A DNA stretch of 45,021 bases from Dehalococcoidia bacterium. Lineage in GTDB: Bacteria; Chloroflexota; Dehalococcoidia; Tepidiformales; Tepidiformaceae. The DNA lies in assembly GCA_009839725.1 (NCBI GenBank), contig VXPF01000024.1, forward strand, positions 49,754 through 94,774, given 5' to 3'. The number at the start of each line of letters is the position of its first letter. Position 1 is the first letter of the stretch. Shown one piece after another: positions 1 through 45,021 of the stretch. A program made the translations under genes and the position numbers. A model generated the notes under the pieces. The model ran no database searches. It was not told the origin of the DNA and saw only the letters and a list, made by a program, of their open reading frames with translations.

Positions 1-95
1 CCCCCGCCGGCGCCTCTACCGCCGGGGGCGGGGGGGGTGGGCGCGGGGGGGGCCGGCGCGTGGGGGGTGGGGGGGGGGGGGCGGGCGGGGCCCCC
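1..95. other. low-complexity G-rich window edge
   Basis: This stretch is almost all G and C, with a run of G broken by single T or C bases around 60-90. It should encode the part of Der just before the KH-like domain, but the translation is poly-glycine and unlike Der. I infer poor base calls at a contig end. A real G-quadruplex-like insertion is less likely. Confidence 0.5.
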
Positions 96-374
96 CGCCG
101 CCGCATCCCCACGGGCGAGCTGAACGGCATCTTCCGCCGCGCCCTCCGCGACCACACGCCCCCCGTCGTGCACAGCAAGCGCCTCAAGATTCGCTTCGCC
201 ACCCAGCCCTCCGTCGACCCGCCCACCTTCGTCGTCTTCGTGAACGACCCGAAACTGATCCACTTCAGCTACCGCCGCTACCTCGAACGCTGCCTGCGCG
301 AGGCGCACGACTTCGAAGGCACCGCCATCCGGTTCGCGTTCCGTGGCTCCAGCGAGGAAGATGAGCCGTCATGA
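60..374 (+). CDS. der: GTPase Der (EngA), C-terminal fragment
   Basis: This is the end of the ribosome-assembly GTPase Der, the double-GTPase protein that acts in 50S maturation. Only the C-terminal KH-like domain is present. From about base 96 the protein reads RRRIPTGELNGIF and continues to VNDPKLIHFSYRRYLE, the usual Der ending, then has a short acidic tail. The GTP-binding domains lie outside the window. Bases 1 to about 95 are an extreme G-rich run that does not give Der-like sequence in this frame, so the ATG at 60 is not a true start and the true reading probably enters near base 96. The stop overlaps the plsY start (ATGA), so the two are probably co-transcribed. Confidence 0.8.
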   Translation: MGGGGGGAGGAPRRRIPTGELNGIFRRALRDHTPPVVHSKRLKIRFATQPSVDPPTFVVFVNDPKLIHFSYRRYLERCLREAHDFEGTAIRFAFRGSSEEDEPS

Positions 375-997
375 TCGGCGAGTACATCGGCAACGTCGCC
401 ATCGGCTACATCCTTGGCTCCATCCCGACTGGTCTCGTGCTTGGCTACCTCTGGCTGCGCAAGGACATCCGCGAGTTCGGCAGCGGCAAGACCGGCATGA
501 CCAACATCCTCCGCACGGCCGGGCCCATCCCCGCCGCCCTCGGCCTCTTCGTCGATGTGGGCAAGGGCGCCGCACCCGTCGTCATCGGCCGTTTCCTCTT
601 CGACGATGTCGGGGTCGCCATGGCTGGAGGCGGGGCCGCCGTCGTTGGTCACGTCTGGCCGGTCTTCGCCGGATTCCGCGGCGGTCGTGGGGTCGCCACG
701 GCGCTCGGTACGCTCCTCGCCATCACGCCCCTCCTCGCTCTCGCGATGCTCGGGGCCGGTGTGATCGCCGTTGCCATCACCCGCATGGCATCGGTCATGT
801 CGCTGGTCGGAGGGGTTGCGGCGGTGGCCATCACCGGCGGACTCGCCCTCGCCGGCAGGCTCGATGACATCGTCGCCTGGTACGCGATCGGCGTTGTCGC
901 CTTCCTCTACTACATGCACATCCCCAACATCCGCCGCCTGATCGCCGGCACTGAGCCCCGGCTCGGCCGGGGCGGCGACACGCCCGCGAGCGGCTGA
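371..997 (+). CDS. plsY: glycerol-3-phosphate acyltransferase PlsY
   Basis: PlsY is an integral membrane enzyme that moves an acyl group from acyl-phosphate to glycerol-3-phosphate, the first acylation of phospholipid synthesis. The 208-residue protein has the family's three motifs: GSIP near residues 16-19, GSGKTGMTN at about 37-45 (usually GSGNxGATN, so Lys and Met are variants here), and FRGGRGVATALG near 100-110. Hydrophobic segments are spread throughout, as expected for a 5-7 helix protein. The ATG overlaps the der stop, and gpsA, which makes its substrate, follows after three bases. This der-plsY-gpsA order is common in bacteria. A polar tail follows the last helix. Confidence 0.95.
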   Translation: MIGEYIGNVAIGYILGSIPTGLVLGYLWLRKDIREFGSGKTGMTNILRTAGPIPAALGLFVDVGKGAAPVVIGRFLFDDVGVAMAGGGAAVVGHVWPVFAGFRGGRGVATALGTLLAITPLLALAMLGAGVIAVAITRMASVMSLVGGVAAVAITGGLALAGRLDDIVAWYAIGVVAFLYYMHIPNIRRLIAGTEPRLGRGGDTPASG

Positions 998-1000
998 CCC

Positions 1001-1984
1001 GTGCCCTCCTTCCTCGTTGTCGGAGCGACCTCCTGGGGCCTGACCCTGTCCCATCTGCTCGCGCACGGCGGTGCCGACGTCACGATCCTCGCCCGCACGT
1101 CCGGCGAGGCGGACACGGTCGACCGCGACCGCGGGCTTGCCCGCCTGCCCGGCTTCGAGCTGCCTGCCGACGTGCGTGTGCGTCCCATCGACGCTGCCCC
1201 TGCCGGGGCGGACGGCATCGTCATGGCCGTCCCAGCGCAGGCGTTTCGCGCTACCGCCGGCCACCCTGCGCTCTCCCGCGAGGCTCCCGTTCTCACCGCC
1301 GCCAAGGGCATTGAGCACGGCTCACTGCTGCGCATGAGCGAGGTGCTTGCGGCCTGCGGTTGGCCCGCCGAGCGCATCTCCGCGCTCTCCGGACCGAACC
1401 TCGCCCGCGAGATCGTCGCTGGCCTCCCTGCCGCCTCCACCGTCGCCTCCGCCAACGAGACCGAGGCGGAGATGTGGCAGCACACGCTCAGCACGTCGCG
1501 CTTCCGTGTCTATCGCTCGACCGATCTCGTCGGCCTTGAGCTGGCGGGCGCCCTCAAGAACGTCGTCGCCATCGCGGCGGGCGTGGCGGCGGGTCTCGGT
1601 CTTGGCGCGAACGCCCTCGCCTCCCTCACCACCCGCGGCCTCGCGGAGATCACGCGGCTGGCCATCGCCGAGGGCGCTTCCGCCAGCACCCTCCTCGGGC
1701 TCGCCGGCGTCGGCGACCTCATGGCGACCTGCTACTCGCCCCTCAGCCGCAATCACCGCTTCGGGGAGCGCCTCGCCGCCGGCGATACCGCCGAGGAGGC
1801 GATGGCGGCGGCCGGCGGCGTCGTCGAGGGGGCCGCCACCGCCCCCGTGGCGCTGGCCCTCGCCGCGCGCCACGGGCTCGACCTCCCCATCGCCGAGCAG
1901 GTGAACGCCGTCATCGCCGGCGAGCGCTCCGTGACCGAGGCTTTGGAGGCGCTTCTTTCCCGCGACCTTCGCGCCGAGGGCTAG
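1001..1984 (+). CDS. gpsA: glycerol-3-phosphate dehydrogenase [NAD(P)+]
   Basis: GpsA is a cytosolic enzyme that reduces dihydroxyacetone phosphate to sn-glycerol-3-phosphate, feeding PlsY just upstream. The 327-residue length is normal. The Rossmann motif is GATSWG at residues 8-13 (family GAGSWG). AVPAQAF and KGIE follow, then SGPNLAREI, and the catalytic lysine lies in GALKNVVAIAAG near residue 186. The substrate-binding segment GVGDLMATCYSPLSRNHRFG is also present. The start is GTG, three bases after the plsY stop. All key residues appear intact. Confidence 0.96.
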   Translation: MPSFLVVGATSWGLTLSHLLAHGGADVTILARTSGEADTVDRDRGLARLPGFELPADVRVRPIDAAPAGADGIVMAVPAQAFRATAGHPALSREAPVLTAAKGIEHGSLLRMSEVLAACGWPAERISALSGPNLAREIVAGLPAASTVASANETEAEMWQHTLSTSRFRVYRSTDLVGLELAGALKNVVAIAAGVAAGLGLGANALASLTTRGLAEITRLAIAEGASASTLLGLAGVGDLMATCYSPLSRNHRFGERLAAGDTAEEAMAAAGGVVEGAATAPVALALAARHGLDLPIAEQVNAVIAGERSVTEALEALLSRDLRAEG

Positions 1985-1992
1985 GGGCTGTG

Positions 1993-1998
1993 TACCAT
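1993..1998 (+). promoter_or_regulatory. -10-like hexamer before HEAT-repeat gene
   Basis: TACCAT stands seven bases before the ATG at 2006. If it acts as a -10 element, transcription would begin at or next to the start codon, giving a leaderless mRNA. No Shine-Dalgarno sequence is visible before this ATG, and I see no clear -35. Confidence 0.4.
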
Positions 1999-2005
1999 CA
2001 GTGGC

Positions 2006-2947
2006 ATGACCGGCACCTCGACGCCGCTCGCCGAGCTCAACGAGGCGCTCGAACGGCTCGCCGGTGGCGCTGACCTCCTGCCTTCCGAGCTTCCCGTCCT
2101 CTCCGACCTCGACCGGGAGCAGGTGAAGGCGCTCGAAGCCGCCTGGCCCGGCATCCCCGACGACACCCGCGTGCGGGTCATCACCGAAGCCGTGCGCCTC
2201 TCCGACGAGAGCGTCGAGGTCGAGTTCTCGCGCTTCGCGGGCGTCGCCATCGCCGATCCCCTCGCCGAGGTCCGCGGCGCTGCCGTCGAGGCCCTGCGCG
2301 AATCCACCCACCGCACCACCGCCCGCCTGCTGACGTCCGTCCTGCGCGACGATGACGACGAGGAAGTGGCCGCCGACGCGGCCGACATCCTCGGCGAATT
2401 CGTCATGCGCCTCGAGCTGGGCCGCTTCGCGGAGCGGGAAGGCGAGGCCGTCGTCGATGGCCTGCGCGCCGCCGCCGCCGACCCTGCCCGCGCCCCCGTC
2501 GTCCGCGCGAGCGCCCTGGAGTCACTAGCGCCTCGCTCCCTCCCCTGGATGGAGGGTCTCGTCCTTGAGGCCTACTACGGCGACGACGACACCGTGCGCC
2601 TCGCCGCTGTCAGGGCCATGGGGCTCTCCGCCCGAGAGGACTGGCTCGAATACGTCCTCGAGCAGTTCGACTCCGGCGACCCGGAGTTCCGTCGCGAGGC
2701 GGTCATCGCCGCCGGCGAGATCGCCTCCGAGGAGGCGATCGACCGCCTCGCCGATCTTTTCGTCGATAGCGACGAGGAGGTGGCCATGGCCGCCATCGCC
2801 GCCGCCGGCGAGATCGGGGGCGAGGTTGCGCTTGAGTACCTGCGCGACTTCGCTGGAGAAGCGCCGGAGGGCTGGGGCGAACTCGTGAGCGAAGCGATCG
2901 AGGCGGCCTCCGTCGTTCGGCCCGATTACGAGGAGTTCGACGAGTGA
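2006..2947 (+). CDS. HEAT-repeat protein
   Basis: This 313-residue acidic protein is built almost entirely of alpha-helical HEAT-like (PBS lyase-type) repeats. Recurrent units such as AAVEALRES, DAADILGEF, AAVRAMGLS, EAVIAAGEI and MAAIAAAGEI are spaced roughly 30 residues apart from about residue 80 to 290. There is no signal peptide or membrane segment, so it is probably a cytosolic scaffold or interaction protein. No catalytic motif was seen and the partner is unknown. The downstream Nudix gene overlaps its stop (GTGA), so the two are likely translationally coupled. The start lacks an SD and lies next to a -10-like hexamer. Confidence 0.8.
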   Translation: MTGTSTPLAELNEALERLAGGADLLPSELPVLSDLDREQVKALEAAWPGIPDDTRVRVITEAVRLSDESVEVEFSRFAGVAIADPLAEVRGAAVEALRESTHRTTARLLTSVLRDDDDEEVAADAADILGEFVMRLELGRFAEREGEAVVDGLRAAAADPARAPVVRASALESLAPRSLPWMEGLVLEAYYGDDDTVRLAAVRAMGLSAREDWLEYVLEQFDSGDPEFRREAVIAAGEIASEEAIDRLADLFVDSDEEVAMAAIAAAGEIGGEVALEYLRDFAGEAPEGWGELVSEAIEAASVVRPDYEEFDE

Positions 2948-3396
2948 GCACCCGCGCCGCCCGCCGGCTGCCCGTGATCGACTCCGTCTCCGCCGGTGGC
3001 GTCGTCTGGCGAAGGGATGGCGCTGGCGCCGTCGAGGTCGTCATTGGCTACCAGGCGCGGGACCGTCGCTGGGCGCTTCCCAAGGGCACACCTGATCCGG
3101 ACGAGACGCTGGAAGCGACCGCCCTTCGCGAGGTGAAGGAAGAAACGGGGCTTGAGGTTGCGCTGGGACGGAAGGTCGGCGTCATCGAGTACTGGTTCTC
3201 CCAGGACGGGCGCCGCTACCACAAGCGCGTCCACCACTGGCTCATGACCCCGCAGGGCGGCGACTTCGCGGACCGCGATCACGAGTTCGACGACGTTATC
3301 TGGGCGCCCGCCGGGGAGGCGCTCGCCCAGATCACCTTCGCGACCGAGCGCACCATCCTCGAACAGGCCCTCGCGGCCCTGGGGGACGGGCCATGA
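2944..3396 (+). CDS. Nudix hydrolase
   Basis: A 150-residue member of the Nudix family, which hydrolyses nucleoside diphosphates linked to another moiety. The Nudix box is complete: Gly48, Glu54, then REVKEETGL at residues 62-70, which supplies the Mg2+-binding glutamates. The N-terminal SAGGVVWRR and the following RRWALPKG resemble Ap4A-hydrolase/MutT-like members, but the substrate cannot be read from sequence. The GTG start overlaps the HEAT gene stop, and the next gene begins inside its stop (ATGA), so it sits in the middle of a three-gene unit. Confidence 0.9.
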   Translation: MSTRAARRLPVIDSVSAGGVVWRRDGAGAVEVVIGYQARDRRWALPKGTPDPDETLEATALREVKEETGLEVALGRKVGVIEYWFSQDGRRYHKRVHHWLMTPQGGDFADRDHEFDDVIWAPAGEALAQITFATERTILEQALAALGDGP

Positions 3397-4013
3397 GCGA
3401 CCCTCAGCCTGCCGTCGTCCTTGCCGAGACGCCCCGCCTCCGCATCCGCGAGAAGCGCATCGAGGACGCCGCCGCTGAGTACGCCTGGCGCAAGGATCCC
3501 GAGGTCGCCCGCTTCGACGGCACGCCGCCCCTTGTGCTTGCCTACCGCGAGTTCGTCCAGCAGTTCGAACGCGACCTGCGTTTCTCCAACCCCTCCCGCC
3601 ACGCCTACGCTATCGAGACGGTCGAGGGCAGGCACATCGGCGCGCTCATGTACTACAACGCCGACCATGTGTCCGGTACGGCCGAGTACGGCATCTCCAT
3701 CGGCCCCGCCGAGAGCCGCGGCGCCGGGCTCGGCACCGAGGCGACCATCGCCTTCCTCCGCTTCGCCTGGAAGTCGCTGCCGTTGCGCCGCATCTACCTG
3801 CACACGCTGGAATGGAACGAGCGCGCCCGCCGCTCCTTCGAGCGTGCCGGCTTTCAGCAGACCAAGGTGGTCCTGCGCCGCAACGAGCGCTACCTCTACA
3901 TGGAGGCCAGGCGCGAGTGGTGGCTCCTCTGGGATAGCGAGGGCCGCTTTGCCGAGTACGCCGGCGCCGCTCCGCGGGAGCGCGAGCCGGAGGCGACGAC
4001 CCCCGAGGGCTAG
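3393..4013 (+). CDS. GNAT-family N-acetyltransferase (RimJ/RimL-like)
   Basis: This 206-residue protein has the GNAT acetyl-CoA fold of the RimL type: an N-terminal ETPRLRIREKRIED strand, a central IGPAESRGAGLGTEATIAF segment matching the acetyl-CoA pyrophosphate-binding loop (R/Q-x-x-G-x-G), and a C-terminal NERARRSFERAGF helix. It probably acetylates a protein N-terminus, small amine or antibiotic, but the acceptor is unknown. It overlaps the Nudix gene by 4 bases. Its TAG stop shares the CTAG tetramer with the stop of the convergent gene. Confidence 0.85.
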   Translation: MSDPQPAVVLAETPRLRIREKRIEDAAAEYAWRKDPEVARFDGTPPLVLAYREFVQQFERDLRFSNPSRHAYAIETVEGRHIGALMYYNADHVSGTAEYGISIGPAESRGAGLGTEATIAFLRFAWKSLPLRRIYLHTLEWNERARRSFERAGFQQTKVVLRRNERYLYMEARREWWLLWDSEGRFAEYAGAAPREREPEATTPEG

Positions 4014-4351
4014 CCGCCCTCCTGCGAGGTGTGCGCTTCGAGGATCGCGTTCGCGATCAGGCGGGCGTGCGGGTACGGCTTCCAGCCCTCGGGCGTGTTG
4101 TAGTAGCGCGTCCCCGTCTGCACCTCTTCCGGCGGACGGTTGCCGTACTCAACGTCGATCCCCTCCACCCGGATGCTGGGCGTCCCCAGGAACTTCTTTG
4201 CGGTTGCGTCTTCCTGGCTCAGCACTTCCGTGTACGTGATCTCGACGTCGACCCCCGTCGCCTCGATGGCCAGACGGAGGGCCTCCTCCGCCTCGTCCCC
4301 CGGCGACTGCCCTCGCGAGTGCAGAACCTCAACCTGAATCGCTGCTGTCAG
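4010..4351 (-). CDS. small thioredoxin-fold (DF/DUF2703-like) protein, non-ATG start
   Basis: From the GTG at 4225 the frame reads LSQEDATAKKFLGTPSIRVEG, the beta-strand with cis-Pro region of small thioredoxin-like proteins. The frame is open further upstream and gives IQVEVLHSRGQSPGDEAEEA, which fits the expected first strand and helix, so the gene should start earlier. No ATG, GTG or TTG is available there. CTG at 4351 lies four bases after GAGGAGGAG, a good SD inside the end of rarA, giving 113 residues and a 23-base overlap. Relatives usually carry a CxxC or Sec-x-x-Cys pair where this one has HSRGQS, so the redox pair appears to be lost. Function unknown; the start assignment is inference. 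Confidence 0.6.
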   Translation of the reverse strand: MTAAIQVEVLHSRGQSPGDEAEEALRLAIEATGVDVEITYTEVLSQEDATAKKFLGTPSIRVEGIDVEYGNRPPEEVQTGTRYYNTPEGWKPYPHARLIANAILEAHTSQEGG

Positions 4352-5699
4352 AGCGCTCCTCCTCGGGGTCCCGCTGCCGTGCGAGGCGTTCGGCCAGCGA
4401 CGCCTCCGCTCCCACCGAGCCCGCGTGATAGTACCGCGTCTCGCCCAACTCTTCGGGAAGGTAGCGCTCCCCCTCGGCGTAATGGTCCGGCTCGTCGTGC
4501 GCGTAGCGATAGCCGGAGCCGTACCCCATCTCCCGCATCAGCCCCGTTGCCGCGTTGCGCAGGTGCAGCGGCACGGGCAGGTGCGAGGTGCGCCGTGCAT
4601 CCTCGCTCGCCCGCGCGTAGGCCGTCAGCGCCGAGTTGCTCTTCGGGGCGAGCGCCAGGTAGAGCGCGCACTCCGCCATCGGCAGGAACCCCTCCGGCAT
4701 GCCGATGAAGTGCACCGCCTGCTGGCAGGAGGTCGCCACGCCCAGCGCCTGCGGGTCCGCCAGCCCGATGTCCTCCGCCGCCAGGATCACCATGCGCCGC
4801 ACGATGAACAGCGGGTCCTCCCCCGCCTCCACCATCCGCGCGAGCCAGTAGACCGCCGCGTCCGGGTCCGACCCCCGCACCGACTTGATGAACGCCGAGA
4901 TCGCGTCGTAGTGGTAGTCGCCTTCCTTGTCGTAGTAGGGGCGGCGCTCCTGCAGCGCCCGCCTCACGTCCCCCTCCCCGATTGCCGTTCGCCCATCTCG
5001 GCGCCCCGAGTCCGCCGCGATCTCGAGGGCGCTCAGGGCCGCCCGCGCGTCGCCGTGCGACCCCTCCACCAGCGCCTCCCGCGCCCCCTCCTCGATCGTG
5101 AGGCCGAGCGCCCCGAGCCCCCGCTCGCTGTCCCCGAGCGCCCGCTCGACGATGCGGGCGAGGTCGTCCTCCGCCAGCGCTTCCAGCCGCACCACCCGCA
5201 CCCGGCTCAGAAGCGGCGCGACCACCTCGAACGACGGATTCTCCGTCGTCGCCCCGATGAGCGTGACCGTCCCGTTCTCGACATAAGGCAAGATGACGTC
5301 CTGCTGCGCCTTGTTGAAGCGGTGGATCTCGTCGATGAAGAGGACGGTGCGGACGCCCGCCTCTCGGCGCTGCTGCGCCTCCCCGATGAAGCGTCGTAGC
5401 TCCGCCACGCCCGATGCGACCGCCGAGAGCGCGACGAACTCGCCCTCCGCCTCCCGGGCGAGGATGCGCGCCAGTGTGGTCTTGCCGCACCCGGGCGGCC
5501 CCCAGAGGATGATCGAGGGGAGCGCCCCGCCGGTCGCCGCCCGCCCCAACAGCGCGTCCGGTCCGACGGCCGGCTGCTGCCCCACGAATTCGTCGAGCGT
5601 GCGGGGGCGCATGCGCGCCGCCAGGGGGGCGTCGGCGCGTTCGCCGGCCGAGAACCCCAGCGATGCCTGGAGCGCGCGCGTGTCCCGTTGGCGCGGCAC
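4329..5699 (-). CDS. rarA: replication-associated recombination ATPase RarA (MgsA)
   Basis: RarA is a clamp-loader-like AAA+ ATPase that acts at stalled replication forks. The 456-residue protein has Walker A GPPGCGKTT near residues 67-75, Walker B LFIDEIHRFN near 120-129, sensor 1 GATTENPSF near 149-157 and an arginine-finger region LLSRVRVV soon after. The C-terminal half carries the MgsA hallmark YHYDAISAFIKSVRGSDPDA. It starts with GTG two bases after the mutS2 stop, so both DNA-maintenance genes likely share an mRNA. The small thioredoxin-fold gene begins inside its end. Confidence 0.95.
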   Translation of the reverse strand: MPRQRDTRALQASLGFSAGERADAPLAARMRPRTLDEFVGQQPAVGPDALLGRAATGGALPSIILWGPPGCGKTTLARILAREAEGEFVALSAVASGVAELRRFIGEAQQRREAGVRTVLFIDEIHRFNKAQQDVILPYVENGTVTLIGATTENPSFEVVAPLLSRVRVVRLEALAEDDLARIVERALGDSERGLGALGLTIEEGAREALVEGSHGDARAALSALEIAADSGRRDGRTAIGEGDVRRALQERRPYYDKEGDYHYDAISAFIKSVRGSDPDAAVYWLARMVEAGEDPLFIVRRMVILAAEDIGLADPQALGVATSCQQAVHFIGMPEGFLPMAECALYLALAPKSNSALTAYARASEDARRTSHLPVPLHLRNAATGLMREMGYGSGYRYAHDEPDHYAEGERYLPEELGETRYYHAGSVGAEASLAERLARQRDPEEERSDSSDSG

Positions 5700-5701
5700 C
5701 G

Positions 5702-8047
5702 TCAGCCCGCCAGTACGGCGATGGTCACGCCGTCGCCGCCTTCCTGCGGGGGCGCCGTCTCGTAGCGGCGCACGAGCGGGTGCCGCGCGAGCGCCTCGCG
5801 GATGGCCGCCCGCAGGGCGCCCGTCCCCTTCCCGTGGATGATCCGGATTGAGGGCAGCCCGGCCCGGAATGCGTCATCAAGGTGCCCCTCGAAGGTCAGC
5901 ACTGCCTCCTCCGCCCGCTGTCCCCGCAGGTCGAGCTCGGCTGCCACCGAGGCCGCCGGGGGCAGGTTCGCCGCCGCCGGCGCCGGTGGCGCGATCCTCG
6001 GCTCCGTCTGCTCGATGCGGTCGACCGAGACCTTCATCCGCATCGAACCGAACCGCACCTCCACGCGTCCGTCCGGCCCCACCCCCGTCACCGCCTCCCC
6101 TTGCTGGGGGATGTCCCGCACCCGCACGACGTCGCCCGGCGAAACGGGGTCGAGCCAGGCTGTCGCCCGCTCCGTGGCCTGCTTGCCTGCCGCCTCGATC
6201 TCGGCGTCGAGCGCCTGTAGCCGCTCTGCCGCCGCCGCGTCCACGCTGCGCTCTTTCTCGCGACGCTCCAGGCGCTCCAGCTCGCGCTGGGCGCGCGCCA
6301 CCAGCGTCTCCCCCTCCCGCCGCGCCCGACCCAGGATCGCCTCCCGTTCGGAGTCGATGGTGCGGTGCTGCTCCGCCAGTTGCAGGCGCAGCTCTTCTGC
6401 TTCGTGCCGCGCCGCCTCTTCGTCGCGGCGGGCATCGGCGGCGGCCGCCCGCTCGCGCCGTGCTTCGTCCAGCAGTCCGTCCAGCTCCCGCGTCTGCGCG
6501 CCCACGCCCTCCTCCGCCCGCTCCAGCACTCCCTCGTCGATCCCGAGCCGCCGCGCGATCGCGATCGCGTTCGACTGCCCCGGCAGCCCAATCGTCAGGT
6601 GGTAGGTGGGGCTCAGGGTTTGCAGGTCGAACTCCACCGAGGCGTTCCTCAGGCGCGGCTCTTCCTGCGCGAAGGTCTTCAGCTCCCCGTGATGCGTGGT
6701 CGCGATGATGGTGCAGCCGCGATCAAGCAGCGCCTCCAGGATGGCGCGGGAGAGCGCGGCGCCCTCCTCCGGATCCGTGCCCGCCCCCAGCTCGTCGAGC
6801 AGGACGAGCGTGCGCGGCGCGGCCGCCTCCAGGATCCCGCCCATCGTGCGCATGTGCGAGGAGAACGTGGAGAGCGACTGCTCGATCGACTGCTCGTCGC
6901 CTATGTCGGCGTGGATCGCCCCGTAGGTCACGAAACGGCTCCCCTCGTCGCAGGGCACGGGCAGTCCCGCCTGCGCCATCAACGTGAGCAGCCCAACCGT
7001 CTTCAAAGCGACGGTCTTCCCGCCCGTGTTCGGGCCAGTGATCAGCAACCCCGGCGCCTCCTCGCTCAGGTCGAGGTCGATCGGGATGACATCCCCCCGG
7101 AGCAGCGGGTGTCGCGCCCGCACAATCGTCGTATCCCCCTCCTCCCCCAGCCACGAAGCGTCGCGGTCGGCCCGCGGGAGCGACGCTCCCAGCCGCTTCC
7201 CCAGCAGCACCTTGGCCCGCAGCAGGTCGAGCTGCGCCATCGCCTCCAGCGTCGCGAGCGCCTCCTCCTCCCGCTCCCCCACCATGGCCGAGAGTTGCAA
7301 CAGCACGCGCCGTTCCTCCCGCTCCTCCGCGAGCTGGAGCTCCCGCACCTCGTTGCCGGTCTCGACCACGCTCATCGGTTCCAGGAACACCGTTGCGCCG
7401 CTCGATGACACGTCGTGCACGATTCCCGGGAGCTGCCCCCGGAAGTCCGCCTTCACGGGGATCACCATCCGCCCGTTCCGCTCGGTCAGCAGCTCCTCCT
7501 GGGCCACGCCCCGCCGCACCGCGTCCGCCAGGGCCGCGCGGGCGTGCCGCTCGAGGCGCGCCTGCGCCCCGCGTAGCTCGCGGCGCACCGCCGCCAGCTC
7601 GACGCTCGCGTCGTCGGCAACGTCCCCTCTGGGGGTGATCGCCTTCCGCACCTCCGCGATGAACGGCCGGAAGTCCGCAATCACCTCCGCCACCGCGGCG
7701 ATTCGCGGCGTCTGCTCCGCCAGCCGCTCGGTCAGCTGCCGGGCTCGCCAGGCGGTGTCGAGCGCCCCCGCCGCCTCCTGCAGGTCGGTCGGCTCGATCG
7801 CCTGTCCGATCGTGGCCGAGTGAATGAGCGGCCGCAGATCGCGCATTCCGCCGAGGGGAACATCGAGCCCCATCTGCTCGATGCGGGTCATCTCGGCGGT
7901 GTCAGCCTGGAGCGCCAGCACGGCTTCGTGGTCCCGCTCCGGCTCCAGCGCGAGCGCACGTTCCCGCCCCAGGCTGAAGGCGGTTTCGCTCGCCAGCATG
8001 GCCCGTACCTTGTCGAACTCCAGCACGCGCAGGGTGTGGTCGTTCAT
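5702..8047 (-). CDS. mutS2: endonuclease MutS2
   Basis: MutS2 is a MutS-family ATPase that lacks the mismatch-recognition domain and ends in a Smr nuclease domain; it acts in recombination control and in rescue of collided ribosomes. The protein has 781 residues, a normal length. The ABC-type ATPase has Walker A ITGPNTGGKT near residues 335-345 and the Walker B/signature region LVLLDELGAGTDPEEG near 413-428. A long charged coiled coil follows (about 510-640). The C-terminal Smr domain starts at LDLRGQRAEEA near 702 and includes HGKGTGALR. No SD is seen; TACGCT lies six bases before the ATG, suggesting a leaderless transcript. Confidence 0.96.
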   Translation of the reverse strand: MNDHTLRVLEFDKVRAMLASETAFSLGRERALALEPERDHEAVLALQADTAEMTRIEQMGLDVPLGGMRDLRPLIHSATIGQAIEPTDLQEAAGALDTAWRARQLTERLAEQTPRIAAVAEVIADFRPFIAEVRKAITPRGDVADDASVELAAVRRELRGAQARLERHARAALADAVRRGVAQEELLTERNGRMVIPVKADFRGQLPGIVHDVSSSGATVFLEPMSVVETGNEVRELQLAEEREERRVLLQLSAMVGEREEEALATLEAMAQLDLLRAKVLLGKRLGASLPRADRDASWLGEEGDTTIVRARHPLLRGDVIPIDLDLSEEAPGLLITGPNTGGKTVALKTVGLLTLMAQAGLPVPCDEGSRFVTYGAIHADIGDEQSIEQSLSTFSSHMRTMGGILEAAAPRTLVLLDELGAGTDPEEGAALSRAILEALLDRGCTIIATTHHGELKTFAQEEPRLRNASVEFDLQTLSPTYHLTIGLPGQSNAIAIARRLGIDEGVLERAEEGVGAQTRELDGLLDEARRERAAAADARRDEEAARHEAEELRLQLAEQHRTIDSEREAILGRARREGETLVARAQRELERLERREKERSVDAAAAERLQALDAEIEAAGKQATERATAWLDPVSPGDVVRVRDIPQQGEAVTGVGPDGRVEVRFGSMRMKVSVDRIEQTEPRIAPPAPAAANLPPAASVAAELDLRGQRAEEAVLTFEGHLDDAFRAGLPSIRIIHGKGTGALRAAIREALARHPLVRRYETAPPQEGGDGVTIAVLAG

Positions 8048-8053
8048 GGGCCC

Positions 8054-8059
8054 AGCGTA
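8054..8059 (-). promoter_or_regulatory. -10-like hexamer before mutS2
   Basis: On the minus strand TACGCT is followed by six bases (GGGCCC) and then the mutS2 ATG. This places a predicted transcription start at the A of the ATG. It has the same spacing as the elements before ksgA and the gene starting at 34975. No convincing -35 was seen. Confidence 0.35.
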
Positions 8060-8170
8060 CGGTCTCGCTTACGGCGGGACCAGAGAAGGGAAAGAAGTAC
8101 CCGTTTCGGCGCTCATCGCAACCCGCTAAGCTGATCTGCCCGGCGCCCCGCGCAGGAGAGAGCAGGTTGC

Positions 8171-9679
8171 GTGCTCAACAAGGTTCTGGTTGCCAACCGC
8201 GGAGAGATCGCATTGCGGGTCGTGCGAGGTCTGCACGACCTCGGCATCACCTCGGTTGCCATCTACTCCGAGGTCGACCGCCTCTCTCGCCATGTGCGCT
8301 ACGCCGATGAGGCCTATCTCATCGGCCCCCCCGTGGCCGCGGAGAGCTACCTCAACGCCGAGCGGATTATCGATGTCGCCACCGCCTGCGGCGCCGACGC
8401 AATCCACCCCGGGTACGGCTTCCTCGCCGAGAACTCGGCCTTCGCCGAGGCGTGTGAGGAAGCGGGGCTGACCTTCATTGGTCCCTCTGCCGCCGCCATG
8501 CGCCTCCTGGGCGATAAGAACGCTGCCCGCTCCCTGGCCGCCAGCGTGGGCGTCCCCGTCGTACCCGGCACCGACCCCCTGGAGTCTCTCGACGACGCTC
8601 CCCGGCTGGCGGAGGAGATCGGCTATCCCATCGCCATCAAGGCGGCCGCCGGCGGCGGCGGCCGCGGTATCCGTTTCGTCGAGCGCGAGGAAGACCTTCC
8701 CCGCGCCCTCGAGCTCGCGCGCCGCGAGGCCATCGCCGCGTTCAAGGACGGCTCCCTCTACCTCGAGAAGCAGATGCAGAACGTGCGCCACATCGAGGTC
8801 CAGGTGATCGCCGATACCTTCGGCAACGTGATCCCCCTGGGCGAGCGCGAGTGCTCCATCCAGCGCCGCCACCAGAAGATCATCGAGGAGACCCCCTCCG
8901 TGGCCGTCGGCCCTGAACTCCGCCGCGCCCTCAACCGGGCGGCCGTGCGCATCACTCGCGCAGCCGGCTACCGCAGCGCCGGCACGGTCGAGTTCCTCCT
9001 CACGCCCGGCGGGGACTACTACTTCCTGGAGGTAAACGCCCGCCTCCAGGTCGAGCATCCCGTGACCGAGATGACCACCGGCGTTGACCTGGTGAAGGAC
9101 CAGATCCTCGTCGCCAGCGGCGAGGAGCTGGCTTACGACGAGAGCGATCTCCTCACCCGCGGCTGGGCCATCGAGTGCCGCATTGTCGCCGAGGATCCAC
9201 AGAACAACTTCCTCCCCTCGGTCGGGCGCGTCGTCTTCTCGCGCGAACCTGCCGGACCCGGCATCCGTGTCGAGAGCGCCCTTCACGACGGATACGAGGT
9301 GACCCGCTTCTACGACTCGCTTCTCGCCAAGGTGACCGCCTGGGGCTCGGACCGGGAGGACGCCCGCGCACGCATGCTCCGCGCGCTTCGCGAGTCCCGG
9401 GTGGTCGGCGTCGCCACCAATATTCCCTTCCTGCTCGAAATCCTGAACATGCCGGAATTCGTCGAGGGTAGCCTCGACACCGACTTCCTCGACCGGCACG
9501 AGGTCATCGCCGAGCAGTCCGAGGAGCCACTGCGGGAGGCGGCCGCCATCGCGGCTCTCCTCACCCTCACCGGCGAGGGGCGCTCGTCTGCTTCCCTCGC
9601 CCCGGCCGGGGCGCCGGCGCGAGGCGTATCCGCCTGGCGGCAGCAGCAAGCGATGGGACGATGGCCGAAAAGTATCTGA
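8171..9679 (+). CDS. accC: biotin carboxylase subunit of acyl-CoA carboxylase
   Basis: This enzyme carboxylates the biotin of the carrier protein using ATP and bicarbonate, for acetyl-CoA or propionyl-CoA carboxylase. The N-terminal MLNKVLVANRGEIALRVVRG is typical. The ATP-grasp glycine loop AAAGGGGRG lies near residues 158-166, ERECSIQRRHQK near 220, and the catalytic VNARLQVEHPVTE near 288. The length of 502 exceeds the usual 445-450, with about 50 extra residues at the C-terminus. It starts at GTG with AGGAGAG upstream. The biotin carrier gene overlaps its last 19 bases. The carboxyltransferase is not in the window, so the acyl-CoA substrate is undecided. Confidence 0.93.
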   Translation: MLNKVLVANRGEIALRVVRGLHDLGITSVAIYSEVDRLSRHVRYADEAYLIGPPVAAESYLNAERIIDVATACGADAIHPGYGFLAENSAFAEACEEAGLTFIGPSAAAMRLLGDKNAARSLAASVGVPVVPGTDPLESLDDAPRLAEEIGYPIAIKAAAGGGGRGIRFVEREEDLPRALELARREAIAAFKDGSLYLEKQMQNVRHIEVQVIADTFGNVIPLGERECSIQRRHQKIIEETPSVAVGPELRRALNRAAVRITRAAGYRSAGTVEFLLTPGGDYYFLEVNARLQVEHPVTEMTTGVDLVKDQILVASGEELAYDESDLLTRGWAIECRIVAEDPQNNFLPSVGRVVFSREPAGPGIRVESALHDGYEVTRFYDSLLAKVTAWGSDREDARARMLRALRESRVVGVATNIPFLLEILNMPEFVEGSLDTDFLDRHEVIAEQSEEPLREAAAIAALLTLTGEGRSSASLAPAGAPARGVSAWRQQQAMGRWPKSI

Positions 9680-10206
9680 TCCAGGTCAACGAGAGCCTCC
9701 TTGAGGGCGAAATCGAACACTCCAACGGGCGCGGTGAGGCGCGTGTGCGCTTCGGTCCCGACAGTGAGTGGCAAGCGGCCGACCTGCATCACGTCCGTGC
9801 CGGTCTCCACGTCGTCATGCTCGACAACCGCCCGGTCGAGCTCTATATCGAGCGGAGTGGCAGCGGAGTCGATGTCACCATCGGACGGCGTACCTACCAC
9901 ATCCAGATTGCGCGCGGTCGCCGGGCTGCCACCATGGCTGCGAGCATTGATGCGGCCAGCGACGGCTTCGCCCGCATCCGCGCTCCCATGACGGGTACCG
10001 TGCTCGAGGTCCGGGCCGCTCCGGGCGATGAGGTGGAGGCCGGCGATGTCCTCGTCGTCATCGAATCGATGAAGATGAACAACGAGCTTCGCGCTCCCGC
10101 CGCCGGCGTCGTCGAGCGTATCGACGCCACTGTCGACGCGCAGGTGGAGGAAGGCCAGGAGCTGGTCGCCATCCGCGCCGCCGAGGCGAAGAACGGTTCA
10201 GGCTGA
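9661..10206 (+). CDS. accB: biotin carboxyl carrier protein, PCC-alpha C-terminal type
   Basis: This 181-residue protein carries the biotin for the carboxylase just upstream. The C-terminal biotinyl domain has the modification motif ESMKM, with the biotinylated lysine near residue 138, followed by NNELRAPAAGVVERI. The first 100 residues do not resemble the Pro/Ala-rich linker of classic AccB. They look like the BT-type linker domain of propionyl- or pyruvate-carboxylase alpha chains. The pair therefore looks like an alpha chain split into two genes, overlapping by 19 bases in different frames. BirA at 39710 would be the biotin-attaching enzyme. Confidence 0.88.
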   Translation: MAEKYLIQVNESLLEGEIEHSNGRGEARVRFGPDSEWQAADLHHVRAGLHVVMLDNRPVELYIERSGSGVDVTIGRRTYHIQIARGRRAATMAASIDAASDGFARIRAPMTGTVLEVRAAPGDEVEAGDVLVVIESMKMNNELRAPAAGVVERIDATVDAQVEEGQELVAIRAAEAKNGSG

Positions 10207-10219
10207 ATCGGCTTTACCG

Positions 10220-10250
10220 TTGAGACCCGTGATCTGTTGAATCGTATGAT
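10220..10250 (+). promoter_or_regulatory. probable promoter of SRP RNA
   Basis: TTGAGA at 10220-10225 and TATGAT at 10245-10250, 19 bases apart, are the best sigma-70-like pair near this RNA. They predict a transcription start near 10257, shortly before the conserved SRP RNA sequence. Confidence 0.5.
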
Positions 10251-10257
10251 TTGGTGA

Positions 10258-10546
10258 CGTACGGTACGCGCCCGGCCGTGCTAGGCGGGGAGCTAGCGGT
10301 GCCCTGTAACCCGCAAACCGCTCAAGCGGGGCTTAATTCCCGTCCGAGGGGTCGTCTCTCCGGGGACTGCCTTCGCAAAGCGGCGTTGACGATCTGGTCC
10401 TGCGCGGCGGAGCACTACGAACCTGGTCAGGTCCGGAAGGAAGCAGCCATAAGTAGAACGCTCCGGGCGCCGCAGAGTAGCCGGGTCCGAGCTGGCTCGC
10501 GCGGTGCAAGCCTGGGTTTCATTCCGAAGACGGGTGCACGGTCGTT
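10258..10546 (+). ncRNA. ffs: signal recognition particle RNA, large bacterial type
   Basis: SRP RNA is the scaffold of the particle that delivers nascent membrane proteins to the translocon. The Ffh-binding domain IV tip GGTCAGGTCCGGAAGGAAGC at about 10424-10443 is diagnostic. Upstream lie the Alu-domain segments CCGTGCTAGGCGGGGAG and GCGGTGCCCTGTAACC, as in Bacillus-type 6S scRNA. GGTGCACGG near 10533-10541 pairs with CCGTGC at 10276-10281, closing the RNA. Length is about 270-290 nt, so this is the large form with an Alu domain, not the 4.5S form. The exact ends are inferred from the pairing and the promoter. Confidence 0.92.
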
Positions 10547-10580
10547 GTAAAATCGCGCCTGCCGCGAGGGAGGGGTGCAC

Positions 10581-12086
10581 ATGGCACGCAGCCTGCCCCG
10601 ACCACGCCCCCCCATCGAGACCGAGCTCGCGATCGGGCGCCCCTTCCCCACGTTCGACGTCATCGACTACTCCCGCTCGACGCGGGGTCGGCGGCATGCC
10701 ACCGCCATTCTCGTCGTCGCCGTTCTGGTGGTCCTTGCCTTCCAGGTCTTTCCCCTCCGCGATGTCACCCTCGTCGCCGGAGACAAGACGGTCCAGGTGC
10801 GCTCGACGTTCGGGGACCAGGAGGCGGCCCTTGATGCCGCCGCCGTCGAGCTCGCCCCCGGTGACCGCCTGCACGTTGCCCGCACGGGTGACCAGTCCGC
10901 CGTTGCCGTACAGCGCGCCACCCCCCTCGTGGTCGTGGTGGACGGCGCCGAGATCGAGGTGCGCACGACGGCGCGAACCATCGCCGGCGCCCTCGCGCTC
11001 GCCGACGTCGAGGTGCGCGACCGCGATCGCATCTTCGTGGCGGGAACCCGCACGGCCCCCGAGGCCGAACTCGGCGGCGTCGTGGCCGGGGCTGTCGTCG
11101 CCTCCGCCGAAGGGCAGCCGGTTCGCATCGAGGTGGTCAGGGCTCTCCCGTCACTCCCCTCCGCGGGAACGCCCCCTGGAGACCCCCTCGCGGGCCCGTC
11201 CTCGCAGTTGCCGGCGCTGGAAGGCGCCGGCGGGAACCCCGTCCTTACCGTCCTCACCGACCCGTTCCCTTCGACCTACTTCGGAGACTCTGGTCCCGAG
11301 ATGCAGATCCTGTCCGATGCCCTCCGGGACCTTCCCAGCCTGCTCCTGGTCAACCTCAACGTCGGTGGCAGGGCGGAGGTCGTCGGCACCCACGCAGCCA
11401 CCGTAGGGGCGATCCTCGAATCCCTCGGGATCGAGCTGGGTGAGCACGACCGCATCTCCCACCCCCTCGATGCGCCCCTCACTCACGACATGGAGCTCGT
11501 CGTTCTGAGGGTGGAGAAGGTGATCGAGGACTACCGCGAGTACACCCCGGCCACGATGCAGTGGCGCGACGACCACACGCTCCCTCCCGGTGAGGTGCGG
11601 GTGGTGGAAGGCACACCCGGCGAGGTGCGTGTGTGGGAGGAGGTCGTCTACGAGAACGGCGCCGAGGTCTCCCGCGACCCCCATTCGGCCGTGATCGTGT
11701 CCAAGCCGGTCGCCGGGGAGTATCTCCGCGGTCCCGTTGCCGAGGACGGCGTTTCTCCCGTCGTCGTCGATGACTACGACGGCCCCTACCGGGAGCGGCT
11801 GCGCGTGTGGGCCACCTGGTACAACGCCACGCACGGATGGGCGCCGCCCGGCGATCCCGCCTACGGCATCACCTTTAGCGGCGTCCCCCTCGAGTACGGC
11901 ATCTGCGCGGTCGACCCCGACTACATTCCCCTCGGAACACGGTTCTACGTTCCCGGCTACGGCGAGTGCCTCGCCGCCGACACGGGCGGCCTCATTAACG
12001 GCTACGACGTCGACCTCGGCTTCCCCGAGGGCCACGCCCCAGAGCCCTGGCACACCGGCTACGTCCACATCTACATCCTCGACTGA
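10581..12086 (+). CDS. Rpf/YabE-like protein with DUF348, G5 and 3D domains
   Basis: A cell-surface protein of the RpfB/YabE type, thought to act on peptidoglycan. After a basic N-terminus, residues 41-57 form one membrane anchor. DUF348-like repeats follow (for example VTLVAGDKTVQVRSTFGD and VVVVDGAEIEVRTTARTI). A G5-like domain spans roughly 308-372, and a C-terminal 3D (three-Asp) domain from about 405 begins ATWYNATHGWAPP and includes CAVDPDYIPLGTRFYVPGYG and ADTGG. I chose ATG 10581 over GTG 10575 because GGGAGG at 10568-10573 is better spaced for it. TAAAAT at 10548-10553 may be a -10. The position before ksgA matches Firmicutes yabE. The exact activity is unknown. Confidence 0.85.
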   Translation: MARSLPRPRPPIETELAIGRPFPTFDVIDYSRSTRGRRHATAILVVAVLVVLAFQVFPLRDVTLVAGDKTVQVRSTFGDQEAALDAAAVELAPGDRLHVARTGDQSAVAVQRATPLVVVVDGAEIEVRTTARTIAGALALADVEVRDRDRIFVAGTRTAPEAELGGVVAGAVVASAEGQPVRIEVVRALPSLPSAGTPPGDPLAGPSSQLPALEGAGGNPVLTVLTDPFPSTYFGDSGPEMQILSDALRDLPSLLLVNLNVGGRAEVVGTHAATVGAILESLGIELGEHDRISHPLDAPLTHDMELVVLRVEKVIEDYREYTPATMQWRDDHTLPPGEVRVVEGTPGEVRVWEEVVYENGAEVSRDPHSAVIVSKPVAGEYLRGPVAEDGVSPVVVDDYDGPYRERLRVWATWYNATHGWAPPGDPAYGITFSGVPLEYGICAVDPDYIPLGTRFYVPGYGECLAADTGGLINGYDVDLGFPEGHAPEPWHTGYVHIYILD

Positions 12087-12102
12087 CCCTCGCCCGCGGG
12101 CC

Positions 12103-12108
12103 TACCAT
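12103..12108 (+). promoter_or_regulatory. -10-like hexamer before ksgA
   Basis: TACCAT, identical to the hexamer before the HEAT-repeat gene, is followed by six bases and the ksgA ATG. TCGACT at 12079-12084 may be a -35 with an 18-base spacer. There is no SD, so a leaderless mRNA is predicted. Confidence 0.4.
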
Positions 12109-12114
12109 CGCGAT

Positions 12115-12936
12115 ATGAGTGCGAAGTCCCGGGGGCCGCGCGCCCGCAAGGCGCTGGGCCAGCACTTCCTCGTCGATACCGGTGTCCTGGCCGACATCGC
12201 CGCTACCCTGCGCCCTCCGCCCGGGGGCGTCCTGCTCGAGATCGGCGCCGGAACCGGTCAGCTCACCGAAACCCTGCTGGAAGCCGGCCACGAGGTCGTC
12301 GCCCTCGAGATCGAGGCGCGCCTGCTCGACCATCTGCGCCGGCGCTTCGCCGAACGTGAACGCCTCACGCTCGTCGAGGGCGATGCCCGCATTCTCGACC
12401 TGGCCGAGGTCCTGCCCGCTGGACGCCCCTTCAGCGTCGTCGGGAACCTCCCCTACTTCGCCGCCAACCCCATCATCCGCCACCTCCTCGAAGGCCGGCC
12501 TCTGCCCACCGAGCTCGTGGTCATGGTGCAGCGTGAAGTCGCGCGGGAGATCACCGCCCGGCCGGGCAAGCTCTCGCTCCTCGGCATCTCGGTGCAGAAC
12601 TACGCGGTTCCTGAGGCGCTCTTCGAGGTGCCGCCGATCGCCTTCGACCCTCCCCCCGCCGTCCACTCTGCCGTGGTGCGCCTCACCCTGCGCGAGACGC
12701 CCCTGGTTCCGCCCGCCCGGACCGAGGCCTTCTTCCAGCTCGTGTCGGGGGCCTTCCGCAACCCCCGCAAGCAGATCCACAACGCTCTCGCCCGCGCGCC
12801 GGGCCACGTCCCCGATGCCGTCCTCCCCGCCCTCGCCGCCGCCGGCATCGACTCCCACCGCCGTCCCGAGACGCTCGCCATCGAGGAGTGGCTCGCCCTG
12901 CTCGACGCCTTCGAAGTGGCAACGCCCCATGCCTGA
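12115..12936 (+). CDS. rsmA: 16S rRNA (adenine1518/1519-N6) dimethyltransferase
   Basis: RsmA (KsgA) dimethylates two adjacent adenines in the 16S rRNA 3' hairpin late in 30S assembly. The 273-residue protein starts with the typical KALGQHFLVD near residues 12-21. It has the SAM-binding motif LEIGAGTGQLTE at 41-52 and the catalytic NLPYFAANPI near 111-120. VQREVAREITARPGK and a C-terminal helical domain with AFRNPRKQIHNAL complete the family. ATG 12115 lies six bases after TACCAT with no SD. The stop overlaps the ispE start region by 8 bases, as in the common ksgA-ispE pairing. Confidence 0.95.
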   Translation: MSAKSRGPRARKALGQHFLVDTGVLADIAATLRPPPGGVLLEIGAGTGQLTETLLEAGHEVVALEIEARLLDHLRRRFAERERLTLVEGDARILDLAEVLPAGRPFSVVGNLPYFAANPIIRHLLEGRPLPTELVVMVQREVAREITARPGKLSLLGISVQNYAVPEALFEVPPIAFDPPPAVHSAVVRLTLRETPLVPPARTEAFFQLVSGAFRNPRKQIHNALARAPGHVPDAVLPALAAAGIDSHRRPETLAIEEWLALLDAFEVATPHA

Positions 12937-13804
12937 GGAGCTCTTTGCCCTCGCCCCCGCCAAGGTCAACCTCACGCTCGAGGTGGGCGCCGCCCGCGCC
13001 GATGGCTACCACGAGCTTGCCAGCGTCCTCCAGACCCTTGCCCTGGCCGACGAGGTTACCCTGCGCCCTGCCTCCACGCCGTCGATGCAAGTCGCCGGAC
13101 CCTTCGCGGCCGGTACGCCTGAGGATGCCGGCAACCTCGCCTGGCGCGCCGTCGATGCACTGGCCAGCGTCCTCGGCCGGGAGCCGCAGCCGTTCCACAT
13201 CCGCATCGTGAAGCACATCCCCGCTGCCGGCGGCCTTGGTGGGGGCGCCTCCGATGCCGCTACCGTGCTCCGCCTGCTCGCCCGCCGCTGGCCCGATGCC
13301 GGCGAGGAGGCGCTCGCAACCGCTGCCGCCGCCGTCGGCAGCGACGAGCCCTTCCTGCTGGCGGGGGGGACCGCCCTCGTGGAGGGTCGCGGCGAGCGCG
13401 TCACACCCCTCCGCGATCTCCCCGAGCACGGCGTCGTGCTCTTCATCCCGCCCGATACCCTCCCCAACAAGACCGCGACCCTGTTCGCCGCCCTCGATCG
13501 CGACGGCCAGGTCGATGAGCCGGCCGTGAGCAGGTCGCTTGCCGGGCGGTTGCCCGTACGCGTCACCGGCGCCGACCTCTACAACAGCTTCGAGCGCGTC
13601 GCCTTCGACTGCTTCCCCGGCCTCGCGGAGCTCTGGGAGCGGCTCGAAGCGCGCACGGGCGAGGCCGTCCGCCTCGCCGGCGCCGGCCCCACCCTGTTCT
13701 GGATCGGCCCGGCCGAGTCGGTTGACGCTGTGGTCGGGGCGGCCGAAGGGGTCGGCTGCACCGTCATCCCCACCGCGACGGCCGGTTCGCTATGGAGGCG
13801 CTAG
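12929..13804 (+). CDS. ispE: 4-diphosphocytidyl-2-C-methyl-D-erythritol kinase
   Basis: IspE is a GHMP kinase that phosphorylates the 2-hydroxyl of CDP-methylerythritol in the MEP isoprenoid pathway, so this organism probably uses MEP. The 291-residue product begins with APAKVNLTLEVGAARADGYH, the substrate-binding N-terminus. The ATP-binding glycine loop PAAGGLGGGASDAAT lies near residues 98-112. The C-terminal RLAGAGPTLFWIG is the third GHMP motif. The ATG lies inside the end of rsmA (8-base overlap), and the gene overlaps the next membrane-protein gene by 13 bases. UppS at 35900 uses the end products of this pathway. Confidence 0.93.
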   Translation: MPEELFALAPAKVNLTLEVGAARADGYHELASVLQTLALADEVTLRPASTPSMQVAGPFAAGTPEDAGNLAWRAVDALASVLGREPQPFHIRIVKHIPAAGGLGGGASDAATVLRLLARRWPDAGEEALATAAAAVGSDEPFLLAGGTALVEGRGERVTPLRDLPEHGVVLFIPPDTLPNKTATLFAALDRDGQVDEPAVSRSLAGRLPVRVTGADLYNSFERVAFDCFPGLAELWERLEARTGEAVRLAGAGPTLFWIGPAESVDAVVGAAEGVGCTVIPTATAGSLWRR

Positions 13805-14205
13805 TCGCCGGCGCTATCGCCGGGTACGTGATGGCCATGCTCACCAGCGTGGCCGTCGCCTACGTCGTCTTTGGCGCCCGTGATGCCGAGGTTGTCGAGC
13901 GCTGGATCGCCCGCGACGTCTCCGGACCCATCCTCTTCATCCCTATCCTCACGGGCTCCGTGCTGGCCTGGGTCTTCGTCGGGCTCGTCGCTGCCATCAT
14001 CTACGAGGTCGCCGACCTCGGCGCCCAGCCCGACGGCCTCGGGAGCCCGAGCGCCGCCTTCACGATCGTCGCCGTCGTGTTCTCCCTGGCCCCGGCGCTG
14101 CTGCTCGGCATCCTCTGGCCGCGCCTCTGGTGGATGTGGGTCGCTCTCGCGCTGCCCTGCCTTGCCCTCTTCGGCTGGCTTCTGCCTCACCTGGCGGGCC
14201 GATAA
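13792..14205 (+). CDS. uncharacterised four-helix membrane protein
   Basis: I do not recognise a family for this 137-residue protein. It is strongly hydrophobic, with about four predicted membrane helices near residues 3-25, 44-68, 82-104 and 108-132. Short polar loops contain ARDAEVVERWIARD and EVADLGAQPDGLGSPS. It overlaps the 3' end of ispE by 13 bases in another frame, implying co-translation. No charged catalytic motif or signal peptidase site is obvious. Confidence 0.65.
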   Translation: MEALVAGAIAGYVMAMLTSVAVAYVVFGARDAEVVERWIARDVSGPILFIPILTGSVLAWVFVGLVAAIIYEVADLGAQPDGLGSPSAAFTIVAVVFSLAPALLLGILWPRLWWMWVALALPCLALFGWLLPHLAGR

Positions 14206-14251
14206 GATAGCTGGCGCGCTTGTGCCCGGGTTCACGAGCGCGGAGGCGTTC

Positions 14252-14965
14252 GTGGGCGGCACCATCGTTGATATGCACCTGCACACCACCCGCGGTGCGT
14301 CCGACTCCATGCTCGATCCGGAAGACCTCATCGAAGAGGCGAACCGCATCGGCCTTACCGGCGTCAACATCACCGAGCACGACCGCATGTGGGAGTCCTG
14401 GGACCTCAAACCCTTCCGCAAGGCCCACCCCGAGATCTTCATCTCGAACGGCATGGAGGTCTCGACCGACATGGGCCACGTCATCGCCGTCGGCCTGCGC
14501 GGCTACGAGGGCGGCATCCGCCGCCTCGAACGCCTGCGCGAGGTTGCCGACGAGCAGGGCGCCTACCTCATCGTGGCCCACCCCTTCCGCCACTTCTTCG
14601 ATCCCGTCCACTTCAAGCGGCAGGGCAAGCCCGCTTTCACCCTGACCCCCGAGGAGGCGGCGAAGCTGCCGGTCTTCCAGCTCGTCGACGCCGTCGAGGT
14701 GCTCAACGGCTGCAACACCCCCCGCGAGAACTACTTCGCCCTCCAGGTCGCGAAGGCGCTCGGGAAGCCCGGCACCGGCGGCTCCGACGCCCACTCGAAC
14801 CAGGGCATCGGCTACTTCAGCGCCCAGTTCGACGAGACCGTCGAGACCCCTGAGCACTTCCTCCGCCTCCTCCACCGCGGCGCCTACAAGCCCGTCAGCG
14901 GCCTTCCCCGGGGCGAGCTCGAGAACTTCTGGGACGCGCCCCCGCCCGAGGAGGTGCCCGCGTGA
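14252..14965 (+). CDS. PHP-domain metal-dependent phosphoesterase
   Basis: This 237-residue protein has a PHP fold, a metal-dependent phosphoesterase barrel. It shows the first metal motif DMHLHT near residues 7-12, TEHDRM near 46-51, the glutamate-bearing NGMEVS near 70-75, VAHPFRHF near 108 and the final GGSDAHS near 175. The exact substrate is unknown; relatives act on nucleotides or on polymerase-associated phosphates. I chose GTG 14252 because GGAGG at 14242-14246 is five bases upstream. GTG 14222 is an alternative that adds ten residues. TAAGAT at 14203-14208 could be a promoter -10. The next gene overlaps its stop by 4 bases. Confidence 0.82.
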   Translation: MGGTIVDMHLHTTRGASDSMLDPEDLIEEANRIGLTGVNITEHDRMWESWDLKPFRKAHPEIFISNGMEVSTDMGHVIAVGLRGYEGGIRRLERLREVADEQGAYLIVAHPFRHFFDPVHFKRQGKPAFTLTPEEAAKLPVFQLVDAVEVLNGCNTPRENYFALQVAKALGKPGTGGSDAHSNQGIGYFSAQFDETVETPEHFLRLLHRGAYKPVSGLPRGELENFWDAPPPEEVPA

Positions 14966-15216
14966 GCGACGTAGTCCGCTGGGAGTACGCGCGCGTCGTC
15001 GTCAGCGGCATGGATCAACCCATCGTCGCGAACTTCAGCCACCGCCCCGAGGACGATCGCGAGTACGGTACGAACGACCTCGCCGAAGCCCTCCGCGATC
15101 TCGGCGACGCCGGCTGGGAGATGGTCTCCGACTCCCGCGTCGAGAACTGGGTCGGCACCCAGCTCGTCTTCCGCGAGATGCTCTACTTCAAGCGCCCACA
15201 CCGGGACGATTCGTGA
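14962..15216 (+). CDS. DUF4177-like small protein
   Basis: This 84-residue soluble protein opens with VRWEYARVVV, has ALRDLGDAGWEMVSD in the middle and ends in MLYFKRP. That is the pattern of DUF4177 proteins (W-E-Y strand, 'LGxxGWE(L/M)V', then a final strand with Lys-Arg-Pro). Function is unknown. Both ends overlap neighbours by 4 bases (GTGA with the PHP gene, GTGA with the CoA transferase), so it sits in a tight translationally coupled unit. Confidence 0.7.
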   Translation: MSDVVRWEYARVVVSGMDQPIVANFSHRPEDDREYGTNDLAEALRDLGDAGWEMVSDSRVENWVGTQLVFREMLYFKRPHRDDS

Positions 15217-16493
15217 GCGACGAGCAGCCCTTCGCCGGGATTACCGTGCTGGAATTCGGCCAGTTCGTGGCCGTGCCCTACGGTGCCCAGCTCCTCGCCG
15301 ATGGAGGGGCCCGTGTCATCAAGATCGAGCCCCTCGAGGGGGAGGCCTCGCGCCACACGGGCTACCGCTGGGGCGACGTCACCCGTCACTTCCTCGCCCG
15401 CAATCGCGGGACCCACTCTCTCCCCCTCGCCCTCCGCCACGAGAAGGCAGCGGCCATCCTCGATGCTCTCCTCGCCAAGACCGACGTCGTCCTGACGAAC
15501 CTCCGCCCCGGCCTCGCCGCCCAGTTCGGACTCGACTACGAGAGCCTCTCCGAGCGCTATCCGCGCATCATCGTCGGGAACGTCACCGCCTTCGGAGAGA
15601 AGGGCCCCGATGCGGGCCTCGCGGGCATGGACCAGGTGGTGCAGGCGCACAGCGGCCTCATGGCCATGAACGGCGGCATGCGCGACGGCCGCCCCATCGC
15701 CGAGGGCTCGCCCATCTCCGACTTCATGTGCGCCGCCCTCCTTGCCTACGGCGTCGCCTCCGCCCTCTACCGGCGCACCAGCACCGGCCGCGGCGGGCGC
15801 GTCGACACCTCGCTCCTCATGTCCGCCCTCATCCTCCAGAACAACCTGCTCATCCGCGTTGAGGACCAGGACGGCGAGACGCACGCAACCTATCTAGACT
15901 GGCTCGCCGGGGCCCGCGCCGGCGGCATGCCCTACGCCGAGCAGGCCGCGCACATGCCCAGCAGCCGCGTCGCGCGCCTCGTCAGCATCTACTACCGCAC
16001 CTTCACGACGAAAGACTCCGCCATCGCCATCGCCTGCCCCAGCGAGGGACTGCGCCGCCGCCTCATGGACGTCGTGGGCCTGGAGGACCCCGCCCTCGAC
16101 CCCGGCCTCCCCCAGGAGGAGCGGCACGCCCTCGACACCGAACTGCGCGACCAGATCGAGGCGCGCTTCGCCTCGGAAACCACGGACTACTGGGAGGGGC
16201 GCCTGCGCGAGGCCGGCATCCCCGTCTCCCGTGTGCGCTTCCCCGCCGAGCTCATCGACAACGAGCAGGCCGCCGCCAACGACCTCTTCATCAACCGCGA
16301 CCATCCCGAGGCGGGCCCCTTCACCGTGCTCGGGAGCGCCCTCAAGCTCGATGAGGGCGGCTTCGCCCCCGCGCCCACCCCTGCTCCCTTCCGCTCCGAG
16401 ACTCGCGACATCCTCGCCTGGGCCGGCCTCCCCAAGGACGTCATCGAGGATGCAGTCGAAGCGGGGGCGGTCGCGGCTCTCGAGCCCGACTGA
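15213..16493 (+). CDS. family III CoA transferase (CaiB/BaiF type)
   Basis: Family III CoA transferases move CoA between carboxylic acids through an aspartyl-CoA anhydride. The 426-residue protein begins with FAGITVLEFGQFVAVPYGAQ, has ARVIKIEPLEGEASR and RNRGTHSLPL, and the motif GLAGMDQVVQAHSG whose aspartate, near residue 140, is the expected catalytic residue. The C-terminal part has the usual AGIPVSRVRFPAEL and NDLFI segments. The acid substrates cannot be told from sequence (carnitine, formate/oxalate and bile acid enzymes share the fold). It ends the 13792-16493 run of overlapping genes. Confidence 0.88.
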   Translation: MSDEQPFAGITVLEFGQFVAVPYGAQLLADGGARVIKIEPLEGEASRHTGYRWGDVTRHFLARNRGTHSLPLALRHEKAAAILDALLAKTDVVLTNLRPGLAAQFGLDYESLSERYPRIIVGNVTAFGEKGPDAGLAGMDQVVQAHSGLMAMNGGMRDGRPIAEGSPISDFMCAALLAYGVASALYRRTSTGRGGRVDTSLLMSALILQNNLLIRVEDQDGETHATYLDWLAGARAGGMPYAEQAAHMPSSRVARLVSIYYRTFTTKDSAIAIACPSEGLRRRLMDVVGLEDPALDPGLPQEERHALDTELRDQIEARFASETTDYWEGRLREAGIPVSRVRFPAELIDNEQAAANDLFINRDHPEAGPFTVLGSALKLDEGGFAPAPTPAPFRSETRDILAWAGLPKDVIEDAVEAGAVAALEPD

Positions 16494-16505
16494 GGCAGCG
16501 CCCGC

Positions 16506-17483
16506 CTACCGGCCCTGCGCCCACTCCCTGGCGTGGTACGTGATGATGATGTCCGCTCCCGCGCGCCGGATCGACGTCAGCGTCTCGTCGATCGCTCGCT
16601 CCTCCTCGATCCACCCCTGCGCCGCCGCCGCCTTCAACATGCTGTACTCGCCGCTCACGTTGTAGGCAGCCACGGGCACGTCCACCGCCTCCCGCACCGA
16701 GCGCAGCACGTCGAGATACGGGAGCGCCGGCTTCACCATCACCATGTCCGCCCCCTCCTCGATATCCGTGAGCGCCTCGTCGCGGGCCATGCGCGCGTTC
16801 GCCGGGTCCATCTGGTACCCCCGGCGGTCGCCGAAGGCGGGGGCGCTGTCCGCCGCCTCCCGGAACGGCCCGTAGAACGCGCTCGAGAACTTGGCCGCGT
16901 ACGAGAGGATGGCCGTGTCGCTCTGCCCCGAGCCGTCGAGCGCCTCTCGGATGGCAGCCACGCGGCCGTCCATCATGTCGCTCGGCGCCACGATGTCGCA
17001 GCCGGCTTCCGCCAGGCTCACGGCCATGTCCGCGAGCAACGGCAGGCTCGTGTCGTTATCGACCTCTCCCTCGTCCGTGAGCAGCCCGCAGTGCCCGTGG
17101 CTCGTGTACTCGCACAGGCACACGTCCCCGATCACGAGCATCTCCGGGACCGCGTCCTTCAGCCGGCGGATCGCCTCCTGCACGACGCCCCGGTCGTCGT
17201 ACGCGCCTGAGCCGCGCTCGTCCTTGCTCGCGGGAATGCCGAAGAGGAGCACCGCGGGAACCCCCGCCGAGCGCAGCTCTCGTGCCTCCTCCACCAGCGC
17301 CTCCAGGCCGAGGCGCGACTGTCCCGGCATCGCCTCGATCGGCGCGCGCCCGTTCAGCCCCTCCTCCACGAACAGCGGCGCCACCAGGTGCGAGGGCGTC
17401 AGCTCGGTCTCGCGCACGAGCCCGCGCATCGCTTGCGAGTTTCGCAGCCGCCGGTGGCGCCGGAACTCCAGCCCCTCCATCAC
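16506..17483 (-). CDS. hemB: delta-aminolevulinic acid dehydratase (porphobilinogen synthase)
   Basis: HemB joins two 5-aminolevulinate molecules into porphobilinogen, the first common step of tetrapyrrole synthesis. The 325-residue length is normal. The zinc-binding cluster CLCEYTSHGHCG is present, marking a Zn-type enzyme. The two active-site lysines lie in SYAAKFSSAFYGPFREA and MVMVKPALPYLD, and DMMDGR and YNVSGEYSML are conserved. It is convergent with the CoA transferase gene and lies next to the siroheme-dependent sulfite reductase on the same strand. The tetrapyrrole is thus made by the neighbouring gene's pathway, though a functional link is only inference. Start is MMEGLEF or one residue later. 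Confidence 0.96.
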   Translation of the reverse strand: MMEGLEFRRHRRLRNSQAMRGLVRETELTPSHLVAPLFVEEGLNGRAPIEAMPGQSRLGLEALVEEARELRSAGVPAVLLFGIPASKDERGSGAYDDRGVVQEAIRRLKDAVPEMLVIGDVCLCEYTSHGHCGLLTDEGEVDNDTSLPLLADMAVSLAEAGCDIVAPSDMMDGRVAAIREALDGSGQSDTAILSYAAKFSSAFYGPFREAADSAPAFGDRRGYQMDPANARMARDEALTDIEEGADMVMVKPALPYLDVLRSVREAVDVPVAAYNVSGEYSMLKAAAAQGWIEEERAIDETLTSIRRAGADIIITYHAREWAQGR

Positions 17484-17505
17484 GCCCCTCCCGGAACCCA
17501 GGCGG

Positions 17506-19287
17506 CTAGACGGCGCACTCGCCTTCGCCGCGCTCGAGCACGTAGAGCTCGAACTTCGTCCAGTCGATGAACATCTCGCGGTTGTCGTCCGAGAAATCGC
17601 CGGGAATGGTCAGGTCGCGCACGGCTTCCTCGAACGGCTCCTTGCCGATGCGGTCGAAGAAGGCGTTGAACTCCTCGCCGTTCTCGCGGCCCTGCTGGTA
17701 CAGCTCGAGCCAGCGCTGCACGGCGTCGGGGGTGCGCTTCGCCGGCAGCCGCAGCTTCAGCTGCGTGCCGATGCGGACCTTGCCATTCCCCTCCTCGTAG
17801 CCGCCGCCGATGAAGGCGTGGTACGCCGGAAGCTGGTGGCCGTCGACCTTCATGGCCGCGCCGTGGAAGCCGATGTTGCCAAGGTGATGCTGGCCGCAGC
17901 TGTTCGGGCAGCCGCTCATCTTGATGTGCAGCTTCGAAACCTGGGGGTCGTCCAGCGCCAGGTCGGTCACCCGCTCCTGGATGGCGCGGTTCAGCCCCAT
18001 CGAGCTCGTGATGCCGAGCTTGCAGCTGTCCGTGCCGGGGCAGCTCACCACGTCCCGCACCGTCTCCGCTCCCGACTCCGCCAGGTCCAGCGCCACCAGG
18101 CGCGAGTACACCTCGTACAGGCTCTCGTCGCGTACCCAGCGCAGCACCATGTTCTGCTGCACGGTCGTGCGCGCGTTGCCGCCGCAGTAGTCCCGCATCA
18201 GGTCGGCGATGCCGTGGAACTGGGCCGGCGTCAGGTCGCCGCGCGTGATCTTGACCTGCACGGTGCTGAAGCCCTGCTGCTTCTGCGCCTTCACGTTCGA
18301 GGCCACGAACTGCGTGAACGCCTCCGCGTCGTCCCCCGGCTGCGCGTAGGAGTCGCGCCGCGCGGGCGCCCGCTCCTCCTCGTTATCGAGGAACAGCAGC
18401 CGTTCCGGGCTGAAGTCGCGCTGCGCCCAGGGCTGCGCCAGCTCGTCGTCGACCATCTCGAGGAAGCGGTCCACGCCGATGCGGTCGATCAGCACCTTGA
18501 TGCGCGCCATCGCCCGGTTCTTCCGCAGCATGTCGGCCGCGTTGAAGATGCGGATGACGGCCTCGCTCACCTTCAGGTACTCGTCCAGCGAGACGAACTC
18601 GCGGACCGTGATCGCTTCGCGCGGCATGATCGCCAGCCCGCCGCCGCAGACCATCTTGAAGCCCTGCACCCCGTTCTCGATGCGCGGGATGAAGCCGAGG
18701 TCGTGGATGCCGGTGATGGCCACGTCCGCGTCGTCGGCGCTGAAGGCGACCTTGAACTTGCGGGGCAGGAGCTGTGTCAGCGGGTTGCGCAGCCAGAAGC
18801 GCGCGAACGCGCCCGCGTAGGGCGTCACGTCGAACAGCTCGCCCTCGGTCACGCCCGCCCACGGGTCGGCCGTCACGTTACGCACCGTGTTGCCGCACGC
18901 CTCGCGCGTCGAGAGGCCCGTGCTCGCAAGCAGCCGCAGGACGTCGGGCATCTTCGCCAGGGGCATGTGGTGGAACTGGAAGTTCTGGCGCGTCGTGATG
19001 TGCCCTTTGCGAAGTGGTGCGAACTTGTCCGCCACCTCGCCGAAGGCGTCCATCTGATCCGGCGTCACGCCGCCGAAGGGGAGCTTCACGCGGGTCATCT
19101 GCACGTTTGCCTGGCGCTGGCCGTAGACGCCCTGCTTCAGGCGGTAGCCCTGGAAGACCGCCTCCTCGGCGTAGCCGCCCGCCAGGAAGCGCGTCGCTTC
19201 GGTCTCGAAGTCGTCGAGCTCCTCGGTCAGGATGGGCAGCACCTTGCCGGGGGCGTTGGTCTGGACGATCGTTTCGACTGCGCGCAT
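17506..19287 (-). CDS. ferredoxin-type sulfite/nitrite reductase
   Basis: This 593-residue siroheme/[4Fe-4S] enzyme performs six-electron reduction of sulfite to sulfide, or nitrite to ammonia. The cluster cysteines are CPGTDSC near residues 414-420 and CPNSC near 459-463. The two-fold ferredoxin-like halves are visible (VQMTRVKLPFGGV with RKGHITTRQNFQFHH, and VQVKITRGDLTP with NARTTVQQNMVLRW). Its position divergent from cysH, cysC and sat favours assimilatory sulfite reductase, but the family is mixed and nitrite cannot be excluded. AAAGGA lies 7 bases before the ATG. No flavoprotein partner is adjacent, so ferredoxin is the likely donor. Confidence 0.92.
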   Translation of the reverse strand: MRAVETIVQTNAPGKVLPILTEELDDFETEATRFLAGGYAEEAVFQGYRLKQGVYGQRQANVQMTRVKLPFGGVTPDQMDAFGEVADKFAPLRKGHITTRQNFQFHHMPLAKMPDVLRLLASTGLSTREACGNTVRNVTADPWAGVTEGELFDVTPYAGAFARFWLRNPLTQLLPRKFKVAFSADDADVAITGIHDLGFIPRIENGVQGFKMVCGGGLAIMPREAITVREFVSLDEYLKVSEAVIRIFNAADMLRKNRAMARIKVLIDRIGVDRFLEMVDDELAQPWAQRDFSPERLLFLDNEEERAPARRDSYAQPGDDAEAFTQFVASNVKAQKQQGFSTVQVKITRGDLTPAQFHGIADLMRDYCGGNARTTVQQNMVLRWVRDESLYEVYSRLVALDLAESGAETVRDVVSCPGTDSCKLGITSSMGLNRAIQERVTDLALDDPQVSKLHIKMSGCPNSCGQHHLGNIGFHGAAMKVDGHQLPAYHAFIGGGYEEGNGKVRIGTQLKLRLPAKRTPDAVQRWLELYQQGRENGEEFNAFFDRIGKEPFEEAVRDLTIPGDFSDDNREMFIDWTKFELYVLERGEGECAV

Positions 19288-19395
19288 CTACGCTGTCCTT
19301 TCGTGGCGGGCTCCGTCCGGGGCCCGTGCTCGTTCGCATCTAGGTGAAGCGACTGTAGCATGTAGTTCGCGCCCCGTCGTTGCCGCTCAATCCTA
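19288..19395. promoter_or_regulatory. divergent promoter region, sulfite reductase / cysH
   Basis: About 108 bases separate the two divergent sulfur genes. The segment TCCTATTGTTGATAAAGTTG at 19391-19410 is strikingly AT-rich for this genome and lies over the cysH start. It may hold promoter or operator elements. I see no defined riboswitch and cannot name a regulator. Confidence 0.35.
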
Positions 19396-20145
19396 TTGTT
19401 GATAAAGTTGAGCGACGAACTCAAGTTTGCGCGGAGTCGTCCCGACGTGTCCCTCACCACCGCCCTCGACGAGACCGCGATCGCCTCGCTCAACGAGCGC
19501 TTCGAGGCCGCCACGCCCGAGGAGATCGTGCGCTGGGCTGTCGAGACGTTCGGCGATGGCCTCTCCGTCGGCGCCAGCTTCGGCGGCCCCACCGGCATGG
19601 CCATCCTCCACATGACGGCCGAGCTCAAGCCCAACGTCCACGTCTTCGTCCTCGATACCGACTATCTCTTCGACGAGACGCACCAGACCCGCGAGCGCGC
19701 CACCGCCGCCCTCAACCTCACCAACGTCCAGGTCTACAAGTCGAAGCTCACGCACGAGGAGCAGGCCGCCCGGCACGGCGCCGCCCTCTGGATGCGCGAC
19801 CCCGACCTCTGCTGCGACCTCCGCAAGGTCGAGCCCAACCGCCGCGCCCTCGAAGGCAAGACCGCCTGGATCGCGGGCCTCCGGCGGGATCAGTCCGAGG
19901 GCCGTTCCGACGTCCCCATCGTCGCCTGGAACGACCGGTTCGGCGTCGTCAAGGTCAACCCCCTCGCCCGCTGGACCGAGAAGGAGACCTGGGACTACAT
20001 CATCAAGCATGACGTTCCCTACAACCCCCTCCTGGACCACGGCTTCGTCAGCATCGGCTGCTACAACTGCACCGTGCCCGGCAAGCAGGGCCGCCAGGGG
20101 CGCTGGGAAGGCTTCGACAAGGATGAGTGTGGACTGCATACCTGA
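19396..20145 (+). CDS. cysH: phosphoadenylyl/adenylyl-sulfate reductase CysH
   Basis: CysH reduces APS or PAPS to sulfite with thioredoxin. The ~249-residue protein has the adenylyl-binding loop VGASFGGPTGMAI and the LDTDYLFDET segment. Near residues 139-140 it has a Cys-Cys pair (DLCCDLRK), and near 222 and 225 a C-x-x-C (GCYNC); together these ligate a [4Fe-4S] cluster. That cluster marks the APS-reducing branch. The catalytic cysteine lies in the C-terminal ECGLHT. The start is uncertain: TTG 19396 gives the longest form, while GTG 19447 would remove 17 residues without touching conserved parts. The product sulfite is the substrate of the divergent reductase. Confidence 0.92.
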   Translation: MLIKLSDELKFARSRPDVSLTTALDETAIASLNERFEAATPEEIVRWAVETFGDGLSVGASFGGPTGMAILHMTAELKPNVHVFVLDTDYLFDETHQTRERATAALNLTNVQVYKSKLTHEEQAARHGAALWMRDPDLCCDLRKVEPNRRALEGKTAWIAGLRRDQSEGRSDVPIVAWNDRFGVVKVNPLARWTEKETWDYIIKHDVPYNPLLDHGFVSIGCYNCTVPGKQGRQGRWEGFDKDECGLHT

Positions 20146-20172
20146 GCCGGCCCTGCGCCATCACCCTCCCAC

Positions 20173-20195
20173 GGCGGCCTCCGGGCCGCCTTCTT
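20173..20195 (+). terminator. terminator-like hairpin between cysH and cysC
   Basis: GGCGGCC (20173-20179) pairs perfectly with GGCCGCC (20184-20190) around a four-base loop and is followed by TTCTT. It could end cysH transcription or act as an attenuator before cysC-sat. The T tract is short, so termination may be partial. Confidence 0.55.
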
Positions 20196-20246
20196 GACGC
20201 GCAACGACTCCATCAGCTGCAAAACCAGTCGCAAAGGAGCAAGAAC

Positions 20247-20270
20247 ATGACTGTGGAGTACCGCCAATGA
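20247..20270 (+). CDS. 7-codon leader ORF overlapping cysC
   Basis: ATG 20247 follows AAAGGAGCAAGAAC, one of the better SDs in the window, and encodes MTVEYRQ before a TGA that overlaps the cysC ATG. Its GTGGAG codons also place a GGAG eight bases before cysC. It may couple cysC translation to an upstream ribosome, or be a by-product of a strong SD. It contains no cysteine or methionine run. Confidence 0.4.
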
Positions 20271-20821
20271 GTGACCAGGGATTCGTCGTCTGGTTCACGG
20301 GCCTCTCGGGCTCCGGCAAGAGCACCCTCGCCGAAGCGCTTGCCCCCGTTCTTCGCGAGCGCGGGCGCAACGTCGAGATCCTCGACGGCGACATCGTCCG
20401 TACCAACCTCTCCAAGGGCCTCGGCTTCAGCAAGGAGGATCGCGACACCAACATCCGCCGCATCGGCTTTGTCGCCAGCCTCCTCGCCCGCAACGGCGTC
20501 GGCGTCATCACCGCCGCCATCTCCCCTTACCGGGAGATTCGCGATGAGAACCGCGCCATGGTCGAGGGCGACGGCGCCGTCTTCGTCGAGGTCCACGCCG
20601 CCGCGACCGTCGAGCAGTGCGAGGCGCGTGACGTGAAGGGCCTGTACGCCAAGGCTCGCGCCGGCGAGATCAAGGGCTTCACCGGCATCGACGACCCCTA
20701 CGAGGAGCCGCCCGCTCCCGAGGTGCGCTGCGAAACCGGCATCGACGCCGAAGCAAACAGCCTCGAGCAGATCATCGAATTCCTCGAGTCCCGTGGACTC
20801 ATCGGGAAGGTGCAGTCATGA
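20267..20821 (+). CDS. cysC: adenylylsulfate kinase
   Basis: CysC phosphorylates APS to PAPS in the cytosol. The 184-residue length is normal. The P-loop GLSGSGKST lies at residues 12-20, followed by [30 protein letters not shown] and [14 protein letters not shown], all standard APS-kinase segments, then [37 protein letters not shown]. It overlaps sat by 4 bases (ATGA). Because the neighbouring CysH has the cluster cysteines of APS reductases, PAPS made here may serve sulfotransferases and not only reduction. Confidence 0.95.
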
Positions 20822-21978
20822 CCAACCTTGGCGAACCGTACGGCGGAACCCTTGTGGACCTGCTGGTCGGTGAGGAGGAGCACGTCGAGATCGGCCGCGA
20901 GGTCGCGGGTCTTCCCACGATCGAGCTCGATTCTCGCCACCTTGCCGACTTCGAGCTCCTTGCCAACGGCGGGTTCAGCCCCCTCACCGGCTTCATGGGC
21001 GAGGCCGACTACCACTCCGTCGTCGAAAACATGACGCTGGCGAACGGCCTCCCCTGGTCCATGCCGGTCACGCTCTCCGTGCCCGAGTCTCGCGCCGGCG
21101 AGCTGACCCCGGGCGTGCGCGCCGACCTGCGCGACGGGGAGGGCTTCCCCGTCGGCGTCATCGACATCGAGGAGGTCTACCGGCGCGACAAGACCCGGCT
21201 GGCCGAGCAGGTCTACCGCACCACCGATGAGGCCCATCCCGGTGTCGCCGCTATGTACGCCTCCGGCGACCTCGTGCTCGGCGGCTCGGTGAAGGCCCTG
21301 CGCCTGCCCGACCACGAGGGCTTCCCCGAGCACCGCCTGACCCCCGCCCAGACCCGCGCCGCCTTCGCCGAGCGCGGCTGGCGCACGGTGGTCGGCTTCC
21401 AGACCCGCAACCCCATCCACCGCGCCCACGAGTACCTCATCAAGGTCGCCCTCGAAGGGGTCGACGGCGCCCTCATCCACCCGCTGGTGGGCGACACCAA
21501 GGACGACGACATCCCCGCCGACGTGCGCATGCAGTGCTACCAGGTGCTGCTCGACCGCTACTTCCCCGAGGATCGCGTCCAGCTCTCGGTCCTCCCGGCG
21601 GCCATGCGCTACGCGGGCCCGCGCGAGGCGATCTTCCACGCCATCATGCGCAAGAACTACGGCTGCACCCACTTCATCGTCGGGCGCGACCACGCCGGCG
21701 TGGGCAACTACTACGGCACCTACGACGCCCAGCGCATCTTCGACGAGATCGACCTCGATGCGCTCGGTATCCAGCCGCTGTTCTTCGAGCACGCCTTCTG
21801 GTGCCTCCGAAGCGGCGCCATGGCCACCACGAAGACGAGCCCGGCCACCCCGGAGGAGCGCCTCTTCCTCTCCGGGACCAAGGTGCGCGAGATGCTCGCC
21901 AACGGCGAGGACCTCCCCGTCGAGTTCACCCGCCCCGAGGTTGCGGCCGTGCTGATGGAGAGCGCCCGGAGCGCCTGA
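20818..21978 (+). CDS. sat: sulfate adenylyltransferase (ATP sulfurylase), Sat type
   Basis: Sat activates sulfate with ATP to form APS. The 386-residue protein is the single-chain type, not the CysD/CysN pair. It has the sulfate/ATP-binding motif [11 protein letters not shown] near residues 196-206 and the second motif GRDHAGVG near 289, with the PUA-like N-terminal domain ([19 protein letters not shown]). The last ~15 residues [13 protein letters not shown] form the usual C-terminal helix. It is in an overlapping operon with cysC upstream and the membrane protein 1 base downstream. Confidence 0.96.
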
Positions 21979-21979
21979 C

Positions 21980-23083
21980 GTGCAGCAGCGGGCGCGCCCC
22001 GTCGCGCGCGACGATGCACCCGCTCCCCGCAGCCTGAGCCGGCTCCGCCCGGCTGCGCTGCTGCGCATAGCGGCGGCCGTCGCGGGCCTCGTGCTGTTCG
22101 CGCTCGCGCTCGAGATCACGCGCGCGGGCGCGGGCTCCCTCGTCCCGCTGCTCTCCGACATCAGCGCCGAAGGAGTCGCCAATGCCCTCGGCTTCGGCTG
22201 GCTCTTCGCCTACGTCGTCCTCAGCGGCTCCCCCGTCGCCGCCATCGGCGTCACCCTCCTCTCGGAAGGCGTCTTCCACGAGACCGAGGCCTTCGCCGTC
22301 GTCGCCGGTTCCCGCCTCGGCGCCTCGTTCGTCGTCCTCGCCGCCGGCTTCCTCGCCTTCCGCTTCGGCCGCCGCAGCGGCGACGGTATCGCGATCGGCA
22401 TCGTGGCGATGCTCGTCACTTTCACGACGCAGGGCCCCGCCGTCGCCCTCGGCTTCCTCGCCCTCCACCTGGGCTGGTTCGAGGGCGCCATGCCCTCCGC
22501 CCCCGATGCGCTCCTGCGAGGCACCGACGCCGCCTTCGGCCCCGTCACCGACGCGCTCGACTCCGTCTTCCCCGGGTTGCTCGTGTTCGTGGTGGGCGCG
22601 GCTGTGCTGCTGCTCGCCTTCGCCGTCTTCGAGCGCGCCTTGCCGCAACTCGAAGGCGAGGCGGAGGGCATCCGCCGGCGCTTCGAGGTCCTCAATCGCC
22701 GCCCCCTGATGTTCCTCATGGGCGTGATCATCACGCTCACGACTCTCAGCGTGGCCGTCTCCCTGACCGTCCTCGTCCCCCTCGCCCTCCGCGGCTACGT
22801 GCGTCGCGAGCACATCATCCCCTACGTGCTCGGCGCTAACATCGCGACCTTCGTCGATACCCTCGCCGCGAGCGTGCTCGTCGGCGGCGAGGCGGCGATC
22901 GCCGTCGTGCTCGCCCAGATGGCCTCCATCACGGTCGTCGCCGGCCTCGTTCTGACGCTCCTCTACGCCCCCTACCGCACCGCCATCCTCCGCAGCGAGC
23001 GCTGGATTGCCGCGCGCCCCGGCCGCCTCGCAGCCTTCCTCGGCGTCATCGTGGCGGTGCCGGCGGTCCTGCTGGTGGTCTAG
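21980..23083 (+). CDS. polytopic membrane protein, putative sulfate permease
   Basis: This 367-residue protein has about 9-10 hydrophobic segments in two similar halves. The first contains LSGSPVAAIGVTLL with AGSRLGASFVVL, the second LGANIATFVDTLAASVLVG. That paired 'G(A/S)N/R-x-G/A' arrangement resembles Na+/phosphate (NptA-type) cotransporters, though the classic QSSSA motifs are replaced. Being directly downstream of sat by one base, with no ABC sulfate transporter in the window, it may import sulfate. That role is inference. GTG start. Its TAG stop shares CTAG with the convergent lipoprotein gene. Confidence 0.65.
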   Translation: MQQRARPVARDDAPAPRSLSRLRPAALLRIAAAVAGLVLFALALEITRAGAGSLVPLLSDISAEGVANALGFGWLFAYVVLSGSPVAAIGVTLLSEGVFHETEAFAVVAGSRLGASFVVLAAGFLAFRFGRRSGDGIAIGIVAMLVTFTTQGPAVALGFLALHLGWFEGAMPSAPDALLRGTDAAFGPVTDALDSVFPGLLVFVVGAAVLLLAFAVFERALPQLEGEAEGIRRRFEVLNRRPLMFLMGVIITLTTLSVAVSLTVLVPLALRGYVRREHIIPYVLGANIATFVDTLAASVLVGGEAAIAVVLAQMASITVVAGLVLTLLYAPYRTAILRSERWIAARPGRLAAFLGVIVAVPAVLLVV

Positions 23084-23673
23084 CGCCCCATCGCCTCCAG
23101 GATCGCCACCGCCTCCCCCACCGTTGCCTCCCCGGCGGGACCGCCGAAGTGCACGCTCAGCACGAACCTCCCCCGCGCCTCCACCACCGCGAAACGAACC
23201 CGCCCATCGGGTTCCTCCAGCCGGAACGCCCGCGTCCCCGCCTCCGCCGTCGCTTCCACCTCTGCGAGCGCCGTCCCTTCCGCGAGCGCCACCCCCGCGA
23301 CGGTGACGCTCAGCCAGTCCGCCTCCACGGGAAGGTCCGCCACGAAGCTCGACGCTTCGTCTGCCTCGCCGAACGCCACCACCTGGCAGACGATTTCCGA
23401 AGCCAATTCGTCCTCCAAACGGTCGAGTCGCTCCTTCCAGTAGGCGAAGTACCCGCCATCGATGCCAGCCTGCTCCAGTCGTTCCGCCCCCACTTCGCGC
23501 CCCATGTTGCTCCGCGACAGGTTCCCGAACGTCAGGCGCTCGAACCCCGCGGGAAGGTGCTCCTCCCGACAGGCGCGGTCCGTCAGCGACTCCGGGCTGC
23601 CCCCCCGGCACGCCGCCAGCAGGGCTATCGCGCCCAGCGCGAGAAGGGCTCCCGCCGCCCTACTCGTCGTCAA
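23080..23673 (-). CDS. predicted lipoprotein of unknown function
   Basis: The 197-residue product begins MTTSRAAGALLALGAIALLAACRGG, a signal peptide with lipobox LAAC (Cys about residue 22), so it should be lipid-anchored outside the cytoplasmic membrane. The mature part has an SAF-like pattern (FERLTFGNLSRSN, YFAYWKERLDRLEDELASE, VVAFGEADEASSFVADLP). No family was recognised. Its start overlaps the end of the small membrane-protein gene by 14 bases, so the two are probably in one mRNA with the methyltransferase gene. Confidence 0.7.
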   Translation of the reverse strand: MTTSRAAGALLALGAIALLAACRGGSPESLTDRACREEHLPAGFERLTFGNLSRSNMGREVGAERLEQAGIDGGYFAYWKERLDRLEDELASEIVCQVVAFGEADEASSFVADLPVEADWLSVTVAGVALAEGTALAEVEATAEAGTRAFRLEEPDGRVRFAVVEARGRFVLSVHFGGPAGEATVGEAVAILEAMGR

Positions 23674-23896
23674 GCGGAGGGTCCGGGTCAGGCCCGATCA
23701 ATCCGTGTTTGGTCGAGTAGCGCTCCACCGCCACGATGAGCGCGAAGAAGGGGATGAAGCCGATGAGGGCGCCCAGCCCCCAGAACCAGAATCCTCCGAT
23801 GCAGAAGAGGATGCCCGCCGCCGTGAAGAAGGACATCCCGATGATCGAGAGGATGCGTCCGGCCACCACGTACGGCGAAATCGGCGCCTTGAGCAT
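23660..23896 (-). CDS. small two-helix membrane protein
   Basis: A 78-residue protein with two hydrophobic stretches, about residues 12-33 and 35-57 (FFTAAGILFCIGGFWFW and ALIGFIPFFALIVAVERY), and an acidic proline-rich tail PDPDPPLDDE. No family recognised. The ATG overlaps by one base the TAA stop of the methyltransferase gene upstream, and its end overlaps the lipoprotein start, supporting a real coupled gene. Confidence 0.6.
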   Translation of the reverse strand: MLKAPISPYVVAGRILSIIGMSFFTAAGILFCIGGFWFWGLGALIGFIPFFALIVAVERYSTKHGLIGPDPDPPLDDE

Positions 23897-24936
23897 TACG
23901 ACCGCCCTCCGGGCTTTCGCGCCGTGACGACGCTGTTCTGCTCTCCCAGCGGTGACCGCCACGCCCCCTCGAACCCGGCCTCCTCCAACAGCTCCCCGAT
24001 CCGCGACTGCGTCCGGTTCTCGCCGCCCAGCAGCGCCATCGTTAGCCCGCTGACGGATGCGTGGTCCGGCCCGGACAGGTCCTCGGCCAGCATCGGCTCC
24101 ACGACCACGATCGTACCTCCCGGCTCGACCGCCTCGTGGCACCTGGCGAGGATGCGGCGGCACTCCTGCGTCTCCCAGTCGTGCAGGATGTTCGCCAGCA
24201 GGACAACGTCGTGCCCCGCCGGCAGCCGGTCGTCGAAGAACGACCCCGCGACGAACCGGCAGCGCGCGCCGAGTTCCCGCTGCGCGATGCGTTCCTCGGC
24301 GAGGGGCCGCACAGCCGGCAGGTCGAAGATCGTCGCCTCCAGCGCCGGGTGCGCCTCCAGCAGCGCCAGCGAGTAGCCGCCGCTGCTGCCGCCCACGTCG
24401 AGCAGCCGCCGGAAGCCCGAGAAGTCGACGTCGCAGCGGAGCCGCTCGGCCCCCGCGATGGCGTTCGCGAGCATCCCCTCGGCGAACCAGCGCTGGTCGT
24501 CGACGTCGAAGCTCCCGAACATGTCCGCCTGCCCCGCATCCCCAAGCGGCTCGCCGCTCGCGAGCGCTTCCCCGAGGCGTCCGATCTGCTCGTGAAACCC
24601 CTGGAACAGGAGCGCCCGTCCGCCCGCGAACCGGGGGCTCGAGCGCACCAGGAACTGCTCGGTCGCGGGGGTCGCCCGGAACCGTCCCTGCTCGTCCTGC
24701 TCTGCCAGTCCTTGGCTTGCGAGGAACGCGAGCAGCGTGGGCGCGACGCGCGGCGCCAGCCCCAGCTCCTCGGATGTTCCGGGGCCGGCGGCGAGTCGCT
24801 CGAACAGCCCGCTGCGCAGGCAGAACGCAAGCGTCTGCGCGCGTATCGCCCCGTCCTGCAGTGCGTAGATGCGCAGCCTCGCCGCTTCCAGTTCGTCGCT
24901 CAGGACCGCCATGGGCTCCCATTCTCTCGCGGGCAT
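23896..24936 (-). CDS. class I SAM-dependent O-methyltransferase, acetylserotonin-type
   Basis: This 346-residue protein has the two-domain layout of plant/actinobacterial O-methyltransferases. An N-terminal winged-helix dimerisation domain (ALQDGAIRAQTLAFCLRSGLF to FRATPATEQFL, residues 25-110) precedes a Rossmann domain. The SAM site is LLDVGGSSGGYSLALLE near 183-199, then FDLPAVRPLAEERI and ANILHDWETQECRRIL, the catalytic histidine region of the family. The C-terminal ENRTQSRIGELLEEAGFE is also typical. The substrate is unknown; no biosynthetic cluster surrounds it. M9 (MAVLSDELE) is an alternative start. Confidence 0.85.
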   Translation of the reverse strand: MPAREWEPMAVLSDELEAARLRIYALQDGAIRAQTLAFCLRSGLFERLAAGPGTSEELGLAPRVAPTLLAFLASQGLAEQDEQGRFRATPATEQFLVRSSPRFAGGRALLFQGFHEQIGRLGEALASGEPLGDAGQADMFGSFDVDDQRWFAEGMLANAIAGAERLRCDVDFSGFRRLLDVGGSSGGYSLALLEAHPALEATIFDLPAVRPLAEERIAQRELGARCRFVAGSFFDDRLPAGHDVVLLANILHDWETQECRRILARCHEAVEPGGTIVVVEPMLAEDLSGPDHASVSGLTMALLGGENRTQSRIGELLEEAGFEGAWRSPLGEQNSVVTARKPGGRS

Positions 24937-24964
24937 GAGGAGCGGGCCAGCCGGCCCCGACCAC

Positions 24965-25183
24965 CTACTCCAGTACCCACCACACCGCCCCGATCGCGCT
25001 CAGCCCGATCACGATCCAGGCCGCGATCGAGAGCGCCGCCGCTGCGTCTTCGTCGGCGTCGTGCTTGATCCACGACCACACGAAGAAGGGCAGCAGCACG
25101 AGCCCGATGATGAACGACACGAGGTCCAGTCTAGCGACGCGGTGGGGGCGCGGTAGGCGAACGGGCGGTAGAGTGCCCTCCAC
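24965..25183 (-). CDS. small membrane protein, start uncertain
   Basis: A short protein with two hydrophobic segments (VSFIIGLVLLPFFVWSWI and SIAAWIVIGLSAIGAVWWVL) separated by an acidic linker. The longest form starts at GTG 25183, but that start sits directly on the GGAGGT it would use as SD and overlaps the control region of the divergent crotonase gene. GTG 25120 would give only 51 residues covering just the two helices. Function unknown. Confidence 0.45.
   Translation of the reverse strand: MEGTLPPVRLPRPHRVARLDLVSFIIGLVLLPFFVWSWIKHDADEDAAAALSIAAWIVIGLSAIGAVWWVLE
25169..25174 (+). promoter_or_regulatory. -10-like hexamer before crotonase gene
   Basis: TAGAGT is followed seven bases later by a predicted transcription start, and GGAGGG at 25190-25195 gives an SD eight bases before GTG 25204. 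It is a member of the TAGAAT-like set seen before several genes in this window. Confidence 0.4.
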
Positions 25184-25203
25184 ACCTCCGGAGGGTCGCT
25201 GCC

Positions 25204-26001
25204 GTGGAGTTTTGCCGCTACGAGAAGAAGGATCGCGTCGCTTACATCACCATCACTCGCCCCGAAGTGATGAACTCGCTCCACGTCTACGCGAATCTTG
25301 AGTTGCACGAGGCCTGGGAGGACTTCGCCAACGACGACGACCTCTGGGTCGCCGTCTTCACGGGCGAGGGCTCACGCGCTTTCAGCGCCGGCAACGACCT
25401 CAAGTTCACCGCCGAGATGTCCCGCCTTCCCGCCTCCGAGCGCCCGTCCGTTCGCTGGCCCGGCACCGGCTTCGGCGGCCTCACGAGCCGCTTCAACCTC
25501 TACAAGCCCATCATCGCCCGCGTGAACGGCTACGCCCTCGGGGGCGGCTTCGAGATGGCCCTCGCCTGCGACATCGTGGTCGCCGCCGAGCACGCCCGCT
25601 TCGGCCTGACCGAGCCGAAGGTCGGGCTCATCGCCGGCGCGAACGGCGTCCACCGCCTGCCCCGCCAGGGCCCCCTCAAGGCCGTCATGGGCCACATGCT
25701 GACGGGCCGCCACATGACCGCCCAGCGCGCCTACGAGCTCGGCCTCGTCAACGAGGTGGTCCCCCTCGACGAGCTCGACGACGCCGTCGACCGCTGGGTT
25801 GCCGACATCCTCAGTTGCGCGCCGCTCTCCGTGCGCTCCACCAAGGAGACGGCGATGCGCGGGCTCGAGATGGCGCTTCCCGACGCCTCCCAGACCGTCT
25901 TCCCCTGGGAGATGCGCCGCCGCCAGTCGCCCGATGCCGTCGAGGGACCTCGCGCCTTCGCCGAGAAGCGCGACCCCGACTGGAAGGGCACCTGGACATA
26001 A
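25204..26001 (+). CDS. enoyl-CoA hydratase/isomerase (crotonase) family protein
   Basis: Crotonase-fold enzymes stabilise a thioester enolate; this 265-residue member could hydrate or isomerise acyl-CoAs. It starts at GTG with YEKKDRVAYITITRPEVMNSL, has the first oxyanion segment FSAGNDLKF and the second GYALGGGFEMALACDIV. A glutamate in LTEPKVGLIAGANG matches one catalytic position of hydratases. The C-terminal FPWEMRRRQSPDAVEGPRAF is the standard trimerisation end. The specific CoA ester is not evident. Confidence 0.88.
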   Translation: MEFCRYEKKDRVAYITITRPEVMNSLHVYANLELHEAWEDFANDDDLWVAVFTGEGSRAFSAGNDLKFTAEMSRLPASERPSVRWPGTGFGGLTSRFNLYKPIIARVNGYALGGGFEMALACDIVVAAEHARFGLTEPKVGLIAGANGVHRLPRQGPLKAVMGHMLTGRHMTAQRAYELGLVNEVVPLDELDDAVDRWVADILSCAPLSVRSTKETAMRGLEMALPDASQTVFPWEMRRRQSPDAVEGPRAFAEKRDPDWKGTWT

Positions 26002-26033
26002 TCCTGCTTCGTCAGCCGCGAAGGGCGAGCCGC

Positions 26034-26039
26034 TAGAAT
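26034..26039 (+). promoter_or_regulatory. -10-like hexamer before MFS gene
   Basis: TAGAAT predicts a transcription start near 26046, downstream of GTG 26041. This argues that translation begins at GTG 26059, which has GGAGG at 26046-26050 eight bases upstream. Confidence 0.4.
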
Positions 26040-26058
26040 CGTGGCGGAGGACCCTCGC

Positions 26059-27399
26059 GTGTCCCGTTCCGGCGTCCACGTGGTCGAGGCGCACTACACC
26101 TCGTCCTGGGACCGGCTGATCTCCTCGCTCCGTTACGAGCAGTTCCGCTGGCTCTACATCAGCAACATCTGCTTCATGTTCGCGATGATGGCGCAGTTCA
26201 TGGTGCGCTCCGTCCTCGCCTTCGAGATGACGGACAACGATGCGTTCGCCGTGGGCCAGGTGAACTTCGCGGTCGCAATCCCAATGCTCGTGATATCCCC
26301 CCTTGGCGGCGCCATTGCCGACCGCGTCGACCGCCGCAAACTCATCCTCTTCGTGCAAACGGCGGTCATCATTGATGAAGGGCTCGTCTTCCTCCTGCTG
26401 GTCACCGGTCAGCTGGAGTTCATCCACCTGCTCGTGCTCACGGGCATTCTCGGCGCTCTTTTCCCGTTCATGATGCCTGCCCGCCAGGCGATCATCGCGA
26501 ACGTTGTCGGCAGACAGGGCCTGAGCAATGCGATGGCTCTTCAAATGGGCGGCATGAACACGACCCGCATCGTTGGGCCTGTCGCCGCCGGCGTCCTCAT
26601 TGCACTGATCGGGACCACTCAGACTTGGGGGGTGGCGCTTGTCCTCTACGGCGTCGGTCTCGCTGCCATGTTGCGAGTCCGCCCGTCTTTCCCCGACGAC
26701 GTGGAGGAGCGCCGAACGGTGGTCGGTGACATGGCCGATGGCTTCCGCTACGTGTGGCGCCATCCACCGGTGCGCGTGCTTCTGCTGTTCGGCCTGGTGC
26801 CGACCCTTCTCGCGATGCCCTTCCAGACACTGCTCGTCGAATTTGCCTTTGACGTCTGGAACAAGGGAGAGTTCGAGCTGGGGCTATTGAACGCAGCCGC
26901 TGGCATCGGTGGCCTCGTCGGTTCCATTTACATCGCCTGGAGCGGCGACTCGCACAGGCGGTTACGCCTCATGATGGCGAGCATCCTCGCGTTCGGGGCC
27001 ACGCTCATCCTGTTCTCGTACAGCCCAATCATCTGGATCGCGCTGCCGGTGATCCTGATCGCCGATATCTTCGTGACCGTCTTCATGGTGCTGAACAACA
27101 CCGCCATCCAGGTGCTCATCCCCGATGCAGTCCGTGGCCGTGTCATGAGCCTGCTGATGATGTCCTTCGGCCTTACGCCCCTCGCGACACTCCCTATCAG
27201 CTGGTTCGCCGAGCGGCACGGCGCGTCGCTGGTCGTTGCCCTGTCATCCGGTCTCATGATGGTTCTGGCAGTCGTCTTCCTCTCCCTCAGCCCTGCCCTG
27301 CGCCGCATCGACACAAGCACGCGCGAGGCCGAGATCGAGTTCGGCGAGCTGGACCGTCGTGGACGGCGCGAGCGGGACCTCACGCCGGCCGCGAAGTAG
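26059..27399 (+). CDS. MFS transporter, enterobactin-exporter-like
   Basis: A polytopic major facilitator protein of about 446 residues with 12 predicted helices. The loop 2-3 signature is seen in SPLGGAIADRVDRRKLILF (G-x-x-x-D-R-x-x-R-R). MPARQAIIANVVGRQGLSNAMALQ and ARQ-type segments resemble the EntS/TetA(P)-like MFS_3 group, often multidrug or siderophore exporters. The substrate is unknown. I chose GTG 26059 for its SD and because GTG 26041 would lie upstream of the predicted transcript start. The C-terminal tail is charged (ELDRRGRRERDL). Codon use is somewhat less GC-rich than in neighbours, a weak hint of later acquisition. Confidence 0.85.
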   Translation: MSRSGVHVVEAHYTSSWDRLISSLRYEQFRWLYISNICFMFAMMAQFMVRSVLAFEMTDNDAFAVGQVNFAVAIPMLVISPLGGAIADRVDRRKLILFVQTAVIIDEGLVFLLLVTGQLEFIHLLVLTGILGALFPFMMPARQAIIANVVGRQGLSNAMALQMGGMNTTRIVGPVAAGVLIALIGTTQTWGVALVLYGVGLAAMLRVRPSFPDDVEERRTVVGDMADGFRYVWRHPPVRVLLLFGLVPTLLAMPFQTLLVEFAFDVWNKGEFELGLLNAAAGIGGLVGSIYIAWSGDSHRRLRLMMASILAFGATLILFSYSPIIWIALPVILIADIFVTVFMVLNNTAIQVLIPDAVRGRVMSLLMMSFGLTPLATLPISWFAERHGASLVVALSSGLMMVLAVVFLSLSPALRRIDTSTREAEIEFGELDRRGRRERDLTPAAK

Positions 27400-27419
27400 T
27401 CAGGCGGGGAAGGGAGGGG

Positions 27420-27495
27420 TGGTGCTGAGGCCCAGAATCGAACTGGGGACACCTGCGTTTTCAGCGCAGTGCTCTACCAACTGAGCTACCTCAGC
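27420..27495 (-). tRNA. tRNA-Phe (GAA), CCA encoded
   Basis: Read on the minus strand, the acceptor stem GCTGAGG pairs with CCTCAGC, the D arm is GCTCAGTTGGTAGAGC, and the anticodon stem CTGCG/CGCAG holds loop CTGAAAA with anticodon GAA. The T arm is CCCAGTTCGATTCTGGG. Discriminator A and an encoded CCA (27420-27422) complete a 76-nt tRNA. Confidence 0.97.
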
Positions 27496-27542
27496 CCGCA
27501 GGCCATCGTAGGAAGCGACTCCGGCAGGGGCAAGGCGAGCGC

Positions 27543-29249
27543 CTAGGAGCCCCCCGCCCCGATCCGCCCCACCGCCTCGCCGATCGACACAACTTCGCTC
27601 TCCCCCGAGGTCCTGTCCCGCAGCTCGATCCCGCCCCGGCCCAGCGCCCGCGGGCTCACGGTCAGCCGCACGGGCATCCCCAGCAGGTCCGCGTCCTTGA
27701 ACTTCGCCCCCGGCGACTCGTCCCGGTCGTCCACGAGCGCCTCCAGCCCCGCTTCCTCCAGCGCCCCCTCCAGCTCCGAGAGCGCCTCCGCCACCTCCGG
27801 CTTCTCCCCGCCCAGCACGACGACGTGCACGTCGAACGGCGCCAGCGTCCGCGGCCACGTGATGCCGTCCTCGTCGTGGTTCGCCTCGAGGATGGCCGCT
27901 AGCAGCCGGTCGACGCCGATGCCGTAGCAGCCCATCACCGCGTACCGCCGCTCCCCCTCCCCGTCCAGGTAGCGCACGTCCAGCGCCTCCGCGTAGCTCG
28001 TGCCCAGCTTGAAGACGTGCCCGAGCTCCATGCCCGAACGTACTTCCAGCTTCCCCTCGCAGTTGGGGCAGCCGTGTCCCCCCTCCGCCAGCGCGATGTC
28101 GTCGACGAAAGTCGCCGTCCAGTCGCGCCCGTAGTTCAGGTTGAGCAGGTGCGCGTCCCGCTCGTTCGCGCCGCCGACGAGGTTCGGGGCGGTCGTGGCG
28201 CTCGTGTCGGCCACCACCCGCATCCCCTCCAGCCCCACCGGCGAGGCCGACCCCGCCACCAGCCCGGCTCGCTCGACGGCGCCGTCGTCCATCGGCTCCA
28301 GATCGACCGCCTTTAGCAGGTTGCGCAGCTTCGTCTCGTTCACCTCCAGGTCGCCCCGGATGGCGACGAACACGGGCTCGCCGTCGGCGGCGTAGAACAC
28401 CGCCTTCACCGTCTGCCGCTCCTCAATGTCGAGGAAGGCCGCCAGGCTCGCGATCGTCGCCACGCCCGGCGTGTCCACCCGCTCGGCCGGAGCAGGCTCG
28501 GCTTTCACGGGCGGCTCCGGGCGGAACGTCGCCTTCTCCGCGTTCGCCGCGTAGCCGCAGCTCGGGCAGAGCAGCACCTCGTCCTCGCCGTTCTCGTTCA
28601 GGTAGATGAACTCCTGGCTGTCCTTCCCGCCGATCGCGCCCGAGTCGGCCTCGACTGGCAGCGCCGGCACCTCCGCCCGCTCGAAGATGCGCGCGTAGGC
28701 GTCGAACATTGCCTGATAGGAGTCGTCCAGCGTCTCCCAGTCGGGGTCGAAGCTGTAGGCGTCCTTCATGCAGAACTCGCGCAGCCGGATGAGCCCGCCG
28801 CGCGGGCGCGGCTCGTCGCGGAACTTCTGCTGGAACTGGTAGAGCGTTACGGGCAGGTCGCGGTAGCTCTGCACCTGTGAGGCGGCCAGTGCGCTGATCG
28901 CTTCCTCGTGCGTCGGGGCCAGCACGAAATTGCGCTCCCGGCGGTCCGAGAGCCGGTAGAGCGCCCCCCCGAAGATCTGCGAACGGCCCGACTTGTCCCA
29001 CAGCTCCAGGGGCTGGAGGGCCGGCAGGCGCAGCTCCTGGGCGCCCGCGCGGTTCATCTCTTCGCGAACCAGTTCCTCAACGCGCCGCATGGCCCGCCAC
29101 CCGAGCGGCGTGAAGCAGTACAGCCCCGCCGCGAGCGGCATCACCAGCCCCGCGCGCAGCAGCAGCCGGTGGCTCGGCAGCTCCGCCTCGGCGGGCGCCT
29201 CGCGAAGGGTCTTCAGGAAGAACCGGCTCATCCGTGTCGGTGCGGTCAT
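27543..29249 (-). CDS. proS: prolyl-tRNA synthetase, bacterial type with editing insertion
   Basis: ProS charges tRNA-Pro. The 568-residue length and internal insertion mark the bacterial (ProRS type 1) form. Motif 1 region GLYCFTPLGWRAMRRVEELV, motif 2 region FRDEPRPRGGLIRLREFCMKDAYSFD near residues 135-160, and motif 3 near the GCYGIGVDRLLAAILE segment are present. The INS editing domain runs from about 235 to 380 (SLAAFLDIEERQTVKAVFY; GMRVVADTS). The C-terminal anticodon-binding domain includes APFDVHVVVLG and DDRDESPGAKFKDADLLG. tRNA-Phe lies just downstream. ATG 29249 or the internal Met of MSRFFLKTL could start it. Confidence 0.96.
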   Translation of the reverse strand: MTAPTRMSRFFLKTLREAPAEAELPSHRLLLRAGLVMPLAAGLYCFTPLGWRAMRRVEELVREEMNRAGAQELRLPALQPLELWDKSGRSQIFGGALYRLSDRRERNFVLAPTHEEAISALAASQVQSYRDLPVTLYQFQQKFRDEPRPRGGLIRLREFCMKDAYSFDPDWETLDDSYQAMFDAYARIFERAEVPALPVEADSGAIGGKDSQEFIYLNENGEDEVLLCPSCGYAANAEKATFRPEPPVKAEPAPAERVDTPGVATIASLAAFLDIEERQTVKAVFYAADGEPVFVAIRGDLEVNETKLRNLLKAVDLEPMDDGAVERAGLVAGSASPVGLEGMRVVADTSATTAPNLVGGANERDAHLLNLNYGRDWTATFVDDIALAEGGHGCPNCEGKLEVRSGMELGHVFKLGTSYAEALDVRYLDGEGERRYAVMGCYGIGVDRLLAAILEANHDEDGITWPRTLAPFDVHVVVLGGEKPEVAEALSELEGALEEAGLEALVDDRDESPGAKFKDADLLGMPVRLTVSPRALGRGGIELRDRTSGESEVVSIGEAVGRIGAGGS

Positions 29250-29279
29250 GGCTTTACTCTCACCGACCCGCCGCTCCGG

Positions 29280-29744
29280 TCAAGCGCGGCGCGGACGCTC
29301 CAGCTCCGCGCTGTCGATAAGGAGCGTCACGGGTCCGTCGTTCACGCTCTCCACCTCCATGTGCGCGCCGAAGCGTCCTCGCGCGCAGCGCACCCCCTCC
29401 CCCTCGACCGTCGCGCAGAAACGCTCGTAGAGCGCCTGCGCCCGGTCGGGCTCCGCCGCTCCCGTGAACGACGGCCGCCGCCCCTTCCGCACCGAACCGT
29501 AGAGCGTGAACTGGCTCACGCAGAGAACCTCGCCCCCGACCGCCGCCAGGTCGAGGTTCATCTTCCCGTCTTCGTCCTCGAACACCCGCAGCCCGGTGAC
29601 TTTGCGCGCGAGCGTTTCGGCCACTGCCTCGTCATCGGTATGGGTCACACCGAGCAGCACGAGCAAGCCGGTGTCGATCGCGCCCACGGACTCGCCCTCC
29701 ACGCGCACGCTCGCGCGGCTGACGCGCTGGACCAGGGCCCGCAC
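29280..29744 (-). CDS. dtd: D-aminoacyl-tRNA deacylase
   Basis: Dtd is a homodimeric cytosolic enzyme that hydrolyses D-aminoacyl-tRNAs and Gly-tRNA-Ala. The 154-residue product has the two signature motifs: SQFTLYG at residues 77-83 and NDGPVT at 135-140, whose Gly-cisPro forms the chiral filter. RKGRRPSFT and FGAHMEV are also typical. It lies beside proS on the same strand, so two translation-quality genes are grouped. Six bases separate it from the FmdB-like gene upstream. Confidence 0.95.
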
Positions 29745-29750
29745 GGACCG

Positions 29751-30047
29751 CTAGCCCTTCGAGGTGTTCTTGCTCGACGTAGAGCTCGTGCCGCCGCTAC
29801 CGCTTTTGGCGGAGTCGCCGCTGGGCAGGCTCGTCGTCTTCTCGCTCGAGCTCGTGCTCTTCTCGGACTTGCGGCTGTCGTTCACGTAAAAGCCGCTGCC
29901 CTTGAAGACGACCGTAGGGGCATGCAGGACGCGGACGGCCGTGCCGTCGTCGCAGCGCTCGCAGGCGTGGCTGCTGGGCGCGTCGAAGCCCTCGCGCAGC
30001 TCATAGCGGCGCCTGCAGGTGTCACACTTGTACTCGTAGGTGGGCAC
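29751..30047 (-). CDS. FmdB-family zinc-ribbon protein
   Basis: The 98-residue protein begins VPTYEYKCDTC, the family hallmark, starting at GTG 30047. The zinc ribbon uses Cys8, Cys11, Cys29 and Cys32, and is followed by VRVLHAPTVVFKGSGFYVND, the conserved second part of FmdB proteins (putative regulators, function undefined). The last 40 residues are a low-complexity Ser/Lys/Thr/Gly tail, probably disordered. It heads the fmdB-dtd-proS run. Confidence 0.88.
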   Translation of the reverse strand: MPTYEYKCDTCRRRYELREGFDAPSSHACERCDDGTAVRVLHAPTVVFKGSGFYVNDSRKSEKSTSSSEKTTSLPSGDSAKSGSGGTSSTSSKNTSKG

Positions 30048-30139
30048 GCGAATCCGTCCAGCCTGAACGAGAGTCTGAGATTGGCAGTTTAGCACTCCCC
30101 CAGAGGGACTGCTAACTCGGGCCTGGTCGCTCCGCGCAC

Positions 30140-30145
30140 TACAAT
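30140..30145 (+). promoter_or_regulatory. -10 element of tRNA-Ser
   Basis: TACAAT ends seven bases before the first base of the tRNA, the ideal spacing for a transcript starting at or one base before the mature 5' end. No clear -35 was seen. Confidence 0.5.
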
Positions 30146-30152
30146 CGGATCC

Positions 30153-30241
<89 letters not shown>

Positions 30242-30275
30242 TGTTTCGCTTACACCGCACCCACTTCCTGCCCCG

Positions 30276-30281
30276 TAGAAT
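30276..30281 (+). promoter_or_regulatory. -10-like hexamer before first selenoprotein gene
   Basis: TAGAAT sits in CCCCGTAGAATCCG, 32 bases before ATG 30314. The same 14-base string occurs before the second copy at a similar distance, which supports a promoter kept in both copies. Confidence 0.45.
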
Positions 30282-30313
30282 CCGTCCCGGCTGCTATCTA
30301 CGGAGATATTCCG

Positions 30314-31360
30314 ATGTCCGCCACGCTGACCCTGCTGCACGATGGCCGTGCCGACGAAATCCCCGTCGTGAACCTCTCCCGGCCCACCATCGCCGAGGGG
30401 GCGCTTGAATCCATGCTCGGCTGGGAGCTGCAGCCCGAGGGGCTCTGCCGGGGAACCATGTGCGTCCCCGTCGACCAGGAGGCCCTCGTCCGCGAGGACG
30501 GCCTCGACCTGCGGATTCTCGCCGATGCGCTCCAGCGCCCCCTCGTGACCGACGAGGGGCACGCCGTCGCCGCCCTGGGCGCCTCGCACCACGATCGCGG
30601 CGACGTCCTCGCCTCCCTGGAGGCGCCCGACTTCACCCTCCCCGATCTCGAGGGGAACCTGCACTCCCTCAGCGACCACCGCGGCAAGAAGGTCCTGCTC
30701 GTCGCCTACGCGTCCTGGTGAGGCTGCCGCTACGACCTGCCGGTCTGGCAGAAGGTGTACGAGGAGCTGAAGGACGAGGGATTCGCCGTCATCACCGTCG
30801 CCATCGACCGCTCCGCCGCCGACGCCCGCCCCTGGATCGAGCTGGCCACGCCCAGCCACCCCAGCCTCATCGACACCGAGCACCTCCTGCCGGACCTTTA
30901 CGGCATCATCAACGTGCCCACCGTCATCTGGATCGACGAGGACGGGCGCATCGCCCGTCCCAACGACGTCTCCTTCGGCTCCAACAAATTGAAGGTGATG
31001 ACCGGCATCGACTCCGAGGCGCACCTCAAGCGCCTGCGCGCCTGGGTGCGCGGCGACGGTCCCGCCATGACGCCCTCCGAGGTCCGCGCCCACCAGGAGC
31101 TGCCGACGGCCGAGGAGCAGGAGGCCCGCGCCGAGTTCACGCTCGCCTGGTGGCTCTCCCAGGAGGGCCATGCCGGCGATGCCGAGCGCCACTTCGTGCG
31201 CGCCGGCGAGCTCGCCCCGCATGACCTCACCATCAGGCGAGGCTCCATGCCCATCCGCGGCCTCAACCCCATGGGGTTCGCCTTCCTCAAGCTCGCGCTC
31301 AAGAGCGCCCTGAAGCGCAAGTCCCTCTACCTCTACCGTCCGCTCAAGGACAGCGCCTGA
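30314..31360 (+). CDS. redoxin-domain selenoprotein, copy 1 (TGA136 = Sec)
   Basis: A 348-residue protein read through an in-frame TGA at 30719-30721 as selenocysteine 136. The N-terminal ~100 residues (LTLLHDGRADEIPVV, C45-x4-C50 in GLCRGTMC) are not a family I know. Residues ~105-260 are an AhpC/TSA-like redoxin: APDFTLPDLEGNLHSLSDHR, active site AYASW-Sec-GCRYDLPVW, and the cis-Pro region NVPTVIWIDEDGRIARP. The C-terminal ~90 residues are helical (EFTLAWWLSQEGHAGDAERHFVRAG, TPR-like). The downstream half stays in frame for 213 codons and matches copy 2 throughout. A SECIS-like hairpin follows the TGA. It is likely a cytosolic thiol/selenol oxidoreductase or peroxidase; the substrate is unknown. 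SD-like GGAGAT precedes the ATG. Confidence 0.88.
30719..30751 (+). promoter_or_regulatory. bacterial SECIS element, copy 1
   Basis: Starts with the Sec TGA. CTGCC (30737-30741) pairs with GGCAG (30747-30751) around loop GGTCT. The loop occupies positions 24-28 counted from the T of TGA, and the same GGUCU loop is present in the E. coli fdhF SECIS at about the same distance. SelB would bind it to deliver Sec-tRNA. Confidence 0.8.
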
Positions 31361-31423
31361 CATCGCTCGAAGCCGCCACTCCCGGCTCCCCCTCCCGCGA
31401 ACGCGCCGCCCGTCCCCTCCCCG

Positions 31424-31429
31424 TAGAAT
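31424..31429 (+). promoter_or_regulatory. -10-like hexamer before second selenoprotein gene
   Basis: TAGAAT within CCCCGTAGAATCCG, 30 bases before ATG 31460, repeats the element before copy 1. It suggests that the second copy has its own promoter even though it follows copy 1 closely. Confidence 0.45.
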
Positions 31430-31459
31430 CCGGCTCACCTGCTCCCGGGAGCCATTGCC

Positions 31460-32506
31460 ATGCCCGACACCCTGACCCTGCTGCACGACGGCGGCAGCGA
31501 CGAGATCACCGTCGCCGACCTCGCCCGTCCCACCATCCCCGCTGACGCCCTCGAAGACACCCTCGGCTGGGACCTGCAGCCCGAGGGCCTCTGCCGCGGG
31601 GTCGCCTGCGTCCCCGTCGACCAGTCGGCCCTCGTCCGCGAGGACGGGCTCGACCTGGGCGTCCTCGCGGACGCCCTCCAGCGTCCACTCGTGACCGACG
31701 AGAAGCACGCCGTCGCCGCCCTGGGCGCCTCCCACCACGACCGCGGTCAGGCTCTTGCCTCCCTGGAGGCCCCCGACTTCACCCTCCCCGACCTCGACGG
31801 CACCCTGCACTCCCTCAGCGACCAGCGCGGCAAGAAGGTTTTGCTTGTCGCCTACGCCTCCTGGTGAGGCTGCCGCTACGACCTGCCGGTCTGGCAGTCT
31901 CTCTTCGAAGAGCTCAAGAACGAGCGCTTCAGCGTCGTCACCGTCGCCATCGAGCGTTCGCCGGAGGACGCCCGCGAATGGATCGAGGCGGCGAAGCCTG
32001 CACATCCCAGCCTGATCGATACCGAGCACGTGGTGCCCGACCTCTACGGCATGATCAACGTGCCCACCATCCTCTGGATCGACGAGGAGGGCCGCATCGC
32101 GCGCCCCAATGACGTCGCCTTCGGCTCCAACGACTTCAAGGAGATGACGGGCATCGACTCCGAGGCGCATCTGGAGCGCCTGCGCGCCTGGGTGCGGGGC
32201 GAGGGCCCGGCGATGACGCCGGAGGAGGTGCGCGCCGCCCAGTCCCTCCCGACCGAGGCCGAGCAGGAGGCGCGCGCCGAGTTCACGCTGGCGTGGTGGC
32301 TCTCCCAGCGCGGCCACGGGGACGATGCCGAACCCCACTACGTCCGCGCCGGCGAGCTTGCCCCCCACGACTTCACCATCCGTCGCGGCACCATGCTCAT
32401 CCGCGGCCTCGACCCCATGGGTGAGGACTTCATGCAGATCGTGAACGAGTGGACCGAGGCCGGGAACACTTTCTACCGGCCCCTCGAGGCGGCGAGTTCC
32501 TCGTGA
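31460..32506 (+). CDS. redoxin-domain selenoprotein, copy 2 (TGA136 = Sec)
   Basis: Tandem paralogue of the preceding gene, also 348 residues with TGA at codon 136 (31865-31867). By eye about three quarters of residues match copy 1, including C45-x4-C50 (GLCRGVAC), AYASW-Sec-GCRYDLPVW and NVPTILWIDEEGRIARP; the last ~25 residues differ. Codons around the active site carry silent differences, yet the 33 bases from TGA onward are identical. That points to selection on the RNA. Both copies were probably made by duplication and then kept as selenoproteins. The stop overlaps the SDR start (GTGA), so copy 2 and the SDR are likely co-translated. Confidence 0.88.
31865..31897 (+). promoter_or_regulatory. 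bacterial SECIS element, copy 2
   Basis: Identical in all 33 bases to the element of copy 1: TGA, then stem CTGCC (31883-31887)/GGCAG (31893-31897) with loop GGTCT. The bases right after the hairpin diverge (AAGGTG versus TCTCTC), so the conserved block ends exactly at the stem. Confidence 0.8.
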
Positions 32507-33303
32507 GCGACCTCGAGGGCACCGCCGCCATCGTCACCGGGGCCGCACACGGCATCGGCAACGGTATCGCCCGCGTCCTCGCCGGCGAGGGCGTCGACCT
32601 GGCGCTGTGCGACATCAATCCCGCCGTTCACGAGGTCGCCGCCGAGCTCGAAGCCGGCGGCGCCAGCGTCATGGCCGCCGAGGCCGACGTGAGCGTGCCC
32701 GACGACGTCCGCCCCTTCGTGGACGCCGCCATCGAGCGCTTCGGCCGTATCCACACCATGGTCAGCAACGCGGGCATCTGGCGCGCCACCTCTCCCATCG
32801 ACCCCTGGGAGAAGTCGATCGACGACTTCGATGCGCTGATAGCGACCAACCTCAGGGGCGTCTTCCTCTGCGGTCGCGCCATCGCCCCCCACATGGTCGA
32901 GATGGGCGGCGGCAACATCGTCAACATCGCCACCGACCACATCTGCCCGCCGCCCGGCTACAACACCGGCGGCGGCACCCGCATGGACGTGTACGACGCC
33001 TCCAAGTGGGGCATCAACGGCTTCACCCAGGCCTGGTCGCGCGTGCTCGAGCCCCACGGCGTCCGCGTCAACGCCCTCTGCATGGACGCCACCGACTCGG
33101 AGATGATCCGGGGCGCCCTCGGCATGACCCCTCCCCAGGAGCTGCTCGACACCTGGATGCGTCCCGAACAGATCGCCGGTCTCCTCGTCGCCCTGCTCGA
33201 GGAGGGCCCGGAGGGGCGTACGGGGGAGAACATCGGCATCTGGCTCGACCACGAGATCGCGCTGCCGCCGCGCGTCGACCCGCTTCCCCACCGCTTCCAG
33301 TAG
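32503..33303 (+). CDS. short-chain dehydrogenase/reductase
   Basis: A 266-residue SDR. The NAD(P) motif TGAAHGIG lies near residues 13-20, DVSVPDDV near 65, SNAGIW near 89 and the catalytic pair YDASKWG near 160-164. The usual serine about 13 residues before the Tyr is not seen; the segment NIATDHICPPPGYNTGGG replaces it and is longer than normal. It may still be active using another hydroxyl, or may have changed function. GTG 32503 overlaps the selenoprotein 2 stop. Substrate unknown; association with the redox pair is positional only. Confidence 0.83.
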   Translation: MSDLEGTAAIVTGAAHGIGNGIARVLAGEGVDLALCDINPAVHEVAAELEAGGASVMAAEADVSVPDDVRPFVDAAIERFGRIHTMVSNAGIWRATSPIDPWEKSIDDFDALIATNLRGVFLCGRAIAPHMVEMGGGNIVNIATDHICPPPGYNTGGGTRMDVYDASKWGINGFTQAWSRVLEPHGVRVNALCMDATDSEMIRGALGMTPPQELLDTWMRPEQIAGLLVALLEEGPEGRTGENIGIWLDHEIALPPRVDPLPHRFQ

Positions 33304-33312
33304 GCGGGGCGG

Positions 33313-34107
33313 TTACTGGCCCGACTGCCCCTCGGCCAGCGGCTCCGCCGCCTGTGGCGCCGCTTCTGCCCGCGCCTGCCTGCGCCGCCACCAGAAGTAC
33401 AGGCCGCTCAGAATGACCCCGGCCACCCAGACGCCCGCGATGATGAGCGTGATGCGCACGTCCCGCCCCAGGCTGTCGCCGGCGACGACGCCCACGATGG
33501 TCGGCGTCAGCATCCCAAGGAAGCTGAACACGAAGAAGCGCCAGAAGCTCATCGCCGTCAGGCCCGCGAGGAAGCTGATCCAGTCGAAGTTCACGACCGG
33601 CAGCATCCGCGCCCAGAAGATCAGCCTGCCCCCCATGCGCACCGAGAGCGAGTCCATCTGCGCAGCCGCCTTGCTCCCGACGAGCCGCGGCAGGTACTTG
33701 CGGCCCAGCCTGCGCGCCACCCAGAACGCCATCGCCGAGCCCCACATCATCCCGATCATCGAGTAGACCGAGCCCAGCACCGGTCCCCACACGAGCCCCG
33801 CCGCGATGAAGATGGGCGCGTTCGGGACGGGCGCGAACAGTACCGAGAAGGCCATCACCGCCATGAAGGCGATCGGTCCCCACACCCCCCACTGCTCCAC
33901 CCAGTCCTGCAGTGGCTTTGGGTCCGGCTGCAGCGAGATGTCGAAGACGGCGGTCAGGATGAAGTAGACCGCCACCAGCGCCAGGAACGCCGCTGCGATG
34001 CCCGCGAGCACCCGGCGCTGCAGGAGCAGGGGCGTCTCCTCCCCCTCGGCCACGAAGTCGGTGATCGTAGGCCTGCGCAGCGTGCGGTCGGTCCGATCCT
34101 CAGCCAT
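33313..34107 (-). CDS. TVP38/TMEM64-family (VTT/DedA-like) membrane protein
   Basis: A 264-residue protein of the TVP38/DedA superfamily, implicated in lipid flipping and membrane homeostasis. Helices lie near residues 33-53, 75-110 and 165-225. The family core is APVPNAPIFIAAGLVWGPVLGSVYSMIGMMWGSAMAFWVARRLGR, with a reentrant loop, and ARMLPVVNFDWISFLAGLTAMSFWRFFVFSFLG, with the conserved arginine and proline. The N-terminus is cytosolic and the C-terminus is a polar Ala/Glu/Gln tail. It overlaps the hydrolase gene by 8 bases. Confidence 0.85.
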   Translation of the reverse strand: MAEDRTDRTLRRPTITDFVAEGEETPLLLQRRVLAGIAAAFLALVAVYFILTAVFDISLQPDPKPLQDWVEQWGVWGPIAFMAVMAFSVLFAPVPNAPIFIAAGLVWGPVLGSVYSMIGMMWGSAMAFWVARRLGRKYLPRLVGSKAAAQMDSLSVRMGGRLIFWARMLPVVNFDWISFLAGLTAMSFWRFFVFSFLGMLTPTIVGVVAGDSLGRDVRITLIIAGVWVAGVILSGLYFWWRRRQARAEAAPQAAEPLAEGQSGQ

Positions 34108-34975
34108 CCTGCCCTCCCGCCGCCCGCGCCAGGTGAGCCAGCAGCAGCTCGTTGACCTGTTCGGCCGCCTCCTGCTGCACGAAGTGCCCGACTCCCGGGA
34201 GATAGTGCAGGTCGAGGTGGCGCACGTAGCGCTCCGTTCCGACCGTTAGCTCCTTGCCCAGGGCCACGTCCTCCTCGCCCCAGATCATGGTTGTGGGCGC
34301 CGTCACCGTGGGGACCGGATCGGGCAGGCGACGCGGGCTCCGGAACAGCGCGCGGTACCAGTTGATGCCCCCGCTCAGACCGTGCGTCTCCCAGCTCTCC
34401 CGGTAGAAGGCCACGTCTTTGCTCCGCTCCTCGCCGGGCGGAATCCCCCGGAAGATCGCCTGCGCGAGCTGGCGGTACCGGTTCCGGGCGACGTACTGCT
34501 CCGGGAGCCAGGGCAGCTGGAAGAAGAACATGTACCAGCTCCGCCGCAACTGCTCGAAGCTCCGCAACCCCTTCACGAAGAGCGCCGGGTGCGGGATGTT
34601 CAGGATCGCGAGCGACCGCACCGACTCGGGGTGGTTCATCGCCAGTTGCCAGGCGATCGCCCCGCCCCAGTCGTGCCCCACGATGTGCGCCCCTTCCTCG
34701 CCTAGCGCCTCGATCAGTCCCAGCACGTCCCCCTGGAGCGTTCCCGTGTCGTAGGGAGGGCGCGCTTCCGTCTCGTGGTAGCCGCGCAGGTCGGGCGCGA
34801 CCACGCGGTAGTGGGGCGCGAGCGCCGGCAGCTGCTTCCGCCACGAGTACCAGAACTCCGGGAAGCCGTGCAGCAGCACGACCGGCTCGCCCTCGCCCGC
34901 CTCGACGTAGTGCATGCGAATGCCGTTCACGGGCGCGTAGCGGTGCTCGGGCTCGAACGACCCATTGGAAGGCAT
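34100..34975 (-). CDS. alpha/beta hydrolase, epoxide-hydrolase-like
   Basis: The 291-residue protein has the epoxide hydrolase/haloalkane dehalogenase pattern. The oxyanion loop HGFPEFWYSW lies at residues 36-45, the nucleophile elbow GHDWGG places Asp102 as nucleophile, and the catalytic His264 lies in LPGVGHFVQQE. An aspartate nucleophile rather than serine argues for an epoxide hydrolase or dehalogenase rather than an esterase. The cap domain has several Tyr and Trp residues near 125-200. The ATG is preceded by TAAGAT and six bases, with no SD, suggesting a leaderless transcript. Confidence 0.85.
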   Translation of the reverse strand: MPSNGSFEPEHRYAPVNGIRMHYVEAGEGEPVVLLHGFPEFWYSWRKQLPALAPHYRVVAPDLRGYHETEARPPYDTGTLQGDVLGLIEALGEEGAHIVGHDWGGAIAWQLAMNHPESVRSLAILNIPHPALFVKGLRSFEQLRRSWYMFFFQLPWLPEQYVARNRYRQLAQAIFRGIPPGEERSKDVAFYRESWETHGLSGGINWYRALFRSPRRLPDPVPTVTAPTTMIWGEEDVALGKELTVGTERYVRHLDLHYLPGVGHFVQQEAAEQVNELLLAHLARAAGGQDG

Positions 34976-34981
34976 GGTTCT

Positions 34982-34987
34982 ATCTTA
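34982..34987 (-). promoter_or_regulatory. -10-like hexamer before the 34975 gene
   Basis: TAAGAT on the minus strand is six bases before the hydrolase ATG. It has the same arrangement as the elements at 8054 and 12103 and predicts transcription from the start codon. Confidence 0.4.
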
Positions 34988-35024
34988 GGCGAGCGTCCCG
35001 AACGGGCAGGCGGGCTCCCGCCGC

Positions 35025-35900
35025 TCAGGTGAAGCTGGCCACGCGATACGCAACGAACGCCACCTTCTCGGTCGCGATGCCTACGTCGCGCACTCCAGAG
35101 TTCGCGACCAGGTACACGACCGGCGCCACGAACACGATCGAGTCGAGCCGGTCGAGCAGCCCACCGTGTCCCGGCAGCAGGCCCGACGAGTCCTTGATAT
35201 CGGCCTTGCGTTTCATCCAACTCTCCAGCAGGTCACCCGCCTGCGCGGCCACGCCCAGGGCCACCCCCAGCCCGACAATGGCGCCTGTGCCCAGTCCAAG
35301 GTCCATCCATGGCGAGAGCACGCCGACGGCCAGCACACCCCCGCACACCCCTCCGACAGCGCCTTCCCACGTCTTCCGCGGGCTGATGGCAGGCCACAGC
35401 TTGTGCCGCCCGAGCAGGGATCCGGTGAGGTAGGCGCCCGTGTCGATGGTGAATGTCGTCAGCACAGTTAGCAGCACCCAGTCGCGGCCCTGGTCGAGGT
35501 CCCGGGTCAGCACGATCGTCGAGAAGATGATGCCCGGATAGATGATCGCCCAGCCCGCCACCTTGAGCGGCTTGCGCGGTCCGAACAGGTTCGTGCGCGA
35601 GTATCCGGCGGCCAGGAAGAGCGCCGCCAGCAGCGCCCCCGCGATGAGGAACCGCTCGTCCGCGTGAACGCCCGCCACCACCACCGCCGGCGCCAGCAGC
35701 CCTGGCCCCAGTTGCACGACCTCCCGGTAGGGCCTCGTGGGCATGAGCCAGGCGTGTGCGAACTCGATCGTGCCGCCCAGTGTGATCAACCCCGCCACGA
35801 TGGCGAAGGGCCAGCCACCGGCCCAGATGACCAGCAACAGCAGGGGCACGCCCACCGCGGCCGTCGCGAGACGCAGGGCAAGGTTGCGGGGGATGCGCAC
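35025..35900 (-). CDS. cdsA: phosphatidate cytidylyltransferase
   Basis: CdsA makes CDP-diacylglycerol from phosphatidate and CTP at the membrane. The 291-residue protein has about eight hydrophobic segments. The family motif is TWEGAVGGV in SPRKTWEGAVGGVCGG, followed by the C-terminal signature DSSGLLPGHGGLLDRLDSIVF, with metal-binding aspartates. It starts at GTG and overlaps the uppS stop by one base. The order rpsB-tsf-pyrH-frr-uppS-cdsA is the classic bacterial arrangement. Confidence 0.95.
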   Translation of the reverse strand: MRIPRNLALRLATAAVGVPLLLLVIWAGGWPFAIVAGLITLGGTIEFAHAWLMPTRPYREVVQLGPGLLAPAVVVAGVHADERFLIAGALLAALFLAAGYSRTNLFGPRKPLKVAGWAIIYPGIIFSTIVLTRDLDQGRDWVLLTVLTTFTIDTGAYLTGSLLGRHKLWPAISPRKTWEGAVGGVCGGVLAVGVLSPWMDLGLGTGAIVGLGVALGVAAQAGDLLESWMKRKADIKDSSGLLPGHGGLLDRLDSIVFVAPVVYLVANSGVRDVGIATEKVAFVAYRVASFT

Positions 35901-36700
35901 TAGGCGTCCTCGAACGCGTCGAGGTCTTCGGGGAGGAGCTTGCCGAACTTGCGCTTGCGGCGGCCGTACTCGGCCAGCGCAAGGTCGACGTCCTCGCGTC
36001 CAAAGTCGGGCCAGTAGGCGGACGTGAAGTAGAGCTCCGCGTAAGCGTTCTGCCAGAGCAGGAAGTTCGAGATGCGCTGCTCGCCTGCCGTCCGGATGAC
36101 GAGATCGGGGTCTGGCAGGCCCCCCGTGAGCAGGTGTGCGGAGATCGTCTTCTCGTCGATCTCCTGCGCGGGTATGCCTTCCTCCGCGATCCGCTGCACG
36201 GCCGTCACGATCTCGTCCCGGCTCCCGTAGCTCAGGCAGATGTTCAGCATCAGCCCGTCGTTGTCGCGGGTTACCGCCACCGCCTCCTTGACTCGCACGG
36301 CCAGTGCCGCCGGGAGTTGCTCCAAATGGCCGAAGTGGCGAATGCGCACGTTGTCGCGCTGCATGTTGTCCAGCTCCCGCTGGAGGAATCGATCGATGAG
36401 CTGGAAGATGACCGAGACCTCGCTCGCCGGGCGGTTCCAGTTCTCCGTGGAGAAGGCGAACAGCGTGACGTAGCGCACGTCGTGCTCGGCGAAGCGTTCG
36501 ATCACGCGGCGGATGTTCTCCGCCCCGGCGCGATGGCCGGCGGCGCGGGGCAGGCCCCGTTCCGTGGCCCAGCGCCCGTTGCCGTCCATGATGATGGCGA
36601 TGTGGCCGGGCACGCGCCCGCCCGTCAGCGTCGAGATGCGATCGCCGCCTGGATCGGTCCGCGGTTCCGTTCCCGCGCGCTGCGCCAGCCTATAGCTCAA
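35900..36700 (-). CDS. uppS: isoprenyl transferase (undecaprenyl diphosphate synthase)
   Basis: UppS extends farnesyl diphosphate with isopentenyl units to the lipid carrier for cell-wall sugars. The 266-residue protein has the catalytic HIAIIMDGNGRWA with Asp39, the HRAGAENIRRVI helix, and LFAFSTENWNRP. The second half has DPDLVIRTAGEQRISNFLLWQNAYAELYF, the family's Arg/Ser phosphate-binding region. About 25 extra residues precede the conserved start; an internal GTG near VPGHIA could be the real start. It overlaps frr by 11 bases. Confidence 0.95.
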   Translation of the reverse strand: MSYRLAQRAGTEPRTDPGGDRISTLTGGRVPGHIAIIMDGNGRWATERGLPRAAGHRAGAENIRRVIERFAEHDVRYVTLFAFSTENWNRPASEVSVIFQLIDRFLQRELDNMQRDNVRIRHFGHLEQLPAALAVRVKEAVAVTRDNDGLMLNICLSYGSRDEIVTAVQRIAEEGIPAQEIDEKTISAHLLTGGLPDPDLVIRTAGEQRISNFLLWQNAYAELYFTSAYWPDFGREDVDLALAEYGRRKRKFGKLLPEDLDAFEDA

Positions 36701-37253
36701 GGAGCTCTTCCTCCTTGCGCTTCATCGCCTCATCGATGAGCCCCGTGTGGGTGTCCGTCAGCTTCTGCAGGTCGTTCTCGTAGTCCCGCAGATCGTCCTG
36801 GGTCATGTCGCCGCCACGCTCACCCTTGCGCAGGTCGTCGTGGGTGTGCCGCCGGACGTTGCGCACGGCCACGCGCGCGTCCTCCGCCTTCTGGTGCACG
36901 AGCCGCACGAACTCGCGGCGGCGCTCCTCGGTCAGCTGCGGGATCGGCAGGCGGATGAGCTGGCCGTCGATGTTCGGGTTCAGGCCGAGGTCGGACGTCT
37001 GGATCGCCTTCACCACCGACTGCACCGCGCCCGCGTCCCACACCTGCACGGCCAGCAGCCGCGCCTCGGGCGCGTTGATCGTGCCCAGCTGGTTGAGCGC
37101 CTGCGTCTGGCCGTAGTGCTCCACCTGCAGGCCCTCGATCAGGCTTGGGTGCGCCCGCCCGGTGCGGACGCCCGCAAGCTCGCGCTGGAACGCCTCCACG
37201 GCGCCGTCCATGCGCAGCTCCGCGTCGAGCATGATCTCGTCTGGGTCGGCCAT
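36690..37253 (-). CDS. frr: ribosome recycling factor
   Basis: RRF splits post-termination ribosomes with EF-G. The 187-residue length is normal. It has the helical start LDAELRMDGAVEAFQRELAGVRTGRAHPSLIEGL, the beta domain LNQLGTINAPEARLLAVQVWD, NPNIDGQLIRLPIPQLTEERRREFVRLV and the C-terminal helix with RNVRRHTHDDLRK. ATG 37253. It is 15 bases after pyrH and overlaps uppS downstream. Confidence 0.96.
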   Translation of the reverse strand: MADPDEIMLDAELRMDGAVEAFQRELAGVRTGRAHPSLIEGLQVEHYGQTQALNQLGTINAPEARLLAVQVWDAGAVQSVVKAIQTSDLGLNPNIDGQLIRLPIPQLTEERRREFVRLVHQKAEDARVAVRNVRRHTHDDLRKGERGGDMTQDDLRDYENDLQKLTDTHTGLIDEAMKRKEEELLEL

Positions 37254-37268
37254 GCGTCTGCTCTCGTT

Positions 37269-38015
37269 CTAGCCCGGATGGGCAGGCTCGGTGAGCGCTC
37301 CCGCGCTCACGGTCGTCCCGATGCGCTCCCCGTGGAGCGCCCGATAGATGCTGTCCGGCGCCCGCACGTCGAACACGACGATCGGCAGCTCGTGCTCCAT
37401 GCACAGGCTCAGCGCCGTGCTGTCCATCACCTGCAGCCGGCGCTGGATCGCCTCCAGATGGCTCAGCTGCTCGAACCGCCTGGCGTCTGGCGAGGTCGCG
37501 GGGTCGGCGTCGTACACGCCGTCGACCCCGTTCTTCGCCATCAGCAACGTCTCGCAGTCGACCTCGATGGCGCGCAGGGCGGCGGCCGTGTCCGTCGTCA
37601 TGAAGGGATTGCCCGTTCCGGAGGCGAAGACGACGACCCGCCCCTTCTCCAGGTGCCGGATCGCGCGCCGCCGGATGTAGGGCTCGGCGATCTGCGCCAT
37701 CGTGAGGGCGGTCTGGGTGCGCACCTCCGCACCCGCGTGCTCCAGCGCGTCCTGGAGCGCGAGCGCGTTCATCATCGTGCTGAGCATGCCGGCGTAGTCG
37801 GCCGTGGCCCGATCCATGCCTGTTTCGGCAGCAGCCTGGCCCCGCCAGAAGTTGCCGCCGCCCACCACGATGGCGACCTCGATGCCGTCGCCGGAGGCGC
37901 GCGCGATCTGGCTGGCGAGACCCTTGATGGTGTCGGGATCGATGCCAAACTCGCGGTCGCCCATTAGGGCCTCACCGCTGAGCTTCACGAGCGCGCGCCG
38001 GTGCGCGTCGGTCAC
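37269..38015 (-). CDS. pyrH: UMP kinase
   Basis: PyrH phosphorylates UMP to UDP, the hexameric bacterial amino-acid-kinase type. From GTG 38015 the protein has 248 residues, near the family norm of about 240, and begins [18 protein letters not shown], with Lys11 in the phosphate-binding segment. [52 protein letters not shown] and the uridine-site VDGVYDADP all fit. The longer reading from 38045 would add residues [10 protein letters not shown] that overlap tsf and look artefactual. Confidence 0.95.
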
Positions 38016-38028
38016 GGCTCCCCCTTCG

Positions 38029-38514
38029 CTAGGATCCCAGCTCAAAGCGTGCGAAACGCCGCACGCGGATGTTCTCCCCCGTTTTCGCGATCGAGTCCTG
38101 GACCAGCTCCGAGATCGTCTTCGATCCGTCCTTGACCCATGGCTGGCTCAGCAGCGCGACCTCGTCGTCGGCGCCTTCCAGCCCGGCGTCGCGGTCCTCC
38201 GCCGAGACCACGGCGGGATTCATCGCCGCGACCTGCATCGCGATCTCGTGCACGAGCGTGCGGAACTCATCCGTGTTCGCCACGAAATCGGTCTCGCAGT
38301 TCACCTCCACGAGCGCGCCGATGCGGCCGCCCGCGTGGATGTAGGTGTCGACAACGCCCTGTCCGGTCTCGCGCTCGGCGCGCTTGGCGGCCGCCGCCAG
38401 TCCCCGCTCACGCAGGATGGCCGCCGCCTCCTTCATGTCGCCGTTCGCCTCTTCCAGGGCGCGCTTCGCGTCCATCACCCCGGAGCCGCTTGCGTCGCGC
38501 AGCTCCTTCACCAT
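38029..38514 (-). CDS. tsf: elongation factor Ts, short form
   Basis: EF-Ts exchanges GDP on EF-Tu. The product is about 161-165 residues, shorter than the E. coli protein but like the single-core-domain EF-Ts of Thermus. It has the UBA-like N-terminus [25 protein letters not shown], the EF-Tu-binding loop [14 protein letters not shown] and the C-terminal motif [15 protein letters not shown] 38514 is used here; family members usually have about five residues before VKELR, so a rare start (ATC, or CTG inside rpsB) is possible. The rpsB stop lies 13 bases upstream. Confidence 0.93.
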
Positions 38515-38527
38515 CGCCGTTGAGATG

Positions 38528-39391
38528 CTAGCCAGTGGTCTGCTCCTCTGATGCCGTTGCGGTCGCCGCTGCGACCGGTTCTTCTGCTGTTGGTGCTGCC
38601 GGGGATGCCGGTGCCTCCGGCGCCTCCCCTTCGGCGGCCGCTTCTTCGGCTGCCGCGAGCTGCGCCATCTCTTCGCTGTAGGCCTCCGCGCCGACACCCG
38701 CTTCACGGGCCGCGCGCCCTTCGATCGCGCCGTCGGCGATCTTGCCCAGGATGAGCTTGATTGCGCGGATGGCGTCGTCGTTGCTCGGGATCGGGTAGGC
38801 GATCGGGTCCGGGTCGCAGTTCGTATCGACCAGCGACACGATGGGGACCCCCAGACGCTCGCACTCGGCCACCGCGATCGCCTCCTTCATCGTATCGATG
38901 ACGAAGACGGCGCCGGGAAGCCGGTCCAGGTACTTGATGCCGCCGAAGTAGCGGTTGAGCCGCTCGATCTCGTTCGCGATGTCGAGCTGCTCTTTCTTCG
39001 CGCGCCGGGCGAACTCGCCGCGCTCCGTGCGATCCTCCAGGTCCCGCATGTGCCGGATGCGCGCCTGGATCGTGCGGAAGTTCGTGAGCGTGCCGCCAAG
39101 CCAGCGGTTGTTCACGTACGGCAGGCCGGCGCGCTGCGCCTCCTGCTCGACCGTCTCGCGGGCCTGCTTCTTGGTGCCGATGATGAGAACGTCGTTGCCG
39201 CCGGCCACCACCTCGCGGACGAAGTCGATCGCTTCGTCCAGCCGCGTGACCGTTTGCTGCAAGTCGATGATGTGGATGCCGTTGCGCTCGGTGAAGATGA
39301 AGTGCTGCATCTTCGGGTTCCACCGTCGTGTCTGGTGGCCGAAGTGAACACCGGCTTCGAGGAGCTGCTTCATCGTGACGGGCGTGACCAA
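38528..39391 (-). CDS. rpsB: 30S ribosomal protein S2, with extended C-terminal tail
   Basis: S2 binds the 30S head-body junction. The core [20 protein letters not shown] through [19 protein letters not shown] is complete. The TTG at 39391 follows AAAGGGGCGG at good distance and gives [13 protein letters not shown], matching the short leader before MKQLLEAG in other S2 proteins, so I prefer it to the in-frame ATGs further upstream (39439). The C-terminal ~50 residues are an Ala/Glu/Pro/Thr-rich low-complexity tail. TATTCT (minus, 39459-39464) is a likely -10, leaving a leader of about 65 bases with a GGCG/CGCC hairpin. Confidence 0.95.
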
Positions 39392-39504
39392 GGTCCGCCC
39401 CTTTCTGCGCGACGCATAGATTTGGCGCATCAACGCCACGCGCCGCGCACGCCCGCTCAGAATAAGGGGGCTCCCTCACACGCGGAAGCGCGGGCAAAGA
39501 ATTA

Positions 39505-39535
39505 AGGCCGCTCTAGCCATCGCGCGGTCCGGCCT
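39505..39535. other. hairpin upstream of the small ORF
   Basis: AAGGCCG pairs with CGGCCTT across about 19 bases between rpsB and the small leader ORF. It could be a bidirectional transcription boundary or the 5' structure of the + strand transcript. The following T tract (TTTAT) is weak. Confidence 0.4.
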
Positions 39536-39568
39536 TTATCGTGAGCGACAAGGAAGGAGGTGATGCGC

Positions 39569-39628
39569 ATGGACGACCATAGTAGTAGTAGCCAACCCCA
39601 TCTAGCGCAGGAGGTGACCTCCTCCTAG
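39569..39628 (+). CDS. 19-residue leader ORF with perfect Shine-Dalgarno
   Basis: ATG 39569 is preceded by AAGGAGGTGAT, complementary to the 16S rRNA 3' end over eleven bases. It encodes MDDHSSSSQPHLAQEVTSS and then TAG, with a Ser run coded by AGT AGT AGT AGC. A second GGAGGTGA lies inside the ORF (39610-39617) next to ACCTCC (39617-39622), which could pair with either GGAGGT. A strong terminator follows 22 bases later, before birA. This looks like a regulatory leader or a microprotein, not a random ORF. No family known to me. Confidence 0.55.
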   Translation: MDDHSSSSQPHLAQEVTSS

Positions 39629-39649
39629 AACAAGCGTTGAGCTACGAAC

Positions 39650-39687
39650 GGGGCCTGCGCGGTGCGATTGCCGCCAGGCCCCTTTTT
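39650..39687 (+). terminator. intrinsic terminator before birA
   Basis: GGGGCCTG (39650-39657) pairs with CAGGCCCC (39675-39682), with an inner GCGG/CCGC pairing, and is followed by TTTTT. It is the clearest rho-independent terminator in the window. It ends the small-ORF transcript or acts as an attenuator for birA. Confidence 0.8.
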
Positions 39688-39709
39688 CATTCCCGGAATC
39701 CCACCAGCC

Positions 39710-40489
39710 ATGCCCGACTCCCCAGCTTTCGATGCCGACAGCTTCGCCGCCGCCCTTCGCACCGCCTCCCTCGGCCACGACTTCCATTACGTGCGCGAGA
39801 CGTCCTCGACCATGGACCTCGCCCGTGACGCCGCCGCGGCGGGAGTGCCCCACGGCTCCCTCATCCTCGCCGAGCAGCAGACGGCCGGTCGCGGCCGGCG
39901 CGGGCGGGGCTTCTTCAGCCCGCCCGGCGGCAGCCTCTACTTCACCCTCATCCTGCGGCCCTCGCGTGAGCAGTACGCCCGCCTGCCCCTCGCCGTCCCC
40001 CTTGCCGTCTGCCGAGCCTGCGCGCACGAGGGCGTCGACGCCCGCATCAAGTGGCCGAACGACATCTGGGTGAACGAGCGCAAGCTCTGCGGAATGCTCA
40101 TCGACGGCGAGACCGGCCCCGGCGGACTCACCGCCTATGCCGGCATCGGCATCAACGTGAACGCCGACCCCACCGCCGACCCTGCCCTGCGTGACGTCGC
40201 GACCAGCCTCTCCCTCGAGCTCGGCCGCGAGGTCCCCCGCGAAGAGCTGCTCGCCCGCATCTGCACCGAGCTCGAGGCCGCGATCGCCGCGCCCGAAGGC
40301 GAGCTCGTCGCGTCCTATCGAGCGGTGAGCCTCGTGCTCGGCCGCCGCGTCACCGTCGAGGAGTCGGAGGGCGCCTACGAGGCCCGCGCCCTCGACATCG
40401 CGCCCGATGGCGCCCTCGTCGTCGAACGCGACGGCGGCGAGCGCCTCACGGTGCTCGCCGCCGATGTGTCCGTTCGTCCCGAGGGGTAG
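39710..40489 (+). CDS. birA: biotin--[acetyl-CoA-carboxylase] ligase, non-regulatory type
   Basis: BirA activates biotin with ATP and attaches it to the carrier lysine, here probably the protein encoded at 9661. The 259-residue product lacks the N-terminal DNA-binding domain of E. coli BirA, so it should not be a repressor. It has ETSSTMDLARD near residues 26-36, the biotinyl-AMP loop GRGRRGRGFFSP near 59-70, KWPNDIWVN near 117-125 and KLCGMLIDGE just after, then the SH3-like C-terminal domain (GRRVTVEESEG). ATG 39710 is preferred over an upstream in-frame ATG at 39662, which lies inside the terminator. Confidence 0.93.
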   Translation: MPDSPAFDADSFAAALRTASLGHDFHYVRETSSTMDLARDAAAAGVPHGSLILAEQQTAGRGRRGRGFFSPPGGSLYFTLILRPSREQYARLPLAVPLAVCRACAHEGVDARIKWPNDIWVNERKLCGMLIDGETGPGGLTAYAGIGINVNADPTADPALRDVATSLSLELGREVPREELLARICTELEAAIAAPEGELVASYRAVSLVLGRRVTVEESEGAYEARALDIAPDGALVVERDGGERLTVLAADVSVRPEG

Positions 40490-40497
40490 CGACGGGG

Positions 40498-41331
40498 CTA
40501 CATGTCGTCTTCGTCGTCCCCCGACTCGATGAACATGCGGATCAGGTCCATCGGGAGCGGGAACACGATCGTCGAGTTGTTCTCCACCGAGATCTCGCCG
40601 AGCGTCTGCAGGTAGCGCAGCTGCAGCGTGATGGGCTGTGCGGCCATGACGTCCGCCGCTTCACGCAGCCGCTCGCTGGCCTGGAACTCGCCGTCGGCGG
40701 CGATGATCTTCGCCCGCCGGTCGCGCTCTGCTTCCGCCTGCGCTGCCATGGCGCGCTGCATCTGTGGCGGCAGCTCGACGTCCTTCACCTCGACCGCGCT
40801 CACCTTGATGCCCCACGGCTCGGTTTCCTCGTCGATGATCGACTGCAGCTCCTGGTTCACTTCCTCGCGCTGCGAGAGCAGGCCATCGAGGTCCGTCTGG
40901 CCCATAACCGAGCGAAGCGTTGTCTGGGAGATCTGCGAGGTCGCCCGGACGAAGTCGAGGATGCGCACGACCGCCATCGTCGGCTCGACCACGCGGAAGT
41001 AGACGACGGCGTTCACCTTCACCGTCACGTTGTCGCGCGTGATCGCTTCCTGCGAGGGCACGTCCAGCGTGATGGTGCGCAGATCGACCTTCACCATCCG
41101 GTCGATAAACGGCAGCAGCACGAAGAGGCCCGGCCCCTTCGCTCCTTGCAGGCGTCCGAGGCGGAAGATCACGCCCCGCTCGTACTCCGCCACCACCCGT
41201 ACCTGGAAGGGGAGCAGTGGAACCAGCAGGATCGCGCTCAGGCCCAGCAGGAAGACGCGAATGATGGTCGCGAGCAGGCTGCTCGGGGGCTCCTGGTCGA
41301 TCTGTTCCGGTTGTGGCAATTCCTGGGTCAT
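40498..41331 (-). CDS. slipin (stomatin/band 7, SPFH) membrane protein
   Basis: This 277-residue protein has an N-terminal membrane hairpin ([23 protein letters not shown], residues 20-43), then the SPFH domain: [42 protein letters not shown] helical oligomerisation region [24 protein letters not shown] follows. Slipins form membrane rings and partner with NfeD proteases. The NfeD gene directly upstream overlaps it by 4 bases, the usual operon. The tail ends in acidic residues GDDEDDM. Confidence 0.93.
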
Positions 41332-42653
41332 GGATGGTTCTCCTTCCGTACCCTCAGCCTCAGGCCGTCTGCGCTCACCACGCGCACCTCTTCGCCTTCC
41401 GCGGCGGAGCCGTCTTCCAGCTCCGCTCGCCAGCGCTCGCCCTGGATAAACACCATGCCGTCTGGCGTAAGCGGCGTACGTGCGACCGCCATTCTACCGA
41501 CAAGAGCCTCCGCCCCGGTCTCCGTTCGAATCTTCCGCATCCGCGCCAGCCCGATCGCCATGGAGACGAATACGACCACCAGCAGGAAGCCCAGGATGCC
41601 AACGACGATGCGGTTGGGCTGGAGCTCCGTGGGCGTGTCCCGGAAAGCGATGATCGCCCCCAGCACAAGGGCCACGAGCCCGCCCCCGGCGAGTATCCCT
41701 CCCGAGGGCACGAACAGCTCCAGCGCGAAGAAAAGAAGCGCGATCCCGATCAGGACCAGCCCGATCGTGTCGACCGGCAGGACGCCCAGCGCCAGGAACC
41801 CGATCGCGATCGCCAGAACCCCGGCGACGCCCGGGAAGATCGCGCCAGGGTTCGAGAGCTCGATGAAGAGCCCGATCATCCCCAGCGAGAGCAGGATCGT
41901 CGCCAGTGTCGGGTTGGCCAGGTGCTCCAGCATGCGCTCCCAGATGGTCATGCTCGTCCGTACACGCTCCGCCTCCGGCAGCCCCGTGAGCGTCACCAGC
42001 AGGCCGGGCTTCAGCTCGATCGTCGATCCATCGATGCGGTGCAGGATCTCGTCGAGGCTGCCCGCCACGAAGTCGACAACGTTCAGCTCCACCGCCTCGG
42101 TCTGCGTCGCCGACACGGCCTCGCGCACCGCTTCCTCCGCCCAGTCCGCGTTCCGGCCTCGCAGCTCCGCGATCCCACGGATGAAGCTGACGGCGTCGTT
42201 CTCGACCTTCTTGCCCAGTTTCCCCTCGATGTCGCTCCCGTCCGCGTTCACCGCCGACGCCGCCCCGATCGAGGTGTTCGGCGCCATCACGGCAACGTGC
42301 GCCGCCATCGTGATGAACGTCCCCGCGCTCGCCGCCCGCGCCCCGTAGGGCGAGACGTAGACCACCACCGGCACGTTCGATGCCTCGATGCGCTGCACGA
42401 TCTCGCGCATGGACGAGCTGAACCCGCCGGGCGTGTCGATCTCGATGACGATGAGTTTTGCGCCCTCGTCCTCGGCCTTGCTGATGCCGCGGTCGATGTA
42501 CCGCTCGGTGATGGGCCCAATGCCGCCGTCTATCTCCAGCAGGTGGACGGCGTCGCGCTCCGTGTCGTCGCTGCCGCACGCAACCCCGATCCCGACCGCG
42601 ATCAGGACCAGCAGGAAGGCGCGGCGAACCATGCGGAGGCGCGGCATCTGCAT
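41328..42653 (-). CDS. NfeD-family membrane serine protease (ClpP-like)
   Basis: A full-length NfeD protein that cleaves the C-terminus of its partner slipin. The signal/lipobox-like N-terminus is [16 protein letters not shown]. The ClpP-like domain has [18 protein letters not shown] and the serine in [17 protein letters not shown], with Lys in the [11 protein letters not shown] region. Residues ~225-370 hold five or six membrane helices, and the C-terminal OB-fold ([19 protein letters not shown]) ends the protein. TATACT (minus, 42656-42661) is a good -10 only 2 bases from the first ATG. The second ATG (42647), two codons later, may be the true start. Confidence 0.92.
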
Positions 42654-42655
42654 CG

Positions 42656-42661
42656 AGTATA
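42656..42661 (-). promoter_or_regulatory. -10 element of nfeD-slipin operon
   Basis: TATACT on the minus strand, near consensus, predicts a transcript starting around 42649. ATG 42653 would lie upstream of it, while ATG 42647 would be almost leaderless. Confidence 0.45.
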
Positions 42662-42716
42662 GCCAGCCGCTTCAGCCGTTTGTGGGAAGGGCGTTACCCT
42701 TGCCACGAGGATTCCG

Positions 42717-43001
42717 ATGCCTTCCGAACCACGCGGCCTGTCAACGCGCATCGATACCCAGCGCCGTCGCGCCATGGCGCGGGAACTCCAGGCCTGGCTG
42801 CGGGAAGAGCGGGAGGAGGAAGTGGGCGAGCTCGCCGCCGGTTTCCTCCTCGACTTCGTGCTCGACCTCGCCGGCCCCGACCTCTACAACGCCGCCCTCA
42901 CCGACGCCGGCAAGGCGTTCCGCGAACACGCCGACATCGTCGAAGCCGAGATCGCTTCGCTCACGCAGGACACGTTCAAGCCGCGCGAAGCGGCGGAGTA
43001 A
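42717..43001 (+). CDS. DUF2164-like protein
   Basis: A 94-residue protein with ELQAWLREEREEEVGELAAGFLLDFVLDLAGPDLYNAALTDA. It matches the small DUF2164 family pattern 'GExAAxFLLDFxLxxxGPxxYNxAxxDA'. No transmembrane segment and no known function. A TACCCT -10-like hexamer (42695-42700) and GAGG precede the ATG. It is divergent from nfeD and convergent with the VOC gene. Confidence 0.75.
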   Translation: MPSEPRGLSTRIDTQRRRAMARELQAWLREEREEEVGELAAGFLLDFVLDLAGPDLYNAALTDAGKAFREHADIVEAEIASLTQDTFKPREAAE

Positions 43002-43016
43002 TCGGTCGGCCCCGAC

Positions 43017-43589
43017 CTACCCTTGCTGGAGAGGCTCCACCGGCGGGAAGGTCGTCTCCCAGAGCTCGTCGAGACCAGCCACGGCCCCTCCGACCACCCC
43101 GGTGTGAATCGGGGGCCCGAGCAGCTCGAGGATGGGGCCGCCGCCTGATGCGTGCAGGTAGGTCAGGCTCCCGGGAAGCGTCTCACCCATGATCTCGTCG
43201 AGCGAGCTGTCGAAGTTCAGCTGCACGACGCCCGCGTTCGGGTAGACCCAGCGGATCTCGCCACCCTTCTCCAGCAGGTCCTTCGTCGCGGACACCACGT
43301 CGTCCACGTACAGGCCGAGGTGCTGGACGCCCTCACCCCGCTCGTCGAGCCACTGCTGATGGGGCGTGTCGCCCCGCACGGGCTGGATGATCTCGGCAAT
43401 GCTGCCGGCAATCGCGCCGTAGTAGACGCGCAGCTCGGCCTCTTCGCCCGCCATCGAGTGGACCATGTAGGGCGGCATCAGGCGGAACTCGGCGCCCAGC
43501 AGGTTCGTGTACGTGTTCGCCATCTCGTCGGCGTCCTTCACGACGAACCCCAGGTGGTGCATGACGGGCTTTCCGGTATGGATGGTCAT
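43017..43589 (-). CDS. VOC-family (glyoxalase/methylmalonyl-CoA epimerase-like) protein
   Basis: A 190-residue protein with two beta-alpha-beta-beta-beta VOC units. The first begins VMHHLGFVVKDADEMANTYTNLLGAEF, giving the metal-binding His; the second is GVQHLGLYVDDVVSATKDLLEKGG, another His; a Glu in PILELLG is a further likely ligand. These fit a mononuclear metal enzyme such as a CoA-ester epimerase or lactoylglutathione lyase. ATG 43589 follows GGAAGAG. A longer start at 43625 lacks support. No partner enzyme is adjacent. Confidence 0.8.
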   Translation of the reverse strand: MTIHTGKPVMHHLGFVVKDADEMANTYTNLLGAEFRLMPPYMVHSMAGEEAELRVYYGAIAGSIAEIIQPVRGDTPHQQWLDERGEGVQHLGLYVDDVVSATKDLLEKGGEIRWVYPNAGVVQLNFDSSLDEIMGETLPGSLTYLHASGGGPILELLGPPIHTGVVGGAVAGLDELWETTFPPVEPLQQG

Positions 43590-43670
43590 GAATCTCTCTT
43601 CCTTGCGTTCAGAGTGCCCGCGCACGCTACGCGACCGCGCGTCCGCGGGCCAGTACGGGGACGGTGGCTC

Positions 43671-44582
43671 CTACGCCAGGCTGGCCCGTACCTCGGCCAG
43701 CCGCCCGATGCAGGCGAGGGCGTGCTCCTGCGTGGGCATCAGGTTGCGCACGATGACGTCCGTGTAGCCCGCCTCCCTGAGCGCGCGGAACTCCGCCGCG
43801 ACCGTCTCCGGACTGCCGATCGCCATCGCCGAGCGGTCGAAACCGCGGTGACCCCCCTCCAGCACCGCTCTCGTCGTCTCCTCCGCCTCCTCGTCGCTCT
43901 CCCCCACGTAGATGTCGCGCCGGATGGCGACGGCGCCGGGGTCCGAGTGGCCGTGGATCTGGCGGCGCTCGTGGTACTCAGCCGACTGGGCTGCCGCCCC
44001 CTCGGGCGTGAGCCCCGGCGCGGCCAGCCACCCGTCGCCGAGGCGCGCCGCGCGGTCGATGGCCCGGCTCGCGACCGCACCGATCCACACCTCTACCCCC
44101 TCGGGCGGGTCCGGCATGATCCGGGCGTTCTCGAATTGCCAGCGCCCGTCCGAGCTGACCGTCTCCCCCGCCCACAGCCGCCGCATGATGTCGAGCGACT
44201 CGTCGAAGCGGGAGGGCCGGTGCTTCACGTTCACGCCAAGGGCCGGGAACTGGTTGTCGTCGGCCCCGACCGCGCACTGCATGATGAAGCGCCCGTCGTG
44301 GAGCGCCGCCGTGGTCGCGATCAACTCGGCCAGCAGGACCGGGTGCCAGAGCGGCAGCAGGAAAAGCGCCCCCGCCGGCTGGTCCCCCCACTCCGCCAGC
44401 ATCCGCCCCAGCAGCGGCACGTTCTGGTAGTAGAGCATCGGCCTGGTGCTGTGGTGGTCGCCCACGAACAGGCTGTCCAACCCCGCTTCGCGCGCGGCTG
44501 CCGCGCGCTCCACGGCCCAGCGCGCGCCCGTGCGCGCGTCCGGCGCCCTCAGTGCCGTCGCCACCGATATCCCGATACGCAT
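43671..44582 (-). CDS. LLM-class (luciferase-like) flavin/F420-dependent oxidoreductase
   Basis: A 303-residue TIM-barrel protein of the bacterial luciferase-like superfamily. It has the opening MRIGISVATALRAP, AAAAREAGLDSLFVGDHHST (flavin/F420 phosphate region), LHDGRFIMQCAVGADDNQF and RPSRFDESLDIMRRLWAGETVS, followed by VEVWIGAVASRAIDRAARLGDGWL. It most resembles F420-dependent members, but FMN cannot be excluded. Start is ATG 44582. It is 16 bases downstream of the solute-binding-protein gene and may share its mRNA. Confidence 0.85.
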   Translation of the reverse strand: MRIGISVATALRAPDARTGARWAVERAAAAREAGLDSLFVGDHHSTRPMLYYQNVPLLGRMLAEWGDQPAGALFLLPLWHPVLLAELIATTAALHDGRFIMQCAVGADDNQFPALGVNVKHRPSRFDESLDIMRRLWAGETVSSDGRWQFENARIMPDPPEGVEVWIGAVASRAIDRAARLGDGWLAAPGLTPEGAAAQSAEYHERRQIHGHSDPGAVAIRRDIYVGESDEEAEETTRAVLEGGHRGFDRSAMAIGSPETVAAEFRALREAGYTDVIVRNLMPTQEHALACIGRLAEVRASLA

Positions 44583-44598
44583 GGCCCAACTCCTTCCG

Positions 44599-45021
44599 TC
44601 AGCGCTCGTAGGCGATGACGTCTACGTCCTCGATAGTGCCGTCTGCCGTGAACCGCCAGATGCCGATGTAGCCTCGCCGGAGGTCGCCGTGTTCGTCCCA
44701 GTCCATGGAGGTGGAGCCTCCTTCGTAGTCGACCTCTCCGCCGTCCCCGATGATGGTCAGGCCGCGGGCGATGCCCTGCGCTCCAGGCGGCACCTGTTCG
44801 CCGGGCGCGGAGGCGATGCCTCGGAGCGCGTCGCGAATGGCTGTGCCTTCCGTGGCGCCTGCTGCCTCCGCCGCGAGGGCGATGGCGATGGTGGCGTCGT
44901 AGGTCTCCTTCACGTAGGTCGCCTCCGTGCCCCTCCCGTACTCGTCGCGGAACGCCTCGTCCCAGAGGATGGTGGTCGGGTTGTCATGGGAGGGGCCGCT
45001 GACGGTGCCGTACATGCCGGC
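44599..45021 (-). CDS. branched-chain amino-acid-type ABC substrate-binding protein, C-terminal part
   Basis: About 140 C-terminal residues of a periplasmic-binding-fold type I (LivK-like) protein; the gene continues beyond the right edge. ILWDEAFRDEYGRGTEATYVKETYDATIAIALAAEAAG matches the second-lobe helix and DAT/DAI region of this family, and YIGIWRFTADGTIEDVDVIAYER is the usual end. It would bind amino acids or short amides outside the cell for an ABC importer. The permease and ATPase genes are not in the window. Confidence 0.82.
   Translation of the reverse strand, partial: AGMYGTVSGPSHDNPTTILWDEAFRDEYGRGTEATYVKETYDATIAIALAAEAAGATEGTAIRDALRGIASAPGEQVPPGAQGIARGLTIIGDGGEVDYEGGSTSMDWDEHGDLRRGYIGIWRFTADGTIEDVDVIAYER

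Follow-up and report, generated by a model that had tools for sequence, protein, structure and literature searches.

Two adjacent genes on the plus strand, here called copies A and B, were analysed in a 45,021-nucleotide stretch of a Dehalococcoidia bacterium contig (the window). Each gene carries a single in-frame TGA at codon 136 and continues in the same frame beyond it, so that read-through gives a protein of 348 residues in both cases, as the initial annotation had described. It had also expected a standard gene caller to break the pair into four truncated genes, and this is what happens: the table 11 open reading frames are 135 + 201 aa and 135 + 158 aa, where the first member precedes the TGA and the second begins at a GTG start after it. 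Both genes end in another TGA, at 31358-31360 in copy A and 32504-32506 in copy B. The features of the locus are as follows; domain coordinates are those of copy A.

30314..31360, plus strand: predicted selenoprotein gene A, a WAxxUGC-type redoxin with a basic C-terminal tail, 348 aa plus stop TGA
30314..30613, plus strand: N-terminal module (residues 1-100), in which G43 and the CX4C cysteines C45 and C50 are invariant
30605..31054, plus strand: ResA-like domain of thioredoxin fold, spanning about residues 98-247 and containing W135-U136-G137-C138 and N200-V-P202
30719..30721, plus strand: in-frame TGA, predicted Sec136 of copy A
30737..30751, plus strand: predicted SECIS hairpin of copy A, CUGCC-GGUCU-GGCAG, 20 nt between UGA and loop
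31118..31222, plus strand: one TPR-like helical hairpin at about residues 269-303, from a profile match (Pfam TPR_2 only below its cut-off)
31460..32506, plus strand: predicted selenoprotein gene B, with an acidic C-terminal tail as in single-copy relatives, 348 aa plus stop TGA
31865..31867, plus strand: in-frame TGA, predicted Sec136 of copy B
31883..31897, plus strand: predicted SECIS hairpin of copy B, identical in sequence to that of copy A
32503..33303, plus strand: short-chain dehydrogenase/reductase (SDR), with a GTG start overlapping the TGA that ends copy B

The two proteins are 76% identical over 344 residues, and the cysteines of each are exactly C45, C50, and Cys138, in addition to the Sec. 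A 759-aa open frame runs antisense to most of both genes (window 30089-32368, minus strand) and probably arises from the codon structure of high-G+C genes.

The central domain matches Pfam AhpC-TSA and Redoxin above their cut-offs. In structure comparison it comes closest to DsbE-like and ResA chains, and the fold was found to be that of the ResA/TlpA-like thioredoxins. P202 of N200-V-P202 occupies what we take to be the cis-Pro position. The TGA does lie in a W-U-G-C context, as first described; the likeness to the catalytic cysteine site of thioredoxins had to be refined, since the motif is U-x-C and not C-x-x-C. A CxxC active site is absent from both copies, which have U-G-C, and so is a TxxU motif, the residue at U-3 being Ala133 in both. 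ResA, TlpA, and DsbE use Cys-x-x-Cys, whereas the window proteins have Sec-x-Cys, an extra N-terminal module, and a TPR part. The N-terminal module gave no clear fold match in the PDB. Its CX4C pair is invariant in 78/78 long genes, and the module was found only fused to the UGC redoxin. In the predicted model, C45 and C50 are placed on two short neighbouring strands (43-46 and 49-51). Reading of the sequence by eye gave no sign of a signal peptide or a membrane anchor.

The candidate SECIS hairpin starts at the 16th nucleotide after the UGA and thus lies within the coding sequence. The bacterial SECIS model, in the available portions of its source, specifies a loop of 3-9 nt with an early G, an N1-N2 apical-loop pair, a stem of 4-16 bp, a spacing of 16-37 nt, and an MFE of at most -7.5 (PMC13188914). 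Both window hairpins fall within these limits, with folding energies in isolation of -8.2 and -7.7 kcal/mol. A longer alternative hairpin overlaps the SECIS, and in both copies it is the most stable structure over the 39 nt that follow the UGA (-13.2 and -17.1 kcal/mol). When 51 nt are folded, this alternative comes out best, as we read the folds, in 5 of 30 genes, among them copy B; copy A shows the SECIS hairpin in that comparison.

A search for homologues with Cys or Sec at position 136, which had been proposed as a check, yielded 92 unique genes from 105 rows (79 long and 13 short), with TGA at the site in 90 and TGC in 2. In an alignment of 43 genes (37 distinct), 222/222 cells of the hairpin were paired. 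The covariation score was 0.281, compared to 0.086 in shuffles (none of 500 reached it) and no more than 0.087 in slid versions. Of the five measures used, two stayed within the range of the shuffles, namely pairs with both partners altered (99/500 as high) and further pair types (210/500 as high). The stem is standard in 90/90 TGA forms, and 89/90 have the full set of six hairpin pairs in standard form; the sole Sec form with a mismatched loop pair is L111. The loop-closing pair joins two third codon positions, those of Pro143 and Val/Gly144. Among the 90 TGA genes it is CG in 49, GC in 28, AU in 11, UA in 1, and AC in 1, covering all four Watson-Crick types, and a parsimony reconstruction on a FastTree tree of the full set of 92 genes requires 13 changes per position. 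The constancy of CAG at codon 146 carries little information because CAG makes up 88% of Gln codons elsewhere. In both Cys forms the hairpin is broken, in the loop pair of L077 (genome G409) and in the stem and loop G of L114 (genome G464). Broken hairpins thus occur in 2/2 Cys forms versus 1/90 TGA forms (Fisher p 0.0007, uncorrected for relatedness).

The host genome assembly (2.83 Mb, 160 contigs, 92.5% complete) was searched for the selenocysteine machinery, which the initial annotation had named as the first thing to look for, and selA, selB, selD, and tRNA-Sec were all present. The scores were 514.2 bits for selA (cut-off 268), 292.9 for selB (cut-off 242), 333.5 for selD (cut-off 125), and 71.1 for tRNA-Sec (gathering score 47). 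ARAGORN makes the same tRNA-Sec call, and the selB frame runs off the end of its locus. The host selD (L014, contig C160) has its own in-frame TGA within GCGG-U-ASK, and its product, selenophosphate synthetase, is itself a predicted selenoprotein. Across 38 genomes of the family, selA or selB scored above its cut-off in 18/18 carriers of the TGA gene versus 10/19 genomes without the gene (Fisher p 0.0011, uncorrected, with the Cys-form genome left out). The gaps among the 18 carriers are G405, which is without selA, and G414 and G417, which are without selB over the cut-off; these three genomes are 77-86% complete. The Cys-form genome, G409, retains both selA and selB.

Taken at face value, the four short frames returned by a standard caller would suit ordinary redoxin genes that have suffered nonsense mutations or sequencing errors and are now pseudogenes or split genes. 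We regard this as barely conceivable. The TGA is present in both copies of all seven genomes of the genus that carry the pair (7/7), and in 58/60 long-form matches across 393 genomes of the class. Moreover, dN/dS is about equally low on the two sides of it (0.04-0.39 downstream and 0.04-0.30 upstream in 9 gene pairs), which bears out the earlier argument that a chance origin is unlikely. Because the hairpin covaries at synonymous sites across the TGA homologues and is broken in both Cys forms, the genes are better explained as selenoproteins than as nonsense mutants. It is also highly improbable that the TGA is read as an ordinary residue, through a changed code or a suppressor tRNA, instead of as Sec. 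A tRNA-Ser with anticodon TGA does lie just upstream of the pair (window 30153-30241) and could prompt this idea, but a tRNA with that anticodon reads UCA, not UGA, and this tRNA-Ser is not a UGA suppressor. TGA terminates both genes and three neighbours in the window (putative dtd, epoxide hydrolase-like, and cdsA), tRNA-Sec, selA, and selB are present, the SECIS is conserved, and the two homologues with a sense codon at site 136 carry Cys, the analogue of Sec.

The covarying SECIS, the machinery, and purifying selection on both sides of the TGA together support the original interpretation as selenoproteins, and the genes are almost certainly, to judge from sequence evidence, tandem paralogues in which UGA136 is decoded as selenocysteine. 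SelB and tRNA-Sec would decode UGA136 as Sec at the in-gene SECIS hairpin, and translation of both genes would stop at the UGA of codon 349.

Proteins of this kind are already known, since NCBIfam NF041054 and the published UGC-containing family cover such selenoproteins. NF041054 (WAxxUGC_long, 'ResA-like WAxxUGC motif-containing protein') has the same domain order and UGC centre. Residues 22-224 of the window copies match model positions 4-205 with an E-value of about 1e-80, and its best members in the phylum have one TGA at the same site. The window copies score 271.4 and 272.5 bits, under the model cut-off of 300, as does L029, a single-copy relative from an Actinobacteria record (213 bits). 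Unlike the window copies, members such as L035 (572 bits) have about 19-26 extra residues between the redoxin and the TPR, and the W of WAxx is replaced by Y in the window copies. The window copies are close kin of NF041054. They fall well under the 170-bit cut-off of the ResA subfamily NF002854 (71.7 and 63.1 bits).

A 'UGC-containing' Prx/TlpA-like selenoprotein family has been recognized since Zhang and Gladyshev 2008, according to the available text of these sources (PMC2398784, PMC9312934, PMC13188914). This 'Prx-like (UGC-containing)' or 'UGC-containing TlpA disulfide reductase' family is described there as joining an AhpC-TSA/cd02966 fold to a UGC motif, as is seen here. In the accessible part of PMC2398784, the broader family in GOS samples comprises 46 Sec and 855 Cys sequences and is thus mostly Cys, in contrast to the 77 Sec and 2 Cys sequences of the long form here. 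The adjacent selenoprotein genes reported in the same portion of that paper belong to different families, whereas the window pair are paralogues. Neither the N-terminal CX4C module nor a tandem pair nor tail divergence is mentioned in the available portions of the published accounts of the UGC family. Our literature search likewise did not find the duplication at genus level in which the tails are oppositely charged, the gene-specific CX4C module, or the broken SECIS of the Cys forms. Short UGC redoxins (L048-L060) were also seen among the homologues. Their genes likewise carry the TGA and a hairpin that covaries in the same way, with A-U and U-A among its loop pairs. These proteins, W(A/G)SW-U-x-C-R..LPxW in pattern, have their SECIS logic in common with the window copies; in the frames examined, they differ in that the redoxin is not preceded by a CX4C module.

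NF041054 is matched above its cut-off in 11/400 genomes of the phylum. The long form, at E below 1e-70, was found in 51/393 genomes of the class, which hold 60 such genes; 58 have the internal TGA and 2 do not, and among the 58, those of G584 and G599 show extra in-frame stops. Within the 38 family genomes, the tandem pair with a TGA in both copies occurs in 7/9 genomes of one genus. The family genomes outside this genus have one TGA gene (11/29), a Cys form (1/29), or none (17/29). Elsewhere in the class, G564 and G596 each have two copies on different contigs, and G596 may hold a broken tandem pair because both of its copies are near contig ends.

In a tree of 30 genes with five of each copy, A and B each form one clade (support 100/99). 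The window copies group with Acidimicrobiia genes when the tree is midpoint-rooted. One TGA gene very near the Acidimicrobiia gene L027 in the tree, L028, comes from a metagenome-assembled record titled Bifidobacterium breve, a title that is probably wrong. The net charge of the tail (Lys+Arg minus Asp+Glu) is +3 to +6 in A and -3 to -4 in B in 7/7 genomes. Copy B looks ancestral because the tails of eight single-copy Actinomycetota genes (L027-L034) range from -4 to 0. After duplication in one Dehalococcoidia-type genus, B would have retained the acidic tail and A would have acquired the basic one. Since the tails diverged after duplication, A and B probably serve different partners or sites.

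The junction between copy B and the SDR is the same in 4/4 titled relatives checked. The genes around it are syntenic in those relatives as well, so the linkage may reflect close kinship only. From the overlap of stop and start, copy B and the SDR may be translationally coupled. Elsewhere in the window, a bacterial large SRP RNA was detected at 10276-10541 (190 bits).

The product is likely a cytosolic ResA-like thiol/selenol oxidoreductase, and redox chemistry through Sec136-Gly-Cys138 is its fairly probable mechanism. Sec136 would attack a disulfide (or peroxide) substrate, Cys138 would resolve the intermediate to give a selenenylsulfide, and C45/C50 or the thioredoxin system would re-reduce the Sec136-Cys138 selenenylsulfide. 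The AhpC-TSA and Redoxin matches and the older family name 'UGC-containing Prx-like' could instead suggest that these proteins are peroxidases of the peroxiredoxin type and not thiol-disulfide/selenenylsulfide oxidoreductases. This appears unlikely given that DsbE-like and ResA chains are the best structural matches, that ResA scores above the peroxiredoxin models of NCBIfam, and that Ala133 stands at U-3 in both copies. The TxxU motif missing there is the peroxidase motif of Sec peroxiredoxins in the available text of PMC13188914.

For the oxidoreductase that we favour, the part played by the N-terminal cysteines is evenly balanced. The CX4C pair could be a metal site or structural disulfide outside electron transfer, and the placement of C45 and C50 on neighbouring strands of the model also fits a structural disulfide. 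The invariance of the pair and its exclusive fusion to the UGC redoxin suit a functional redox link. A more detailed scheme is speculative and, in our estimate, rather doubtful as a whole: the module would be a new small fold whose CX4C serves as the built-in reductant of Sec-Gly-Cys in a self-contained relay, A would be redirected by its basic tail to a membrane or nucleic-acid partner, and B would be coupled to the SDR.

These findings correct the output of a standard gene caller, which would turn two intact proteins into four fragments. They also yield a clean test, from sequence, of whether a bacterial gene encodes Sec, namely compensatory third-position changes in the SECIS that are broken where Sec has become Cys. 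In this set the long form is nearly always a Sec form (77/79 unique genes) and has an exclusive CX4C module, which points to a redox job in which selenium is hard to replace and makes the long-form redoxin a concrete biochemical target.
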